This document shows positions 1-64,000 of a stretch of DNA of 64,000 bases, piece by piece. The stretch is from Ignavibacteriales bacterium (lineage in GTDB: Bacteria > Bacteroidota > Ignavibacteria > UBA10030). Numbering within the stretch: the stretch's first letter is position 1; every line of letters begins with the position of its first letter. The notes beneath the pieces are model-generated. The model was not told the origin of the DNA. It did no database searches and was given only the letters and a program-made list of their open reading frames with translations. The position numbers were made by a program, and so were the translations under genes. The stretch spans positions 62,001-126,000 of the forward strand of contig JAPLFQ010000005.1 of the NCBI GenBank assembly GCA_026390595.1, in the 5' to 3' direction.

Positions 1-204
1 CAGCTCACGAATACACCTGAGACTGAGGAAGAGACCGATATTACGGCGAATCCGGATCAGTTGAGGATCAGCCTGGAGTTTGAAAAACGCGCGAAGCCAA
101 CCGACACGGCAACGCAGGAAGTCATCGCCAGGAAGGTCAAGTATCGTTACAAGGTAACGGAAGTACCCGAAGTGAAACCGGAAGAACCAGAACCTGAGGC
201 CTGA
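1..204 (+). CDS. rpoZ: RNA polymerase omega subunit (Rpb6-like), C-terminal fragment
   Basis: This open frame enters from the left edge and ends at a TGA at 202-204, giving 67 residues of a C-terminus. The stretch FEKRAKPTDTATQEV followed by KVKYRYK resembles the C-terminal part of Bacteroidota omega subunits, where a KPT-x-(I/T)-AT-E segment precedes a short basic strand. The tail is rich in Glu and Pro. The next gene, coaBC, starts 8 bases downstream, and an omega gene directly before coaBC is common in this group, which supports the call. The N-terminal half is outside the window, so identity rests on the short motif and on context. An unrelated acidic-tailed small protein cannot be excluded. 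Confidence 0.6.
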   Translation, partial: QLTNTPETEEETDITANPDQLRISLEFEKRAKPTDTATQEVIARKVKYRYKVTEVPEVKPEEPEPEA

Positions 205-212
205 GGTACTGC

Positions 213-1427
213 GTGCTTCGCGGTAAACACATATTGGTCGGCGTCACGGGAGGTATTGCGGCATACAAGATCTGCTACCTCGTGCGCGATCTCCGCAAGG
301 CCGGGGCCGATGTGCAGGTGGTCATGACCGAGGCCGCGGCCAAATTCGTGACCCCCCTGACCTTTTCTGCCCTGTCTGGGCACGATGTCGTCAGTGATCT
401 CTGGACTCATCACCAGTCGACGGGTTCGGACATCGGAACACAGCATATCGCCCTTGCCAACTGGGCGGACGCGTTTGTGATTGCCCCCGCGTCGGCAAAC
501 ACCATTGCCAAGCTAACCTACGGTCTTTCGGACAATCTCCTGACAATTGTTGCACTCGCCAGCCGCTGCCCTATTGTTCTTGCACCGACGATGGATGCCG
601 ACATGTACCTCAACCCCGTAACTCAGCAGAATGTCTCCAAGCTGCAGGAGAGAGGGTACATTGTTGTACCACCCGATGAAGGAGAGCTTGCCAGCGGACT
701 GAAAGGCCCCGGCCGGCTCCCCGAAATCCAGATCATCATTGAAACGATCGAGCGTATGGTGGGCTCGTCGACCCAGGATCTCAAAGGAAAGAACATCCTC
801 GTTACTGCCGGCCCCACGTATGAAGCCATTGACCCGGTTCGTTTCATCGGCAACCGGTCGTCCGGCAAGATGGGATTCGCCCTTGCGAACGCTGCCGCGA
901 TGCGCGGAGCACATGTCACACTTGTCTCGGGACCCGTAAAGCTCGAGACGCCCCGCAACGTGACACGCGTCGATGTCGAATCCGCCGCGCAGATGCACGA
1001 AGCCGTCACCACGCACGCCCAGGACGTTGACGCGGTGATCATGGCCGCGGCAGTTGCGGACTTCACACCCCAGGCGGCCTCCAAGAACAAGATCAAGAAG
1101 GGCGCGGCGAAGAAAGAATTTTCCATGGATCTCACCGGCACTCCCGACATTCTCCTCTCCCTCGGTCAGAAAAAGAAGAAGGGGACTCTCCTCGTAGGGT
1201 TTGCGCTTGAAACGCAGGACGAACTCCGCAACGCACAGGAGAAACTACGAAGGAAGAATCTCGACTTCATCGTCCTGAATTCCTTGAAGGACAAAGGAGC
1301 GGGGTTTTCGGGCGACACCAACGTTGTGACGATTGTGGATAGGAAGGGTAGGGTAGAGAAGCTGCCGCTGATGTCGAAGTTCGATGTCGCAAACCAGATT
1401 TTGAACCGCGTACGAACATTACTGTAG
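213..1427 (+). CDS. coaBC: Bifunctional phosphopantothenoylcysteine decarboxylase / phosphopantothenate-cysteine ligase
   Basis: This 404-residue cytoplasmic enzyme performs two consecutive steps of coenzyme A synthesis. It joins cysteine to 4'-phosphopantothenate (CoaB) and decarboxylates the product (CoaC). The N-terminal flavoprotein half begins GVTGGIAAYK and carries HIALANWADAFVIAPASANT with the catalytic His and the PASANT signature, then PTMDADMY. The C-terminal ligase half begins ILVTAGPTYEAIDPVRFIGN, with SSGKMG and the basic SKNKIKK segment. The start is a GTG at 213, eight bases after the omega stop, so the two genes are probably one transcript. The clamp that in E. coli reads ACGDxGxGRM reads ASGLKGPGRL here, so Ser stands where the E. 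coli catalytic Cys lies. I recall ASGL as usual in Bacteroidota relatives. Length is normal for the fusion. Confidence 0.95.
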   Translation: MLRGKHILVGVTGGIAAYKICYLVRDLRKAGADVQVVMTEAAAKFVTPLTFSALSGHDVVSDLWTHHQSTGSDIGTQHIALANWADAFVIAPASANTIAKLTYGLSDNLLTIVALASRCPIVLAPTMDADMYLNPVTQQNVSKLQERGYIVVPPDEGELASGLKGPGRLPEIQIIIETIERMVGSSTQDLKGKNILVTAGPTYEAIDPVRFIGNRSSGKMGFALANAAAMRGAHVTLVSGPVKLETPRNVTRVDVESAAQMHEAVTTHAQDVDAVIMAAAVADFTPQAASKNKIKKGAAKKEFSMDLTGTPDILLSLGQKKKKGTLLVGFALETQDELRNAQEKLRRKNLDFIVLNSLKDKGAGFSGDTNVVTIVDRKGRVEKLPLMSKFDVANQILNRVRTLL

Positions 1428-1521
1428 TCCGCAACGGGATGTCGACCCACACCGCTCGTTGTCCGGAAGCGGAAGAAGGCCTCATCCATTTTTTTTGCCT
1501 TACCTTCAGACCGTCCGCCCT

Positions 1522-2343
1522 ATGTCACACGCCAACACCGAACTGACCAAACTGTTGAGCGATATTCAGAAAGCGCTTGTCCAGGAACAGGAATTGTTCG
1601 GCAACACCCTGTACACGAATCCGGAACCCCCACCCCTAACACAGGCAGGAGATGGTATGCCATCACGCAAGAAGGTTGTCCACGTCGCAAATGGTTTCGA
1701 CCTGTTTGGCGGTGCACCTGCTCCGCAAGCCATGGAGGAGAAGCTCCCGGATTTTCCGGCTGAACCGTGGATCGCCGCGCAAGACGTGAGCAGCCTCAAC
1801 GCCCAGATATGCACGTGCATGAAATGCGCCTTGGGGAGCACACGGATCAAGTTCGTGTTCGGCGTGGGAAATCCAAATGCAGATATCGTGTTCGTTGGCG
1901 AGGCGCCAGGTGCTGATGAAGACGCGCAGGGAGAGCCGTTCGTCGGCCGTGCGGGACAACTTCTTAACAAGATTCTGGAGGCTATCCATTTCAAACGGGA
2001 AGACGTGTACATCTGCAACATTTTGAAGTGCCGGCCTCCCAACAACCGCGACCCGTTGCCTGAGGAAGTCGATTCCTGTGAACCATATCTTTGGAAGCAG
2101 CTTGAGCTCCTCAAACCGAAAATTATTGTCTGCTTGGGCCGGATTGCAGGGCAAACGCTCCTCCGCACAAACGAAACCCTCGGTAATCTCCGCGGGAAGG
2201 TCCACAACTACCGCGGTATCAAGCTGGTTGTGACGTATCACCCTGCGGCTCTTCTTCGCAATCCTAACTGGAAGAAACCGACGTGGGAGGATATCCAGTG
2301 GATTAAGAAAATGCATGACGAAATGAAGGCGGAACAACCTTAG
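1522..2343 (+). CDS. Uracil-DNA glycosylase, type 4 (iron-sulfur)
   Basis: This 273-residue protein should remove uracil from DNA at the start of base excision repair. Motif A reads [20 protein letters not shown] and motif [15 protein letters not shown], both hallmarks of family 4. The four cysteines expected to hold the 4Fe-4S cluster are visible: CMKC near the start of the domain, then KCRPPNNR and DSCEPYL. About 100 residues precede the catalytic domain, rich in Pro, Gln and Glu and probably disordered; such N-terminal extensions occur in bacterial members. An in-frame start exists at 1459, but the ATG at 1522 (MSHANTEL) is preferred because the earlier residues look like translated leader. 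It stands alone after coaBC, about 95 bases downstream. Confidence 0.9.
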
Positions 2344-2431
2344 AACCAACTTTCCTGTTGGTCCCCTGCATCACTATCAAACAGAATGCCGGCACGACGG
2401 CGACGCCGTGAGCGCTCACAAACCACACGCT

Positions 2432-3586
2432 ATGGACAAAGACAAACAGTTTATCATAGGCCTTACACAGGCATGGCGCGATGAAATGCGCGCAGCCAAA
2501 AACTACCACGAGCTCGCGAAGATCGAAACCAACCCCGACAAACGGGGAATCCTCGTGCGGATGGCCGAAGCGGAAGAACGGCATGCGGAACGCTGGCGGG
2601 CGCGCCTCCGCGAACTCGGTGCCGACCCGGGAAAGTACAAGGAGTCTCTTGTCGACCGGCTCCGCCGCTGGACATTGCTGAAAAGCGACTCAACCGTCGC
2701 AGCCAAAATGCTCGAAGCGGGAGAAGGCGAAGCGGACAAGCTGTACGACGTCCTGATGACATCCGCAACGTCGCAAAACGACCGCAATGCTCTTCTCGAG
2801 GCACAACGCGAAGAACGTTCGCACACCCGCATGCTCGAAGAATTTGAAGGATCTCCTGCCCAACCGCAGGGTCGTCTTGACACTATGTTGAGGCGCGAAA
2901 CGTGGCACGTCCGTGCGGGAGGATGGATCGGTCAGGCGATCTATGGCGTCAACGACGGCCTCGGAGCTGCATTCGGCGTGGTGAGCGGCGTTTCCGGCGC
3001 AACCCAGGCGAACGGTGAGTTCGTTCTCCTCAGCGGATTCGCAACCATGATAGCGTCGGCGCTTTCGATGGGCAGCGGCGCGTACCTCGCTATGAAGTCT
3101 GAGCGGGAAGTATATGAAGCGGAGGTAGAGCGCGAAAAACTCGAGATCGAGAACAACCCTCAGGAGGAACTCGAGGAACTTGAACTTTTCTATCAGTTGA
3201 AGGGTTTTACCGAAGCCGAAGCGAAGACCATGGCGCTACGGCTGTCTGAAAAGCCGGATCAATTCCTCAAGACCCTTGTACACGAAGAACTGGGTCTCTC
3301 AGAAGAATCGTTCCCGAACGAATGGCGCGCATCAATCAGCGCGACCGTAAGCACGGCAATCGGAGCTTCCATTCCCGTACTTCCGTTCCTCTTCACTTCG
3401 GGAACGACAGCCTTGATCATTTCGCTCATCGTGAGCACCCTTGCCCATTTTCTCGTCGGCGCGTCGAAGGTCCTTGTCACCGGCCGGTCATGGGTGAAGA
3501 GCGGCCTCGAAATGACTCTGGTCGGTCTTGGTGAAGCGGCAATTACCTACGCAATCGGATTGCTTGTCGCCCCGGCGCTTCGATAG
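2432..3586 (+). CDS. MbfA-like ferritin-domain VIT1/CCC1 iron transporter
   Basis: This 384-residue protein joins a ferritin-like N-terminal domain (about residues 1-140, helices with EERHAERW and EEREHTR-type Glu/His motifs such as REERSHTRMLEEFE) to a VIT1/CCC1 membrane domain. The membrane part begins near GQAIYGVNDGLGAAFG, the family signature, and contains about five hydrophobic segments with a long acidic cytosolic loop (YEAEVEREKLEIENNPQEEL) that in the family binds metal. Membrane-bound ferritins of this architecture export iron or manganese from the cytoplasm under high-iron or peroxide stress. The ATG at 2432 is preferred; a GTG at 2408 in frame would add eight residues. No Fur-like site was recognised upstream. 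Confidence 0.85.
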   Translation: MDKDKQFIIGLTQAWRDEMRAAKNYHELAKIETNPDKRGILVRMAEAEERHAERWRARLRELGADPGKYKESLVDRLRRWTLLKSDSTVAAKMLEAGEGEADKLYDVLMTSATSQNDRNALLEAQREERSHTRMLEEFEGSPAQPQGRLDTMLRRETWHVRAGGWIGQAIYGVNDGLGAAFGVVSGVSGATQANGEFVLLSGFATMIASALSMGSGAYLAMKSEREVYEAEVEREKLEIENNPQEELEELELFYQLKGFTEAEAKTMALRLSEKPDQFLKTLVHEELGLSEESFPNEWRASISATVSTAIGASIPVLPFLFTSGTTALIISLIVSTLAHFLVGASKVLVTGRSWVKSGLEMTLVGLGEAAITYAIGLLVAPALR

Positions 3587-3630
3587 GCGATTTCCAGAAG
3601 GGCTCGACGAGACGGAATGGACGTACACGC

Positions 3631-4149
3631 ATGACACAATCAAAACCTCTGCGATTCATCGCGACTCTGGAAAAGTCCACCAACAAGCTTTGGGGTTCTC
3701 ATCTGTGCGTACCGCAATCGGTCGCGAAAAAGTTGGTGCGCGAGGGCTCGCGCCGGGTCCTTCGCACGCTGAACGGCTCCGAATCACATCAGTGCGCCTT
3801 GCTGCCGTACGGTGATGGCGCCTTTGTGCTTTCCGTGAACAATAAATGGTGCAAGACTCTGAACCTGGAAATCGGTTCCGACGTGAGAGTCGGGTTGCAG
3901 CGGGACGAAAGCGCATACGGCCTCCCCGTCCCGGCGGAATTGAAGGAGTTGTTTCGGCAGGACGCAGAAGGCAACCGGTTGTTTCACGCATTGACACCCG
4001 GACGCCAGCGCACTTTGTTGTATATCGTTGGATCGGCTCGCCATTCTGAAGAACGAGCACGCACAGCCAGCATCATCGTGCGGCACCTTCAGGACAACAA
4101 CGGAAAGGTGAACCGCAAACAGTTGAACCAATCGTTGAAACGCCGATAA
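3631..4149 (+). CDS. YdeI / DUF1905 family protein
   Basis: This 172-residue soluble protein has two parts. Residues about 5-95 fit DUF1905, a small beta-barrel-like domain (FIATLEKSTNKLWGSHLCVP). Residues about 105-172 fit the YdeI/OmpD-associated tail, recognisable by ALTPGRQRTLLYIVGSAR followed by basic residues. Members have been linked to tolerance of bacteriocins or antimicrobial peptides in some bacteria, but the biochemical role is unknown. It begins 44 bases after the iron transporter and is followed 24 bases later by a small zinc-ribbon gene on the same strand, so cotranscription is plausible. No signal peptide or membrane segment is present. Confidence 0.75.
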   Translation: MTQSKPLRFIATLEKSTNKLWGSHLCVPQSVAKKLVREGSRRVLRTLNGSESHQCALLPYGDGAFVLSVNNKWCKTLNLEIGSDVRVGLQRDESAYGLPVPAELKELFRQDAEGNRLFHALTPGRQRTLLYIVGSARHSEERARTASIIVRHLQDNNGKVNRKQLNQSLKRR

Positions 4150-4173
4150 TTCGTCTGAAGGGAGCGCAGTGCG

Positions 4174-4431
4174 ATGACGTACACGAATTGCCAGAGTTGC
4201 GGGATGCCCAGGTCGAAAGACCCGCAGGGGGGCGGTACCGAATCGGATGGCAGCAAGAGTCTGATGTACTGCAGTCGTTGTTATGAACGTGGAACGTTCA
4301 CTCGCCCCGATATCACCGCACAGCAGATGATCGATCTGGTGAGGGGAAAGATGAAAGAGATGCACATTCCGGGTTTCCTGGCGTACTTCATTGTGAAGAA
4401 GATCCCAAAACTGAAGCGGTGGGCGGGGTGA
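4174..4431 (+). CDS. Small zinc-ribbon protein
   Basis: An 85-residue protein starts at ATG 4174 behind a GGGAG ribosome site. The N-terminus holds a treble-type metal site: CQSCGMP at residues about 6-12 and YCSRCYERG at about 33-41, a CxxC pair repeated, as in the putative zinc-ribbon family PF12674. The second half is a short helix region (TAQQMIDLVRGKMKEM) ending in basic residues. These proteins are widespread in bacteria beside stress and small-molecule-binding genes, and their function is not established. Here it sits between the YdeI-like gene and an SRPBCC gene. Confidence 0.75.
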   Translation: MTYTNCQSCGMPRSKDPQGGGTESDGSKSLMYCSRCYERGTFTRPDITAQQMIDLVRGKMKEMHIPGFLAYFIVKKIPKLKRWAG

Positions 4432-4432
4432 G

Positions 4433-4469
4433 GAGTAGTGGAGTATAGAAGTCGATGAGTAGTGGAGTA
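4433..4469. repeat. Short direct repeat GAGTAGTGGAGTA x2
   Basis: The 13-mer GAGTAGTGGAGTA occurs at 4433-4445 and again at 4457-4469, 24 bases apart, in the spacer after the zinc-ribbon gene. It is a tiny repeat with no open frame. GGAGTAGTGGAGTA-like strings scattered between genes are familiar in environmental Bacteroidota, but I cannot show that here. Confidence 0.6.
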
Positions 4470-4514
4470 ATAGATAAATCGAGTCCTGGTCAGTGAACGG
4501 TTCATGACGGGATC

Positions 4515-5018
4515 TTGGCGAGCCGAGACGTTGAATCAGAAGAATTTCAAAGCCGAGCGGTTTCGAGGAGGGCGACAATCACGTTGAATGACGCCATCGC
4601 GCTGGTATTTCCGCTCTTCGGTCCGATTGAAGAAAAGAAATGGGCGGACGGCTGGGACCCTGTCGCTCTGTACCCGGCATCGGGAAATCTGGAGGAAGGG
4701 ATGGTTTTCAGAACACCCGGACATGAGGAACATGAGAACCAGTTTTTCTGGATTGTCTCAAAGTATCAGCCGGCAAACTTTGTCGTCGAGTACGTTGTTT
4801 CAACCCCAAACCGGTACTGGGTCATACACATTCAATGTGCTGGCGTGTCTGAGCATGAGACGATGGCGACGATTACGTACATATACACCGGATTGAATGA
4901 TTTGGGAAACGAGATCAATCGTCAGGCAATCGAGAACATGTACAAGGACAATCTCAGTGATTGGGAAGAGGCGATCAACTACTATCTGAAGACGGGGACC
5001 ACGCTGCCTCAACACTGA
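4515..5018 (+). CDS. SRPBCC-fold (START/Bet v1-like) protein
   Basis: This protein of up to 167 residues looks like a cytoplasmic SRPBCC-domain protein, a hydrophobic-ligand-binding fold. Features are a DAIALVFPLFGPIEEKKWADGW entry helix region, repeated beta strands (FFWIVSKYQPANFVVEYV, YWVIHIQC, ATITYIYTG) and a long C-terminal helix with NMYKDNLSDWEEAINYYL. Ligand and role are unknown. The start is uncertain: the frame is open from a TTG at 4515, no ATG is available before the conserved domain, and a second TTG within TITLNDA is possible. It is followed 12 bases later by an NTF2-like gene in the same direction. Confidence 0.65.
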   Translation: MASRDVESEEFQSRAVSRRATITLNDAIALVFPLFGPIEEKKWADGWDPVALYPASGNLEEGMVFRTPGHEEHENQFFWIVSKYQPANFVVEYVVSTPNRYWVIHIQCAGVSEHETMATITYIYTGLNDLGNEINRQAIENMYKDNLSDWEEAINYYLKTGTTLPQH

Positions 5019-5030
5019 GGCGCGCAGAGC

Positions 5031-5450
5031 ATGGCATACCCTGGGGGGGCTGCAAATTCGACGGACGCCACTATGAACGAAGCAACTGCTACAATAGAAG
5101 CCGTGAACGAGAGAATCGAGGAGGCGGTGGTCTCAAAGGACTTTGCCTCCCTCAGCGTTTTGTATGCTGATGATTTTGTGTTCACCCATGGAACCGGCCT
5201 CGTCCAGACCAAGCACCAGTGGCTCGATTCACTGACAAGCAACGAGACCCGCTTTCTTTCCCGGCAGCTGGATCCGCCGTCCATCGAATTCCATGGTGAC
5301 ACCGCCCAGGTCACAGGACAACTGCACGTGCACCGGCAGTCGAAGGATGGCGATGCAAAATACGGTATTCGGTATGTTCGTGTCTATTCGATGAGGACCG
5401 GGTTGTGGCAGCTGGTTTCTCATCACACCATCGCGCAGTGGGATGCATAA
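5031..5450 (+). CDS. NTF2-like / DUF4440 family protein
   Basis: This 139-residue protein has the cone-shaped NTF2/SnoaL fold pattern: an N-terminal helix (IEAVNERIEEAVVSKDFASL), the YADDFVFTHGTG strand-turn typical of DUF4440, and three long strands ending WQLVSHHTIAQW. Family members include enzymes and small-ligand binders, so substrate cannot be stated. An alternative ATG at 5073 (MNEATATIE) starts right at the domain and may be the true start. Neither has a strong ribosome site. Its stop overlaps the next gene by 8 bases, which suggests translational coupling. Confidence 0.65.
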   Translation: MAYPGGAANSTDATMNEATATIEAVNERIEEAVVSKDFASLSVLYADDFVFTHGTGLVQTKHQWLDSLTSNETRFLSRQLDPPSIEFHGDTAQVTGQLHVHRQSKDGDAKYGIRYVRVYSMRTGLWQLVSHHTIAQWDA

Positions 5451-6318
5451 CACGTTGCCGGAGCAACCGCAGAATGCAATGAAACGGATTGACCCAATTC
5501 ATATTGCTCATCTTCTTCCTGAGCTCGACCGGTTGCTACTCGAGTGCCTGAGGAATCTCTCTCCGGGCGATTGGGAACGCCGGACTGTCGCTCCACAGTG
5601 GAGCGTCAAGGACGTGGCAGCGCATCTGCTTGACAGTAATTTCCGTTCATTGTCCATGCTTCGCGATGGATACCGGAGTGGAAATCCGGGCAGTTCTGAT
5701 TCGTACGATGACCTCGTTGTCTTTCTCAACAAGCTCAACGCAGATTGGGTCAGGGCTTTTCGGCGAGTCAGCCCGGCAGTCCTGACAGATCTGCTGGAGA
5801 TTTCAGGAAGACAGTTTTGCGAGTATATGCAGTCCCTTGACCCGGCTGCCCCGGCGGTGTGGTCAGTTGCGTGGGCGGGAGAATCGCAATCACAGAACTG
5901 GTTCCATGTGGCTCGTGAATACACAGAAAAATGGCATCACCAGCAGCAGATACGTTTCTCAATCGGAGATGAGCACGTTCTCCTGACGGAACGACTCTAT
6001 CTGCCGTATCTGGATACTTCCATGAGAGGATTGCCGCATCACTATCGGGGTGTGAACGCCGTGGAGGGGACGACGATCTGCTTTTCCGTCAGCGGGTTGA
6101 TCGGGGCACGGTGGTATCTCGTTCGCGCCAACAACAGATGGGAATTGTTTTCGGCGTGTGACACGAATATCTCTTGTTCAGTCGAAATCGACAAGAGCGT
6201 AGCCTGGAGAATTGTTACGAAAGGCATCAGTACATCCGAAGCGCAATCTCATGTTCATATTGAAGGGGAGCACAAACTCGGCAACCATATTCTCGGCATG
6301 ATCGCGGTGATGGCATAG
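5443..6318 (+). CDS. DinB-superfamily / maleylpyruvate isomerase N-domain protein
   Basis: This 291-residue protein matches the mycothiol-dependent maleylpyruvate isomerase-like fold, a four-helix DinB-type bundle. The helix WSVKDVAAHLLDSNFR supplies the first metal His, and HVAREYTEKWHHQQQIR supplies the later His pair. The C-terminal third is a beta-rich domain (GTTICFSVSGLIGARWYLVR) like the SCP2-like or MDMPI C-domain. Such proteins are metal-dependent thiol transferases or unknown enzymes. Mycothiol is not expected outside actinobacteria, so another thiol cofactor or a different reaction is likely. The start ATG lies inside the preceding NTF2-like gene. Confidence 0.7.
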   Translation: MHNTLPEQPQNAMKRIDPIHIAHLLPELDRLLLECLRNLSPGDWERRTVAPQWSVKDVAAHLLDSNFRSLSMLRDGYRSGNPGSSDSYDDLVVFLNKLNADWVRAFRRVSPAVLTDLLEISGRQFCEYMQSLDPAAPAVWSVAWAGESQSQNWFHVAREYTEKWHHQQQIRFSIGDEHVLLTERLYLPYLDTSMRGLPHHYRGVNAVEGTTICFSVSGLIGARWYLVRANNRWELFSACDTNISCSVEIDKSVAWRIVTKGISTSEAQSHVHIEGEHKLGNHILGMIAVMA

Positions 6319-6347
6319 GTTTGGAAGCAGCAACCGGAGAGTGTGAG

Positions 6348-6965
6348 ATGCTTCTTTATTTGATTCAGGGAATAACATTTGGCTTCGCCGCCGCCGTCCA
6401 GCCCGGACCGTTCCAGACATACCTTCTGTCACGGGCGCTGCACCATGGATGGCGACGCACCCTCCCGGCAGCCTTCGCGCCGCTCGTGAGCGACGGACCG
6501 ATCATTCTGCTCGTGTTGGTGGTATTGAACAGCATTCCCGTTTGGTGGGAACGGATACTTCAAGCTGCCGGTGGAGTATTTCTGCTGTATCTCGCGTTCG
6601 GGACATTCAAGTCGTGGCGTGATTTCAGTATGAAATCCTCTCCTGTGGCAGAGTCGGGAGGAATGAGCCTGCTCAAGGCCTCTCTTGTCAATGTGCTGAA
6701 CCCCAACCCGTACCTGGGTTGGATGCTCGTCATGGGACCTCTTCTCATGAAGGGCTGGCGCGAGGCACCTGCACATGGAATAGCCCTGATGATCGGGTTC
6801 TACGGAACCATCGTGCTGGGAGGTGCTGCAATCGTCATCCTGTTTTCTTCAGCTAGGGCACTCGGGCCGCAATTGAACCGGTCTCTGCTTGGCATTTCGG
6901 CAATTGGCCTGGCGCTTCTTGGCTTGTATCAGCTCTGGCAGGGAACCACTGGCAGTTGGTTATAA
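6348..6965 (+). CDS. LysE-family amino-acid/metabolite exporter
   Basis: This 205-residue inner-membrane protein has about six hydrophobic segments. The first carries GITFGFAAAVQPGPFQTYLL, the LysE/RhtB signature with PGP, and the middle carries LLKASLVNVLNPNPYLGWM with the family N-x-NP-P motif. LysE proteins export amino acids or related metabolites using the proton gradient; the substrate cannot be told from sequence. The ATG at 6348 follows GGAGAGTGTGAG and is chosen over a TTG at 6321. The gene follows the DinB-like gene by 29 bases and may share its transcript. Confidence 0.85.
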   Translation: MLLYLIQGITFGFAAAVQPGPFQTYLLSRALHHGWRRTLPAAFAPLVSDGPIILLVLVVLNSIPVWWERILQAAGGVFLLYLAFGTFKSWRDFSMKSSPVAESGGMSLLKASLVNVLNPNPYLGWMLVMGPLLMKGWREAPAHGIALMIGFYGTIVLGGAAIVILFSSARALGPQLNRSLLGISAIGLALLGLYQLWQGTTGSWL

Positions 6966-7010
6966 TCCCGGTTCATTGGATCATCATGCAGTTGAGAGGA
7001 AGGGAAACCG

Positions 7011-8699
7011 TTGCACCAACGTCTTGAGCCAAAACTGTTTTCTATTCTCCGCAAGGGGTACACGAGAAAAGAGCTGGCATCAGATCTCGTGGCCGGTGTC
7101 ATTGTCGGCATCGTTGCATTGCCGCTTGCCATCGCTTTCGCCATTGCATCGGGCGTCAAACCGGAGCAGGGGTTGTACACTGCCGTCATTGCGGGACTGG
7201 TCGTCTCGGTGTTCGGCGGCAGCCGTGTTCAGATCGCCGGACCGACAGGCGCATTCATTGTTATCGTCTACGGCATTGTGCAGAAATTTGGATACGACGG
7301 CCTGGCCGTTGCAACTCTCATGGCCGGGGTTTTTCTTATCATCATGGGTCTTGCAAGGCTGGGCACACTCCTCAAGTTCATACCATACCCGCTGACGGTC
7401 GGTTTCACGAGCGGGATCGCCCTGATCATTTTCACGTCGCAGATCAACGATTTCCTGGGCCTGCACATCCGGAACCTACCTTCGAATTTCTTCGAGAAGT
7501 GGTATGTGTACGCGCAGAGTCTTCGCGTCATTGATGTCAATTCACTTCTTGTGGGGCTGGGCTCTCTTCTCATTCTTGTGTTTTGGCCCCGTGTTTCGCA
7601 CCGGATCCCGGGCCCCCTCGTGGCCCTTCTTGCTGCCACCGCTGTGGTTCAGATCTTCAAAATTCCGGTTGAGACGATAGGATCCAGGTTTGGCAGCGTA
7701 GCACATGGACTTCCCGCGCCTCATTTCCCAAAGGTGACATGGCACATGGTCACCAGTCTCGTTTCTCCCGCAATCACCATCGCGCTCCTCGGATCAATTG
7801 AGTCGTTGCTTTCCGCTGTCGTGGCCGACGGCATGATCCGCACGCGCCACCGATCCAACATGGAATTGATAGCACAGGGAGCAGCGAACATCCTGTCGCC
7901 GCTGTTTGGCGGTATTCCGGCCACCGGCGCCATAGCGCGAACGGCGACAAACGTGAAAAACGGGGGTCGAACTCCTGTCGCCGGCATCGTCCACGCAGTT
8001 ACTCTGTTTCTCATCATGATTTTCTTTGGCCGCTGGGCATCGCTGATTCCTTTTCCCGCGCTGGCCGCTATCCTCGTCGTTGTCTCATACAACATGAGCG
8101 AGTGGCATTCGTTCATGAAAGTCCTCCGAAGCCCGATGAGCGATGTCGCGGTCCTGCTTGTGACGTTCGCATTGACCGTGATCGTTGACCTCACCGTGGC
8201 AATCGAAGTTGGCATCGTGTTGGCCGCTCTTCTCTTCATGAAACGAATGTCGGAGGTCAGCCAGGTAAACGCCATCACACGGGATCTACAGGAAGAACGG
8301 GAAGAAGAAGAAACCGCAGGCCCGAAGCGTGCAATTCCGGAAGGAGTTGAGGTCTTCGAAGTGTACGGGACGCTCTTTTTTGGGGCCGTCGATCAATTCA
8401 CCGAATCGATACGCTTCATCGAGAAAAAACCCTCGGTCCTCATCCTTGAAACCCGCAATCTCCTTGCCGTTGACGCGACCGGGCTGCGCGCACTCGATGA
8501 GCTTTACTCTCAACTCTCGCACCAGCAAACGCACTTTATTATCTCAGGAATTCACAAGCAGCCTCTGTTTGCAGTGCAAGGGTCGGGCCTCCTCGATCGC
8601 GTCGGCGAAGACAATATCTGCGGAGACCTTGATGAAGCACTGGAAAGAGCCAGCGTTCTCACAGAGCAGCGTGAACCGCCCGCATTGCAGCCGGATTGA
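7011..8699 (+). CDS. SulP-family anion transporter with STAS domain
   Basis: This 562-residue permease moves inorganic anions such as sulfate or bicarbonate across the inner membrane. Around a dozen hydrophobic helices run from residue about 25 to 420, starting with DLVAGVIVGIVALPLAIAFA and GLYTAVIAGLVVSVFGGS, the SulP signature, and containing GGIPATGAIARTATNVKNGG. A cytoplasmic STAS domain fills the C-terminus (about 440-550: VFEVYGTLFFGAVDQF, ETRNLLAVDATGLRALDEL). The frame has no upstream ATG; a TTG at 7011 behind GAGAGGAAGGG is the likely start. The neighbours do not show which anion is carried. A small methyltransferase gene follows 24 bases later. Confidence 0.9.
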   Translation: MHQRLEPKLFSILRKGYTRKELASDLVAGVIVGIVALPLAIAFAIASGVKPEQGLYTAVIAGLVVSVFGGSRVQIAGPTGAFIVIVYGIVQKFGYDGLAVATLMAGVFLIIMGLARLGTLLKFIPYPLTVGFTSGIALIIFTSQINDFLGLHIRNLPSNFFEKWYVYAQSLRVIDVNSLLVGLGSLLILVFWPRVSHRIPGPLVALLAATAVVQIFKIPVETIGSRFGSVAHGLPAPHFPKVTWHMVTSLVSPAITIALLGSIESLLSAVVADGMIRTRHRSNMELIAQGAANILSPLFGGIPATGAIARTATNVKNGGRTPVAGIVHAVTLFLIMIFFGRWASLIPFPALAAILVVVSYNMSEWHSFMKVLRSPMSDVAVLLVTFALTVIVDLTVAIEVGIVLAALLFMKRMSEVSQVNAITRDLQEEREEEETAGPKRAIPEGVEVFEVYGTLFFGAVDQFTESIRFIEKKPSVLILETRNLLAVDATGLRALDELYSQLSHQQTHFIISGIHKQPLFAVQGSGLLDRVGEDNICGDLDEALERASVLTEQREPPALQPD

Positions 8700-8723
8700 C
8701 CACAGCAAAAGGACAATAACGTC

Positions 8724-9290
8724 ATGGATCTTTCGTTTGTCCTCGCGCCAGTATCCATTGTCTGGATAGGCTCCGAAATTCTCCTCGCGAGGTTGAAGCA
8801 TTCCGATCAGAAAGGCCCGAGCCGGGATCGCCGCTCCATCATCATTCTGTGGCTGGCTATTTCGCTTTCAATCCCCGCGGCTATCGTCGTTCGCTTCCTT
8901 GGGGTAGGATACCTACCGTTCAACCACGCCATGATGAATCTCGGCGGGTTGATGCTGATCGTCATGGGCCTTATACTGCGATGGGTAGCAGTGTTGACCC
9001 TGCGGAAATATTTCACCGTCGACGTCGCGATCCTCAGCGATCACAAAATCATAACCGCCGGAGTGTACAAACATCTGCGACATCCATCGTACACGGGCAT
9101 CCTCGTTTCGTTTGTGGGGCTCGCGATAACATACTCGAATTGGGTGTCGTTCGTCGTGATCGTTGTCCCGATCACAGCGGCCTTTCTTCACAGGATCCGT
9201 ATCGAAGAGCGCGCACTGCTGGAACATTTTGGCGAATCCTATCGCCGCTATTGTGCCTCAACGTGGCGCCTAATTCCTCGCATGTATTGA
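8724..9290 (+). CDS. Isoprenylcysteine carboxyl methyltransferase-like membrane protein
   Basis: This 188-residue protein has about four to five membrane helices and the C-terminal signature of the ICMT/phospholipid methyltransferase family: GVYKHLRHPSYTG, then RIRIEERALLEHFGESYRRY near the end, which in the family forms the S-adenosylmethionine and substrate site. Bacterial members are of mostly unknown substrate, since bacteria lack prenylated CaaX proteins; lipid or small-molecule methylation is likely. The ATG at 8724 has AAAGGA about a dozen bases upstream. The Lnt-like gene follows 16 bases later. Confidence 0.8.
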   Translation: MDLSFVLAPVSIVWIGSEILLARLKHSDQKGPSRDRRSIIILWLAISLSIPAAIVVRFLGVGYLPFNHAMMNLGGLMLIVMGLILRWVAVLTLRKYFTVDVAILSDHKIITAGVYKHLRHPSYTGILVSFVGLAITYSNWVSFVVIVVPITAAFLHRIRIEERALLEHFGESYRRYCASTWRLIPRMY

Positions 9291-9306
9291 TCAGACTCAA
9301 CGAGCC

Positions 9307-10155
9307 ATGAACCGACAGGCAATGGTCAGCCGTTTGTTTTCCCTCGCCGCGGTAGCCGCGACCGGTGCACTTTATTTCTTTTCCACCGGACTGACCGGCA
9401 TCAGACCGCTCGTGTGGATTGCTCCCGTTCCGGTTCTATTTCTTTCGATGCGATCTTCACGACGGGACACAGTCGCGATTGCCTTCTGCGCCTACATCCT
9501 GGGCGAACTAAATCTTGTCGGGTCTATGGCAGCAGCGGCATCAATCGGTGTTGTCATCGGTTCACTCCTGATTCCTGCGCTCGCATTTGCCGTCATTGTT
9601 GTCGCTTTTAGAGATGCCATCGTGCACCTCCGGCATCCGCTTGCGTTCCTCGCATTTCCGGTGGGTTGGACTGCCTATGAATTCATCCTCGCAAGCGTCT
9701 CTTCCCATGGGAGCGCTGGAAGCATCGCATACACGCAATCCGATTTTCTCCCTCTTATCCAGATTGCTTCACTTGCGGGAATTCAAGGCATCACGTTCGT
9801 CGTGACTCTTGTCCCCGCCGGCATTGTTGCAGCACTCAATGTTCGCAGCCGAAGAGAATTTCTTCTGACACTCTCGGTTGTGCTGGCCGTCGCGTTTGGG
9901 ACTCTGGTGTACGGTTGGAACCAACTCGCGGCACCCGCGTCCGAACAATCCGTTCGCGTTGGACTCGTGTCGAGCAACTCTGCCTCCGTCAATCAGCCGA
10001 TTTCAGTTCTCAGCGATGCGAGACCCGGAAATAGCCATAGATTCTATCCTGCTGCCGGTGACTGGTTTGCCTGGGTAAATCTCGTCTTCCTTCTGATTCT
10101 GGTAGCAGCGGTATCGAAGCGTCTCATGCGACACCGAACCCACATTGCTCGATGA
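9307..10155 (+). CDS. Lnt-like membrane protein lacking the nitrilase domain
   Basis: This 282-residue protein looks like apolipoprotein N-acyltransferase with its catalytic core removed. The N-terminal half has the Lnt membrane region: RPLVWIAPVPVLFLSMR, PLAFLAFPVGWTAYEFI, then SHGSAGSIAYTQSDFLPLIQIASLAGIQGITFVV. The periplasmic CN-hydrolase domain should begin at VRVGLVSSN (about residue 217), and the protein should run on for over 200 residues with a Glu-Lys-Cys triad. Instead only about 30 residues follow before the usual exit segment GDWFAWVNL (about residue 251) and the last membrane helix. The frame stays open, so this is a clean in-frame loss. It cannot be a working acyltransferase. 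Its end overlaps a possible upstream extension of the M20 peptidase gene, though that gene's real start is later. It may be a decayed paralogue or a repurposed membrane protein. Confidence 0.7.
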   Translation: MNRQAMVSRLFSLAAVAATGALYFFSTGLTGIRPLVWIAPVPVLFLSMRSSRRDTVAIAFCAYILGELNLVGSMAAAASIGVVIGSLLIPALAFAVIVVAFRDAIVHLRHPLAFLAFPVGWTAYEFILASVSSHGSAGSIAYTQSDFLPLIQIASLAGIQGITFVVTLVPAGIVAALNVRSRREFLLTLSVVLAVAFGTLVYGWNQLAAPASEQSVRVGLVSSNSASVNQPISVLSDARPGNSHRFYPAAGDWFAWVNLVFLLILVAAVSKRLMRHRTHIAR

Positions 10156-10183
10156 GCATCATATCAAAGGAGCTCTTGTCACA

Positions 10184-11599
10184 ATGAAACACCGCGCCCT
10201 CAGTACCTTCGCCGCCCTGTTCGTTCTTGCGCTCTCGTGTTCCGTTCGTACGGTCTTTGCACAATCTTCAGCCGGGGGACTTTCCCCGCACCAGCAATTG
10301 GCACGTGAGATTTTCCGTGAAGTGGTTGAAATCAACACGACGATGAACGTCGGGAGCACAAAGGCTGCAGAGGCAATGGCGGCGCGCCTGAAAGCAGCCG
10401 GATTTGTGGACAATGATATGGAGCTCGTGGGGCCCCGCCCGCAGAACAAGAATCTCGTCGTGCGATACCGCGGCAAAGGAATCCATCGCCCGATCGTTAT
10501 TATTGCGCATCTTGACGTCGTTGAGGCGCTGCGTCAGGATTGGTCGTTTGATCCCTTTACATTTCTGGAAAAAGCCGGATTCTTCTACGGCCGCGGGGCG
10601 TCCGACATGAAGTGTGAGGTTGCAGACATCGTCGCAACCTTCATACGATTGAAGAACGAGGGATTCGTGCCGAGCCGCGACATCATTCTGGCATTGACAG
10701 AGCATGAAGAAAATGGAGACGCTAACGGAGTCCAGTGGCTGCTCGCAAACCGGCGGGATTTGATCGATGCGGAATTTGGCATCAACCTGGAAGGAGGAGG
10801 CGGAGATATTGAGAAAGGAAAACCAATCTTGCTGGAAGTCCAGACAAGCGAAAAAGTGTACGTGAGCTTTGAGCTTGAGGTGAAAAACAAAGGGGGACAT
10901 AGTTCGATTCCCGTGAAAGACAACGCGATCTACAGGCTCGCCGCCGGGCTTGCCCGCCTCTCACAGGTCGATTTCCCCGTCAGGCTTAACGAAACGACGC
11001 GCACTTTTTTCGGGCGGACAGCCCAGCGCGAGGAAGGCCAGACGAAGTCCGACATGCTGGCAATTTTGAAGACACCGATCGACGAAGCGGCTGCAAATCG
11101 ATTGGCCGCATCAAAGCCCTACTATAACGCACTGATGCGGACTACGTGGGTTCCGACGATGCTGAACGGCGGCCATGCGGAAAATGCTCTGCCACAGAGC
11201 GCGCGGGCAGTGGTAAATTGCCGTATGCTCCCTGACGAAAAGGTCGAAACGGTCCTTGCGATGTTTCATCTTTTCCTTGCCGACAGCCAGATTACTGTGA
11301 CCCAGATTGCTCCGGCGCGCCCCGGACCGCTTTCGCCGCTGAGAAAAGATGTCATGGACGCAGTCGATCAATTGGCTGCATCGATGTGGCCGGGTGTCAC
11401 GGTGACTCCGGTGATGTCTACCGGCGCCTCTGACGGGAAATTTCTTCGCCAGGCGGGCATACCGGTGTATGGTGTATCCGGTATGTTTGCAGACATCGAC
11501 GACGTCAGAGCTCATGGCCGGGATGAGCGGCTTGGTGCCAAGGAATTTTACGACGGCGTGGAATTCATGTACAGATTCCTCCGACTCCTGAATCAGTAG
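10184..11599 (+). CDS. Secreted M20-family metallopeptidase
   Basis: This 471-residue zinc peptidase has an N-terminal signal peptide (residues 1-26, hydrophobic core then VFAQ). Metal ligands of the M20 fold are visible: IIAHLDVVE (HxD), GRGASDMK (bridging Asp), LTEHEENGDANG (catalytic Glu pair), NLEGGGG and the late RAHGRDERLG His. The middle lid/dimerisation domain starts at VSFELEVKNKGGHSSIP. Family members cleave dipeptides or remove C-terminal or acyl-linked amino acids; the export signal implies periplasmic peptide scavenging. The ATG at 10184 follows AAAGGAGCT and is much better than a start at 10145, which would add residues before the signal peptide. Confidence 0.88.
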   Translation: MKHRALSTFAALFVLALSCSVRTVFAQSSAGGLSPHQQLAREIFREVVEINTTMNVGSTKAAEAMAARLKAAGFVDNDMELVGPRPQNKNLVVRYRGKGIHRPIVIIAHLDVVEALRQDWSFDPFTFLEKAGFFYGRGASDMKCEVADIVATFIRLKNEGFVPSRDIILALTEHEENGDANGVQWLLANRRDLIDAEFGINLEGGGGDIEKGKPILLEVQTSEKVYVSFELEVKNKGGHSSIPVKDNAIYRLAAGLARLSQVDFPVRLNETTRTFFGRTAQREEGQTKSDMLAILKTPIDEAAANRLAASKPYYNALMRTTWVPTMLNGGHAENALPQSARAVVNCRMLPDEKVETVLAMFHLFLADSQITVTQIAPARPGPLSPLRKDVMDAVDQLAASMWPGVTVTPVMSTGASDGKFLRQAGIPVYGVSGMFADIDDVRAHGRDERLGAKEFYDGVEFMYRFLRLLNQ

Positions 11600-11658
11600 C
11601 TGTTCCGTTTTCATTTAACATTCAACATTCCAATAACAACAATTCTCCGGTGCTCATC

Positions 11659-12033
11659 ATGAGGTCATTCCTTGCCATCCTCGTCGGCTATCTTGTCTTC
11701 GCCGTTTCGGCTGTTGCGATGTTTCAGCTCTCCGGTGTCGACCCGCATCAGCAGCCAGGCGTTGGTTTTATGATTGGAAGCACGATCTATGGCGTTGTTT
11801 TTGCAATCTCGGGCGGCTACGTTTCTGCAGCAATTGCGGCGCGGAAACAACTGATGCATGCCGGGATCGTCGCTGCAATCATTGCGGTCGCTGCACTGAT
11901 TTCGATATTCGCCCAGCCGGGTTTTCCGACACACTGGTCGCAAATTACAGCCATTGTTTTCATGGCGCCCTCGGCTGTTCTTGGAGGCTGGTTACGCGAG
12001 CGTCAGGTGAAAGCGGGGAAGACGCCATCGTAG
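11659..12033 (+). CDS. Small four-helix membrane protein, unknown function
   Basis: This 124-residue protein is almost entirely hydrophobic, with four predicted membrane segments (residues about 2-22, 40-60, 68-90 and 97-115) and short loops. The motif GGYVSAAIAARKQLMHAG between helices two and three resembles small inner-membrane proteins of unknown function. A GTG at 11650 could add three residues, but the ATG at 11659 is preferred. It sits alone between the M20 peptidase and the DUF1684 gene. I do not recognise the family. Confidence 0.65.
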   Translation: MRSFLAILVGYLVFAVSAVAMFQLSGVDPHQQPGVGFMIGSTIYGVVFAISGGYVSAAIAARKQLMHAGIVAAIIAVAALISIFAQPGFPTHWSQITAIVFMAPSAVLGGWLRERQVKAGKTPS

Positions 12034-12100
12034 CTGCATTGGATGGTATTGGTCATCGTAGATATTCACTCGCCCTCCCATCACCGTTGAAAGAACGATT

Positions 12101-12964
12101 ATGGCTATTACAAGAACCGTTCTCTATGTGTCTATACTCATGATGATCTTATCGTATGGCGTTTGTGCTCAGCCTTCCGGCATCAAGAAGGACAGCGCAA
12201 CACTCGCCTACGAGGCCGAAATCGGTTCATGGCACAACAAGCGGATCGAGGGCTTGAAGCAGCCCGTTGGATGGCTCTCACTGGTCGCTCTGGATTGGCT
12301 CGTGGAGGGAAAGAACCCGCTCGATTCGATCGGGACAATTACAGTCGCGCAGGAAGCGTTGACCTTTGAAGCGCTTCCCGCCGTCAAGCCGACTGTTCGT
12401 GGCAACGTGTTCACTTCCGGATCTCTTCGTGCTGGTACAGATCGAGTCGAAATCGGTTCACGGGTGTTCACTGTCATTAAGCGCGGAACCCGGTTTGCCG
12501 TGCGCATGTGGGACATCAACGCCGAAACGCTCAAGAAATTCCCGGGCATCGAGACCTTTCCTGTGCAAAGACGATGGAGGGTAGAAGCGCGGTGGGAACC
12601 ATACGTTCCACCAAAACCCATCAAGGTCCCCTCCGTGATTTCGGGCTACCTGGAGGACTATACGGTTCCGGGTGTGGCAATTTTCTCGATTGACGGCAAA
12701 GAGTACAGGCTCGAACCGGTGGGATCGGGTCCGACGACCCTGTTCTACATTTTTGCTGATGCGACAAACGGCAAAGAAACGTACGGAGCGGGACGGTTCC
12801 TGTATTCTGACCCTCCAAGGGATGGCAAGGTCGTGATAGATTTCAACAAGGCAATCAATCCTCCGTGCGCCTTCACGCCCTATGCAACCTGTCCGCTTCC
12901 TCCGGAAACAAACTCTCTGCCGGTGCGCATTGAGGCTGGGGAGAAGAGCTTTGGAGATCACTGA
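12101..12964 (+). CDS. DUF1684 protein, secreted
   Basis: This 287-residue protein has an N-terminal signal (residues 1-24, ending VCAQ) and the DUF1684 pattern: a helix WHNKRIEGLKQPVGWLSL, a beta-rich core, and the C-terminal block VVIDFNKAINPPCAFTPYAT followed by CPLPPETNSLPVRIEAGE, the most conserved part of the family. DUF1684 proteins are common in Bacteroidota and actinobacteria. Their function is not settled, and the conserved NPPCA/CPLPP cysteines hint at a catalytic or disulfide site. dnaB starts 33 bases downstream, but the two genes need not be related. Confidence 0.8.
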   Translation: MAITRTVLYVSILMMILSYGVCAQPSGIKKDSATLAYEAEIGSWHNKRIEGLKQPVGWLSLVALDWLVEGKNPLDSIGTITVAQEALTFEALPAVKPTVRGNVFTSGSLRAGTDRVEIGSRVFTVIKRGTRFAVRMWDINAETLKKFPGIETFPVQRRWRVEARWEPYVPPKPIKVPSVISGYLEDYTVPGVAIFSIDGKEYRLEPVGSGPTTLFYIFADATNGKETYGAGRFLYSDPPRDGKVVIDFNKAINPPCAFTPYATCPLPPETNSLPVRIEAGEKSFGDH

Positions 12965-12997
12965 TTTTCGCGTACATTGAGCCAAAGGAGTAATGGT

Positions 12998-14428
12998 ATG
13001 ACAGATCCACGACGGATGTTGAATAGCGACCAGCGTGACGGCTTGGGCGAAGGCCGCGTTCCACCGCAGGCGGTGGATGTCGAGATGGCTGTCCTTGGCG
13101 CTATGATGCTCGATAAGGGGGCTATTGCCAAAGCGATCGAAATTCTTGACGAAACATCCTTCTACAAGCCGGCACACCTGCGCATCTTTGCCGCCATGAC
13201 CGCTCTCTTTGAAAAGAGTGAGCCTGTCGATCTTATTACGCTCGTTGAGGAACTACGGCGGCGCGCCCAGCTCGATCAGATCGGCGGTGAGTATTATCTC
13301 ACCGAGCTGACAACAAAGGTGACCACCGCGGCCAATATTGAGTACCACGCGCACATCGTCCTGGAAAAAGCGTTGATGCGCCAGCTGATTTCTTCCTCCT
13401 CCGAAGTGGTCGGCCGGGCATACAGCGAAACTGAAGACGCACTCGATCTTTTGGACGAAGCAGAGCAGAAGATATTCCAGATCTCCGAACAGCGGATGAA
13501 GAAGAGTTTCATTTCGATGAACACGGCCGTTCATCAAACCATGGAAATGCTCGAAAGTATTCACGGCAAGCACAGTGGAGTCACCGGAGTCCCATCCGCT
13601 TTCACAGAGCTTGATAACTATACGGGAGGATTTCAGCGGTCAGATCTCATTATCGTTGCCGGGCGCCCCAGCCAGGGCAAAACGGCACTCGTCCTCTCGA
13701 TCGCGCGCAATGCGGCGATTCTCCACGATGTTCCCGTGGGCTTCTTCAGCCTCGAAATGTCCGCTCAGCAACTGGTTCTCCGTCTGATCTGCGCTGAAGC
13801 CCGAGTCGATGCGCACAGCGTCCGCACCGGGCGCCTGCCCGAGGATGAATGGCGTAAACTCAGCACAAGCGTCGGCAAGCTCTACAAAGCAAAGATCTTC
13901 ATCGACGACACTCCCGCTCTCACTGTTCTGGAAATCCGGGCGAAGGCCCGCCGTCTCAAGGCAGAACACAACATCGGACTCGTTGTGGTCGATTATCTCC
14001 AGCTGATGCAGGGACCAAAAAACGTCCAGAGCCGCGAGCAGGAAATTTCAACAATCTCCCGATCGCTCAAAGCGCTCGCAAAAGAACTTAATATCCCTGT
14101 TCTGGCACTTTCGCAGCTCAATCGTGCAGTTGAATTGCGCGGCGACAAGAGGCCGGTATTGGCCGATCTGCGCGAATCCGGAGCCATCGAACAGGATGCT
14201 GACGTTGTACTGTTTGTCCATCGCCCGGAAATGTTCGGCATCACGACCGATGAAAACAATGACTCGACCGAGGGCATGGCAGAAATTATCATAGGCAAGC
14301 AGCGTAACGGTCCGACGGGGAGCGCGCGTCTGGCATTTGTCAAGCAGTATGCCCGATTCGAAAACCTGACCCGGTTCCGTGAGGCTGCGTTCCTGCCCCC
14401 AGAGCCGACAGATGAGACGCCTTTCTGA
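12998..14428 (+). CDS. dnaB: Replicative DNA helicase DnaB
   Basis: This 476-residue hexameric helicase unwinds DNA at the replication fork. The N-terminal domain (about 20-120) begins PPQAVDVEMAVLGAMMLDKG. The RecA-like domain carries Walker A GRPSQGKTAL (about residue 222), GFFSLEMSAQQL, Walker B VVVDYLQLMQG, SLKALAKELNIPVLALSQLN and the arginine-finger region SGAIEQDADVVLFVHRPE. Length is normal and no intein interrupts the usual insertion sites. The ATG at 12998 follows AAAGGAG; an in-frame TTG at 12977 would start inside that ribosome site. The next gene starts one base after the stop, an unusually tight link to an outer-membrane protein. Confidence 0.97.
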   Translation: MTDPRRMLNSDQRDGLGEGRVPPQAVDVEMAVLGAMMLDKGAIAKAIEILDETSFYKPAHLRIFAAMTALFEKSEPVDLITLVEELRRRAQLDQIGGEYYLTELTTKVTTAANIEYHAHIVLEKALMRQLISSSSEVVGRAYSETEDALDLLDEAEQKIFQISEQRMKKSFISMNTAVHQTMEMLESIHGKHSGVTGVPSAFTELDNYTGGFQRSDLIIVAGRPSQGKTALVLSIARNAAILHDVPVGFFSLEMSAQQLVLRLICAEARVDAHSVRTGRLPEDEWRKLSTSVGKLYKAKIFIDDTPALTVLEIRAKARRLKAEHNIGLVVVDYLQLMQGPKNVQSREQEISTISRSLKALAKELNIPVLALSQLNRAVELRGDKRPVLADLRESGAIEQDADVVLFVHRPEMFGITTDENNDSTEGMAEIIIGKQRNGPTGSARLAFVKQYARFENLTRFREAAFLPPEPTDETPF

Positions 14429-14429
14429 C

Positions 14430-15197
14430 ATGCTTCCGCGGGCGGCGCGACGACGTTTCGTTTGGGCTATACTTGTTGTCGGATTCGTTGCTTCTCCCCA
14501 GCTGATGTATGGTCAGTATCGGAAATGGTCGGTCGCAGCGGCCATAGGGTACAATCAATTCAATCTGGACGCTGTCGACGAAAAGAATGAGGCCGACGTT
14601 CAGGGCTGGGCGAAACAGGGATATCCTGTCGGACCACTCGCTTCTGTGAAACAAGCACCATCTGTTTCTGCCGGGATTGCATATCGTTTCGATCGTGAAT
14701 TTGGTTTTTTATTTGCCGCTTCGTACTGGTCAAAGACTGTCTCATCTTCCTACAACAGCTCGGGTGCCACGCTGCAACTCGAACGCGGCGTCGGATCCAC
14801 TGACGCGGTGCTAGGGATTTCGTACTATCCCTCCGCTCGGCCCTATTTTCTCGAGTGGTACCTTCAAGCGAACCTTGGTGTTTGCATCGCTCGTGCTCCT
14901 GCGAAAGCTGTTGGCTGGCAGATGGTGAAAACCGGCTCCGTGCTCGTGCCGGAGCTGTTTGTCGATACTGACGCGACGTTTACAAAATCAAAGGTGACTG
15001 TCGGCGTCCTCGCCGGGGCCGATATGCCCCTGGCCGGCGGACTCTCGGTGAAGGCAGAAGCGGGTTATCGATTCGCCCAATTCGGCACAATGGAAGGCGA
15101 TGTGACGCAGCTGGGACAACACAGTACTCAGACTTCCACGATTACGTTTGATTATTCCGGATTTCAGGTGAGCGCCGGGCTTCGTTTTCAATTCTAA
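14430..15197 (+). CDS. Outer-membrane beta-barrel protein, unknown function
   Basis: This 255-residue protein has a signal peptide (residues about 1-27, RRRFVWAILVVGFVASPQ then MYGQ) and alternating hydrophobic strands typical of small OmpA/OMP_b-barrel-like proteins: KWSVAAAIGYNQF, FGFLFAASYWSKTVSSS, DAVLGISYYP, LSVKAEAGYRFAQFG. It ends in the aromatic FQVSAGLRFQF, a classical C-terminal strand with terminal Phe recognised by BAM. The ATG at 14430 lies one base beyond the dnaB stop; an ATG at 14412 inside dnaB is possible. No ligand can be inferred. Confidence 0.75.
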   Translation: MLPRAARRRFVWAILVVGFVASPQLMYGQYRKWSVAAAIGYNQFNLDAVDEKNEADVQGWAKQGYPVGPLASVKQAPSVSAGIAYRFDREFGFLFAASYWSKTVSSSYNSSGATLQLERGVGSTDAVLGISYYPSARPYFLEWYLQANLGVCIARAPAKAVGWQMVKTGSVLVPELFVDTDATFTKSKVTVGVLAGADMPLAGGLSVKAEAGYRFAQFGTMEGDVTQLGQHSTQTSTITFDYSGFQVSAGLRFQF

Positions 15198-15241
15198 GTT
15201 TGTTTCGTTTCGCTCACGTTTGGATCTGAAAGGGTTTTTCA

Positions 15242-16117
15242 ATGGATCGGCGGGATTTCTTAAAGACTCTTCCTCTCGCGGCCGGGGTTCCGGCATTTGC
15301 AGGCATTCCTTCGTTCAGATCATTTGTCTTAGGCGATGACGATGCCCAGCTCTGCTCGAAGAAGTTCGAGCTCGCGGCTTCCCTCCAGCTCCGGGCCAAA
15401 CCGATTGGCCAAGTCATCGTCGAGATGGGCAAATCTTTCCTGGGCACGGAGTATGTTGCCAACACCCTCGAACAGCCGGGCGAAGAGCGTCTGGTTATCA
15501 ACCTGAGCGGATTAGACTGTGTGTCGTTCTACGAAAACGCCCTCGTTTTTGCCCGCTGTATCAAAAAGAACAAGACTACGTTCGAGGACTACAAGAAGGA
15601 GCTCCAGTATATCCGCTATCGCGGCGGCATTATCGATGGATACCCGAGCCGGCTTCATTACTCCAGTGATTATTTCTACGACAACGAAAAGAAACATGTA
15701 TTCATTGTTGTCACGAAAGATCTCGGGGGCGCGCGCTATAAGAAGACGATTAATTTCATGTCCACCCACACGGAATCGTACCGCCAGATCAAAGAGCGGC
15801 CGGAGTTTCTGGCCGTAATTCAGAAGCAGGAAGCGGTGATCAACAGCCGGCGGTTGTACCATATTCCCACCGCTGTTATCCCGAAAGTTGCTCGGAAAAT
15901 CCATGACGGCGACATCATCGCCATAACCGCTGACATTCCGGGTATGGATGTTGCGCACACCGGCATCGCGATCTGGCAGAGCGGAACGCTTCACTTCATG
16001 CACGCACCGCTGAGCGGCTCGAAGGTTCAGATCACGGAGAAATCGCTCGCTGAGTATCTTGCGTCCAGTCCCAAACGGTTGGGAATTATGGTCGCCCGCC
16101 CGCTCGAGCCGGCGTAA
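15242..16117 (+). CDS. DUF1460 family, predicted cell-wall amidase/peptidase
   Basis: This 291-residue protein fits DUF1460 (N-acetylmuramoyl-L-alanine amidase-like). The N-terminus MDRRDFLKTLPLAAGVPAFA is a twin-Arg-like or lipoprotein-free export signal, so it should act in the periplasm. The fold is NlpC/P60-related: the probable nucleophile is the Cys in NLSGLDCVSFYENALVFAR, and the His is in MDVAHTGIAIWQ, followed by LHFMHAP. A middle insert holds RYRGGIIDGYPSRLHYSSDY. Structural work on family members suggests cleavage of bacterial wall peptides. It starts 44 bases after the barrel gene behind AAAGGG. Confidence 0.85.
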   Translation: MDRRDFLKTLPLAAGVPAFAGIPSFRSFVLGDDDAQLCSKKFELAASLQLRAKPIGQVIVEMGKSFLGTEYVANTLEQPGEERLVINLSGLDCVSFYENALVFARCIKKNKTTFEDYKKELQYIRYRGGIIDGYPSRLHYSSDYFYDNEKKHVFIVVTKDLGGARYKKTINFMSTHTESYRQIKERPEFLAVIQKQEAVINSRRLYHIPTAVIPKVARKIHDGDIIAITADIPGMDVAHTGIAIWQSGTLHFMHAPLSGSKVQITEKSLAEYLASSPKRLGIMVARPLEPA

Positions 16118-16205
16118 CGGCCATGGCAATACAGCGGAAGATATTGCGGCGAGGAACAAAATTCTGTAAGATTGGGCATTGTTTCATGACTCCTTCATTA
16201 CACCT

Positions 16206-17201
16206 ATGATTACACGCGTCTCCTTCTGCCGGGCGGTTCTTCTTTCTTGCGCCATGCTTTCCTGTGACGTGCTCGCCCAGCAGCCCATCCAGGTGCCCCG
16301 TGATTCCACAGTTGCTCTTATCGCGGGAAAGAGAATCTCCGTCAACTATGGCCGCCCCTCACTCCATGGCCGCAAAATTATGGGAGACTACGTCCAGTAT
16401 AACAAGGTGTGGCGAACCGGAGCGGGCCAGGCGACGCAACTTGTTACCGACGCAGACCTCGAACTCGGCGGGACGGAGATACCAAAGGGTTCGTATTCTC
16501 TCTACACGTTTCCAACGGACGGACAGTGGAAGCTCATCATCAACAAACAAGTCGGGCAATGGGGAACGGTGTACGATTCTCAACGGGACCTGGCTCGCAT
16601 TGTACTCGACAAGCGAACGCTGGCCAACACAGTGGAGAAACTGACTATTGGAATTGAACGTGGAAACAACGGCACAGGAATTCTGAAGATCGAATGGGAG
16701 CACACGTCGCTTTCTGTCCCATTCAGAGTCAGCCCGATACCGATCATCGCGAGCCCGAGAGATTCTGTGCAGCTGGCGCTTGGGGGCAAAGCGGTTTCAA
16801 TCAATTATGGCCGACCGGCAGCCCGCGGCAGAAAGATCTTCGGCAGTCTTGTTCCCTATAATCAGGTATGGCGGACGGGCGCGAACGAAGTGACAACGTT
16901 GAAGACAGAGTTGGATGTTACGCTTGGCGGGGTGAACATCCCGAAGGGAATGTACTCGCTGTTCACGCTTCCTTCGAAGAAATCGTGGCTGCTGATCATC
17001 AACAAAGAGACAGGACAGAACGGGCTTGTGTATCACCCCCGTTTTGACCTCGCACGGATCAAACTCCAGAGGCGCGAACTCCCCGGCTACAAGGAGCGGT
17101 TCACGATCTCGCTGGACAAGACTGACAACCAATCGGGTGTGTTGAAGTTGGAGTGGGAAAAGACTTCGCTGTCTGTCCCGATGACACTTAAGAGGAAATG
17201 A
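16206..17201 (+). CDS. Secreted protein with two tandem DUF2911 domains
   Basis: This 331-residue exported protein carries two copies of DUF2911, an asparagine/glycine-rich beta domain common in Bacteroidota. Copy one (about residues 27-170) reads ISVNYGRPSLHGRKIMG, WRTGAGQATQL, GSYSLYTFP and KLIINKQVGQWG. Copy two (about 180-330) reads VSINYGRPAARGRKIFG, WRTGANEVTTL, GMYSLFTLP and WLLIINKETGQNG. The copies are clearly paralogous, and the protein ends LSVPMTLKRK where copy one ends LSVPFRVS. A signal peptide (MITRVSFCRAVLLSCAMLSC, ending LAQ) starts at ATG 16206, which is preferred over an in-frame start at 16179. Function is unknown. Confidence 0.82.
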   Translation: MITRVSFCRAVLLSCAMLSCDVLAQQPIQVPRDSTVALIAGKRISVNYGRPSLHGRKIMGDYVQYNKVWRTGAGQATQLVTDADLELGGTEIPKGSYSLYTFPTDGQWKLIINKQVGQWGTVYDSQRDLARIVLDKRTLANTVEKLTIGIERGNNGTGILKIEWEHTSLSVPFRVSPIPIIASPRDSVQLALGGKAVSINYGRPAARGRKIFGSLVPYNQVWRTGANEVTTLKTELDVTLGGVNIPKGMYSLFTLPSKKSWLLIINKETGQNGLVYHPRFDLARIKLQRRELPGYKERFTISLDKTDNQSGVLKLEWEKTSLSVPMTLKRK

Positions 17202-17241
17202 GAACGCCCGGCGGATTCTCATTTTAGAGAAGGAATGTGCT

Positions 17242-17472
17242 ATGCCCACAAAGGTGACAGTCAGGAGCAACGGAAGTATCCATGTCGATGGGGATTTTGA
17301 ACTGTTCGATCTGAACGGCGGGAAATTTGATTTAAACGGTCGTACGCTGATCAAGTTGTGCCGCTGCGGACAGAGCAAGAATCAACCGCTGTGCGACGGT
17401 ACCCACAAGACCTGCGGCTTCCAATCGGACGTGACAGCCCGCGCCCTACCGCCTCTCGTCCCCAAAGTGTAG
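17242..17472 (+). CDS. CDGSH iron-sulfur domain protein
   Basis: This 76-residue protein has the CDGSH (mitoNEET-like) motif CRCGQSKNQPLCDGTH, which binds a 2Fe-2S cluster through three Cys and one His. The spacing C-x-C-x(2)-S-x(3)-P-x-C-D-G-T-H is canonical. The N-terminal part (VTVRSNGSIHVDGDFEL) forms the short beta sandwich seen in microbial members. Proteins of this kind are small electron or cluster carriers. The ribosome site is AAGGAA before ATG 17242. Its last nine codons overlap the 3' end of the convergent RNA methyltransferase gene by 27 bases. Confidence 0.9.
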   Translation: MPTKVTVRSNGSIHVDGDFELFDLNGGKFDLNGRTLIKLCRCGQSKNQPLCDGTHKTCGFQSDVTARALPPLVPKV

Positions 17473-18282
17473 GTCGCTCCTCTGTTTCCGTGCCTCGTAG
17501 AGAAACACGGCACTTGCGCTGGCCACATTGAGCGAGTCCACACCCGGTCGCATGGGAACCGCCACCAGATCGTCACATGCTGCAAGCACCGCACCGCTGA
17601 TTCCTTCTCCTTCGCTGCCGAACACGATACAACAATCCCCGTCCAAGCGCGCCCGCGGCAGTGCGATCTGCTCTGCGTGTGGATGTGCTGCGATGACGCG
17701 CACGCCGCGGTGTGACTTCAAATCGTTCAACGAATCTACCAGACTCGTACGATGCACCACCGGCAGCGTGAAGACAGTTCCCATGGAATTGCGTACTGCA
17801 CGGCGAAGGTATGGACTGCTCGACGTTTCGCCAACGAGCAACGCGTCAACACCGAACGCCGCACAGTTTCTCACAAGAACGCCGAGATTCTCCGCGTTGG
17901 TGAGACCGTCAACTGCCACCAACAGGGCGGGACGCCGGATGTTTGCGAGGGTCTCCGTGAGCGACGACGGACGGGGAATGCGGGCGACAGCCATGATGCC
18001 CTGGTGAAGATTGAATCCGACGATGGCTTCCACAAGCGGCTTCTGCGCGACGAACACGCGCACATCACCGGAGCGTTGTTCGAGGATCGGCCGGTACGCT
18101 TCGAGCCATTCCGGTGTCAGCAGCACCGTGAGAATTTCAAGGGAGCTCGCGAAGAGCCTCCGTACAACCTTCTCCCCTTCGGCAACAAAGATGCCATTCC
18201 GCTGGTGATCAAGCGGACGACGGAGCGTGCGGTACGGATGAAGATCGGTTTCATCGAGCGAGTCGATTGGGATGATGGTCAT
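17446..18282 (-). CDS. SpoU/TrmH-family RNA 2'-O-methyltransferase
   Basis: This 278-residue enzyme should methylate a ribose in rRNA or tRNA using S-adenosylmethionine. The N-terminal substrate-binding domain holds HQRNGIFVAEGEKVVRRLF. The SPOUT knot domain holds the three motifs: DGLTNAENLGVLVRNCAAFG (motif 1, with NxGxxxR), CIVFGSEGEGI (motif 2) and VPMRPGVDSLNVASASAVFLYE (motif 3). The exact RNA site cannot be assigned from sequence. The ATG at 18282 is chosen; the frame also opens at a TTG at 18297. It is convergent with, and overlaps, the CDGSH gene. Confidence 0.9.
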   Translation of the reverse strand: MTIIPIDSLDETDLHPYRTLRRPLDHQRNGIFVAEGEKVVRRLFASSLEILTVLLTPEWLEAYRPILEQRSGDVRVFVAQKPLVEAIVGFNLHQGIMAVARIPRPSSLTETLANIRRPALLVAVDGLTNAENLGVLVRNCAAFGVDALLVGETSSSPYLRRAVRNSMGTVFTLPVVHRTSLVDSLNDLKSHRGVRVIAAHPHAEQIALPRARLDGDCCIVFGSEGEGISGAVLAACDDLVAVPMRPGVDSLNVASASAVFLYEARKQRSDLHFGDERR

Positions 18283-18396
18283 ACACGAATGATACAAGGA
18301 GAGTGATTGGAAATCAACCGTCGAATGTTCTTGTTCGGCACAGAAGAACGGCCTTCCGCCTTTGAAATCACCCTTGCTCGCTCACTGCAACCCGTG

Positions 18397-18425
18397 TTGA
18401 CATTCGGTAAAAAAGGCAGTACTAT
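18397..18425 (+). promoter_or_regulatory. Strong sigma-70-type promoter for the STAS gene
   Basis: TTGACA at 18397-18402 and TACTAT at 18420-18425 are separated by exactly 17 bases, close to the housekeeping consensus. A start near 18432 would give a leader of about 75 bases before the STAS ATG at 18508. The spacer is A-rich in its middle. Confidence 0.65.
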
Positions 18426-18507
18426 TTTTCTTCAGAGAGCCCGCTAGCGGTGAAATGAGTGCCGGTAGCTATGTGCTTTGGATAGAATTCCACATGGAGA
18501 ATCTTGT

Positions 18508-18846
18508 ATGACGATCAAAGAAAAGATGCACGGCGACGTTGCGGTTCTTACGTTCAAGGGCAACCTGATGGGTGAGCCGGATACCACAGAGGTTCGGGAA
18601 AAGATCTACAACCTGCTGCAGGAGGGATTCGGCAAGATCGTGCTCGATATGGGCCAGGTGAAGTGGGTGAACAGTTCCGGGCTCGGAACGTTGATCGCCG
18701 CCATGACCTCCGTGAAGACCAAGGGGGGGGAATTACGGCTCGCGCGCGTGACAGACAAGGTGGAAAGCCTGTTTGCCATTACACAGCTTGTCAAGGTCTT
18801 CAAGACCTACGAAACAGTCGATCGCGCTGTGTCGAGCTTCAAGTAA
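18508..18846 (+). CDS. STAS-domain anti-sigma factor antagonist
   Basis: This 112-residue single-domain protein fits SpoIIAA/RsbV-type anti-anti-sigma factors. The key loop reads VKWVNSSGLGTLIAAMTSV, with the Ser that a kinase anti-sigma factor phosphorylates, followed by the conserved GLG. GDVAVLTFKGNLMGEPD forms the first strands. Unphosphorylated protein would bind the anti-sigma kinase and free a sigma factor. No RsbW-like kinase, PP2C phosphatase or sigma gene is adjacent, so the partners lie elsewhere. The ATG at 18508 follows GGAGAATCTT. It has its own strong promoter and a downstream hairpin, so it is probably monocistronic. Confidence 0.88.
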   Translation: MTIKEKMHGDVAVLTFKGNLMGEPDTTEVREKIYNLLQEGFGKIVLDMGQVKWVNSSGLGTLIAAMTSVKTKGGELRLARVTDKVESLFAITQLVKVFKTYETVDRAVSSFK

Positions 18847-18914
18847 TCGTTTTTTCTCGCCGCCGAATCTTCCAGCAACACTGCGTGGCAGACTCAATCC
18901 TGCAGACAATCACA

Positions 18915-18945
18915 CAGACATCGCCGGCATCCCCGGCGATGTCTG
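18915..18945 (+). terminator. Stem-loop after the STAS gene
   Basis: A perfect 13-bp stem, CAGACATCGCCGG at 18915-18927 pairing with 18933-18945, encloses a five-base loop. It is followed by CATTTC rather than a clear T tract. It lies 69 bases after the STAS stop, before the CHASE2-like operon, and probably ends the STAS transcript or protects its 3' end. Confidence 0.55.
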
Positions 18946-19099
18946 CATTTCAAATCAAGATTGTTCGGTCAATCCCTGCATTCAACCTGCACTGGGGTGT
19001 TCTGTCGTTGAGGAATGCCTTGTGTGATCAGCGCGTCAGAAACAGACGTCGACGCATTCATAACCAAAGCGAAACAATGACTACGAGAGAATTCGAGAC

Positions 19100-20383
19100 A
19101 TGAAGACACCCCTTGTGCTCCGTTATGTCATCTGGAGTATGCTCATTTTTGCAGTTTCGATGGGGCTCTTGAGTTTTCGCGCTCTCCGCTCGCTGGAATT
19201 ACGATCGACCGATTTTACCTTCAGCAGGCGCTACTACCTTGATGCGGATGAGAAGACAGGCAAGGACGTCGATGCGCCTGTCATGTCTGTTCCATTCTAT
19301 GAGCAGATTCCGCATGAGCTTTTCCTCGAGTTGGCTCACGATGTTACGCATCGTTTAAGAGAGGCGGGGGCAAAGGTCGTCATCGTCCCCCTCCCCGCAA
19401 ACATTCGCCCCACCGGTCGGAACCTGAATTCCATCCGCAGGCTCATCCGAGACAGCATCGTAATCTTTGGAGTATCGACGAGACCGTCGCCTTATTTCGG
19501 CTTCGATCCCACACCCGAAGACAAGCAGTACTGGTGGGTGCAGCACCCGCTGTATCATCGTGTGGAAATGCACTGGGGCGCGATGACCGAATACACGAAG
19601 GATTTCAGCCGGCTGTCGCGATTCGTGCCGACCGGAATCCGCGATGAGACCACAGGAGAGCCGGTACCGGAAGTCATCGTGCTCGCGTTGAAGCGTTTTT
19701 TTGACATCCCCGACAATGCGGAGCTTCCTGTTTCGCCTTCCCGTCTCCATATCGGGACGTACGCGTTCCCGATCGAACGTGATGGGCTTACCTACACCCG
19801 CTTTCGATTGCCAAAGCGGCGAACGGTTGAAATGTACGCTTCGCTCAATCCGACGTCGGATTCACTCATGTACTGGCCGGCGTTCGCAAACCGGGCGAAC
19901 GACACAGCCGCGGTACGTTCCGCATGGAAGGCGCACGAAGGAAAAATTGTTATCATCGATTGGAACGGCTCCGGCGCGTATCGATTTCCAACCCACGGGT
20001 TGGCGTATTCCAGTATCGTGAACTCGTTCTTTGATCGCTCGTTCGTGAAGGTGCACAACGAGTGGAATGTACTGTTGATCACGACGCTGGTTATCCTGCT
20101 TTCCGTTGTCAGTTACGTTCTGCGCAACGGGTTCATGGTATTTCTTTCCCTCGCTCTCAGCGTCTCTGCCGCAGCCACCAGCGCCTGGTTGTTCAACTCC
20201 CATGATGTGCTCTTCGAACCCATTTACATCATCGTCCCCATCCTGCTGTGCGGATTTGTTCTACCAATAGCCAAGCTCGCGGGAGAAAGACGTATTGCAG
20301 AGGAACGAGCAAAGAGTCTCCAAGAAGAAAATCGCCGGCTCCTTGAGCTCCAACGATCCACTCCTCCCGGCACACACTTCTAG
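19100..20383 (+). CDS. CHASE2-like membrane sensor without an output domain
   Basis: This 427-residue protein has one N-terminal membrane helix (about 10-26), a large extracytoplasmic region (about 30-310) and about three C-terminal helices (about 318-395) followed by a charged helix, ERRIAEERAKSLQEENRRLL. That layout is the CHASE2 arrangement, where an external domain is followed by three helices and then a cytoplasmic kinase or cyclase. AGAKVVIVPLPANIRP, GKIVIIDWNGSGAY and THGLAYSSIVNSFFD are CHASE2-like. The protein stops 15-20 residues into the coiled coil, so no catalytic output is present. It leads a compact operon with a membrane protein (17-base gap) and an alpha/beta hydrolase. The CHASE2 assignment is by pattern, not by search. 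Confidence 0.6.
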   Translation: MKTPLVLRYVIWSMLIFAVSMGLLSFRALRSLELRSTDFTFSRRYYLDADEKTGKDVDAPVMSVPFYEQIPHELFLELAHDVTHRLREAGAKVVIVPLPANIRPTGRNLNSIRRLIRDSIVIFGVSTRPSPYFGFDPTPEDKQYWWVQHPLYHRVEMHWGAMTEYTKDFSRLSRFVPTGIRDETTGEPVPEVIVLALKRFFDIPDNAELPVSPSRLHIGTYAFPIERDGLTYTRFRLPKRRTVEMYASLNPTSDSLMYWPAFANRANDTAAVRSAWKAHEGKIVIIDWNGSGAYRFPTHGLAYSSIVNSFFDRSFVKVHNEWNVLLITTLVILLSVVSYVLRNGFMVFLSLALSVSAAATSAWLFNSHDVLFEPIYIIVPILLCGFVLPIAKLAGERRIAEERAKSLQEENRRLLELQRSTPPGTHF

Positions 20384-20400
20384 TCAATGACGGGTTGCCA

Positions 20401-21399
20401 ATGAGCATCGTTTTCATTCCGCTTTTCATACTCTCAGGTTCGTTCCTTCTCTTGCGGAAGATGTTCTTGAAGCCGGTAGAACAGCAGCCGTCACGGCTTT
20501 CGCTTTTTGTGATCGGCGTTGTGACTTGGGTTTTCATTCTCTCGTCGGCTGTCTGGGTGTTGCTTCCGCTCTACCTGATCTACACATTGCTCGCCATGAA
20601 GAGTCTTGGTGCGCTGTTCCCGCTCATGTTTCTATTCATGGCAACGGGATTCATTTTCGTAACAAAGGAAACACTCGACAGCGCAACCGTTCTGCACTTC
20701 CTTCGCGAGTCCGCTTTCTTTCGACCCGTCAGACGCCACAGCATTCATATCCAGGAAGAGTTGGACAAGAAGCAGATCCGGGATGTCCACCGCGAGACCT
20801 CGGATAAACCGTTCCCGACAGCCGGGAAGCAGAAGCGTCTTCTGACGGAGAAGGAGATCCATCAGCACAGACAAGAAATGATTGCAGCCAGCGAGCGCCC
20901 GACACGCTCCCGCCGATATGACGAAGAGGTTGCATCCCTCAAATCCGGCGCAGCCACAAGCATCGCTGATGCCTGGAAAGTCTATACATTCGACCACAAG
21001 TCGCACGATTATTACCCCGAAATATCTTTGATGCTGATCGATCCCAACACCAGGGCTCTGCAATTCAACCTCAATATTCCGCAGGCGACGGAAAAGGCTC
21101 TCCAAGATCCAATATTTGTGTATCAACTGAAACAGGAGTTGTATCATCTTCTCTCCGTCCTCCATACAGATCCCTGGCTGGCATGGTATTCGGAGTTCTT
21201 CGACCGCATACACACCGTTTGCTTTGGTATCGAAGCCGATAGTTTCGGTCACACGCAATTGTACCCGTTCATGGAAATCGACATTGCCTCTTCGGAGCTG
21301 CATCAGCGCGAGGGGAAATTCTTCAATGCGGCGGATCTCCACAAAATCTGCACGCTGACATTCAACAACGGGAAACCTCTTTCGGGTGAATCCTTATGA
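20401..21399 (+). CDS. Membrane protein with cytoplasmic domain, unknown function
   Basis: This 332-residue protein has three hydrophobic segments in the first 100 residues (about 2-18, 37-58, 62-92), then a hydrophilic region of about 230 residues. Residues about 115-185 are rich in Lys, Arg, Glu and His and probably disordered. The rest (WKVYTFDHKSHDYYPEISLM onward) looks like a folded alpha/beta domain. The ATG at 20401 is chosen; an in-frame TTG lies two codons upstream. Its stop overlaps the next start (ATGA at 21396-21399), implying translational coupling with the hydrolase and hence a shared job with the CHASE2-like receptor. I recognise no family. Confidence 0.65.
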   Translation: MSIVFIPLFILSGSFLLLRKMFLKPVEQQPSRLSLFVIGVVTWVFILSSAVWVLLPLYLIYTLLAMKSLGALFPLMFLFMATGFIFVTKETLDSATVLHFLRESAFFRPVRRHSIHIQEELDKKQIRDVHRETSDKPFPTAGKQKRLLTEKEIHQHRQEMIAASERPTRSRRYDEEVASLKSGAATSIADAWKVYTFDHKSHDYYPEISLMLIDPNTRALQFNLNIPQATEKALQDPIFVYQLKQELYHLLSVLHTDPWLAWYSEFFDRIHTVCFGIEADSFGHTQLYPFMEIDIASSELHQREGKFFNAADLHKICTLTFNNGKPLSGESL

Positions 21400-22283
21400 A
21401 TCGATTCGCGCTTGGCGTACTCCTCCTCTCAGCCTTCATGACAGCTCTTGCTCAGGAAACCCATCAACAGTATCCCGAATATGGGGAGCTTCTCTTCATA
21501 CGCCTTTCGTCTGCCCCGTTTCCGCATCCCCGGCGCGCCTCGGGGCACGTGTACGGAAATCAACAATTCCCGGCGGAGAAACACTATAGCGACAGCAGCG
21601 TCGCCATTTTTATTCCGAACGGATTCCGTCAGACGGATGCCGTTGATATCATCGTGCATCTCCACGGGTGGTGGAACAATATCGATACTGTGCTGAAACG
21701 CTACAAGCTGCCGCAGCAAGTTTTCGAAAGCGGAAAGAACGCTATCCTTGTCGTGCCCGAAGGTCCGCGCAACGCACCTGATTCTTTCGGGGGAAAATTC
21801 GAAGACCCAGGAGGATTCAAGAGATTCGTAGACGATGTTGGCGCGTTTCTTGTTCAAAAAGGGAAAATCAAGACCACCGCGCTCGGAAAAGTCATTCTTA
21901 CCGGCCACAGCGGAGCATACCACGGGATTTCGTTCACGCTCCTAAGGGGTGGAATACCGGAGAAGATCAGCGAGGTCTATCTATTCGATGCGCTCTATGG
22001 TCAAACAGAAAAGTACGCGTACTGGATCGATCACTTCAAAGGAAAGATGGTCGCTGTGTATACGGACTCCGGTGGAACGAAAGACGAAACGGAAAGTCTA
22101 ATGGAAGATCTCCGGGGTTGGGGCATCCCATACTGCGCAAAGGATGAAGCAGCGCTTCTCCGTGTCGATCTTCTGAACAACCAGCTGGTGTTCATTCACT
22201 CCGCTCTTGAACATGACATGGTTTTACATGGCCGGATGCAATTCCGCGAGTACTTGAAAGCAAGCGGCCTCGGAAATCGTTGA
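21396..22283 (+). CDS. Secreted alpha/beta-hydrolase-like protein
   Basis: This 295-residue protein has a signal peptide (MNRFALGVLLLSAFMTALAQ) and an alpha/beta-hydrolase pattern: VDIIVHLHGWWNNID supplies the HG oxyanion region, ILVVPEGPRNAPDSFGG follows, and VILTGHSGAYHGISF gives a GxSxG nucleophile elbow with Ser. VYLFDALYGQ may supply the acid and HSALEHDMVLHGR a late His. Substrate is unknown; esterase or peptidoglycan-related roles are both possible. The ATG overlaps the stop of the upstream membrane-protein gene, and the gene ends the operon. Confidence 0.72.
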   Translation: MNRFALGVLLLSAFMTALAQETHQQYPEYGELLFIRLSSAPFPHPRRASGHVYGNQQFPAEKHYSDSSVAIFIPNGFRQTDAVDIIVHLHGWWNNIDTVLKRYKLPQQVFESGKNAILVVPEGPRNAPDSFGGKFEDPGGFKRFVDDVGAFLVQKGKIKTTALGKVILTGHSGAYHGISFTLLRGGIPEKISEVYLFDALYGQTEKYAYWIDHFKGKMVAVYTDSGGTKDETESLMEDLRGWGIPYCAKDEAALLRVDLLNNQLVFIHSALEHDMVLHGRMQFREYLKASGLGNR

Positions 22284-22359
22284 GGGGTGGAACCGGACAG
22301 TCTCGCGTAAAGGCGGAAAGTCACCAACACCCTATTTTCATTGCCGCCCGTCCAACTGG

Positions 22360-22388
22360 TTGACATTCAATGCCCTCTGTTGTACGTT
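22360..22388 (+). promoter_or_regulatory. Sigma-70-like promoter for the TonB/PpiC lipoprotein
   Basis: TTGACA at 22360-22365 and TACGTT at 22383-22388 are 17 bases apart. The position fits a start near 22395 and a leader of about 50 bases before ATG 22445. The -10 element is weaker than the one at 18420. Confidence 0.5.
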
Positions 22389-22444
22389 TGTGTGTGGGGA
22401 TTCCGAACGCTGTAAGGTTTTCCCCCCGCAGAGAGGTGGACATC

Positions 22445-23062
22445 ATGAGGTTTATCCTATTCGCGGCTTTGCTCCTATGCGGCTGCGCCACTTTTGAACT
22501 GCCCGATCCAAGTTACTCGCTTCCCGAAGTAATACACCAGTCTTCTCTTCCCCCCTGGCCATTCCATACTGATCACGCCTCGATCAACCTGGTATTCCGG
22601 GTATATATCGCTCTTGATGGGACCGTAGGAAGAGCGCAAATCGAGACTCCCAGCGGGAGCAGAGCATGGGATTCTCTCGCTCTGGCTGAGGTGCGCAGAT
22701 GGAAGTATTCCCCTGCATTGATGAATGGTCGTCCGACGGCACTCTGGCTCCGGCAGCTGATCACGATGCATTTCGACAATCCTCTCTATATGAAGATCGC
22801 CGAATTGGCCTGCTCCGAAGAGACGGCCGCCGATTCAGTGTACGCCATGCTGGTTGCCGGTGCCTCGTTCGATTCCCTCGCGCGCCAGCATTCGGTTTCC
22901 GATTCGCGCACACGCGGAGGCGTTCTCGGTGAAATCGATCTTCACACACTGCCATTGCATATCTCGCGCCAGGTTGCTGCGCTTCATCCCGGGGAATATA
23001 CTAAACCCTTGAAGCGTGGGCGGCAGTTTGTGATCTTCAGACGGGTCGGCAACGGCGCGTAG
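22445..23062 (+). CDS. Lipoprotein fusing a TonB C-terminal domain to a PpiC-type isomerase domain
   Basis: This 205-residue protein starts with a lipoprotein signal (MRFILFAALLLCGCATFE, Cys near residue 12-14). Residues about 40-110 fit the TonB/TonB-like C-terminal domain: INLVFRVYIALDGTVGRAQIETPSGSRAWDSLALAEVRRWKY then SPALMNGRP. Residues about 118-203 fit a parvulin/PpiC domain: a helix ADSVYAMLVAGASFDSLARQ, HSVSDSRTRGGVLGEIDLHTLP, then GEYTKPLKRGRQFVIFRR. TonB-like strands bind outer-membrane partners and PpiC domains fold or bind nascent outer-membrane proteins, so a role in the periplasmic handling of envelope proteins is plausible. An upstream in-frame ATG at 22370 would precede the signal and is rejected. 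Confidence 0.68.
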   Translation: MRFILFAALLLCGCATFELPDPSYSLPEVIHQSSLPPWPFHTDHASINLVFRVYIALDGTVGRAQIETPSGSRAWDSLALAEVRRWKYSPALMNGRPTALWLRQLITMHFDNPLYMKIAELACSEETAADSVYAMLVAGASFDSLARQHSVSDSRTRGGVLGEIDLHTLPLHISRQVAALHPGEYTKPLKRGRQFVIFRRVGNGA

Positions 23063-23102
23063 CGCCTGCATAACAAGCAAGAACTGCAGAGACCGGTTCC
23101 GT

Positions 23103-23125
23103 TGGGCGAAGCGACGCTTCGCCCA
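23103..23125 (+). terminator. Stem-loop between TonB/PpiC gene and msrA
   Basis: TGGGCGAAGC at 23103-23112 pairs perfectly with 23116-23125 around a GAC loop. It lies 41 bases after the lipoprotein stop. No T tract follows, so factor-independent termination is uncertain. Confidence 0.4.
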
Positions 23126-23225
23126 GGGAGCCGTGCCTCAGATCCAGCCGCTCCACAGCCATCCATGGTTATCTTGCAACTTTTTCCCCCATTAGATTGT
23201 TAAAGGAGAAGTCAGAGGAGTTCGC

Positions 23226-23798
23226 ATGAAAATCTTCATACCACTTTTTATCTGTTTCTCCGCATTTGCCCAACAGGGAGGAAAGGCAGTTCATATGGAA
23301 AAGGCTACATTCGGGGCCGGCTGTTTCTGGTGTGTCGAGGCGGTCTTTGAACGGTCGAACGGGGTTCAATCGGTCGTCGCCGGGTACGCCGGCGGAGCGA
23401 AAGCAAACCCGACGTACGAAGAAGTTTGTACGGGCACAACGGGGCACGCCGAAGTCGCCCAGATTACGTACGACCCTGCCAGGATCAGCTACGAAAAACT
23501 GCTGGAGGTGCTCTGGGAAGCTCATGACCCCACGACCTTGAACCGCCAGGGAGCTGATGCCGGAACGCAGTACCGATCCGTCATTTTCTATCACGACGAA
23601 AAACAGAAAGCAGCCGCCGAAAAGTCGAAGGCGGCAGCCCAGAAGAACTTTGATTCCCCGATTGTCACAGAGATCCAGCCGTTGAAAGAATTTTATCCGG
23701 CCGAAAACTATCACCAGGACTATTACAAGAACCACGCGAACGCGCCCTATTGCGTCTTCGTGATCAAACCAAAACTGAAAAAGCTGAAACTTGAATGA
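23226..23798 (+). CDS. msrA: Peptide methionine-(S)-S-oxide reductase MsrA, exported
   Basis: This 190-residue enzyme reduces the S-epimer of methionine sulfoxide in proteins. The active site reads FGAGCFWCVEAVF, with the nucleophilic Cys in GCFW. GYAGGAKANPTYEEVCTGTTGHAE and YRSVIFYHDE are the other MsrA signatures, followed by KEFYPAENYHQDYY. An N-terminal hydrophobic stretch (MKIFIPLFICFSAFAQQ) looks like a signal peptide, so this copy probably repairs periplasmic or outer-membrane proteins. The cytosolic-looking ATG at about residue 24 (MEKATFG) would give the normal cytoplasmic form. The ribosome site AGAGGAG before 23226 supports the long form. A TATCTTG element lies about 50 bases upstream. 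Confidence 0.92.
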   Translation: MKIFIPLFICFSAFAQQGGKAVHMEKATFGAGCFWCVEAVFERSNGVQSVVAGYAGGAKANPTYEEVCTGTTGHAEVAQITYDPARISYEKLLEVLWEAHDPTTLNRQGADAGTQYRSVIFYHDEKQKAAAEKSKAAAQKNFDSPIVTEIQPLKEFYPAENYHQDYYKNHANAPYCVFVIKPKLKKLKLE

Positions 23799-23816
23799 GC
23801 GCCACGGCGCTCATTC
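23793..23816 (+). terminator. Stem-loop spanning the msrA stop codon
   Basis: GAATGAGCGCC at 23793-23803 pairs perfectly with 23806-23816, and the msrA stop lies inside the left arm. The two-base centre means that the real loop takes a few paired bases. A pyrimidine-rich stretch, GTTCCCTCCTCG, follows. Confidence 0.5.
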
Positions 23817-23949
23817 GTTCCCTCCTCGTCTGTATTTCTCTCGAACACTAGAACGCATCTCCATAACGGTCAGGCCAAGTCGAACTTGTGAATTGAACGT
23901 TCTTGACTTGGCTGGCATCGGATGAAATTCTCATGTTGTCGACCTGTTT

Positions 23950-26900
23950 TTGAGATGGCTTCTAAAGAATATTTCCTACATTGTCCCCGTGGCGCAATCC
24001 TCTCCTATTCTTACCATTCTCGAAAAAGACCGTCAGTTCGTCCTCGAACTGCCGAAGTACACCGTTGTCTCTGCGTCTGCAGGAGCGGGGAAAACCCGGG
24101 CACTCAAACAGCGCGTGGTCCAACTGCTCCTGGCACAAACGATACCGAACAACAGCCTGAAGAACATCCTCGCAATCACGTTCACCAACAACGCTGCCCG
24201 CGAGATGAAGCAGCGCGTCCTGGATGGCTTGAAATCGGCCTCCCTCGGAATGCCGGAAACACTGGAAGAGTTTCAGCACCTCCTCTCGCTGACGCCATCT
24301 GAAATACAGCTCAGGGCCGGTACACTCGTCGAAGAGATTCTGGACAACTACTCGGATTTTCAGATCCGCACCATTGACAGCTTCCTTGCCCGTGTCTTCA
24401 AGGCTTCTGCCCTCGAACTCGGCCTTTCTCCCGACCTTGAGATCGCTCTCGACAGTGACGCAATCCTGGATGAAGCGTTCACACTTTTTGCCCGGGAGCT
24501 GCACGCAGGGACATCTTCTGCCCGTCTTTTCGATCAATTAATTCAGTTGTTTCTCGAAAGCCGGGGCGGCGACGACAGGTTCTTCTGGAATCCATACCCG
24601 GAACTGGCCGATAAGGTGAAGGATCTCTACAAGAGGATCATCCTTACATCAAAACAATTGCGGCTGGAAGATCACTCCAATGAAATCCGGGAACTTGGCG
24701 GGCAACTTCCGAAGAAGGTGCTGGAACTTGACAGGCTTCTCAGTCACCCGAACATTGCGAAGGCAAAGCGATTTGAGGATTATGTCGGGTATGCACAAGC
24801 GGATGATGTGGACCGCCTGATCGGCTACAAGTTCCCCTCATCACCGATGAAGAAGACAGAGAGCGATCCGAAGCAATTCCAGCGTTCACTCCTCGAATGC
24901 CAGCCGCTCTGCGATGAAATCGCCGCGTTGCGGTCACACATGATTCTTCTGAAAGCACGCCAGCACTATCAACCGTACGCAGAAGCGCACGCCCTTCTGG
25001 CACAATCCATCGAAGCCGTCAAGCGCGAACGGGGACAAGTGGACATTGGCGACGCGGTCAAACGCCTTGCCGAGTATCTGAAGCCGGGTATCGTCACAGA
25101 GGTCTATTATAGTCTCGGAGAGACCCTTTGTCACTACCTGATCGACGAATTCCAGGACACAAATCCAATTCAGTGGGAAACTCTCGAACCCCTGGTCGGC
25201 AATGCGCTCGCGACAACGGGCAGCCTGTTCGTCGTGGGCGACACGAAGCAATCGATCTACGGATTCCGGGGAGCCGATTGGCGTATCATGCGACGCCTGC
25301 AGTCGGAAGACGTCTTCCCTTCTGCGACGAAGGACCTCAAGTCTCTCGACACCAACTATCGCAGCTTCGAGAAGATTCTCCGTTTCAATCGCGACGTGTT
25401 CAAGACAATCGTCCCTCAGAAGGTTGATGCAGACGCCGCACGTGCAAGCGGGCTTGCCACAGACGAGCAGCATGTCCGTGATTCTTTTGTCGGTAAAGGA
25501 TACGTCGAAGTCATTTCAGTCCCTGTTGATGCTGTCGATGGTCAATCCGGTCAAGTCCCCCAGAAGGAGAAAATGCTCGATATCGTGGCTGATTGCCTCT
25601 CCCGCGGCTACCGGCGATCTGATATCACGATTCTCTCGCCTCGCAATGGTGACATCATCGAGATCAGCGGGTGGCTCAATGAACGGGGCATTTCATTTAT
25701 CTCACACAGCAGTCTGGATGTCCGCAGCCGCGCAGTGACGGGGGAATTCCTGGCGCTGCTTCGCTTCCTCGATTCGCCGATTGACGATCTATCCTTTGCC
25801 ACATTCCTGCTCGGGAATGTGTTCGGCGGACTCCTGCAGCGCGACAACAAAACAATATCCAGGCAGAACCTTCTCGACCTCCTCTTTGAACACCGTCTGG
25901 CTCATCGCCGTGAGCATCCTCTCTACATCACCTTTCGCCAGACACACCCGGATGTATGGCGGATGTACTTTGAGAACCTCTTTAACGTTGTCGGCTATTT
26001 GCCAGTCTACGATCTGATCTCTGAGGTATTCAACACATTCAACATCTTCGGGCTGCTGCGTCAGGAGGAAGCGACGCTGGCAAAGATACTCGAAGTTGTA
26101 AAGGATTTCGAAGAGCAGGGTGAAAACAGCCTCAAGGGGTTTCTCCAATTTGCGGTGGACTCTTCGGAAGATGCTGATTGGAACATCGATATTCCGACTG
26201 ATGTCGACGCCGTGAGGGTCATGACGATTCATAAGGCGAAGGGATTGGAATCGAGGGTTGTCATTGTGCTTCTCTATGATTCCACGCCCCGCCGCGACAG
26301 TCTCTACTTCGAGGAGGCAGGAGACGAGGTGCGGCTGGTTCGTCTCGCGAAAGATGTCGCAGAAGAGGTAGAGGAGTTGTCCGGCCTGTACCGGGAAAAA
26401 ACGCTGAGGCAGACGGTCGACGATTTGAACAAGCTATACGTTGCGTTCACGCGAGCCGAAGAGGAAATGTACGTCATCAGTGTACAGGCGAAGCGTTCAA
26501 AGACCCCTTCCGAATATCTGCCTGAGAGCGGTTACGGCCCGGAGCCGAAACCTGCCGCTCACCGCGTGGCGCCGGAACCCGAGACCAGCGTTGAACTCTC
26601 TCACGATCTGCCCCGAACGGCACTGCTGCAGGTGGAGTACGCTGGAATTGCTGTCACCGAGGCCAGACGAGGGGAGTTTGTCCACGCAGTTCTGGAGGCC
26701 ATCGGGTATGCGGGAGATGATCTCGGGCCTCGTCTTGACAGAGCAATCGAGCGTGCGCTGGTGCGCGTTCCTTACGAGACCGACCCGCTGCAGCTGCGGG
26801 ATCTCCTGTTGAACGTCATCGCGCTGAACGAGCTGAGTCCGTACTTCCTGAAGAGCGAGGGGCGGACCATCCTGAACGAGCAGGAATTCGCGGGACCAGA

Positions 26901-27102
26901 TGGAGCGCTTCTCCGCATGGATCGCGTCGTAGTTGATCCGGCGACCGTGACCGTCATTGATTACAAGACAGGCGAAGAAAAACCCGACTACACGGAACAA
27001 GTGCTCAAGTACATGAAGATTCTCAGAAGTTACTATGCGGGCAGATTTGTTCGCGGGCTGCTCGTGTACATCGATCAGAAATTGGTCAGGACTGTCTCGT
27101 GA
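23950..27102 (+). CDS. addA: AddA-type helicase-nuclease subunit (UvrD superfamily)
   Basis: This 1050-residue protein is the helicase subunit of an AddAB/RecBCD-like complex that resects double-strand breaks for recombination. Walker A is SAGAGKT (Lys48), motif II is LIDEFQDTNP (Asp399-Glu400), and GDTKQSIYGFRGAD, VMTIHKAKGLES and VAFTRAEEEMYVI give the other UvrD motifs. The C-terminus adds a PD-(D/E)XK nuclease: GEFVHAVLEAIGY, RMDRVVVDP and VIDYKTGEE (Asp1004, Lys1006). The start is unclear: the frame opens at TTG 23950, and a GTG at 23989 is also possible. A possible -35 TTGACT at 23903 precedes a weak -10. Its stop overlaps the next start by 4 bases (GTGA), as expected for subunits of one complex. 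Confidence 0.88.
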   Translation: MRWLLKNISYIVPVAQSSPILTILEKDRQFVLELPKYTVVSASAGAGKTRALKQRVVQLLLAQTIPNNSLKNILAITFTNNAAREMKQRVLDGLKSASLGMPETLEEFQHLLSLTPSEIQLRAGTLVEEILDNYSDFQIRTIDSFLARVFKASALELGLSPDLEIALDSDAILDEAFTLFARELHAGTSSARLFDQLIQLFLESRGGDDRFFWNPYPELADKVKDLYKRIILTSKQLRLEDHSNEIRELGGQLPKKVLELDRLLSHPNIAKAKRFEDYVGYAQADDVDRLIGYKFPSSPMKKTESDPKQFQRSLLECQPLCDEIAALRSHMILLKARQHYQPYAEAHALLAQSIEAVKRERGQVDIGDAVKRLAEYLKPGIVTEVYYSLGETLCHYLIDEFQDTNPIQWETLEPLVGNALATTGSLFVVGDTKQSIYGFRGADWRIMRRLQSEDVFPSATKDLKSLDTNYRSFEKILRFNRDVFKTIVPQKVDADAARASGLATDEQHVRDSFVGKGYVEVISVPVDAVDGQSGQVPQKEKMLDIVADCLSRGYRRSDITILSPRNGDIIEISGWLNERGISFISHSSLDVRSRAVTGEFLALLRFLDSPIDDLSFATFLLGNVFGGLLQRDNKTISRQNLLDLLFEHRLAHRREHPLYITFRQTHPDVWRMYFENLFNVVGYLPVYDLISEVFNTFNIFGLLRQEEATLAKILEVVKDFEEQGENSLKGFLQFAVDSSEDADWNIDIPTDVDAVRVMTIHKAKGLESRVVIVLLYDSTPRRDSLYFEEAGDEVRLVRLAKDVAEEVEELSGLYREKTLRQTVDDLNKLYVAFTRAEEEMYVISVQAKRSKTPSEYLPESGYGPEPKPAAHRVAPEPETSVELSHDLPRTALLQVEYAGIAVTEARRGEFVHAVLEAIGYAGDDLGPRLDRAIERALVRVPYETDPLQLRDLLLNVIALNELSPYFLKSEGRTILNEQEFAGPDGALLRMDRVVVDPATVTVIDYKTGEEKPDYTEQVLKYMKILRSYYAGRFVRGLLVYIDQKLVRTVS

Positions 27103-29927
27103 GCCGGCACGTCATCATATCCCCCGCACAGAACCTGATTCATGAGGTTGCTTCGCGGCTGAAGAGCAGTACGAACGATTTCAGCTCGTCGATTGTGGTG
27201 TTCCCCGGAAAGCGACCGGCGCATTTTGTGCGGAAGGCTCTGGCCGAACGGATCAGGGGAAGCTTCATTCCTCCTCGTATATTCTCCATCGATTCGTTTG
27301 TCGAGTATCTTGTTTCCGACAAGCTCGGTCTTGTTCATAAGCCCCTCGACAACTTCGACGCCGTCGCGCTTTTATTCGACATTCACGTTTCCCTCGCGGA
27401 GCACCTGGGAGGAGAACATTTCAATTCCATCGATCGGTTCATCGGTCTTGGATTGAAGCTGTACACCGAACTCGAGGAACTGGTGATGGCCGATGTAAGT
27501 ATGCGCCGCGTTTTCGAGGCGCTGGAGGCCGCCCCGCTTGGCAGAATGCAGGCTCTGCCGGACTATTTCGGTCGATTCTACGCCGTCATTGAAGAGAAGG
27601 GGTCTATCACCCGTGCGCTATATTACAGGAAAGCCGCCGAGCAGATCGATTCGATCGATCTTTCGTCCCATCAGAACATACTCTTCGCCGGTTTCTATGC
27701 ATACACGGAACTGGAGCAACGCATCCTGACCAGCCTCTTGCGGCGCAAAAACAGCGCGTTCATCGCACAGCAGGGGCCCGGATTGAAGAAACATGTTCAG
27801 GCACTCGGGATCGATGCTGACGATGTGCAATCCCCGGACACTCCTTCCGCTCCAGCCTGCTATTTCTACAAGGCATCCGATACGCATGGACAAGTCTTTG
27901 CGGTGAGCCACAAGATCAAGGCCATGCTTGCTTCGGGCACACCGATTGACGAAAAAACGGCGATCATCCTCCCCACTGCTGATGCGCTTTTCCCGGTGGT
28001 CCACCAGACACTTCCATTGCTCCCGCCGGATCGGTACAATATTGCTCTTGGTTACCCGCTGCAGCGGACGCCGCTGTTCGGATTTCTAAGCAATCTGATG
28101 GACCTCGGAGCCGGAGCCCGCGGCGGTGATGTGCCGGCCAGAGAATACACGACGTTTGTGCTGCATCCATACACAAAAAATATTCGTTTCGGCCAACGGT
28201 CTGATGTCACCAGGGTTCTCTTTCATGCTCTGGAGAAGTTCCTTGCCGAGACGCAGTCCAGAACGTTCGTGTCCCTTGAATCACTCGAAAAGAACAACGT
28301 TCTTCTCGACGGTGTCCGTCGTTCCCTTGCTGCCGCCGGCATTGAGGCAAGCCTGAGCGACCTTCAGAACCACCTGCAGACGATCCACGACCGGACGATC
28401 CGGCAATTCCTCGATCTTCATTCACTTGGAGATTTTGCGGCCAGAGCTGTCGAGATCCTGCAGTACATTTACAAACAAAGCACGGCAACGCGCCACCGCT
28501 TCTTCCATCCGTATGCGCAGAGATTCATAGAGCTATTCGAATCGATCCGGATGTCCCTTCTCGCGCCGCACCGGTTCGGCGATCCGTCATCGTATTTCGC
28601 GTTCCTGCGCAACGCGGTCGCTTCCGAGGAGGTCCCGTTCTCCGGAACGCCGCTCGTCGGCCTTCAGGTGCTCGGACTACTGGAAACCCGCAACCTTTCG
28701 TTCGATACCGTCTTCCTTCTCAACGCGACGGACGATGTGATTCCCGGGACGCGCGGCAACGATGTTCTTCTCCCCCAACCATTCCGCGAGAAGCTCGGCC
28801 TCGAGACCTACCGTCAGCGCGAACGGCTGATCGAATACTATGTGAGCATCTTGTTTGCCGGTGCGCGCACGGTGCACTGTTTCTTCACCGAGTCCGGCAA
28901 TCACGAAAAGAGCCGGTTTCTGGAAAAGCTCCTGTGGGAAGAACAACAAAAGAAGAAGAGCCTGGATATCAAGGACCTTATTCAGGTCGTTCGGTACAAC
29001 GTGCAGCTGGCAACAGCGTCGCCGGACGCGATCGAGAAAACGCACGCGGTGCTCGAACACCTCGAGGGGTTCGAGTATACGGCCACGTCGCTTGATACCT
29101 GGCTCACCTGCCAGCTTAAATTCTATTATGCGCATGTATTGAAGCTGTCGGAGAAGGACGAGGTCGCAGATGACATTGATCAGCTTGAGGTCGGGAGTTT
29201 CGTGCACGACGTACTGTCAGCGTTCTTCAAGAAGACCGTGGGCAACACGTTGACTCCAGCCGATCTTGATCTCAAGCGGCTCCGGCAGCTCATCGATACC
29301 CTCTACGAAGAGAAGTACGGCTCCGATCTCGTCGGCGCATCGTATCTCGTGAAGCAGCAGCTCATTCGCCAGCTTGAGGCCTTCATCAGCGGCTACCAAA
29401 TGCCCCGGATCGTGCAGGATTCTGTCAAGATCCTCGGGCTTGAAGAATCCATCGCGGTCAACGCAGGTGGGTTCAGTTTCACAGGACGAATAGACCGCAT
29501 CGAGCAACGAGGCGCCAGGCACGTAATCCTTGATTATAAAACCGGCCGCGACGATTCGCACGTCAAGATCAACATAGACAAATTGATCGCTGGCGAAGCT
29601 TCGACCTGGCATGCGGCTATAGGGTCGTTCCAGCTTCCAATGTACATGCTCCTTTATTCGGAGGCCAAGCAGGTTCCGATCTCATCGATCCTGCCGGCTT
29701 TCTTGTTTCTCGGGCGCAACGAAATCACACCCGACATTGAAACCGGCATCGGCGGAGCGAGCCACACCGCAGCGGAAGTGTACGAGGCTGTGCGCCCGGT
29801 CTTGTTCGGCACCATTCAACAAATCCTCGATCCGACAAAGCGCTTCGAACCAACCGAAGAGTTGCACAAAGCATGTCCCCGGTGTCCCTATCGGGCTCTC
29901 TGTGGTACATCGTGGGTTGGCGGATAA
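27099..29927 (+). CDS. addB: AddB-type nuclease subunit with Fe-S cluster
   Basis: This 942-residue protein is the partner of the preceding helicase. The N-terminus holds a degenerate helicase-like start (IVVFPGKRPAHFVRKAL), and the middle holds GLLETRNLSFDTVFLLNATDD, as in AddB-like inactive helicase folds. The C-terminal nuclease has VGSFVHDVLSAFF, DRIEQRGARHVILDYKTGRD (Asp812, Lys814) and four cysteines expected to hold a 4Fe-4S cluster: Cys671 in TCQLKFYY, and Cys926, Cys929 and Cys935 in CPRCPYRALC. The single N-side Cys and three C-side Cys match AddB. The GTG start at 27099 overlaps the AddA stop. It may belong to the wider AddB-like family rather than canonical AddB. Confidence 0.85.
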   Translation: MSRHVIISPAQNLIHEVASRLKSSTNDFSSSIVVFPGKRPAHFVRKALAERIRGSFIPPRIFSIDSFVEYLVSDKLGLVHKPLDNFDAVALLFDIHVSLAEHLGGEHFNSIDRFIGLGLKLYTELEELVMADVSMRRVFEALEAAPLGRMQALPDYFGRFYAVIEEKGSITRALYYRKAAEQIDSIDLSSHQNILFAGFYAYTELEQRILTSLLRRKNSAFIAQQGPGLKKHVQALGIDADDVQSPDTPSAPACYFYKASDTHGQVFAVSHKIKAMLASGTPIDEKTAIILPTADALFPVVHQTLPLLPPDRYNIALGYPLQRTPLFGFLSNLMDLGAGARGGDVPAREYTTFVLHPYTKNIRFGQRSDVTRVLFHALEKFLAETQSRTFVSLESLEKNNVLLDGVRRSLAAAGIEASLSDLQNHLQTIHDRTIRQFLDLHSLGDFAARAVEILQYIYKQSTATRHRFFHPYAQRFIELFESIRMSLLAPHRFGDPSSYFAFLRNAVASEEVPFSGTPLVGLQVLGLLETRNLSFDTVFLLNATDDVIPGTRGNDVLLPQPFREKLGLETYRQRERLIEYYVSILFAGARTVHCFFTESGNHEKSRFLEKLLWEEQQKKKSLDIKDLIQVVRYNVQLATASPDAIEKTHAVLEHLEGFEYTATSLDTWLTCQLKFYYAHVLKLSEKDEVADDIDQLEVGSFVHDVLSAFFKKTVGNTLTPADLDLKRLRQLIDTLYEEKYGSDLVGASYLVKQQLIRQLEAFISGYQMPRIVQDSVKILGLEESIAVNAGGFSFTGRIDRIEQRGARHVILDYKTGRDDSHVKINIDKLIAGEASTWHAAIGSFQLPMYMLLYSEAKQVPISSILPAFLFLGRNEITPDIETGIGGASHTAAEVYEAVRPVLFGTIQQILDPTKRFEPTEELHKACPRCPYRALCGTSWVGG

Positions 29928-29964
29928 ATCTGGCGGTAACGTTGGCCTTCATCCCGGAGGTTGT

Positions 29965-32652
29965 ATGCGCGTATTGAAACAGATCCACATGTTGTTGCTC
30001 GTCACCCTCTTCGCGGCGGGGGTCGCTGGGTCACAGAACAAATCCATGCCGGCATCAGGAGGTTTTCCCTTCCAGAATCCTTCTCTGACCATCGATGAAC
30101 GGGTCGGCGATCTCGTTTCGAGGATGACTCTCGACGAAAAGGTAAAGCAAATGCTGTTCGGTGCTCCCGCGATTCCCCGCCTCGGAGTTCCGGAATACAA
30201 TTGGTGGGGAGAAGCTCTCCATGGCGTCGCCCGAGCCGGCAAAGCAACCGTATTTCCCCAGGCCATCGGCCTTGCCGCTGCCTGGGATACAGATCTCATG
30301 CTGCGCGTTGCGACGGTTATTTCCGACGAGGCGCGGGCAAAGCATCACGACGCGTTGCGAAAAGGGAGACGTGGCATCTATGAAGGCCTCACCTTCTGGT
30401 CTCCGAACATCAATATTTTCCGCGATCCCCGTTGGGGCCGCGGCATGGAAACGTACGGCGAAGACCCGTACCTCACAGGACGGCTCGGCGTCCAATTCGT
30501 CAAGGGCCTGCAGGGGGATGATCCGAAGTACTTCAAGACGATTTCTACTCCCAAGCATTTTGCAGTCCATAGCGGACCGGAGCCCGACAGGCACGTTTTT
30601 GATGCTGTGGTGAACGAGCGCGATCTGCGTGAGACGTACCTCCCTGCCTTTCGCGCTACAGTCATCGAGGCGAATGCCCAATCGGTGATGTGTGCCTACA
30701 ATCGTTTTCGCGGCGAGCCATGCTGCGGGAGCAGCGAGCTGCTGCAGAAAATTCTGCGAGACGAGTGGGGATTCAGCGGCTATGTTGTCTCCGACTGCTG
30801 GGCAATCATGGACTTTTACACCACGCACAAGGTGGATCAGACGGCTCCCCAAGCGGCGGCCAGAGCGCTGGTTGCCGGAACAGACCTCAACTGCGGCGTT
30901 ACCTACGACAGCCTCGGTGTCGCCGTCAGGCAGGGATTGGTCAGCGAGCAGCTTGTTGACGTCGCCGTGAAGAGGCTCTTTCGTGCACGGTTCGGACTCG
31001 GTATGTTTGATCCTCCTAGGTTCGTCCCCTACGCGAACATCCCCATCAGCAACAACGATTCCAGGCAGCATCAGCGGCTCGCCGTTGAGTCCGCACGAAA
31101 ATCGATTGTGCTTCTGAAGAACGATGGAAATCTGCTCCCATTGCGAAAAGGCATCAAGACGATCGCCGTCATCGGTCCCAACGCTGATGATGTGGATTTA
31201 CTGCTCGGCAACTACAACGGCTTGCCGTCAGATCCTGTCACCCCGCTGGCGGGGATACGACGCGGTGCCCCCAGGGGAACGAAGATACTCTACGCCCGCG
31301 GATGCCCGGTTGCCGAGAGCATTCCGTCGTTCGAGATTGTACCGCCAGGCATGCTCTTCACGGAACAAAACGGCAGCAGGAAGGCCGGGCTGACAGGCGA
31401 GTACTTCAACAACGATCGATTCGATGGGAGGCCCTTCGTTACCCGGGTGGATCCGTCGATCAACTTCAATTGGTGGGAAGACCCGCCGATGCCAGGTTTG
31501 AGAGCAGACAGCTTCAGCATTCGCTGGAAAGGAGTGCTCGTCCCTCCGATGGATGGCCGATATGTACTCGGCGTGCGGGCATTTGGAGGGGCGCGACTTT
31601 GGATAGCCGATTCGCTTCTCTTCGATGCATCCAACGAACACGGCGTGATAACGCAGTCAAGCACTACGACACTGAAGGCGGGTGTCGCATACGCGATGCG
31701 CATTGAGTACTGGGACCTTCGGGCAGACGCGAGCATGCAGTTGGTCTGGTCGCCGCCGGCACCGAAACTCAGAGACGAAGCCCTGGCTGCAGCGAAGTCG
31801 GCAGATATAGTTCTGCTGATGATGGGCCTGTCGCCGCGACTCGAAGGGGAAGAAATGCCGGTGGAAGTGCCGGGGTTCAAAGGCGGTGATAGGGTGGATC
31901 TCGGGCTGCCGCGCGTCCAGGAGGAGTTGATTCAGGCTGTCGCTGCCATCGGAAAGCCCGTCGTTCTCGTTCTTCTGAGCGGCAGTGCTGTCGCCGTGAA
32001 CTGGGAGGCCGAACATATTCCCGCAATTGTTGAAGCATGGTATCCGGGTCAGGCCGCCGGGACAGCCCTGGCAGATGTCCTTTTCGGTAACTACAATCCC
32101 GCCGGACGCCTTCCTGTGACGTTCTATAAATCGGCCAACCAGATTCCCCCGTTCTCCAACTACACTATGGAGGGAAAAACCTACCGCTATTTCAAAGGAG
32201 AGCCGCTCTTTCCGTTCGGGCATGGACTCAGCTACACGACATTCATGTACAGCAATTTGAAACTTCCGTCGACTGTGCCTGTCGGCAAGAACGCTTCTGT
32301 TTCTGTCGACGTCAAGAACTCCGGCAACAGGAGTGGCGAAGAAGTTGTACAGCTCTACGTGAGCGCGCTTGAAGCATCAGCTCCTGTTCCGATACGTGCT
32401 CTGCAGGGATTCCGGCGGGTGCAGCTCAAAGCGGGAGAAACAAAAACGGTCTCCTTTACGCTCACGCCGAGGCAACTTTCTTTCATTGATGCTTCGATGA
32501 AGCGTGTTGTTGAGCCGGGTACCGTTGAGGTCAGCCTTGGGGGAAAACAACCGGGCTTGAAGGGAATGGCGGATGCACCCACGTCGGGTGTTGTCGTCGG
32601 GCAATTTACGATGACGGGATCGAGAATTCAGATAGGCGAAAAACCAAATTGA
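29965..32652 (+). CDS. Secreted GH3 beta-glycosidase with PA14 insert
   Basis: This 895-residue enzyme hydrolyses beta-linked sugars outside the cytoplasm. A signal peptide (MRVLKQIHMLLLVTLFAAGV) opens the protein. The first GH3 domain has ALHGVARAGKATVFPQAIG, RDPRWGRGMETYGEDP and the nucleophile Asp277 in GYVVSDCWAIMD. A PA14 domain (about 475-598, from TGEYFNNDRFDG to MQLVWSPP) sits inside the second GH3 domain, as in many beta-glucosidases, where it shapes the active site. A fibronectin-III-like end (VQLYVSALEASAPVPIRALQ) closes the protein. The architecture resembles beta-glucosidases and beta-xylosidases; substrate is not decided. The ATG at 29965 follows GGAGG and is much better than an upstream in-frame start at 29737. 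Confidence 0.92.
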   Translation: MRVLKQIHMLLLVTLFAAGVAGSQNKSMPASGGFPFQNPSLTIDERVGDLVSRMTLDEKVKQMLFGAPAIPRLGVPEYNWWGEALHGVARAGKATVFPQAIGLAAAWDTDLMLRVATVISDEARAKHHDALRKGRRGIYEGLTFWSPNINIFRDPRWGRGMETYGEDPYLTGRLGVQFVKGLQGDDPKYFKTISTPKHFAVHSGPEPDRHVFDAVVNERDLRETYLPAFRATVIEANAQSVMCAYNRFRGEPCCGSSELLQKILRDEWGFSGYVVSDCWAIMDFYTTHKVDQTAPQAAARALVAGTDLNCGVTYDSLGVAVRQGLVSEQLVDVAVKRLFRARFGLGMFDPPRFVPYANIPISNNDSRQHQRLAVESARKSIVLLKNDGNLLPLRKGIKTIAVIGPNADDVDLLLGNYNGLPSDPVTPLAGIRRGAPRGTKILYARGCPVAESIPSFEIVPPGMLFTEQNGSRKAGLTGEYFNNDRFDGRPFVTRVDPSINFNWWEDPPMPGLRADSFSIRWKGVLVPPMDGRYVLGVRAFGGARLWIADSLLFDASNEHGVITQSSTTTLKAGVAYAMRIEYWDLRADASMQLVWSPPAPKLRDEALAAAKSADIVLLMMGLSPRLEGEEMPVEVPGFKGGDRVDLGLPRVQEELIQAVAAIGKPVVLVLLSGSAVAVNWEAEHIPAIVEAWYPGQAAGTALADVLFGNYNPAGRLPVTFYKSANQIPPFSNYTMEGKTYRYFKGEPLFPFGHGLSYTTFMYSNLKLPSTVPVGKNASVSVDVKNSGNRSGEEVVQLYVSALEASAPVPIRALQGFRRVQLKAGETKTVSFTLTPRQLSFIDASMKRVVEPGTVEVSLGGKQPGLKGMADAPTSGVVVGQFTMTGSRIQIGEKPN

Positions 32653-32676
32653 TGCACCACACAGGAAGGGAACATC

Positions 32677-32982
32677 ATGATTGGAATGATGGGGCTTTGG
32701 AATACCGATCTCGACATTCCGTGGAAAGAAATCCTCTCGGGAATTCTCACCTATCTGTACTCGATCGCACACTACGTGGGTATGTTTGTTGTCTATCTTC
32801 TCGGACGCGTCCTGCCGGCAGCCAGAGTTCCGGCGGATTTGATCGATCCCATTGGTTATCTTGCTCTGCTTACCGCGTTTCTCATCTTGGTTCAAGTGGC
32901 GAAGAAAATCGCATGGATCCTGGTGGTCGTGGCGTGGGCGTTGATCCTCGTGAGGATTGCGATGGGACTGTTTGGGTACTAG
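32677..32982 (+). CDS. Small membrane protein, unknown function
   Basis: This 101-residue protein starts at ATG 32677 behind AGGAAGG. It has a short amphipathic N-terminus (NTDLDIPWKEILSGILTYLY) and two to three hydrophobic segments (about 25-45, 60-75 and 80-98) with a short loop containing RVPADLIDPIG. It follows the GH3 gene by 24 bases and may be cotranscribed. I recognise no family. Confidence 0.6.
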   Translation: MIGMMGLWNTDLDIPWKEILSGILTYLYSIAHYVGMFVVYLLGRVLPAARVPADLIDPIGYLALLTAFLILVQVAKKIAWILVVVAWALILVRIAMGLFGY

Positions 32983-33007
32983 CGGGTTGTTGAGGTTCCA
33001 CATTCAA

Positions 33008-33145
33008 AAGCAAAGGTAAACCGCCAAAGCCGCCAAGTGCGCCAAGGAATTGAAGTTCCAGACGAGATTGAATGTTGACCATTCTCTCAATGCTCCTTTG
33101 CGCTCTTCCTTGCCTCGAACTTTTGCCACGTGGGCGGTCTGCTTT
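33008..33145. repeat. Degenerate GCCAAG-type intergenic repeat
   Basis: The spacer after the small membrane gene contains CCGCCAAAGCCGCCAAGTG and GCGCCAAGG near 33019-33050, then the inverted-sense strings CCTTTGCGC and CCTTGCC near 33092-33115. This resembles the low-complexity 'GCCAAGG...CCTTGGC' spacers that recur in environmental bacterial genomes. The arms are too diverged to draw a clean hairpin. Confidence 0.4.
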
Positions 33146-33207
33146 CCCGCATAATGCTGCTGCCGTTCTGATGTCCCTCAATTCGCATACTGGTCTGCTG
33201 AGGCGCT

Positions 33208-34233
33208 TCAGACCGAGGTCGGCGAGAGCGACACCTCTCTGTCATATATCCAGCTGAACTTCTCCGATCCGGAAATGTTCACCCGCTCTGCCAGCTTTTG
33301 ATACCGTTCGGCGAGGCCGCACAGATATTCCTGGGCCTTCGCCGAAGCATCCGAGAGTCCCTCCAATCCGGCAATCTTCCACTCGTCGACCAGGGCGTGG
33401 ATTATTTCTGCATAGTCCTTCGCCGTGTACACTCCGGCTTTCTGTGCCACCAGAGAGAACTTCGTGTACAAGTTGTCGTCTTTTCCGTCATGCATCAATA
33501 TTGCGGGCATCGCAATCTTCGCCTTCATCATCTTCGCGAACGACACAACCGCTCCGGCCGGATCGAGTTCAAAGACCTTTGACATGAAGAGCTTGTACGC
33601 TTTTTCGTGCCGTGCTTCATCCCCTGCGATCATGCCGCAAATCTTGTGCAGCCGATCTTCACCCGCACGCAAGGCCAGTGTTCCCACATTGCGATGAGAG
33701 ATCTTGGTTGCACGTTCCTGAAACGACGTATAGACGAATCCCAGGTATGGATCATCTCCGGTTCGCGGATCGAAACCGTTGTTGATAAGATGGTGAATGG
33801 TTGTCTCTACCGCTCGCATGTCAACCCGGCCGGTGAGGTATAGATACTTATTCAACAAATCGCCATGGCGATTTTCCTCCGACGTCCAACCGCGACTCCA
33901 TCGCGCCCACGGTGATGCACTAGCCCCAGTGAGATCGGTGATACCCTGAAGACGGTTCAGCCACGTTTGGTACGTGGGAAGCGCTTCCTCGGTGACCATG
34001 TCCCCCACGAGTATCACAAGCACATCATCCGGGAGATCCTTCGCCCGGTTGCGAAAGGCCGTGACCTGCTCCTTCCAGTCATCTTTTGTGAGGTCCGGCA
34101 GGAAGTCAGACGGCTGCCAGCTTTCGTTGACGGGTTTCAGCAAGGTACCGAGGTTTTGCTCAACGAAGCCTTCCATGCTCTTGACGACTTCGAGCTGAGT
34201 CGATGTGACGTTGATCTTGTTGTTCTCCACCAT
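33208..34233 (-). CDS. Soluble acyl-ACP desaturase (FA_desaturase_2)
   Basis: This 341-residue cytoplasmic di-iron enzyme should introduce a double bond into an acyl chain carried on acyl carrier protein. The ferritin-like helices carry [39 protein letters not shown] and [15 protein letters not shown], which supply the EExxH pair typical of plant-type stearoyl-ACP desaturases. The length and the WTSEENRHG motif make the family secure; chain length and position specificity are not predictable. An electron donor is not adjacent. Upstream on the same strand lie two small dimeric alpha/beta-barrel proteins. The ATG at 34233 is used. Confidence 0.9.
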
Positions 34234-34314
34234 GGGATCCTTCTGTCTTTGATTGTTGGTAATTCTGGTTGACCGTTTTTGGAGAGGGGTCGAAACCCGT
34301 TGGTATAGATATCA

Positions 34315-34565
34315 TCAGTGCATGGTTGCCACATCGGCGGGCGAGAACTTCACAAGTTTGACTGCCTTTGCGCTGTTCCGCTGCAGGGACGGGACAACCA
34401 TCAGGGCTTGCGTCGCGCTCTCCGCCTCGAGCACGACCCATCCTGTATAGTCACCATCCATGCAACCCCAATCGAAACGTGTGATGTAGCCGGTGGCGTT
34501 CACTTCCTTCAACGCATGCTTCAATCGCCGGCCGTATGGGGAGAGATCACGAGAAATCTGTCCAT
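34315..34565 (-). pseudogene. Dimeric alpha/beta-barrel protein with a frameshift near codon 14
   Basis: The start is ATG at 34565 behind AAGAGGAGGC, a perfect ribosome site six bases away. That frame reads MDRFLVISPHTAGD and stops at 34521. The other frame then continues as LKHALKEVNATGYITRFDWG, C-terminal to the same fold (GDYTGWVVLEAES, then VPSLQRNSAKAVKLVKFSP). Together the two pieces form one small protein of about 83 residues like the RFLVxSPHT...RFDWGC...GWVVxEA family. One base is missing between 34522 and 34529. A longer frame open from 34590 begins inside the ribosome site and is a shadow. It is either a recent mutation, a sequencing error or, less likely, programmed frameshifting. 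Function is unknown. Confidence 0.7.
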
Positions 34566-34626
34566 GGTTGCCTCCTCTTATTGTTGTCATGGTGTGCTGT
34601 GAAGTGCAAGATTGCTTTGGCTGCGC

Positions 34627-34926
34627 TCACGAGCCGACGATGTTGAATATCTCGCGGCGACCCGATTCCACGATCGGCATGAAGCGTTGATACCACTCCG
34701 AGAATTCCTTCGAACTCATGATTTCCTTTTGCGACTTTTCAAGGTCCGCCAGGTTCTGGTAGGTAATCTCCATGACGAGTGTATAAAACGGTCCGGTGAG
34801 ATCGGTCAGAAATCGCGTGGGCGCTCCGCCATGGTGCTTGATGACTGCTTCATTTTCTTTTATCAACGCCGCGGCTTCCCGGGCTTTACCGAACTTGAGT
34901 TGGAATACGTTGCGGACAAGTATCAT
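34627..34926 (-). CDS. NIPSNAP-like dimeric alpha/beta-barrel protein
   Basis: This 99-residue protein has the ferredoxin-like pattern of NIPSNAP/ABM small proteins: strand VRNVFQLKFGKAREA, helix AALIKENEAVIKHHG, strand FYTLVMEITY, a helix KSQKEIMSSKEFSEWYQRF and a C-terminal strand RREIFNIV. Such proteins bind or modify small molecules as dimers, and the role is open. The ATG follows AAAGGAGCGAGC. It is the first gene of a minus-strand group that runs through the frameshifted barrel gene to the acyl-ACP desaturase, with gaps of about 60 and 80 bases. Confidence 0.75.
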   Translation of the reverse strand: MILVRNVFQLKFGKAREAAALIKENEAVIKHHGGAPTRFLTDLTGPFYTLVMEITYQNLADLEKSQKEIMSSKEFSEWYQRFMPIVESGRREIFNIVGS

Positions 34927-35280
34927 TGCTCGCTCCTTTGGATTGGTGACAGGAATCGATGAACTGATCGGCCCTCCCGGTTATACATTTAACATCTGTT
35001 TGCGGGAGATAGTTCTGTTCTTTGCCTCGTCGAAAAAGCCGGGTCCCCTCTTCGCAATGAGAGGGAAAACCCTTGTTTTATAGGCGGTTGTGATCGGCGG
35101 AAACGGCTTTCCCCATGCCGTCTCTGATCCGTCCAGAACAACGCACCTTCATGCACAATCCACTTCACTCCACCCAAATTCGCGCTGGTGTTCGATAGTC
35201 CATCTTCTTGTGCACTTTATTATCTTGTACTGAGAAACGGGCTGCCAGAATTCAGTTACCCTCGCGAGGAGAGATTGGAG
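34927..35280. other. Divergent intergenic region (354 bases)
   Basis: This spacer separates the minus-strand NIPSNAP gene from the plus-strand cupin gene. No open frame here looks like a gene. It should hold both promoters. The only recurrent element is CACTTTATTATCTTGTAC at 35213-35230, facing the cupin gene. A possible AT-rich element, AAATGTATAACC, faces the NIPSNAP gene near 34980-34991. Confidence 0.6.
35221..35227 (+). promoter_or_regulatory. TATCTTG element before the cupin gene
   Basis: TATCTTG at 35221-35227 lies 53 bases before the ATG and is preceded by CACTTTAT. The same core lies upstream of other genes (23170, 38671, and on the minus strand 38525 and 62660). It may be a -10-like element; no matching TTGACA box is present 17 bases upstream. 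Confidence 0.4.
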
Positions 35281-35643
35281 ATGAACAAAGTCAACATCGC
35301 CGAAAAGCTAAATCAGATTTCTGAACAGTGGCGACCAAAGGTTGTCGGTGAGCTGAACGGGCAGGAGGTTAAGCTTGTCAAGTTTCGGGGAGAGTTTGTT
35401 TGGCATCATCATGAGCTTGAAGACGAGTTATTTCTTGGTATCCGTGGCAGTTTTCGGGTCGAATTTCGCGATCACAGCGTCTCCGTTGAGCCCGGGGAGT
35501 TCATCATTGTTCCCCATGGTGTTGAACATCGGACTGTGGCGACAGAGGAAGCGCATGTGCTGCTCTTCGAGCCAGCAGCCGTCCGGAACACGGGAAACGT
35601 CGTCGATCCAAAGCTCACGGCTCCGATGGGGGATCGGTTGTAG
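35281..35643 (+). CDS. Cupin-domain protein
   Basis: This 120-residue single-cupin protein binds a metal in a beta barrel. The first cupin motif reads GEFVWHHHELEDELFLGIRG, with two His and a Glu ligand, and the second motif is PGEFIIVPHGVEHRTVA, with the last His. Sugar isomerases, dioxygenases and many sensor-like proteins share the fold, so function is not assigned. The ATG at 35281 follows GGAGAGATTGGAG; an in-frame upstream start at 35188 is rejected because its residues are non-conserved leader. Confidence 0.82.
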   Translation: MNKVNIAEKLNQISEQWRPKVVGELNGQEVKLVKFRGEFVWHHHELEDELFLGIRGSFRVEFRDHSVSVEPGEFIIVPHGVEHRTVATEEAHVLLFEPAAVRNTGNVVDPKLTAPMGDRL

Positions 35644-35736
35644 CATCACGCCCCCGCGGGGTAGAAATCCGACCTCTCCCTGGTTTTCCATGCAAAGAAA
35701 TCGGACTTCTCAACGGAGGGCGTGACACTCAAACAC

Positions 35737-37884
35737 CTACAACATCGCCCCCAACGTAAACGAAGCAATCATGTTTCTTGGCAATCCCGACTCTATGTAC
35801 ATCGGTTTTCCCTGGGCGTTGAGATCTGGATTGATCCAGGCGGAGCCGACGTATTTTTTATCGAGCAGGTTCTGGACGCTGAAGAACCCCGACACATAGA
35901 ACGCGCTCCCGCCCAGACGATACTGATCAAGTCCGATGGATGCATTCAGAATCTGCCATGCAGGAACCCAAACCTGATTTGGATCATCCGCGTAGTACCC
36001 GCCCGAGCCCTGGATGCCTACCCGCATATACGCTCTCTCAACAAATGAGGGAGAGAATTTCACTGCGCCGCTGTAGTGGGCGTTCGGCACTCCGGCAACC
36101 TTGTTATCCTTGTAGTCGGCAAAGATGTTCGCCTTGCTCGCACTATAATAGACCGAATCCACCTTGTATTCGACGTACTTGTTATCCGAAATCGTCAGGG
36201 CGGCTTCGATGGAGAGTCCGTTGAGCAGGTGCAGCTTTCCGCCAAACTCTGCCCCCATCCGTCGGGTCTCGCCGGCTGTGAAATAGAACCGCCCATTCCT
36301 GTAGGGAATGATATCGTTGGTCACCTGCAGCCAATACAGAGCGATATCGTAAACCAGCGTTCCCTTCCATCCACCGCTCCCAAGCTCAATCAGCTGCTTT
36401 GTCCCGACCTCAATTGTCGATGATGTGATCGGATCGAGAAGCAGGTTCACGGCATGAATGGTGTCGGGCGGAACCGGATCTGTTTCATTCCCCGCCGGCA
36501 CTTCGACACCACCGCCAATGTTAGCATAGAAGCTGTGTGTCGGTGTCAGGCGAAATGTAACCCCTCCCTTGGGGGTGAAGTGTGTGAACGAACGAGAGTC
36601 ATTCAACCATGGCTTGATAAAACTCTGGCCATAATAGGTGATATCGTCATACCGTCCGCCCAGCAACACGCTCCAGCGCTCGCTGAGGACAATTTCGTCC
36701 TGCAGAAAGACCCCGAAGTTGTTTGCCCCCTCTCTCTTGTTGTCGCTCAACGTCGATCCCCTTCCGCCCGAAGCGGTCAGATTGTAGAACAGGATTGCTC
36801 CATCCTGATATGCCTCATCCGCTCCGACAAGCATGATATTCTTGATGTCTCCTCCCAGTGTGGTGTTGTTCTGATACGCTACATTGCCGCCGGCGTGATA
36901 GCGTGTAAAATCGCGAAACGTGTTACGCTCCGACCGCTGGAGATACTTCGGGTTGACGAAGACGGACGCCGAGAACGAATGTTCGTTGCCGATGTTGTGA
37001 GAAAGCGCCGCGCCGAGCCGGCCCAATCGGTTGAAACGCCGCTCATCCCGCTTGATGTAGAGTGAATCAGACTGTTGAGCATTGTCGTCGTACTGAAGCT
37101 GCGTCATCGGACCCGGGATCCGGAAGAGATTGCTTGCCCCGGCCAGGTACACACCGAGCGACGTTTGCTCCCCTAGCTGCGACAGGAGAGCGATGTTCAG
37201 AAGTGAAAGAGAGCTGTTGGAATGCCATCGCCAGCCGTCTGCGTTTGTGTTCGAAAATGAAACCGCCAGTTTTCCTGTACCGAGCCGCGCGCCCGCCTGC
37301 ACCATTTCCTTGTGGAAGCCGAAGTCGCCGAAAGCCGACGAATATGCCGCATACGGTTCGTCGAACGATGTATTCGATCTGATGTTTACAACCCCGCCTG
37401 CCGCGTTTCCCCACAGGGACGATGCGTTGGATCGAATGACCTCGATGGAGCCCGCTCCGGCAAGATCGACCAGATCGAAAGCTGTGCGGCCATCCGGTTC
37501 AGTTTCCGGGAAACCGTCAGAGAGAACGCGGATTCCGCGCGCCGTTCCTGAATTCGACCGCTCACCTGCACCGCGTGCGCCAAATCCGCGGATGGTGATG
37601 CGAATATCCTGATTACCATATCGGGAGATCGCGAAAACTCCGGGGACCAGGGTCAATGCCTCATCGAGCCCGTATCCCTTCGTCAAGGCAACGCTGCTTT
37701 TCGAGAGAACCGTCAATGCCAGAGGGACCTCGAGCCATGGTTCGGCAATGCGGGTTCCAATGGTTGTCACGAGAGGAAGCTGATACTTGACGCTATCGCC
37801 CGCCTGCTGCGCGTCACACCGTGAAGGAAACAGAAATCCTCCAATCACAAAAACGAATACACCAACCCTGCAGAGTACAGACAT
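35737..37884 (-). CDS. TonB-dependent outer-membrane receptor
   Basis: This 715-residue protein imports a large or scarce ligand across the outer membrane with TonB energy. A signal peptide (MSVLCRVGVFVFVIGGFL, ending CDAQ) starts at ATG 37884 behind AAAGGA. The plug follows: LDEALTLVPGVFAISRYGN, ITIRGFGARGAGERSNSGTA, IEVIRSNASSLWGNAAGGVV. Then come about 22 beta strands, with SERWSVLLGGRYDDITYY and THFTPKGGVTFRLTPTHSFY in the barrel. No carboxypeptidase-like or SusC N-domain precedes the plug, and no SusD is adjacent, so metal-chelate or small-molecule uptake is more likely than glycan uptake. An upstream small exported protein on the same strand may belong with it. In-frame starts further upstream are possible. 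Confidence 0.92.
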   Translation of the reverse strand: MSVLCRVGVFVFVIGGFLFPSRCDAQQAGDSVKYQLPLVTTIGTRIAEPWLEVPLALTVLSKSSVALTKGYGLDEALTLVPGVFAISRYGNQDIRITIRGFGARGAGERSNSGTARGIRVLSDGFPETEPDGRTAFDLVDLAGAGSIEVIRSNASSLWGNAAGGVVNIRSNTSFDEPYAAYSSAFGDFGFHKEMVQAGARLGTGKLAVSFSNTNADGWRWHSNSSLSLLNIALLSQLGEQTSLGVYLAGASNLFRIPGPMTQLQYDDNAQQSDSLYIKRDERRFNRLGRLGAALSHNIGNEHSFSASVFVNPKYLQRSERNTFRDFTRYHAGGNVAYQNNTTLGGDIKNIMLVGADEAYQDGAILFYNLTASGGRGSTLSDNKREGANNFGVFLQDEIVLSERWSVLLGGRYDDITYYGQSFIKPWLNDSRSFTHFTPKGGVTFRLTPTHSFYANIGGGVEVPAGNETDPVPPDTIHAVNLLLDPITSSTIEVGTKQLIELGSGGWKGTLVYDIALYWLQVTNDIIPYRNGRFYFTAGETRRMGAEFGGKLHLLNGLSIEAALTISDNKYVEYKVDSVYYSASKANIFADYKDNKVAGVPNAHYSGAVKFSPSFVERAYMRVGIQGSGGYYADDPNQVWVPAWQILNASIGLDQYRLGGSAFYVSGFFSVQNLLDKKYVGSAWINPDLNAQGKPMYIESGLPRNMIASFTLGAML

Positions 37885-37966
37885 GTGAATTCCTTTCATC
37901 GAAAGCAAATGGTTGATCACGATGGGTGCACACACACATTGATTGTGCGTGTTGAGATTCAGTACG

Positions 37967-38503
37967 CTATGATTCTATGGATTTCGGAGGGTGAAAGGGG
38001 GCGTCAGAAATGCTAAACAAGGGGAGAGTCAGGTCGGGAACGGCACAATATCCGAAATCAGCCAGAAGTCCATGGCCTGCTGCCGGATTGCTGAAGGAAT
38101 TCTTGAAAACATCCTTGAAGGAATCGATATTGTTGAACACACCTGAATGATTCATTTCGCGCTGTGTGTGCTGATGGAGGCCTGACACGAGACGCTCTTC
38201 GTCCGTGTCCCTGATGCAGAGAAAATAGGCCGAGTCCCCAGCCACCCGTGTGCGAACGACATCGTACATCGCCCCATCGTGGCGGAACTCGTTTTCTTCA
38301 ATCCACTGAAAGAGATCCGACTCCTGCTTCAGGAGATCAACATGAAAGACAAGCAATGTGAGCTGACCGTCAGGAATTTCAGCCGCAATTCTGTTCCTCA
38401 TCTCGTTCTGTGTGCGATGCTGGAGAATGAAGAACACCGCCAGATATCCTGCGAAGTTGTGGAGATACAAAAAAAGGAAGAATATGGCGATGGTTCGTCT
38501 CAT
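37967..38503 (-). CDS. Small membrane-anchored protein, operon partner of the TonB receptor
   Basis: This 178-residue protein has one hydrophobic N-terminal segment (MRRTIAIFFLFLYLHNFAGY) and then a soluble extracytoplasmic part with many His, Gln and charged residues. It precedes the TonB-dependent receptor on the same strand by 82 bases. In Bacteroidota, short exported proteins in this position are often linked to metal uptake or export, but no metal motif is clear here. The ATG at 38503 is chosen over a start at 38569, which would put 22 residues before the hydrophobic segment. A TATCTTG element lies 17-22 bases upstream. I recognise no family. Confidence 0.6.
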   Translation of the reverse strand: MRRTIAIFFLFLYLHNFAGYLAVFFILQHRTQNEMRNRIAAEIPDGQLTLLVFHVDLLKQESDLFQWIEENEFRHDGAMYDVVRTRVAGDSAYFLCIRDTDEERLVSGLHQHTQREMNHSGVFNNIDSFKDVFKNSFSNPAAGHGLLADFGYCAVPDLTLPLFSISDAPFHPPKSIES

Positions 38504-38670
38504 GGGGTCTGTCAAACTCAAGATAGGAGGGGCCGGGGTATGATGCAAGACGTTCGCTGAACCGGTCAAGAATATTTACCGAACACCGTTCACGGTTTCC
38601 TTGACCGTTTTCCGTATTTCTCTGCAGTCTGGAACGCCCACTTCACGCTCCATTATTCCCAACACTTTGC

Positions 38671-38676
38671 TATCTT
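38671..38676 (+). promoter_or_regulatory. TATCTT element before the GH38 gene
   Basis: CACTTTGCTATCTTACCG at 38663-38680 lies about 75-90 bases before the GH38 ATG. It matches CACTTTATTATCTTGTAC in front of the cupin gene at 12 of 18 positions. The core TATCTT is the shared part. Confidence 0.35.
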
Positions 38677-38752
38677 ACCGACAGTCGTAGTCCCGCAAAA
38701 CACAACGTTCATCCCAAGGCGGTCCATGCTATCGATCCCCCGAAGAGACTCT

Positions 38753-41700
38753 ATGAAACCCTATTGCCGTCTTTTTCTCCCGCTTCTTGCATCATTATTG
38801 CTGATTTCCAGTTCGGATGCTCAGCTCAAAGAGTCCATAGAGCGGAACACCCTCCTTCTTCGGATGCTCGAAGGATGCATCGAGGGATATGAGGGGCCGA
38901 TCAGCGGCGACGCAATCAATTATCCGCGCCTCAGAGAGGATCGCGCCGACGCGCTGATCGCGAGAGCCACGACCGGCACGATGGCTATTGAATGGAAGTC
39001 CGCCAGAGTCCCCTCCAGTCTTAGCGGCAACGAAGTCACTTTTGTCGTCAGTGCGGGAATATTGACCCGGCCGGGAATTACACTGAAGTTCGAGCTTTCT
39101 GTGAACGATATTCCGCGTGTTGTGTTCTCCTCGTGCGACACTTCGTCGTGGCAGGCGGGTGAACCCGGCGGCGTGCGGTTGACATTCGACGGCGTCATGC
39201 GCGACCAGCACACCGATGCGTTTGGCTACCTGCGCATCCACGTCCCGTCCAACTTCATTGTTCCCGGCGAAGCGGTGCGGTTCAAGGTTGTAGGCGAAAA
39301 GGCCGGATCCAACGGTTGGTGTATGGTTTTCAAAGACAATGAGGTTCTCTCCTACCTGAGAAACCGCGTCGCTCATGAAGGGTATTGCGCCATCACTCTC
39401 GAGCCAACCGGCAAGCGGTTGACCGCCGCGCTCATCGCTCCGGCCCCCTGGATCGGGAAGCGCGTGTCCTATGGTATCAACGACGCACCTCTGCGGCCTA
39501 TTGTGTTCACAGGTCGAAACGACACACTTGAATCAATTTTTTCTGTTGAGGCAAACAAGAACGATCGTCTTCAATTGTTCGTCGAGGGGAATCCCATCAT
39601 TGACGTCAAAGGGTTGTTCCGCGATGTCAACGAGACCAGGGTGTTCGACGAAAAACTCGTTTCCTTGAAGAGCCGGACCACGCCGTCAGGAGCCTGGGGA
39701 TTGGAGTATGAATCGATTTACGCCCCCTACGTCGGTAAGTCGATTGCGCAGCTTTCTGATAGCACGAAGGGGCACGGTCGAGTTCATTTTATTCTCTCCA
39801 CGCACCAGGACATTGCGTGGATGGATTCTCCCGAGCAGTGCATCAAGGACCGGGACGAGAAGATTCTCACCCCGACACTCGCGATCATGAAAGAAGACCC
39901 GCAGTACCGCTTCGACCTTGAAGATGTCCTTTTCCTCCGTGAGTATCTTGAGCGTCATCCAGATCGAAAGGACGATCTCCATAAGTTCATGCTGGAAGGA
40001 CGACTTGGCATCGGCGCTTCCTACAATCAGCCCTACGAAGATTTGTGCTCGGGCGAGATGCTTATTCGTCAATTCTACGCCGGTCGGAAGTGGCTGAAGA
40101 AGAATTTCCCCGGGTGTGATACGCGCACGTATTGGAACCCCGATATTCCGGGACGATCCGCGCAGATGCCGCAGGTCATGCGCAAGGCCGGCGTCAAATA
40201 CCTTTTCATCAGCCGGTTTGAGAAAGGCCTCTATAACTGGCTAAGCCCCGATGGCTCGGAGGTTCTCACACTGAGCCCGGGCCACTATGGCGATTTCGCT
40301 GAACGTGTCGGGAAGAAGGGGTTTCCCGAGATCGCCGGATACATCGCGTCATTTTCTACTGACTGGAGCAGCCGCATCAAGAATGGGAGCCGTAACGTCC
40401 CCATTGTCTCGATGAGCGACATGAGCACTCCTGTCCGATACGACAATATCATGAACAAGTGGAATGGCGTAACATCTCTTTTCGATACCCGGGGCACTTC
40501 CCGGCCGCTCACCATACCAACGATTCACTATTCCTCGGTCCAGCAATTTTTCGATTCCGTTGCAGCGGAAAACCTCCAGCTCCCTACGGTCCATGGAGAA
40601 CGGCCAAATATCTGGCTCTATATCCATGGGCCAACGCACCATCGGGCGGTCTCAGCCAAACGTGAGGCCGACGTGTATCTGCCGGCCGCAGAAATCTTCT
40701 CGACTGTAGGTTCTTTGCTCGCGAAATCGTTCGGTCGCTATCCGCAGAGCGAGCTCACCGCCGCCTGGGAGTCGCAGCTATACCCCGATCATGGGTGGGG
40801 AGGAAAGAATGGAGAAATCACCGACAGCACATTCCGTGCAAAGTTTGAATACGCGCGCGACGTTGCAAGAAACGTGTATTCCCGCGCAACCAGCGCTATT
40901 GCCGGACAGGTGAAAACAACAAAGAACAAAGGTCTTCCCCTCGTGGTGTTTAACAATCTCTCCTGGCGCCGAACAGCGCCGGTTCAGTTCACGGCGGCCT
41001 TTCCGCAGGGATCGTTCCAGAGAGGGCTCACGCTTCACGATGCCACCGGCAGGACACTCCCCTGCCAGGTGCTTTCCGTTGAGAAGCACCCTGATGGAAG
41101 CGCGAAATCCGCTTCCCTTGTGTTCATTGCCGAAGAGATTCCTCCGGTTGGCTACGCCACGTTTTACATCCGCCAATCCACGGCTCCATTGAGACCCGAC
41201 ACGACATCGTTGCCCAGAGAAGATCTGCAGAGCAGGTACTACAGGGTTTTGCTCGCTCCAGGCGGCGTGCGGCAAATTACCGATGTTGAGCTGCGGAAGG
41301 ATCTTCTCAGCACAGAGAAGTTTCTTGGCGGTGAGCTGTTCACGATGCAATCCGTCGGACAGGATGCGGGAGAGTGGTCCGAGCCACAGCAACCCACGAT
41401 GGAAGGATTCGACAAGGTGAGCAACTACAAGCCCGTGTGGCAGCTTGTGGAATCAGGGCCCGTGCGGCAGGTTGTTGAACTCCGTCAGGATATTGGCCGC
41501 GCAACCGTCGTGCAGCGGATCATGGTGTACAGCACCTTGAAGCAAATTGATTTTGAAACGTCGCTGTTGAAGTGGGACGGAACAAAATACCGCGAATTCA
41601 GGCTCGCGTTTCCCATGAAAATGATGAACGGCCAGGTGACGTATGAAACCCCGTTTGCTGCAGTCGAAGTGGGAAAGGACGAGATGAAAGGCGCGGCCGG

Positions 41701-42334
41701 CGAGCGGTATAAAACTGACGCAGCGGTCATTCGCCCAAGGTCGATACAGAACTGGATCGGCGTTTCGGACAACGATATCGGTGTTACAATGAGTTCGAGC
41801 GTAGCCGTGTGGGACTATCAGGACCCGACCGACCAGCCGATTGGCGTCCCGATGCTGCAGCCGGTGCTGCTTGCTTCACGACGGAGCTGTCACGGACTTG
41901 GCCCCTGGTATCTGCAGGAGGGGGATCATGTCTTCCGGTTCTCGCTGACATCACACCGGCCCGGATGGCGAAATGGGAGACGCTTTGGCGTTGCGGCAAA
42001 TAATCCGCTGGGTGTCGTGTTCAATCCGACTCCCTCAGCGAAGCCAACGCTTCCCGAGCAGCGGGGGTTCTTTTCAATCGGCGTTGACAACGCCGTGTTG
42101 AGCACCATGAAGAAATGTGAAGATGACGATGCCGTGATTATCCGGCTTTATGAAGATGCGGGAAAGAATGGTCTCGTTCGGCTGCGATTCCCCACGCCGC
42201 TGCAGCGGGCGCAGAGCACCAACATCATAGAAGAGGAAGGCCTTCCGGCGTCGTTCAAGATCGACGAACTCCAGTTCCCGCTGATGCATTGGTCGATTCA
42301 AACGTTTAAGGTTACACCAAAATATGGCCTGTGA
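38753..42334 (+). CDS. Secreted GH38-family alpha-mannosidase
   Basis: This 1193-residue enzyme is a large glycosidase of family 38, which cleaves alpha-mannose from glycans with retention. A signal peptide opens it (MKPYCRLFLPLLASLLLISS). Residues about 25-320 are a beta-rich N-terminal region not typical of lysosomal enzymes. The catalytic domain begins VHFILSTHQDIAWMDSPEQC (zinc ligands His351, Asp353), with SYNQPYEDLCSGEMLIRQFY and NPDIPGRSAQMPQVM (nucleophile candidate Asp464). The C-terminal beta domains span about 740-1190. The ATG at 38753 is preferred over 38726. A small cysteine-rich gene and a GH116-like gene follow on the same strand. Confidence 0.88.
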   Translation: MKPYCRLFLPLLASLLLISSSDAQLKESIERNTLLLRMLEGCIEGYEGPISGDAINYPRLREDRADALIARATTGTMAIEWKSARVPSSLSGNEVTFVVSAGILTRPGITLKFELSVNDIPRVVFSSCDTSSWQAGEPGGVRLTFDGVMRDQHTDAFGYLRIHVPSNFIVPGEAVRFKVVGEKAGSNGWCMVFKDNEVLSYLRNRVAHEGYCAITLEPTGKRLTAALIAPAPWIGKRVSYGINDAPLRPIVFTGRNDTLESIFSVEANKNDRLQLFVEGNPIIDVKGLFRDVNETRVFDEKLVSLKSRTTPSGAWGLEYESIYAPYVGKSIAQLSDSTKGHGRVHFILSTHQDIAWMDSPEQCIKDRDEKILTPTLAIMKEDPQYRFDLEDVLFLREYLERHPDRKDDLHKFMLEGRLGIGASYNQPYEDLCSGEMLIRQFYAGRKWLKKNFPGCDTRTYWNPDIPGRSAQMPQVMRKAGVKYLFISRFEKGLYNWLSPDGSEVLTLSPGHYGDFAERVGKKGFPEIAGYIASFSTDWSSRIKNGSRNVPIVSMSDMSTPVRYDNIMNKWNGVTSLFDTRGTSRPLTIPTIHYSSVQQFFDSVAAENLQLPTVHGERPNIWLYIHGPTHHRAVSAKREADVYLPAAEIFSTVGSLLAKSFGRYPQSELTAAWESQLYPDHGWGGKNGEITDSTFRAKFEYARDVARNVYSRATSAIAGQVKTTKNKGLPLVVFNNLSWRRTAPVQFTAAFPQGSFQRGLTLHDATGRTLPCQVLSVEKHPDGSAKSASLVFIAEEIPPVGYATFYIRQSTAPLRPDTTSLPREDLQSRYYRVLLAPGGVRQITDVELRKDLLSTEKFLGGELFTMQSVGQDAGEWSEPQQPTMEGFDKVSNYKPVWQLVESGPVRQVVELRQDIGRATVVQRIMVYSTLKQIDFETSLLKWDGTKYREFRLAFPMKMMNGQVTYETPFAAVEVGKDEMKGAAGERYKTDAAVIRPRSIQNWIGVSDNDIGVTMSSSVAVWDYQDPTDQPIGVPMLQPVLLASRRSCHGLGPWYLQEGDHVFRFSLTSHRPGWRNGRRFGVAANNPLGVVFNPTPSAKPTLPEQRGFFSIGVDNAVLSTMKKCEDDDAVIIRLYEDAGKNGLVRLRFPTPLQRAQSTNIIEEEGLPASFKIDELQFPLMHWSIQTFKVTPKYGL

Positions 42335-42406
42335 GGTTCATGGTTGAACTGTGTTGGTTTCAAGTTTTGAGTTTGTCCGCGCGCTGATTGCTGAAGAGAT
42401 GTTCAA

Positions 42407-42586
42407 ATGAAGAGAACGAAAGAGACGCCAAAAGATGTTCCGATGTTTTGCGATTACAGCTGCACGTATGCGTCATTCGGTAAGCGGGATGTCTCCGGTG
42501 CCTGCCGACGCGAGCAGGCGGTGTACTGTGCGATTCTGAAAAAGTATAACAACAAGAACAACAAGTGCCTGGTCCCGAGAGCCTAG
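42407..42586 (+). CDS. 59-residue cysteine-rich small protein
   Basis: A frame from ATG 42407 to TAG 42584-42586 encodes 59 residues with five cysteines (15, 19, 33, 41 and 54): FCDYSCTYASFG, GACRRE, YCAILKK, KCLVPRA. The C15-xxx-C19 pair plus C33 and C41 looks like a small zinc or iron-sulfur knuckle. GAAGAG lies eleven bases before the ATG. The N-terminus is charged (MKRTKETPKDVPMF), with no signal peptide. It sits in the 407-base space between GH38 and GH116, on the same strand. The composition (Cys, Tyr, Lys-Asn-rich tail) is unlike random translation. I recognise no family. Confidence 0.55.
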   Translation: MKRTKETPKDVPMFCDYSCTYASFGKRDVSGACRREQAVYCAILKKYNNKNNKCLVPRA

Positions 42587-42741
42587 TTTGTTTCAGTGGC
42601 GCACACAGATAGCACTGAATGTCTACGTGATGACCACAGAACGACCAGCCATGATAACCGGACAACGTCTCTGTTTTCACTGTTCGCCTCTTCTGCTGCT
42701 CTCGGTATCGATCCTCCTTCGACATCAAAACGAGGTGCACC

Positions 42742-45336
42742 ATGACTCTTCTCCTTTTCTCCTCCGCCCGCAGTCTGTGTTTCGCGATGCTCCTCCTGGT
42801 TTCCGCCGCATTCGCCGGAAACCCCGTCAAATCCTGGCCTATGATCAAACACTATGATCAGAAGCATCTGGGTCAAATCGCTCTGCCCATCGGAGGAATT
42901 GGAACAGGGACAATCTCGCTTGGCGGCAGAGGAGATTGGAGGGATTGGGAAATCGTAAACCGACCGGCGAAAGGATTCAATCCGGGAGCGCCGTTCTTCG
43001 CAATTCGCACAACATCCGTTGATGGTAAGGTGAAGGTTCGCGCCGCGCAGGGACCGGTTGATGAACATCAGTACTCCGGTGCGTTCGGGGTCAAGGACGC
43101 GACAAATTCTGCCCTCCCCTGCTTCAGAAACTGCAGTTTCGATGCCGGCTATCCATTCGGGATCGTCAACCTCGCGGATCCTGATATGCCCGTCAAGATC
43201 AGGATCAAAGCATTTAATCCGTTGGTACCGACAGATCCCGACGCGAGCGGAATCCCGATCGTCTCGGTCACATACGAGGTCACAAACCTGACTGCCTCCG
43301 AGCTGGACGTCGCTGTGTGCGGAACGATGGAGAATTTTGTCGGAAACGACGGCGTCAAGAACGTCTCGTCGAAAAACCGGAATGATTTCAGGAAGGGAAC
43401 GGGGTTTCAGGGGATCTTCATGTCGTCGGACAGCGTGAAGCCTGATGACGAGCGATGGGGAACCATGGCTCTGACGACAACGGCGAGCGATGGTGTAAGC
43501 TATCGCACTTCCTGGCTGAATGCCGGATGGGGCACGTCGATACTTGATTTCTGGGACGATTTCAGCGATGACGGACGCCTTGAAAGCAGATCTCCCGGAG
43601 CGAACACACCAAAGGCTTCGCTGGCGATTCAGGCAACATTACCTGCACGAGGAATGAAGGAGTTTACTTTTTTCATGACATGGCATTTCCCGAACCGGTA
43701 TGCGTGGTCTCCGACACGGATCGGCAACTATTATACAACTCAGTACAAAGACGCATGGAATGTCATCGAGAAAACACTTCCTGAACTCGCTCGCCTGGAG
43801 AATGAGACGGTTCAGTTCGTGTCCTCTCTCACCGGAAGTGATTTGCCGCGGGTCGTGATGGAGTCCGCGCTGTTCAACCTCAGCACGCTGAGAACTCAGA
43901 CCTGCTTCAGGAGCGAGGATGGCCGGTTCTTCGCCTGGGAGGGGTGCGGCGACAAGGATGGGTGTTGTTTCGGAACGTGCACCCACGTCTGGAACTATGA
44001 ACAAGCTGTGGCGTTTCTTTTTGGATCCATCGCAAAATCGATGCGAGGGGTCGAGTTCGGCAAGGAGACTGACGATGCCGGGTTGATGAGTTTCCGGGTG
44101 AAGTTGCCCATTGACAGCGGCCAGTGGGGCAAAGCTGCTGCCGACGGGCAGATGGGATGCATCATGAAAATGTATCGAGACTGGCAACTCTCCGGCGACA
44201 ACGCTATGCTGACCTCTCTCTGGCCGAACGTCAAGAAAGCGCTTGAATTCTGCTGGATCAAAGGGGGATGGGACGCCAACAAGGATGGGGTAATGGAAGG
44301 ATGCCAGCATAACACGATGGACGTTGAATACTACGGTCCCAATCCCCAGATGGGAATCTGGTATCTCGGCGCACTGAAATCAGCCGAACAGATGGCGCTC
44401 TTCATGCACGACACCGAATTTGCCTCAACCTGCCAATCACTCTTCTCACATGGAAGCCGTTGGATAGACAGTGCGCTCTTCAATGGCGAGTACTATATCC
44501 ACAAGATTCTGCCGCCAGGCGACAAGTCGAATATCGCGCCCAGCCTCCTCGTCGGCATGGGCTCGAGCGACTATGCCAATCCGGACTATCAGCTTGGCAA
44601 CGCGTGTCTCGTCGATCAGCTGATCGGCCAGATGATGGCTCACGTAAGCGGACTCGGATATCTGACGGATCCGAAACATGTTCAAACCACGCTCGCCAGC
44701 ATCATGAAATACAACTACAAGAAATCCCTGCATGATCATTTCAATTGCCTCCGGACGTTCGCGCTCGGAGACGAAGCGGCGCTTTTGATGGCAAGCTATC
44801 CGAAAGACCGTCCGAAGAACCCCTTCCCGTATTTTACGGAAGTGATGACGGGGTTTGAATATACGGCAGCAATTGGAATGCTGTACGACGGTCGGCGCGA
44901 GGACGGACTGACCTGCATCACGAGCTTGCGCAACCGGTACGACGGCTTGAAGCGCAACCCGTATGACGAAGCCGAGTGCGGTCATCATTACGGCAGGGCG
45001 ATGATCAGCTGGGCGGAGATACTGGCGCTTACCGGCTTTCATTACTCTGCAGTCAATCAGGAAATGTCGTTGACAGCGAAAGACGGCAACTATTTGTGGT
45101 CCAATGGATATGCGTACGGGATGGTTTCTGTGAAGAGGGCCGGATCAAAGAAGTCTGTTACACTCTCTGTAATCAAAGGGCAAGCGTCATTCAGAACATT
45201 CACTTTGAATGCGTACGGAAAGAAAGTTTTCGCTGTCCCTGTTCGGGTTGAGCCGGGGAAGACGTTCGGGTTTGATGTCACCGCTAACGATTCAAAAGCG
45301 GGCTTGCCGGTGTACTCCCCGTCGGGAAAACAATAG
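42742..45336 (+). CDS. Secreted GH116-like beta-glycosidase
   Basis: This 864-residue protein has a signal peptide (residues 1-25, ending AFAG) and the two-domain layout of GH116 and its relatives. The N-terminal beta domain begins GQIALPIGGIGTGTISLGGR with DWRDWEIVNRPAKG, a strong family signature. The (alpha/alpha)6 domain carries FFAWEGCGDKDGCCFGTCTH, VWNYEQAVAFLFG, QHNTMDVEYYGPNP and CLVDQLIGQMMAHVSGLGYL. Human GBA2 and bacterial beta-glucosidases or xylosidases are in this group. The spacing of the acidic residues differs from characterised members, so the catalytic pair cannot be named safely. The ATG at 42742 follows GAGGTG. It stands between the small Cys-rich gene and the GH20 gene. 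Confidence 0.85.
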   Translation: MTLLLFSSARSLCFAMLLLVSAAFAGNPVKSWPMIKHYDQKHLGQIALPIGGIGTGTISLGGRGDWRDWEIVNRPAKGFNPGAPFFAIRTTSVDGKVKVRAAQGPVDEHQYSGAFGVKDATNSALPCFRNCSFDAGYPFGIVNLADPDMPVKIRIKAFNPLVPTDPDASGIPIVSVTYEVTNLTASELDVAVCGTMENFVGNDGVKNVSSKNRNDFRKGTGFQGIFMSSDSVKPDDERWGTMALTTTASDGVSYRTSWLNAGWGTSILDFWDDFSDDGRLESRSPGANTPKASLAIQATLPARGMKEFTFFMTWHFPNRYAWSPTRIGNYYTTQYKDAWNVIEKTLPELARLENETVQFVSSLTGSDLPRVVMESALFNLSTLRTQTCFRSEDGRFFAWEGCGDKDGCCFGTCTHVWNYEQAVAFLFGSIAKSMRGVEFGKETDDAGLMSFRVKLPIDSGQWGKAAADGQMGCIMKMYRDWQLSGDNAMLTSLWPNVKKALEFCWIKGGWDANKDGVMEGCQHNTMDVEYYGPNPQMGIWYLGALKSAEQMALFMHDTEFASTCQSLFSHGSRWIDSALFNGEYYIHKILPPGDKSNIAPSLLVGMGSSDYANPDYQLGNACLVDQLIGQMMAHVSGLGYLTDPKHVQTTLASIMKYNYKKSLHDHFNCLRTFALGDEAALLMASYPKDRPKNPFPYFTEVMTGFEYTAAIGMLYDGRREDGLTCITSLRNRYDGLKRNPYDEAECGHHYGRAMISWAEILALTGFHYSAVNQEMSLTAKDGNYLWSNGYAYGMVSVKRAGSKKSVTLSVIKGQASFRTFTLNAYGKKVFAVPVRVEPGKTFGFDVTANDSKAGLPVYSPSGKQ

Positions 45337-45340
45337 CACA

Positions 45341-45424
45341 CTGATCACATAGACGTTACAAGATCGACGCTGATGTGACTATGTGTGCCGATCGTGTGTT
45401 GTTTCTGTGTCATCTGCGTGCTCA
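45341..45424. repeat. Degenerate CACGGAT/CTGTGTCATC-type repeat, copy A
   Basis: Directly after the GH116 stop, GCACACTGATCACATAG is followed by TTTCTGTGTCATC at 45402-45414. The same 13-mer occurs at 62861-62873, and the ACACTGAT start recurs after the GH20 stop. No open frame lies here. Confidence 0.5.
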
Positions 45425-45484
45425 CGCTGAGTTACCAGATCTTTGCAAACGACATTTTGAATTGAACTCTTAAGGATTCCACGT

Positions 45485-48211
45485 ATGGATACTCGGTCAC
45501 GCTCTTTTGTTGGAATGCTCTGTGCCGTACTGCTCTTGTCGGTGCAATCTTCTCATGCCAGCCCCCTGCAAGAGTCTTCCTCCTTGCGGGCTACGCTTCA
45601 GTTGATCCCTACCCCTCAGAAGGTGATTTTCGGCCCCGGCCGCTTTATATTGACTTCCGATACCAGGATACTCCTCGGCAATCAGAAGGATGAACAAGAC
45701 ATCTTTGCTGCGTTGGACCTGTCTGATGAATTGCAGTCAGAACTGAATATTCATCCGTCCCTCACGAAGATGTTGAAGGGAAAGGCCATCGTCATCGGTC
45801 GGCCCGCGAGAGATAGGGTTCTTCAGGGTGCGTTGAAAGCGGCCGGAATTGCCATGCCGCCGGAGCTGGGCGATGAAGGATACGTCATCCATATTGCTCC
45901 CTCTCAAATCCTCATCGCCGCCAATTCAGGAGCCGGAGTATTCTATGGCGTGCAGACGCTCAAGCAGCTCATCCGATCCAACAGAGAGGGCAATGCCCTT
46001 CCATGTCTCACCATCACCGACTGGCCTGCCCTTCGATACAGGGGTTGGATGGATGACATCAGCCGCGGTCCCATACCGACGATCGCATTTCTCAAAGAAG
46101 TCATCAGGAAGATGGCAGAGCACAAGCAGAATTTCTTCACCCTCTACACAGAGCATGTCTTCCGGCTGAAATCTCATCCCGAAATCGCTCCCGCCGACGG
46201 AATCACATCAGAGGAGGTTGCAGAGCTGACATCCTTTGCGAGGAAGTACCACATTGAACTCGTCGGCAACGCGCAATCGTTCGGGCACATGGAAAACCAG
46301 CTCCGGTCCCCGTTCTATAATGATATCAGAGAGAACCCCTCCGTCGTCACGCCTGCAGTTGAGGAAACCTATCGATTTCTCAAGGAGGAGTACGACGAAA
46401 TTGTGCCTTCCTATCAAAGCATGATGTTTCACATCAACTGTGACGAAGTATATGGTCTTGGACGCGGCCCGAGCAAACGGATGGTCGACTCGATGGGCAT
46501 GCCCGCAGTCTATGCGTATCATATCAACCGGATCAACAATCTCATCAAGCCGTATGGCAAGCGGATTTTGATGTGGGGGGACATCACCGCTCAGAACCCT
46601 GACATCATCGAAAAACTTCCGAAGGATCTCATTGTGATTTCGTGGGGATATGACGCTGAAGAGAGTTTTGAGCCGGCGATTCTTCCGTTCAAGAAGACGG
46701 GATTCGATTTCATGGTTGCGCCCGGCGTGAGCTGCTGGACGGAAGTGTGGCCCAACATGTCCACCGCTGTTGTCAATATCTCCAATTATGTGCGCGACGG
46801 TGTGAAGCTGGGCGCGATGGGAATGATGAACACCGCGTGGGACGACGACGGTGAGAACTTGTTCTCGTACAACTGGCACGGTCTTCTCTGGGGTGCAGAG
46901 TGTTCGTGGCATCCGGCTTTATCGCTTGCAGGCGAGGAGGCCCGGAAGGACCGGGAATTGCGGTTGGCCGGGTTCAATCGGGCCTTTGATGAACTGTTCT
47001 TCGGAACAAGCGGCGTTGCAGACGCCTTGTTCCAATTCGATTCTATTCGGCGTTACCCGGTTCAGGGAATTGTAAGGGATTACGGTGTCTGGAGCAGCAT
47101 GTTCGATACTGATGCCGAAACCACGGGTGAGCAGGCGAAGGCTGCAAACGAGCATATCGTGAGCGATGCGAACATGCTCATCGGGCGATTGAGCGCTCTC
47201 CGAGACAACGCAAAGCGGAATGCCCGCGTGCTGGATTTTGCCTCATTCGCTGCGAAACGTGTACTTTTTACGGGAGAGAAGAATCTCGCCCGCATTGCCC
47301 TTGCACGGTCAATGAGGTCCGGCAATGGCGACGGGGCGGCGTCTCAAAGAACCGAACTCAACCGCCTGCTCCGCACGCTGCATACACTCAAAGCTGAGTA
47401 CGTGGGATTGTGGCAGCAGGAAAACCGATCATGGTGGCTGGACAGGGTTTTGGACAAATACGACCGGCTTGGCAATCAGTTCGTCGATCTCGACAAAACC
47501 GTGATCATCGAACCAGCGGTATCAATTGCCGGGGAAAAGAGGACGATCGCACTCAAGACGGCGTTCAATGACCAGGCGATCTACTATACGACAGACGGCT
47601 CTGAGCCGACGCTTCGCTCAAGGAAATACACCGCAGCATTTGAGATCGAACGCAGCGCGCTCATTCGCGCGAGGGTGTTTATCGATCGACAGCCGTATCC
47701 ACCGTCGGAGAAATTCGTGTTGATTCATAGAGCCATCGGGAGATTGTTCAAACTCAATTCCACATACAGTCGGTACAATCGTGCATACTCTGCGGGTGGC
47801 GAGATGGGTTTACTCGATGGTGTACGGGGCTCGGAGAATTTCGCGGACGGGCGCTGGCAGGGGTACCAGGGGCAGGATCTTGACATCATCATCGATCTGC
47901 AGAAGCCCACAAGCATCAAGAACATCAGCGTGGGGTTTTTGCAGAATAGCTTTTCCTGGATCCTGATGCCCGATCGCGTTCAGATATTTGTTTCGGACGA
48001 CCAGGACAAGTTTGTCCTGGCGAAAGAGATTCTCAACAACGTCGATCCGAAGGAGGATGGAGCGATCATCAAAGACTTCAGTGCGGGTTTTCCGCAGCTT
48101 GTCGCTCGCTACATCAGGGTCGTCGCCAGGAATCCCGGGAAGCTTCCCTCGTGGCATCAGTCTGCAGGAAGCGAATCGTACATCTTCGCGGATGAGATTA
48201 TCGTTGAGTAG
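45485..48211 (+). CDS. Secreted GH20 beta-N-acetylhexosaminidase-like enzyme
   Basis: This 908-residue enzyme should remove terminal N-acetylhexosamine from glycans. A signal peptide (residues 1-26, ending SHAS) is followed by the GH20b domain (LIPTPQKVIFGPGRFILTS, GVFYGVQTLKQLIRS). The TIM barrel begins RYRGWMDDISRG. The catalytic pair is Asp320-Glu321 in MFHINCDEVYGLG; the family usually has GGDE here, so Cys replaces Gly. WTEVWPNMSTAV and MNTAWDDDGENLFSYNWHG follow. The C-terminus holds a chitobiase-like module (YYTTDGSEPTLRSRKYTAAF) and a discoidin-like domain ending IFADEIIVE, shared with the next glycosidase. The ATG at 45485 follows AAGGA. Confidence 0.88.
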   Translation: MDTRSRSFVGMLCAVLLLSVQSSHASPLQESSSLRATLQLIPTPQKVIFGPGRFILTSDTRILLGNQKDEQDIFAALDLSDELQSELNIHPSLTKMLKGKAIVIGRPARDRVLQGALKAAGIAMPPELGDEGYVIHIAPSQILIAANSGAGVFYGVQTLKQLIRSNREGNALPCLTITDWPALRYRGWMDDISRGPIPTIAFLKEVIRKMAEHKQNFFTLYTEHVFRLKSHPEIAPADGITSEEVAELTSFARKYHIELVGNAQSFGHMENQLRSPFYNDIRENPSVVTPAVEETYRFLKEEYDEIVPSYQSMMFHINCDEVYGLGRGPSKRMVDSMGMPAVYAYHINRINNLIKPYGKRILMWGDITAQNPDIIEKLPKDLIVISWGYDAEESFEPAILPFKKTGFDFMVAPGVSCWTEVWPNMSTAVVNISNYVRDGVKLGAMGMMNTAWDDDGENLFSYNWHGLLWGAECSWHPALSLAGEEARKDRELRLAGFNRAFDELFFGTSGVADALFQFDSIRRYPVQGIVRDYGVWSSMFDTDAETTGEQAKAANEHIVSDANMLIGRLSALRDNAKRNARVLDFASFAAKRVLFTGEKNLARIALARSMRSGNGDGAASQRTELNRLLRTLHTLKAEYVGLWQQENRSWWLDRVLDKYDRLGNQFVDLDKTVIIEPAVSIAGEKRTIALKTAFNDQAIYYTTDGSEPTLRSRKYTAAFEIERSALIRARVFIDRQPYPPSEKFVLIHRAIGRLFKLNSTYSRYNRAYSAGGEMGLLDGVRGSENFADGRWQGYQGQDLDIIIDLQKPTSIKNISVGFLQNSFSWILMPDRVQIFVSDDQDKFVLAKEILNNVDPKEDGAIIKDFSAGFPQLVARYIRVVARNPGKLPSWHQSAGSESYIFADEIIVE

Positions 48212-48290
48212 TGCACACTGATGTCACTGAAGAACCAGAGAGACAAATCCGTGTAAATCACGCACCATCTGTGGCATCAATGTGCCATCC
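48212..48290. repeat. Degenerate CACGGAT/CTGTGTCATC-type repeat, copy B
   Basis: The GH20-GH29 spacer begins GTGCACACTGATGTCACTG and continues AAATCCGTGTAAATCACGC and ATCTGTGGCATCAATGTGCC. It resembles the spacers at 45341 and 62800, so these may be copies of one degenerate intergenic repeat. Confidence 0.45.
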
Positions 48291-48296
48291 CGGGGA

Positions 48297-50546
48297 ATGA
48301 ACACTCTGATGATAACCTTTTCTATGCGAGTCCATATACTACTGGCTATAACTGTACTGTTTGTATCCACCACCCTCAGCCGGCAGGAAAGGAACTTCGC
48401 CATCATCAAATCCGGCGAATCCCTTCCGGGTATCGTACGCAAGGCCGCCAACGTCACCCCCTCTCCACGCCAACTGGCGTGGCAGCAACAGGAATTCATT
48501 GCCTTCGCCCACTTCGGTATGAACACCTTCATGGATCAGGAGTGGGGAAAAGGAACCGAAAGCCCTTCCGTTTTCAATCCGGGCGATTTCGACGCACGGC
48601 AATGGGTTACAGTAATCAAAGACGCCGGGATGAAACTGCTCATCATCACCGCAAAGCATCACGACGGTTTTTGCCTTTGGCAGAGCAAGTACACGCTTCA
48701 CAGCGTCAAAACCAGCCCGTGGAAAGGCGGCAAAGGAGACGTTGTGGGTGAGGTTGCTCTTGCCTGCAAAGAAGTGGGGCTCAAATTTGGTGTGTATCTC
48801 TCCCCGTGGGACCGGCACGAGCCGACATTCGGAGATTCTCTTCGCTACAACGAGTATTTCCGCAATCAACTGCGCGAGCTCCTCACGAGCTATGGTGAAA
48901 TTTCTGAAGTCTGGTTCGACGGCGCAAACGCCGAGGGACCGAACGGGAAAAAGCAGATCTACGACTGGTCTTCATATTACAAGGTGATCCGCGACCTGGC
49001 GCCGAATGCAGTCATCGCCATTATGGGACCCGACGTTCGGTGGGTCGGCACTGAATCGGGGTACGGGAGGGAAACCGAGTGGAGCGTCGTTCCGAACATC
49101 ACACAGAACCTGGAATCTATCGCTGCTTCTTCACAGCAGTTTCCCGTTGACGGGGCTTTCACGCCGCGGGATCTGATGGATGATGACCTCGGAGGGAGGC
49201 AGAAAATCAAGAACGCATCCGCGTTGGTCTGGTATCCTTCTGAAACAGATGTTTCAATTCGTCCCGGTTGGTTCTATCACTCAAACCAGGACAACCTGGT
49301 CAAATCCCCCGCGAAGCTGGTGGACATTTTCTACAGCTCCGTCGGACGCAATTCAGTTCTCCTCCTCAATATTCCTCCTGACAAGCGCGGGCGGATCACG
49401 GAGCACGATATCAAGAGCCTTCAGGGAATGCGCAAGATTCTCGATCAGACTTTCAAATCCAACCTTGCGGCTGGCGCAACGATCATCGCTTCTAATGAAA
49501 AGCTCGGACACAAAGCTGCCGCAATCATTGACCATCATCCGACAGGTTACTGGACTACTGATGATGGTGTTGAATCCGCGACGCTTGAATTCCGATTTCC
49601 GGAAGAACAAACGTTCGATCGATTGATGCTGCAGGAGAACATCGCTGTCGGACAGAGGATAGAGTCTTTCCGTCTTGATGCCTGGACCGACAAAGCCTGG
49701 AAGACGATTGCGGGGGGAACGACGGTTGGCTACAAGCGACTGCTCCGTTTTCCCGCTGTGACGTCCCGCAACGTGAGACTCGTAATCGACTCATCACGTA
49801 CAAATCCGACCCTCTCCGCTTTTGCCCTGTACAAATCACCCCCGTCGGTGGTTATCGAGCCCAACGGCGGCACCTTTGAGCGCGATCTCCGCGTTCGGCT
49901 CTTGTCCGACGCGAAGAACTCATCGATTTTCTATACGCTCGACGGCAGCGAACCGACGCTGCAATCGCCGCGCTACGCGGGACCAATCAGGCTGACCCGT
50001 TCCACTCTGGTCAGAGCCGCTGCCTCCATCGGCGATGAACCGGCCGTCGAGTCCACCGAAGCGCGGTTCACAAAGTGTTTAAAGGTACGATCGGTGGTCT
50101 TCGACAAACCGTGCAACGCAAAGTACCCGGGCCGGGGTGATTCAACGATTATTGACGGTCGTCGCGGTTCAATCGATTTTCAGGACAAGGCATGGCTGGG
50201 GTTCAGCGGAGACGATGTGGTTGCGACGCTTGACCTCGGAACATCAAAGCCCGTTCACAAGATCACAATTGGTTTCTTGCAGCAACAGGGCTCGTGGATT
50301 TTCTTACCAACGGAGGTTACTTTTCTTGTATCTGAGGATGGAACTAACTGGAAAACGCTGGGGGCCCAAAGCAATGCGGTGAAACAAACAGAGAGTGTTC
50401 GTGTGGAAGATTATTCCCGGGCCGTTAGGAACGCGTCGGCAAGATTTGTGAGGGTTACTGCGAAGAACGTCGGTGTGTGCCCATCGTGGCATTCCGGCGC
50501 CGGAGATAAGGCGTGGCTATTTGTTGATGAGATCGTGGTGGAATAA
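48297..50546 (+). CDS. Secreted GH29 alpha-L-fucosidase
   Basis: This 749-residue enzyme should release alpha-linked L-fucose. A signal peptide lies within the first 40 residues (MRVHILLAITVLFVSTTLS). The TIM barrel has FAHFGMNTFMDQEWGKG, AKHHDGFCLWQSKYTLHSVK, KFGVYLSPWDRHEP and the nucleophile Asp208 in ISEVWFDGANAEG. After about residue 440 come a beta domain, a chitobiase-like module (FYTLDGSEPTLQSPRYAGPI) and a discoidin-like domain (IGFLQQQGSWIFLP, ending LFVDEIVVE), homologous to the tail of GH20. Several in-frame ATGs lie near the start (48297, 48309, 48324); the first is used. A strong hairpin follows the stop. Confidence 0.9.
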   Translation: MNTLMITFSMRVHILLAITVLFVSTTLSRQERNFAIIKSGESLPGIVRKAANVTPSPRQLAWQQQEFIAFAHFGMNTFMDQEWGKGTESPSVFNPGDFDARQWVTVIKDAGMKLLIITAKHHDGFCLWQSKYTLHSVKTSPWKGGKGDVVGEVALACKEVGLKFGVYLSPWDRHEPTFGDSLRYNEYFRNQLRELLTSYGEISEVWFDGANAEGPNGKKQIYDWSSYYKVIRDLAPNAVIAIMGPDVRWVGTESGYGRETEWSVVPNITQNLESIAASSQQFPVDGAFTPRDLMDDDLGGRQKIKNASALVWYPSETDVSIRPGWFYHSNQDNLVKSPAKLVDIFYSSVGRNSVLLLNIPPDKRGRITEHDIKSLQGMRKILDQTFKSNLAAGATIIASNEKLGHKAAAIIDHHPTGYWTTDDGVESATLEFRFPEEQTFDRLMLQENIAVGQRIESFRLDAWTDKAWKTIAGGTTVGYKRLLRFPAVTSRNVRLVIDSSRTNPTLSAFALYKSPPSVVIEPNGGTFERDLRVRLLSDAKNSSIFYTLDGSEPTLQSPRYAGPIRLTRSTLVRAAASIGDEPAVESTEARFTKCLKVRSVVFDKPCNAKYPGRGDSTIIDGRRGSIDFQDKAWLGFSGDDVVATLDLGTSKPVHKITIGFLQQQGSWIFLPTEVTFLVSEDGTNWKTLGAQSNAVKQTESVRVEDYSRAVRNASARFVRVTAKNVGVCPSWHSGAGDKAWLFVDEIVVE

Positions 50547-50562
50547 TTGCTTTTGTAGGTTC

Positions 50563-50592
50563 GGTCGGGGCACGGCTTGCCGTGTCCCGACC
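50563..50592 (+). terminator. Probable terminator after the GH29 gene
   Basis: GGTCGGGGCACGG at 50563-50575 pairs with CCGTGTCCCGACC at 50580-50592 over 13 positions (one G-T pair), with loop CTTG. AATTTTCG follows. It is 16 bases after the GH29 stop. Confidence 0.7.
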
Positions 50593-50704
50593 AATTTTCG
50601 ATTGGCGAAATGGAGACTTGACAATGCTCAGGAGGGCGTGATGGGGGTGGCGATGGAATCATTGCTCACCCGCTCAGCACGACTGTCAACATGTTGGAAG
50701 AGAA

Positions 50705-50941
50705 TCACTTCTCAATGCTCTCAAGATAGAGGCTCTCAACCTTTTTTCTCGCCCATGGTGTCTTGCGAAGAAACTTCAGGCTTGACCGGATGCTCGGATT
50801 TTCAATGAAGCATCGGATCTTGATTCTCAGTCCCAGTTCTTTCCAGCCGTATTGATCAACCAGATGATGCAGGATCATCTCCAGTGTTTTGCCGTGGAGA
50901 GGATTGTTCGGCTGGTCTTTGGTCGCTTGTCCTGTGTCCAT
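50705..50941 (-). CDS. VF530-like (DUF2132) small protein
   Basis: This 78-residue protein matches the VF530/DUF2132 family: [54 protein letters not shown], the conserved C-terminal block. The family forms a small helical DNA-binding fold. A short non-conserved start ([11 protein letters not shown]) precedes it. The gene lies alone on the minus strand, convergent with the GH29 gene and separated from it by the terminator hairpin. Its biological role is not known. Confidence 0.85.
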
Positions 50942-51311
50942 CGTGTCTTATGGAAGAGCGCCTTTGATGTACGATTGATCGCCGCTGCAAGAGCTCTGTG
51001 TTTGGTGTCTATTCGAGAACGAACCCTCGGGGCAACACATCTGAGCTTCTGAATGACAAAATAATCAATTTTTACTGATCGTGGTGCTTCTCTATTCTCG
51101 TCCCTCCTCTCCGTCTGAAGACACGGGAACCTTCCGGCCAAAGTGTGCACCTTGGCGCAGCCCCCCGGGCCCCGTTCGGTTGATTATGACCTGACGTTGA
51201 ACTAAGTTTACAGTGTATCCAACCTCGCACCGCGCGCTCCATCGAATATTCACAATCATCCTGAAGCCCGGAATTGAGCCCTTCGTCACATTACCGAAAG
51301 GAGATCTTCCC
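50942..51311. other. Intergenic region before the thioredoxin-like gene (370 bases)
   Basis: No open frame in this stretch has a recognisable protein pattern. It must carry the promoter for the minus-strand VF530 gene and for the plus-strand gene at 51312. A candidate for the latter is TTGATT at 51180-51185 and TAAGTT at 51203-51208 with a 17-base spacer, a weak match. Confidence 0.45.
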
Positions 51312-52148
51312 ATGAAATCACGTTTCATGTGCATTACCTGTCTGATTTGCTGCCTCTCATCACTGCTGCCAGCGCAATCGGTCGAACGCTTCAGCAGCAA
51401 TCCTATTCCGAAGCTCAACGTGCTCGGCATCGCTCAGTCAGAGGATCTGGCAACCGCGAACAACGTGCTGAAAGAGGTTTTCAAAGAGAAGATGAAAATC
51501 GAACTCCTCTTCCCCGTGATCGCCGATCCTACGTACAAGAAGCTAAAGGAACAGAGCATGTTCGACATCGCGCTGAACGGCAAGAGCACGACCGGTAAGA
51601 AGTTCTTCACCTGTGCCGATTCACTTCTGGAATTGAACGCCAACCCCTTCAGCATGCTCCTTGTCGACAGGAAAGGAACTATCCGGGCCATCAACCAGGC
51701 GATGATGATCGACCCACGGCTCTTCTCGAAGGTCGTAGAAGAGGTTTTGCTCAATCTGGACGGCAAGGAGGCTATTACGGTTGACAAATCCAGTCCATGG
51801 CAAACTGATCTCGGACGCGACAATGAAGCAAAGAAGCCCAAAGCGCTCATCAGTTTTGGCAGCAGCGAAGACAAGTTTTATACGCTTCTGGGAAAGCAGG
51901 TGCCTGCCATCCCACTCAAAGCACTTGATGGAACAAACTATGCAATTGCCGATTCTTTGAAAGGGAGGGTAACGCTCATATTTGTTTTTGTGGCATCATC
52001 GGAGCCTGATGCGCAAATGAATATTGCCGGGGCTGCAATCACAACGCAGCTGATGAACGCGTTTTACAAAGCACTCACGCTCGGCGAGGCGCCGCCAGGA
52101 GATGAATTTGTGAAGAATGCCGTCACGGAGGGTGCGAAGGTTCAGTAG
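51312..52148 (+). CDS. Exported thioredoxin-fold-like protein without CxxC
   Basis: This 278-residue protein has an N-terminal signal (MKSRFMCITCLICCLSSLLP, ending AQ). Residues about 30-155 show a thioredoxin-like beta-alpha pattern (LNVLGIAQSEDL, ELLFPVIADPTY, FSMLLVDRKGTIRAINQ), where the last strand matches the cis-Pro-side strand of redoxin folds, but no CxxC pair is present. The second half (QVPAIPLKALDGTNYAIADS, LKGRVTLIFVFVASS) also looks like the start of a redoxin domain without cysteines. A redox reaction is unlikely; a binding role is possible. The ATG at 51312 follows AAAGGAGATC. Confidence 0.6.
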   Translation: MKSRFMCITCLICCLSSLLPAQSVERFSSNPIPKLNVLGIAQSEDLATANNVLKEVFKEKMKIELLFPVIADPTYKKLKEQSMFDIALNGKSTTGKKFFTCADSLLELNANPFSMLLVDRKGTIRAINQAMMIDPRLFSKVVEEVLLNLDGKEAITVDKSSPWQTDLGRDNEAKKPKALISFGSSEDKFYTLLGKQVPAIPLKALDGTNYAIADSLKGRVTLIFVFVASSEPDAQMNIAGAAITTQLMNAFYKALTLGEAPPGDEFVKNAVTEGAKVQ

Positions 52149-52229
52149 CAGGCTGTTGACCTCGTTGCACCCCTCTCAAAGAACGTTAATTGTATTGGCG
52201 GCCATCGTTCGCGTGGCCATCCGAAAACA

Positions 52230-52259
52230 AAAAATCCCCTTTGGACAAAGGGGATTTTT
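52230..52259. terminator. Bidirectional rho-independent terminator
   Basis: AAAAATCCCCTTT at 52230-52242 pairs perfectly with 52247-52259 around the loop GGAC. The A-rich left and T-rich right flanks make it work for both directions. It stands between two convergent genes, the one ending at 52148 and the one ending at 52334. Confidence 0.9.
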
Positions 52260-52333
52260 ATGTACCCGATCAGAAAACACGCCAGATCGACGTATTCATG
52301 AATCGTCGTTGGGCGCGATCGCAACATCCGGTC

Positions 52334-55108
52334 TTATCTGAGAAGAAGCATCTTTCTCGTCATCACCGAATGCCCAACCCGAAGCTGATACAAATAGATC
52401 CCGGATGCGACCGATTCTCCGCGATCGTCCTTCCCATCCCACATCGCGGTGTGGATTCCCGATGTTTCCATTCTGTTGATAACTGTGGCAACGTCGCGGC
52501 CGAGCATGTCATAAACTCTGAGGGTCACGAAGCTGCTTGCTGCGAGCTGATATTTAATAGCTGTCGACGGATTGAACGGGTTGGGATAATTCTGCTCCAG
52601 GACGAATTCTTCCGGGTGGCTTGTTTTCTCCTCAACGGCCGTCAGCAATAAGGGCGACAGCGTTAAGGATGCTGTCGCAGAGGGAGAGGCTTCACCGACA
52701 ACGGTATTGAAAACCGAATTTGCTTTCGCTGAAGCGCCCGAAACAAAATTCACTTTGTCCACCACCAACGTGTACGAACCCGGTGCCAGTTCTTCGATGA
52801 AGAACTTCCCCGTTTCGTCCGTGATGCCAAATCCCGCAACATCATCCGGGTTTAGAAGGGCATACACAATTGCTCCTGCCGCATTGCCCGATTGCACCCC
52901 ATCCCCGGGCATTCCGCTTATTGAAACCAAGCCGGAAATGGAATTGTATCCCGGGACCCTTCTCACCAACGGCTTCGCGCTGATTGTGATACCCGTGACA
53001 GAGTTGCCGTTGATGCCGATTTTTGTGGCTCGTTCCCAATTCGTGGTTGATCCGTTCAGGCTGTAGTACGTCGGTGCGTACGGTCCCAACGGCAGGGCAA
53101 GAACGATGTAGTCCCCCGGCAGCAAATTGGCGATGGTGTACTTCCCTGTTGAATCCGCCTCGGCGGGATACACTCCTAGTCCATCCAAATAGATCTTTGC
53201 CCCTTGAACGCGATAGGCAATGACCTTGGAACGGAGTCCGGCTTTGGTGGCTGAGTCTATGACACTCCCGCTGATCTTCCCTGTCGCAATCGAACTGATG
53301 GATTTCAGTGTGAAATTGATACCAGAAGTATCCCGGCTGAGTTTGAGAGGAGTGGCGGTCAACACATCGGGCTTGCCGTCGAAAAACATCGTGACAAATC
53401 CGGGCGCCGTTGCCATCACGGTATACGTGCTCTGAGGAAGCTTGATGGCGTACTTGCCCGTTGAGTCGGCGCGCACTTTGTAAACGGCTTCAGGACTTAT
53501 GATGCTGCTGGTCGGGTTGACGGTCGTCAGCATGGTCGACGTGAACACCACTGTCGCTTCGCGCATCACTTTCTTCGTCTCGTCAAGGGCTGTTCCGCTC
53601 ACCGAAAATTGCGGCGGGATCGCTTTTACCTTCAGAGTGAAATTCACGGTCGTCACTGTGTTTGGCAGAACAACGACGGGCGTTGCTTTGTCGAGCGTCA
53701 GCGCGCCGTTGTACCATTGTTCGCCGAAATCTCCTCTCGTCGGGATTGCCCTGGCAAAGTACTTCCCGGAGTCCACTCGCGCGAAAATAAAGGCGCCGGC
53801 CGCATCGGAGATGATCTTGAGATCGGACGCCTGAGTCCCGTTTGCCTGATACAACTGGATGTACACTCCGGCAACCGGTTTGTTCAGTGTGTCTCTTACA
53901 CTCCCTGCAACCGAGCCGCCGGGTCCACTGACCGTGATTCCAAAGGATTGTTCCGCGCGTCCCCCTTTCGATGAAACGACAACGATCGCTACTTTGAAGC
54001 TCCCCTTTGCCGCGGGAAGCCATGAGATGAGCCCCCTCACGGAGTCGATGTTCATGCCGTCCGGCCTGACGCTTAGTTGATACTTCAGCATGGCGGCTGG
54101 ATCTGATGAAGTCGCTGTTACCTGGTAGGAGTAGGGAACGTTTGGCGCCGCTGATTCAAGGGGTCTTGAAGTAATCTGAACGACGTCATTTTTCGCGCCC
54201 AGCACGAAATTGACCGTCGACGTGATATTCGGTTTCACAAGAATCGGTGTTGCGCGTTCCTGCACTGTGACACCGTCGAACCACTGCTCCATGAAGTTGC
54301 CTGAGGTCGGTATGGCGCGCGCGAAGTAGGTGCCGGAATCAACACCGGCAACCATGTATTTTCCAAGCGGATCGGTATATCCTTTGTACTGTGGTGTCAG
54401 TGCTGCGGTTCTTGGCATCAGAAGAACCGCCACGTTTGCGACCGGCTTCCCGAGCAGATCCGTGATGAGACCGCTCACCGTCCCGGCTGGACCGCTGATG
54501 GTGATGGTAAACGTTTGCTCGGCGCGCGCCCCTTTGGACGAAGTAACAACCACAGAGGTTTTGAAGAAACCCCGTTGTGTCGGTGTCCATTGAATAAGTC
54601 CGCGGGCGGAATCGATCGTCATTCGCTCAGGCTTCGCTGAGAGCGCGTATTGCAGCGTTGCGCCCGCGTCTGTCGACACTGCGATAACCTGATATGTATA
54701 TGGCGTGTTGATCGCTCCGGTTTCTCTGGGAATCGATGTGATGATGACGCTCTCAACCGGACGTACCTCGACGGTATTGCTCGAACGGAACGTGCCGTTC
54801 TTCATGAGCGCGCCGACAGAGTACGTGAGCGGGAGGGCGACCTTCGGGGGCGATTGGTCCACGAATTCGAATTTCGTTGTGGAGTCGAGTCTCACAACCG
54901 GCGTCATTGTGCCGCTGATTCCGCGGTAGATGTAATTCATCCGGACAGAATCCCCCGGAAGCCCCGTCCATTTGAGATACACCTTCCCCCCATCGTATTT
55001 GCCGCTCAGCACGAAGTCGGGCTTTGTGGCTTGCCCCAGCAGGGGGAGAGAGATGAAGAGCGTGCCCAGAATCAGCAGACCGAGCATGATCCAGAGTCTT
55101 TGTCTCAT
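52334..55108 (-). CDS. Large secreted protein with repeated Ig/carboxypeptidase-regulatory-like domains and T9SS sorting tail
   Basis: This 924-residue protein is exported and then secreted or surface-attached by the type IX system. A signal peptide (residues 1-27, LWIMLGLLILGTLFISLPL) opens it. Two tandem units follow, each an Ig-like cadherin-type domain (PYTYQVIAVSTDAGATLQYA; PYSYQVTATSSDPAAMLKYQ) and a carboxypeptidase-regulatory-like domain (GTVSGLITDLLGKPVANVAV; GSVAGSVRDTLNKPVAGVYI). Further regulatory-like repeats run to about residue 820. The last 85 residues form the T9SS type A sorting domain: EQNYPNPFNPSTAIKYQL, VYDMLGRDVATV, GIYLYQLRVG. No catalytic domain is visible; an adhesion or surface-layer role is likely. 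Confidence 0.9.
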   Translation of the reverse strand: MRQRLWIMLGLLILGTLFISLPLLGQATKPDFVLSGKYDGGKVYLKWTGLPGDSVRMNYIYRGISGTMTPVVRLDSTTKFEFVDQSPPKVALPLTYSVGALMKNGTFRSSNTVEVRPVESVIITSIPRETGAINTPYTYQVIAVSTDAGATLQYALSAKPERMTIDSARGLIQWTPTQRGFFKTSVVVTSSKGARAEQTFTITISGPAGTVSGLITDLLGKPVANVAVLLMPRTAALTPQYKGYTDPLGKYMVAGVDSGTYFARAIPTSGNFMEQWFDGVTVQERATPILVKPNITSTVNFVLGAKNDVVQITSRPLESAAPNVPYSYQVTATSSDPAAMLKYQLSVRPDGMNIDSVRGLISWLPAAKGSFKVAIVVVSSKGGRAEQSFGITVSGPGGSVAGSVRDTLNKPVAGVYIQLYQANGTQASDLKIISDAAGAFIFARVDSGKYFARAIPTRGDFGEQWYNGALTLDKATPVVVLPNTVTTVNFTLKVKAIPPQFSVSGTALDETKKVMREATVVFTSTMLTTVNPTSSIISPEAVYKVRADSTGKYAIKLPQSTYTVMATAPGFVTMFFDGKPDVLTATPLKLSRDTSGINFTLKSISSIATGKISGSVIDSATKAGLRSKVIAYRVQGAKIYLDGLGVYPAEADSTGKYTIANLLPGDYIVLALPLGPYAPTYYSLNGSTTNWERATKIGINGNSVTGITISAKPLVRRVPGYNSISGLVSISGMPGDGVQSGNAAGAIVYALLNPDDVAGFGITDETGKFFIEELAPGSYTLVVDKVNFVSGASAKANSVFNTVVGEASPSATASLTLSPLLLTAVEEKTSHPEEFVLEQNYPNPFNPSTAIKYQLAASSFVTLRVYDMLGRDVATVINRMETSGIHTAMWDGKDDRGESVASGIYLYQLRVGHSVMTRKMLLLR

Positions 55109-55431
55109 GGTGTGTCCTGAAGAGAATGTGCAACGTGATCGTTTGAAGCAACGGCACCGGTATTTGCGACTGTTCTGTGGACTGCGAAGTTTGGCAGCTT
55201 AACTTTGGTTCCGGATTGCTGTTGTCTGTCATTTCGCCTGAAAACCCACGCTTCAATGTACCCACTCCATTGGAGGGAGTCAACCTTTGCTCATCCGCCT
55301 ATACCAGGGTAATTCGGGGGTCTTCTGTTGTTGGAGCTTTGTTCGTCCATCTCTCAGACCGATTTTTGAGCTTTTGGCCTTCGAGATCGAATATTCGCAG
55401 CGCCCAAACAGCCCCTGTGCGATTGATGATC
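55109..55431. other. Intergenic region (323 bases)
   Basis: This space lies between the T9SS cargo gene and the nuclease-fusion gene, both on the minus strand. I see no gene, no strong hairpin and no consensus promoter. It must hold the promoter of the T9SS cargo gene. Confidence 0.5.
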
Positions 55432-56916
55432 TCACCGCGCAAGGTTCTGCAGCTCATCCACGATCCAAATCATTCCCTCCGTATCCAGCGCGCAGTACTT
55501 TTCGAGCTGGTCCCTCACCTTCTGGCGATCCTTTTCATCGACATCGCCGTATGTCACCCGCACATATTCATTGCTCGCCGTGCTCCCTTCCGCTATCTCC
55601 AACCCCGCATAGCTCTTCCCCGTCAACGCCGGCAGCACCGCCTTCATCGACGCGCTGCCGCCCTGATCGGGGTGATAATAATGGAATGATTTGAACGGTG
55701 TAAGCAAATCCACAAAACGCCGTTCTATCGACTGATACCATTTCTCGTACTCCGCAAAGACGTCACATGCTTTCTTCAGTTTGTCCTTCTCGAACGGTGC
55801 GTTATATGCCACAATCGACCCCTTCGCCCCCAGCAGCTTCTTAAGCATCTTCAGGATTTCCGGCCTTGGATCTTCCGCGCCGCCGGCAAGAAAGCTCTCA
55901 TGCCTTGGTTTCTTCCCATCCGAGTCGACGATGTGCAGGGAAAACTGAAACGGGATGTGTTCGTACGGCCGGACGTCGTCGTAGAGCGGCACCGCAGTTC
56001 CAAACGTTTCAAAGTCCAGATAGCAAAGCGGATATACGAGCTGTTCCAGAAAATCGCTTATCCCTTCTTTGTCGATGTGCGGTTCCCGGGTCCGCAACGC
56101 TTCCACCTGGATTTGCTGTTTGTCGCCAAGCGTTACCGACGACGGCAGTTCAAGAATATCAAGATGGCCGTCGTGGATCAACTCAAAGGCCTTTTCCTTC
56201 TTGAAGTAGTAGAGCGTAAGCGGATTATGTTCCGGCAGGAATTTCCAACACAGCTCCTGAAGCGGACAGCCGTAGGGATCGCTGCAATGCGGACCGATGT
56301 TGATTTCTGGATGTTGTTTCTGGCGGATCACATCGACCATTGTCCGCAGGTTGGAAGGGACACCTCTCATCAGGTCGTCGACCTCGTTCGTCACTTCCGT
56401 TTTCATGAAGAGTTTCTTCGGCTCAACTTCGCCTTGCCGGATATACTCATTGTTAATATGAAGTATGAAGCATTTCGTTATCGAAAGTCCGGCTCCTTCA
56501 TACGCGTAGCGCTGCAGGGCAAGATCGTGCAGATTGACATCTTTGACTTCTGTTGAGCTCTTTACTTCGATGATTTCCCAATCGTTCTTGCCGAGAGGGT
56601 TTAGAATGTCGGCACGGGCGTACGCATTTCCCGACTTGAACGCTGGTTCAAACAAGGGCTTGCGTTGGCGAAGAGCTTCCTTCGACAGTTCGAGTATCTT
56701 CCCGAAGTCGCGCTCACCTTTGGCTATCTCGATTCCGCCAGGATACAGCTGCTTCGCCAGGTCGCCGACAAGATGTCCCTGATCGAATATCGCCTGTGTT
56801 TGCGCGTCGAACGACGGGATCTGGTCTTTGGCGTTGTAATAATACCAGAGAAGCTTCTGGCATTGGAGGCCGTTGAGGTATTTAGATTTAGAGAGGAAAG
56901 GCGAAAAGGGTTTCAT
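55432..56916 (-). CDS. DUF2779 protein: Cas4-like nuclease fused to a DEDD exonuclease
   Basis: This 494-residue protein fuses two nuclease-like domains. The N-terminal part (about 1-225) is PD-(D/E)XK/Cas4-like: ARADILNPLGK and EIIEVKSS supply the acidic and Lys residues. Four cysteines fit a 4Fe-4S site, Cys19 in GLQCQKLLWYY and Cys211, Cys217 and Cys223 in HCSDPYGCPLQELCW. The C-terminal part is a ribonuclease-H-like DEDD exonuclease: CYLDFETFGTAVPLYD (Asp301, Glu303), IVAYNAPFEKDKL and KYCALDTEGM. The whole corresponds to DUF2779. DNA repair or defence against foreign DNA is plausible; substrate is unknown. The ATG at 56916 is chosen; the frame is open upstream but those residues look non-coding. 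Confidence 0.8.
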   Translation of the reverse strand: MKPFSPFLSKSKYLNGLQCQKLLWYYYNAKDQIPSFDAQTQAIFDQGHLVGDLAKQLYPGGIEIAKGERDFGKILELSKEALRQRKPLFEPAFKSGNAYARADILNPLGKNDWEIIEVKSSTEVKDVNLHDLALQRYAYEGAGLSITKCFILHINNEYIRQGEVEPKKLFMKTEVTNEVDDLMRGVPSNLRTMVDVIRQKQHPEINIGPHCSDPYGCPLQELCWKFLPEHNPLTLYYFKKEKAFELIHDGHLDILELPSSVTLGDKQQIQVEALRTREPHIDKEGISDFLEQLVYPLCYLDFETFGTAVPLYDDVRPYEHIPFQFSLHIVDSDGKKPRHESFLAGGAEDPRPEILKMLKKLLGAKGSIVAYNAPFEKDKLKKACDVFAEYEKWYQSIERRFVDLLTPFKSFHYYHPDQGGSASMKAVLPALTGKSYAGLEIAEGSTASNEYVRVTYGDVDEKDRQKVRDQLEKYCALDTEGMIWIVDELQNLAR

Positions 56917-56974
56917 GGGATGCTTTCTGGTTTGTCGCGCGCCGACAAATCGCTGCTTGCCCCCGGAAGACTGC

Positions 56975-57799
56975 TCAAACCGTGATCGTGCACCCCGGCC
57001 TGTCGGGATGCGTTTCAAAAACGCTGATGCCGCTGACGCCCTGCCCGTCGAGCGCAGCGATCGTGCATTCGAGTGCAAGCGCGTTCGTATTGCATTCCTG
57101 ACTGATGTGAGCCAGGGCGATGCTCTTGGGAAGGGTCTGTGACTGATCCATGATCTGCAACAGCGATTCACCGCATTGGTCGTTGGAAAGGTGCCCATCC
57201 TCGCGGATACGGCGCTTCAGCCAATCCGGCCGGGCTGACTTTTCGAGCATTTCCACGTCATAGTTCGATTCAATGACGATGACGTCGGAGTCGGCGATGT
57301 GATTCGTGACCGATTGAGTTGGGAAGGCAATGTCCGTCGTAACGCTGACCTTTTTCTTGCGTCCGTCAACGCCATGGACGATGCTGTATCCGAAACACCC
57401 GCCGTCTGAATCGTGCGGCACCTGGAAGGGGCGGACAACAAATCCATTCAACTCGATTTCTGAATCCCTTATTGGCTTGAGAAGGTTTTGGCGCGAAGCC
57501 CGCGCGACTCCGCGATACTTGTTTTGAAGATGGGATTCGATTGCAGAAGGACAGTAGATTGGAACATATTCATCAACGAGTTTCTTGACGGTCCACTCAT
57601 TCACATGATCACCGTGGATGTGGGTAATAAAGACTCCGTCGAGGTCCCGGATGCTCAGTCCCAGCCTTTGCAACTGGCTTGAGATATACGCCGGACTGAA
57701 ACCACAATCGACAAGTATCGCCGTCCCGGAATTCCACACGAGCGTGGAATTCCCAGCGCTCGAGCTGCCGAGGACGCATGTTGAAAGGCTGCTATTCAA
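56975..57799 (-). CDS. YycJ/WalJ-like metallo-beta-lactamase-fold hydrolase
   Basis: This 274-residue cytoplasmic enzyme has the MBL motifs: CVLGSSSAGNSTLV, ILVDCGFSP, GVFITHIHGDHVNEW (HxHxDH), VPHDSDGGCFGYSI, VIVIESNYDVEML and DGHLSNDQCGE (late His). This arrangement matches the YycJ/WalJ family, thought to be a single-strand DNA exonuclease linked to mismatch repair and cell-wall signalling in Firmicutes. The start is unclear; a TTG at 57799 gives MNSSLSTCVLG, and the frame stays open to 57844 with another TTG. The nuclease-fusion gene follows 58 bases later on the same strand, so the two nuclease-fold genes may be cotranscribed. Confidence 0.85.
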   Translation of the reverse strand: MNSSLSTCVLGSSSAGNSTLVWNSGTAILVDCGFSPAYISSQLQRLGLSIRDLDGVFITHIHGDHVNEWTVKKLVDEYVPIYCPSAIESHLQNKYRGVARASRQNLLKPIRDSEIELNGFVVRPFQVPHDSDGGCFGYSIVHGVDGRKKKVSVTTDIAFPTQSVTNHIADSDVIVIESNYDVEMLEKSARPDWLKRRIREDGHLSNDQCGESLLQIMDQSQTLPKSIALAHISQECNTNALALECTIAALDGQGVSGISVFETHPDRPGCTITV

Positions 57800-58028
57800 A
57801 TGAGCTACCTGGGTTATGGACGGTACAACGCACCCTCGCGCCAAAAGCCCGGCCTCTTCCAGGTTTCACTGGGCAGAGCCCGGATTTCTCATTGGGGTGC
57901 GTGAAATCTCGCGGCTGTGTCTTACTGAGCGACGTTGCTTGCGACATCGCTGACAAAACCAGCCTGTGTGTTGAACACCATTCGGAGGGACGTTCTCAAT
58001 CGATTGCTGCGAGCGTCACAAGAGCGGC

Positions 58029-58226
58029 TTACGACACGTCAACTGCGTATCGGCGTTCGAGGTCGACTTTATCCAATAATCCATTCTTGAAATGCAGTTG
58101 GTTCGTGGTCACGAGAACGCTTCCTGCATGATATCCTTTTTCGACTTTGGTCACAACCGTGATCGCTGTCAAAACCGGAGCGCTTGTCTTCTTGGATTTT
58201 GGTTTCGGCTTGAGTGTCTGGGCCAT
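58029..58226 (-). CDS. Small basic protein, unknown function
   Basis: This 65-residue protein starts ATG 58226 behind GAAAGG. It has a Lys/Pro-rich N-terminus (LKPKPKSKKTSAPVL) and then two predicted strands (AITVVTKVEKGYHAGSVLV and NQLHFKNGLLDKVDLE). No signal peptide or metal motif is present. CATCTTGTAA lies about 75-84 bases upstream on the same strand, similar to the TATCTTG element. I recognise no family, and whether it is a real gene is not certain. Confidence 0.5.
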   Translation of the reverse strand: MAQTLKPKPKSKKTSAPVLTAITVVTKVEKGYHAGSVLVTTNQLHFKNGLLDKVDLERRYAVDVS

Positions 58227-58468
58227 GCTGTAACCTTTCGCGGATGTTGATGATGAGAGTTCCGGTGCAGCGACTGTAACCTAACAAACTCTGGACGAAG
58301 TTACAAGATGTATCTCGCGGTGGGGTCGCAGAAGTTGTCCCCAAATGAGTATCACCCCGGCGCAAGCTTCATCCTTCGGCAATCGGTTTTGGAGAGCCTC
58401 TGATGCTCTCCTGGGTAGCGGCGCACTTCTCTTCACCCGGGGTGTGAAGGGAAAGAGCATGCCACGCT

Positions 58469-58696
58469 TCACCCCTCTTTCTTCTCAATCGCCCCCGGAT
58501 CCGGCGGCAGGACCCAATGGAGAAAACCGCAACGGGCACACACAAACACCTCCGCGCTGTTGGCGAGCCAATCAGACTCGAAGAATGTAAGTGCTTTTGT
58601 GTTCAACAACGCATTGCGGATGTTGAACCGATCGTGGTTGCAGTGTTTGCAGGCGAGCTTGATGCCGGCCAACACGATTTCAGCTTCTCTTTCCAT
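58469..58696 (-). CDS. Small zinc-ribbon protein
   Basis: This 75-residue protein has two CxxC pairs: ACKHCNHDRFNIRNALLNT at residues about 15-33 and VFVCARCGFLHWVLPP at about 51-66. ALLNTKALTFFESDWLANSA lies between them. The pattern, a zinc ribbon joined by a short linker, is common in small bacterial proteins annotated only as hypothetical. The ATG at 58696 is used. The gene lies 242 bases upstream of the basic small-protein gene on the same strand. Confidence 0.7.
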   Translation of the reverse strand: MEREAEIVLAGIKLACKHCNHDRFNIRNALLNTKALTFFESDWLANSAEVFVCARCGFLHWVLPPDPGAIEKKEG

Positions 58697-58870
58697 GGTC
58701 GTGATAGTCTGCGATTGTGATGTGGTTTTGTGGAAGCTGCCGCCTGGAACGTGTCCTTCTTCAGGGGTCGTCTTCGGCCAAAGACGCTTTCAGCCGGAAA
58801 TCCATCAGGATCGATCGCACATCATGCCGGCATGATTGGTGGTCGCACAAGCGTTCGGATTTACCCCCTG

Positions 58871-59170
58871 CTACCTCTTTGACGTAAGGTTGTACCTCTC
58901 AGCGACCTTCTTGTCCTTTGTGATTGTAACTCTCTCGCCCAACCGAACACCGTCCCATCGAATGAAGTAATGTTCGTGGGGTAACTCCGGACCGCGGCAG
59001 GTGCAGTGATATGATTGCACAATGACCTTTTTCCCTTGCCCCTGTTCACACAGGGTGAAGGATTTTCCAGTCGACGGGAAGCATGAAAGCTTGTCTTTCA
59101 GAACGAAGATATATCCCTTTTTTGCCTCCTCCGCGGATATCTTTCTTGTATAGTGTTGTTCTTTCGGCAT
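58871..59170 (-). CDS. Small protein with HCTC motif, unknown function
   Basis: This 99-residue protein starts at MPKEQHYTRKISAEEAKKG (ATG 59170) behind AGAGAG. A C-terminal segment reads SYHCTCRGPELPHEHYFIRW, with Cys and His that could bind metal; a further Cys lies in LSCFPSTG and TLCEQG. FVLKDKL and GVRLGERVTITKDKKVAERY look like strands of a small beta domain. An in-frame start at 59206 is less likely. No family is recognised. Neighbours are the zinc-ribbon gene and the nucleoside-hydrolase-like gene, all on the minus strand. Confidence 0.6.
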   Translation of the reverse strand: MPKEQHYTRKISAEEAKKGYIFVLKDKLSCFPSTGKSFTLCEQGQGKKVIVQSYHCTCRGPELPHEHYFIRWDGVRLGERVTITKDKKVAERYNLTSKR

Positions 59171-59230
59171 CGTCGAGCTCTCTTTTGGTTTAGAACTTGA
59201 TCTCAATTCTCTCGGTTGGCGGGGCCGCCC

Positions 59231-60355
59231 TCACAATCCTCCAAACTTTTGCCTCAGTACGCTTTCCAATGAATTTCGATATTGCTCAGGATCGTTCTTG
59301 TGAAAGACGAAGACATCTAGGTTGCCGGGCTTTGCGGGATGCACGCGCCCCTGGTCGTCAATAAACACTTTGATCCTGCAGAAAGAATACGGCTTGACTT
59401 CCCGGGTAAACTTGCCGGCAGGTCGGCGCGAGGCGGTGTACTCGCCCTGCTTGTTCGCGTAAATCTTCAAACCGGCGGCGTCCAGGATTGAAGCGGTAGA
59501 CCACATGTTGCGGGATGAGCGGTACACTTTTCCCAGTTCCTCAAGGTCCAGCGGCCGCTTCAGGAACTCGAGCGGGTCAGCAATGACCTGACCCGCCGCC
59601 TGTCCAATCTTCCCTGTACCTTTCGAAAACGCGTAGAGGAAATAGTTCTGCACTCTCCATGTGGCGGATGCGAGGACCTTTCCCTGATCTGCCTGCCAGT
59701 ACGTCTCGTAGTTGTTTTCGCCAAAACATGGAGCCCAGTGGACCGGCAAGCCGGATTTCATGATGGCAATGAACGCGTTCCGGTCCTTGAGCAAGTTTAC
59801 GTCGATGCGCCCTTCCGGAAATCCATAGATCCCTGCGTTCAGATAAATCCTCGAAACCTTTTTGCGAAAGAGTCCGGGATCCCGGTTGAATGCCGCGGCG
59901 ATGTCACGCTCCGTCCCGACCGTCAGGAGTACGGCCTCTCCCTTCGTCTTTCTCAGAAGGTCCAGTATCATTTCTACTCCCTTCTGACATGAGTCGGGTT
60001 GGTCGAGTCCCTTATCATCAATGCTTCTCAACGCAGCGCGAAGGCCGATGGCGTGGGGTGCTCTACGCCCCGAGATTTCAAAGATTTGCTGCAATGGAAC
60101 AACGCCGGTTCCCTCGCTCTTCGGGCGCCTGTCGTACAGTTGTTGATCGAGTATGACGCCTGCAACTTCAATCTCCGGCATGGCGAACAGCGTCGCCAAA
60201 TCGAAATAGTCATCAGGATCATCCGGGGGAAAATAGATATCGGATGAATATATCAGTTTGACCTTTGTGTGCCGCGACGGCTTGTTGACCTGGCCATGCG
60301 CGTTCAATGCGAACAGTAGCAGGGCAGAGAGGATGATGGGTGTTCTTTTTTTCAT
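59231..60355 (-). CDS. Secreted inosine-uridine nucleoside hydrolase-like protein
   Basis: This 374-residue protein has a signal peptide (MKKRTPIILSALLLFALNA, ending HGQ). The nucleoside hydrolase calcium-site pattern is visible at residues about 35-50: PPDDPDDYFDLATLF, a variant of the family DxDxxxDD start, followed by PEIEVAGVILDQ. VLLTVGTERDIAAAFNRDP and VSRIYLNAGIYGFPEGRIDVN match the core of the fold. Exported nucleoside hydrolases occur in Bacteroidota and may take part in sugar or nucleoside scavenging. Later His residues typical of cytosolic enzymes are not obvious, so the substrate is open. The ATG at 60355 is preferred over 60457. It lies 157 bases downstream of the GxGYxYP gene on the same strand. 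Confidence 0.72.
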   Translation of the reverse strand: MKKRTPIILSALLLFALNAHGQVNKPSRHTKVKLIYSSDIYFPPDDPDDYFDLATLFAMPEIEVAGVILDQQLYDRRPKSEGTGVVPLQQIFEISGRRAPHAIGLRAALRSIDDKGLDQPDSCQKGVEMILDLLRKTKGEAVLLTVGTERDIAAAFNRDPGLFRKKVSRIYLNAGIYGFPEGRIDVNLLKDRNAFIAIMKSGLPVHWAPCFGENNYETYWQADQGKVLASATWRVQNYFLYAFSKGTGKIGQAAGQVIADPLEFLKRPLDLEELGKVYRSSRNMWSTASILDAAGLKIYANKQGEYTASRRPAGKFTREVKPYSFCRIKVFIDDQGRVHPAKPGNLDVFVFHKNDPEQYRNSLESVLRQKFGGL

Positions 60356-60512
60356 GAAGGCGATCGATGAATTGGCGGGAAATTGTGGGGATGTTACTAA
60401 GTGAAAGCTCTCCGCAACCGGAAGCGGTAGAGCGCCGGGAAACGAAACGGCGGGCACTGCAAGGGCGGATAGTTATCCGCCCCAACGGGTTCCGCCGTTT
60501 CGTTCTTCCGCG

Positions 60513-62570
60513 CTATTTCTTATCCAGATACCGCTCCTTAAACGTTGTATTCTCACCGGCCATCTTCAGGAAGATGTCCAGCGGAACAATCTCGAACCCA
60601 CTGCCAAGCCTGTCAGTGATCGATTTTACCCTGGCCACATCGCTGTTCTCCCGCACGTGTATCAACATGAAGTACGGCCGATCGGAATTGATGACCGCCA
60701 GTTCCTTGAGGTCCGCTGCAACTTCCGCTTCCGGCTTATCCGCTGGGAGATAGTAGTCGTACGACACGAACGGCACCTTGTTCCGCACCGAAAACGTCTC
60801 GGAAGCGTAGTACCCATTCAGGAAACCGATCGCATCCGGCATTCCCTTGTAGTACGCGTCGACGATCTCTTTCGTCAGGTTGTTTTCCGCCGCTTCTGTC
60901 TTCTCGCCGGAATAGTCCATGATCTCGTACACATTCAGGTCGAGATCCTTCATCATCGTGTGTGCTTTTTCGATTTCCTTCGGCAGCCATTGCTTCGGAA
61001 ACGCCTTCGGATACATGTACCCCGAACCCGAAAGGGCCCCTATGAAATAGTCGTTCGGCGTTGCCTGTGTATAATAGTATTCCATCATCGCAGGCGAGAG
61101 CCAGATGAAGTTCGGGCACACTTCCCACGCGAAGGGGATCGATCCTCTTCCCGGCCGGACCCAGGCACCAAGCCCCAGGCCATCCGTCTGGACCAGGCCG
61201 ATATACGTCTTCTTCTCCGGCACGTACTTCACCCCCGGTTTGATGTTGTGGTGATTGGTGTATTTGAATCCCGGTGATGCGGGGACCTTGTAGAGAAAAC
61301 TTGTGTTTGGCAGACTGTTCAGGCCGTCAACGGTGAGCGCATGCGACGACGTTACGGTGACCCATTCCTCTTCCATATCTTTCTTGTATGAGTGCCACCC
61401 CATCACCCGTCCCAGGGGCTTGATCTCCGAAAGAAGCTGTTGCGTCAGTCCGTACTCCAGCGTATCCGTCGCCCGGGCGGAAAGGTCGTTGAAGAACACT
61501 TTCTCCATCATGCCGTAGTCGGCAACGTTCGGCATCACCGTCGTGCCATGCGGACCGCCGAGCCAGATGATGAGCTCCTTGTTGCAGCGGCTCCAGTATT
61601 TTTCTTTCGCCCACGTGTAGATCTTGAAATCCGACCAGCCGCTGAACCTGCCTCGGAAATCATCAATCTCTTTCAGGCCGTACTTCTTCGCAAGCGGGAT
61701 CAGTTCCTCTGTAATGACGATCCCTTTTTCCAGTCCCGCGAGCGTGTAGGCAACGATCAGTGAGGTCCGCTCCTTCTTATCCCAGACGATATACCCCTTG
61801 AACGAATCTTTGAAGACGTTGATGGTCTGTTCCAGCGAACCGAGTCTGGTAAATGTGAAGTTGCGCTTTTTTTCGAGATAGGTGTAGAGCTCTTCGGTGT
61901 AGTTGAATGGAAACTGCGGACCGTAGAGGAAGTAGAGGTTCGGTTTGTTTTCATTGACAATGCCCTGGATGGAGATGAGGCAGGCCTGTTCAGGAAGCTT
62001 CGAGAAAATGTCCCAGTCATCGGCCATCTGGTAAACATACGCGTTGTTGTAACCGGCCTTCTTGAACCAGAACGTTATTGCGTCATCTCCCGTTCGGGAG
62101 TTGCGTTCAATCCGGCACGTCATGATGTTCTTGTCGCCCGTCAACTCGTACACGTACCGGACGTTGGCTGGTTTCGATCCCTGCGAGCCCAGCGCATCAT
62201 ACTGTTCCGTTATGATGATGGCGTTTCCGTTCTTCAGTTCGGCGGTGACTTTCTTTGTCTTTCCCACCTGATATTGCAGAGCCTGGAAGAGCGCTGTCGG
62301 AATTGTCGGATCGGTGATTTTCACTTCGTTCACTGTTCCGCCCGTCTTGAGTACCATCTGGTCCTGGTGTGGTCTCTTCGGTCCGAATGATCGCTTGATT
62401 GACAGCTCGTTGTTCTTGGTAGAGAACTCGACCGCGAGCGACCGGAAATAGTCGAGATACGTCCCCCTGTCTCGCATCAGATTCCACACTCCATCGAGGG
62501 TTGACGCCTGAGAAAACAGAGAGGTCACAGCAAAAGAAAGGACACACGCGAGAGTAAGAATTCGTTTCAT
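60513..62570 (-). CDS. GxGYxYP-family secreted protein
   Basis: This 685-residue protein has a signal peptide (MKRILTLACVLSFAVTSLFS). It carries GALSGSGYMYPKAFP, the GxGYxYP signature after which the family PF14323 is named, in the last third. The preceding domain holds NPNLYFLYG-type and LIIWLGGPHGTTVMPNVADY segments and FAWEVCPNFIWLSPAMMEYYY. The family is predicted to be glycan-active, since it is found in Bacteroidota next to glycosidases and deacetylases, but no activity has been shown as far as I know. The first 180 residues are a beta-rich N-terminal domain. The ATG at 62570 is preferred over 62609. A TATCTTG element lies at 62654-62660 on the same strand, 18 bases from a TTGCTA box at 62679-62684. 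Confidence 0.85.
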   Translation of the reverse strand: MKRILTLACVLSFAVTSLFSQASTLDGVWNLMRDRGTYLDYFRSLAVEFSTKNNELSIKRSFGPKRPHQDQMVLKTGGTVNEVKITDPTIPTALFQALQYQVGKTKKVTAELKNGNAIIITEQYDALGSQGSKPANVRYVYELTGDKNIMTCRIERNSRTGDDAITFWFKKAGYNNAYVYQMADDWDIFSKLPEQACLISIQGIVNENKPNLYFLYGPQFPFNYTEELYTYLEKKRNFTFTRLGSLEQTINVFKDSFKGYIVWDKKERTSLIVAYTLAGLEKGIVITEELIPLAKKYGLKEIDDFRGRFSGWSDFKIYTWAKEKYWSRCNKELIIWLGGPHGTTVMPNVADYGMMEKVFFNDLSARATDTLEYGLTQQLLSEIKPLGRVMGWHSYKKDMEEEWVTVTSSHALTVDGLNSLPNTSFLYKVPASPGFKYTNHHNIKPGVKYVPEKKTYIGLVQTDGLGLGAWVRPGRGSIPFAWEVCPNFIWLSPAMMEYYYTQATPNDYFIGALSGSGYMYPKAFPKQWLPKEIEKAHTMMKDLDLNVYEIMDYSGEKTEAAENNLTKEIVDAYYKGMPDAIGFLNGYYASETFSVRNKVPFVSYDYYLPADKPEAEVAADLKELAVINSDRPYFMLIHVRENSDVARVKSITDRLGSGFEIVPLDIFLKMAGENTTFKERYLDKK

Positions 62571-62902
62571 GGGAGCTCCGATTTTGTAAGGCAGATGTTC
62601 GGTTACCACTGATCATTCACCGCACAATCCTCCATCCCGGGGCGTGGCAACTACAAGATACCGATTTTGGCCGTCTCTTAGCAAGCATTCTTCGGGCCTT
62701 CGTGACCTTTCAGTCCATGATTCGTTCTTCGCTATTTCGAGTATTGAACGAATTCCGGTGAATGAAAAACCGTTCGAGCTCGCCTCGGGAAAAGATCACC
62801 ACGGAAAGGCACGGATGGTACGGATTTACACGGAATAGACCTCCGTGACGATCCGTTGTGTTTCTGTGTCATCCGTGGCAAATCTTTTCGATGTATGTTT
62901 GG
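62571..62902. other. Intergenic region with repeat (332 bases)
   Basis: This stretch holds the promoter region of the GxGYxYP gene and the end of the M50 gene. The element TATCTTG (minus strand) lies at 62654-62660, with TTGCTA 18 bases upstream at 62679-62684. No gene is seen. A repeat fills 62800-62885. Confidence 0.55.
62800..62885. repeat. Degenerate CACGGAT/CTGTGTCATC-type repeat, copy C
   Basis: CACGGAAAGGCACGGATGG and GGATTTACACGGAATAG are followed by CCGTGACGATCCGTTGTG and TTTCTGTGTCATC (62861-62873), then CCGTGGC. The first part is nearly inverted relative to the second. The 13-mer TTTCTGTGTCATC also occurs at 45402. Confidence 0.55.
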
Positions 62903-63556
62903 TCAGCTCTGGAACAAACCCAGAAGGCCGAACATCCGCTTCGCGATGAAGTCAACGAGAATGCCAATGGGCAGGAGGTTGATGTGCGCGACGCGTTCGA
63001 GCACGATAATCGCGAGAAACACATACGCCCCATACTTGAAGAAGATTTGAGCCATAGCCAGGCTTTTCGCCGGGATGAGGTTCACAATGAGGTGAGATCC
63101 ATCGAGTGGGGGGAGCGGGAGAAGATTGAAAATGAACAACCCCAGATTTACATAGAGAGCTGCAATGCCTACGGTCAGGATTTCCTGGTAGAGGGGCTCT
63201 CCAGCGTACGGGAAAAGCGATAGCGTCATCTTCAGGAGAAGAGCAATAAACACAGCGAAGAGAAGATTGGAAACCGGCCCAGCCAGGGCGATGAGTATAT
63301 CGTCCCTCCGTGGATGGCGGAGTTTGCTGGGATCGATAAGCACAGGCTTGGCCCAACCGAATCCTGCCACGAGAAGAAAAATGAATCCTATCGGGTCAAT
63401 ATGCTTCAGCGGATTGAGGGTCAGCCTCCCGGCTTGCTGCGCAGTATCGTCGCCTAACCGGAGCGCGACAAGCGTGTGGGCATATTCATGGAACGTCAGC
63501 CCAAGTATGATGCCCGGCAACACACGGAGTATCGATTCGATTCCCAGATCTTGCAT
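62903..63556 (-). CDS. Site-2-protease-family zinc metalloprotease (M50)
   Basis: This 217-residue membrane protease has about five hydrophobic segments. The zinc site is GLTFHEYAHTLVALRLGD (HExxH at His23-His27), and the third ligand lies in NLLPLPPLDGSHL, with the conserved LDG. LIALAGPVSNLLFAVF is the family GPxxN motif. No PDZ or CBS domain is attached, so this is the short form of the family. Such proteases cut transmembrane segments of anti-sigma factors or process membrane proteins. The ATG at 63556 is chosen; an in-frame start at 63598 adds non-conserved residues. Confidence 0.9.
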   Translation of the reverse strand: MQDLGIESILRVLPGIILGLTFHEYAHTLVALRLGDDTAQQAGRLTLNPLKHIDPIGFIFLLVAGFGWAKPVLIDPSKLRHPRRDDILIALAGPVSNLLFAVFIALLLKMTLSLFPYAGEPLYQEILTVGIAALYVNLGLFIFNLLPLPPLDGSHLIVNLIPAKSLAMAQIFFKYGAYVFLAIIVLERVAHINLLPIGILVDFIAKRMFGLLGLFQS

Positions 63557-63679
63557 AAACCCATTGTTTTGTTCGCGCGACGAGGTGGTTTCTACCACTC
63601 ACGATAGGAAGAAATCGGAGAAGGGACAACAGGTTTGGCAAGCAAGATCCGGGTAGATGCCACGCACCCTGCGTCCATG

Positions 63680-63705
63680 TGTCGACGTTGAATTCAACGT
63701 CGACA
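63680..63705. promoter_or_regulatory. 26-base perfect palindrome
   Basis: TGTCGACGTTGAA at 63680-63692 is followed without a gap by its exact reverse complement to 63705. It lies between the truncated gene at the window edge (ending at 63739) and the M50 gene start at 63556, both on the minus strand. It may be an operator or the stem of a transcript hairpin. Confidence 0.6.
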
Positions 63706-63738
63706 ACAACAGCGCGCAACACCATGCAGATCATTCTG

Positions 63739-64000
63739 TCAGGGTTGCTTCAGGTATTTCTCCGGAATCACATTGTCGGGGGACTCGTCCTGCCACGTCA
63801 CCGACGTGATCCACCACCGGTTGTCCTTGAAAAGGAGGTGAAAGCTGTTAATCCCGCGGATTGGTTTCCCTCCATCGGCCAGGTTCATCTCTTTTTGATA
63901 GGCGCTGAAAATCTGCGCCAGCCTTCCATAGTATTCCCCGGTTCTCCCGATTTCCTTTTCGCGGAAACTTCTGAGCGTCCCATTCTTGATTCTCCCCCCG
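63739..64000 (-). CDS. NTF2-like protein, C-terminal fragment
   Basis: A minus-strand frame enters from the right edge and stops at 63739-63741. It encodes at least 86 residues: YYGRLAQIFSAYQKEM (helix), then GINSFHLLFKDNRWWITSVT and WQDESPDNVIPEKYLK. The strand-Trp-Trp-strand pattern near the C-terminus resembles SnoaL/NTF2-like proteins. The N-terminus is outside the window. Function is unknown. Confidence 0.65.
   Translation of the reverse strand, partial: GGRIKNGTLRSFREKEIGRTGEYYGRLAQIFSAYQKEMNLADGGKPIRGINSFHLLFKDNRWWITSVTWQDESPDNVIPEKYLKQP

Follow-up and report, generated by a model that had tools for sequence, protein, structure and literature searches.

The open reading frame at positions 9307-10155 of the window, by which we mean the whole 64,000-nt stretch of Ignavibacteriales DNA analysed here, resembles the membrane part of apolipoprotein N-acyltransferase (Lnt) joined end to end, with its catalytic domain missing. 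An earlier note, made from the sequence letters, proposed that it could be a decayed paralogue or a membrane protein with a new role. The question raised by this locus is therefore whether the short gene is a protein in its own right, a gene on its way to loss or an error of assembly. The features concerned are the following, with G005 and G001 denoting two other genomes of the same genus:

8724-9290, + strand: ICMT/PEMT-family gene, 16 nt upstream of the Lnt-like gene (Pfam ICMT, 1.3e-20)
9307-10155, + strand: internally deleted Lnt-like paralogue of 282 aa (open reading frame; LNT_N match, no CN_hydrolase; full-length orthologues in G005 and G001)
9307-9969, + strand: retained 5' part, with seven hydrophobic segments followed by VRVGLV, the first nitrilase strand (hydropathy scan; LNT_N over residues 20-169)
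9970-9999, + strand: zone of the deletion join, where 202 codons of the G005 orthologue are absent (VRVGLV-ISVLSD spacing of 48 nt here and 654 nt in G005)
10000-10155, + strand: retained 3' part, with the last nitrilase stretch and the final hydrophobic segment at residues 251-269 (59% identical to the G005 C-terminal piece over residues 155-220 of the latter; hydropathy scan)
10145-11599, + strand: downstream M20 peptidase gene, its start taken as the first TTG of the frame (Pfam Peptidase_M20, 2.6e-26)

In the list of open reading frames, the frame at 9307-10155 begins with ATG and has no internal stop. The Pfam LNT_N profile (PF20154) matched the 282-aa protein with an E value of 8.3e-14 and 52.5 bits (cut-off 27.1), so that the membrane domain of Lnt is present, as the earlier note had read from the letters. 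CN_hydrolase (PF00795) was not among the Pfam matches listed at E 1, and the nitrilase domain found in Lnt between membrane segments 7 and 8 is absent. The NCBIfam lnt model (TIGR00546) matched residues 65-224 only, with 49.2 bits, below its equivalog threshold of 132.9. The alignment to full-length relatives placed all three positions of the Glu-Lys-Cys triad within the missing stretch, and the loss of the triad was thus confirmed. A simple hydropathy scan gave seven segments before the join (residues 7-25, 28-46, 56-74, 82-100, 113-131, 159-177 and 185-203) and one after it, a rough count, since for the full-length G005 protein the scan returned no more than six plus one. Escherichia coli Lnt is described as having a seven-plus-one membrane layout, with the nitrilase domain at residues 215-478, ahead of the last helix (PMC5500890). 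An AlphaFold2 model of the 282-aa protein from a four-row alignment was too poor for use (mean pLDDT 52.0, pTM 0.47), and phmmer found no match to it among PDB sequences at E 0.1.

The extent of the loss was measured between two anchors, VRVGLV, which ends at 9969, and ISVLSD, which starts at 10000. The difference in their spacing is 606 nt, and compared with the 490-aa G005 orthologue the gene has lost 202 codons, a multiple of three, so that the loss is in frame, as previously claimed. Walking the breakpoints against G005 placed them only within 9970-9999, the sister sequence being too diverged to pin them. The earlier note had called the domain cleanly missing; the loss itself stands, and removal at the exact domain edges does not, as roughly 35-40 residues of the nitrilase region appear, by our estimate, to be kept, namely the first strand and the last stretch ahead of the final membrane segment. 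The deletion begins beyond the first nitrilase strand, leaves the last membrane segment untouched and preserves the frame, a combination that would arise by chance only sometimes and that we counted against the reading of a decaying gene. A search with the G005 nitrilase piece over the contigs of the genome did not find the missing part elsewhere. Its best match was the retained C-terminus (59% identity), and the other four matches, at 26-28% identity, lay in frames carrying CN_hydrolase or Lnt matches.

The earlier note had suggested looking for a second, complete lnt, and one was found. PF20154 matched two places in the genome, the gene at 9307-10155 and a long frame on contig C33, whose product scored 290.2 bits with TIGR00546 and carries the motifs WPET, YKK, ICYE and NDSW. 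The C33 protein is the complete, canonical Lnt of this genome, and the short gene would therefore not be needed as a source of Lnt activity. The pattern search for these motifs did not pick up the Lys motif in L046 (G003) and came upon no suitable frame in L050 or L051. In G001, further weak matches of LNT_N or nitrilase type were seen (G001:C202:1817-2059 and G001:C190:1902-2294, the latter L051), in long frames of 505 and 613 aa; these are possibly other Lnt-like or unrelated proteins.

Full-length relatives of the short gene were found in four genomes. The nearest orthologue, in G005, is split over two contigs with exact 99-base shared ends and reads as 490 aa when joined (L021 with L018). 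In G001 (L005) there is one 546-aa stop-to-stop frame containing 183 N, or about 61 unknown residues. G343, which belongs to the same class, has a 504-aa frame (L035), and a Spartobacteria genome has a 492-aa relative (L022). Before the join, the 282-aa protein is 65-67% identical to G005 and 57-58% to G001; after it, identity is 58-67% to G005, but only 28% to G001. All four relatives keep the triad motifs, LPEK or IPEK, Y.K and ICKD (LPEK, YDK and ICKD in both G005 and G001). Only one of the four, joined G005, exceeded the TIGR00546 cut-off, by one bit (133.8), with G001 at 122.5 including its unknown residues, Spartobacteria at 116.5 and G343 at 115. By these scores, the full-length relatives form a putative divergent second Lnt-like paralogue, borderline as Lnt.

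Seven residues are called essential in E. coli Lnt, E267, K335, C387, W237, E343, Y388 and E389 (PMC3850990), and the full-length relatives do not have the full set. Besides the triad motifs they carry a Glu at the E343 column, and the Y388-E389 columns read K-D in all four, where Lnt has Tyr-Glu. W237, whose column was located by counting the residues of chain 5vrg (offset 2), is matched by Ile in the Spartobacteria protein, the one relative compared at this position. In the group as a whole, ICKD and PAWDF take the place of the ICYE and NDSW of Lnt. The G005 nitrilase piece matched nine of 395 genomes of the phylum, the present one included, at E 1e-12 or better; among the eight others only G343 has both ICKD and PAWDF. 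The remaining seven loci (L036-L042) show other letters, such as ICFD, ICYD or VCYD, and may thus belong to more distant Lnt-like or nitrilase groups.

Within the genus, the Lnt-like paralogue is full-length in two of six genomes (G005 and G001) and deleted in one, the genome studied here; the other three have a single LNT_N place, with a long frame. Three of the five other genus genomes thus show no second Lnt-like gene; one of them, G004, is only 84% complete. This patchy occurrence suggests that the paralogue is probably dispensable.

The gene order in the present genome is SulP, the ICMT-type gene, the Lnt-like gene, M20, a gene for a 127-aa protein, DUF1684 and dnaB. In G005, SulP and the first part of the Lnt-like gene lie on one contig, and the rest of the Lnt-like gene on the other, G005:C80, with M20 next to it (82% identical), what is left of DUF1684, and dnaB. 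The G001 locus consists of the Lnt-like gene, the 127-aa gene, DUF1684 and dnaB, and neither SulP nor M20 was matched in G001 at E 1e-20. No match to the ICMT/PEMT-family gene was found at E 1e-5 in the locus contigs of G005 and G001. In G002 and G003, SulP is followed directly by M20, without an Lnt-like match between them. Between M20 and dnaB of G005 (L065, G005:C80, about 7670-7990), a near-start piece and the end of DUF1684 are left; about 570 nt are gone and the two frames do not connect, so that the locus bears a second internal deletion, in the sister genome. Gain, loss and internal deletion of genes thus occur here more than once, which makes an ordinary deletion the simplest account.

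Conservation of the short form in related genomes had been proposed as a check for function, and none was found in three genome sets. Among 100 genomes, the present one included, 15 matched, and the only short frames in the 14 others were two G005 pieces at contig ends. Among 395 phylum genomes 71 matched, again with the present one, and the only other listed frame below 490 aa was one of 297 aa in G469, which was rejected as another short form because its ends, inspected by eye, do not resemble Lnt. LNT_N was found in 30 of 32 family genomes (own genome included), where the other frames below 490 aa, 404 aa in G011 and 358 and 299 aa in G005, run off contig ends and were likewise rejected, as contig-end cuts. 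No Lnt devoid of a nitrilase domain was described among the titles and abstract openings listed in literature searches.

We then compared rates of change in the retained part. Over its 269 codons, dN against G005 was 0.243 and dS 1.57, the latter near saturation, giving a dN/dS of about 0.16. Most of the divergence would thus have arisen under constraint, which was counted against the reading of a decaying gene. The dN values of neighbours in the same comparison were 0.071 for SulP, 0.119 for M20 and 0.041 for DnaB. The full-length group is itself fast-evolving: between G005 and G001, dN was 0.34 over the N-terminal part that is kept here and 0.36 over the deleted one. Amino-acid changes on the present branch and the G005 branch numbered 28:14 with G001 as outgroup (p 0.044), 23:9 with G343 (p 0.020) and 22:16 with Spartobacteria (p 0.42), by two-sided binomial tests that share data. 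Columns with all three sequences different (42, 54 and 49, respectively) were set aside, and G136 was left out of the selection test. A slightly wider choice of columns gave 30:14, 24:9 and 23:17. Synonymous changes were 18:21, 12:10 and 13:7 with the same three outgroups. None of the neighbours showed a significant difference (SulP 15:18 and 17:16 and M20 31:22 and 30:25, with outgroups G002 and G003; DnaB 12:11 with G001). The retained part thus shows a mild, outgroup-dependent acceleration on the present branch, about twofold, with two of three outgroups. These rates fit a deletion that is recent relative to the species split or a remnant with some constraint left; either fits.

Taken together, these observations point to an in-frame deletion, private to this genome, in a dispensable paralogue of Lnt type; the gene most likely broke recently and is drifting to loss. 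The starting point would be a dispensable second Lnt-like gene, distinct from the housekeeping lnt, in which one in-frame internal deletion of about 606 nt probably occurred in this lineage after its divergence from the sister species. If made, the protein would have about eight membrane segments and a short loop where Lnt has its nitrilase domain; having no Glu-Lys-Cys triad, it is predicted not to acylate. The gene would then drift towards loss as a young pseudogene. The catalytic part is gone compared with full-length orthologues and a complete homologue lies elsewhere, a pattern expected of a decayed paralogue. This proposal of the earlier note is supported by the complete Lnt on C33, by full-length orthologues in the same neighbourhood of sister genomes and by the failure to find the short form in the other genomes searched. 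The open frame without a stop was counted against it. We infer that the deletion is biological rather than a fault of assembly, that it happened once and that what remains of the gene is without function.

Two other explanations were weighed. The gene of the organism could be full-length, the assembler having skipped about 606 bases. The window does belong to a 36-contig assembly of unknown read type, and the break of the G005 gene, with its exact 99-base overlap in the nitrilase region, indicates that this gene can be hard to assemble. However, that break sits elsewhere in the gene than the join seen here, and such breaks are common in the G005 assembly, in which the canonical lnt, too, is interrupted by a contig end. 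No other contig of the present assembly yielded the missing domain, and the adjacent SulP, M20, DUF1684 and dnaB genes have long frames matching their families. We consider an assembly artefact unlikely.

The short protein could, on the other hand, be kept in a new role as a membrane helper, one that binds lipoproteins or phospholipids, for example, or assists the complete Lnt. Its open frame and its in-frame deletion, which leaves hydrophobic segments in the seven-plus-one layout of E. coli Lnt (PMC5500890), agree with such a role, and for second homologues, namely Streptomyces scabies Lnt2 and Mycobacterium bovis BCG_2279c, a contributing rather than directly acylating role has been proposed (PMC3850990). 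Against this, the short form was not found in the other genomes searched, the retained part changed somewhat faster with two of three outgroups, and the gene looks dispensable, given the genus genomes without it (the 84% complete G004 among them). We regard the new role put forward in the earlier note as quite improbable. Its boldest version, in which the nitrilase-free protein is expressed and retained as a 'pseudo-Lnt' that arose through one deletion and serves, without catalysis, as an eight-segment partner or regulator of lipoprotein maturation, seems very improbable indeed.

A private deletion in a spare paralogue, our preferred reading, matters little as a system, yet it illustrates how an in-frame domain deletion can mimic a novel protein architecture. 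A divergent and patchy second Lnt-like group, in some Bacteroidota and one Spartobacteria genome, is also indicated; its intact members keep the triad but not all of the other residues reported as essential in Lnt.

Compared with known systems, the 282-aa protein resembles E. coli Lnt (TIGR00546) in its LNT_N membrane domain and in its hydrophobic segments, seven before and one after the place of the periplasmic part, and differs from it in having neither nitrilase domain nor triad, and in a score far below the Lnt cut-off. It shares SulP, M20 and dnaB as surroundings with the G005 paralogue and only the downstream 127-aa gene, DUF1684 and dnaB with that of G001, whereas all four full-length paralogues keep the nitrilase domain and the three triad motifs. 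S. scabies Lnt2 and M. bovis BCG_2279c are likewise second Lnt homologues beside a working one, and one of the three triad residues is reportedly absent from BCG_2279c; unlike the protein described here, neither is presented, in the description used for this comparison, as lacking the nitrilase domain (PMC3850990).
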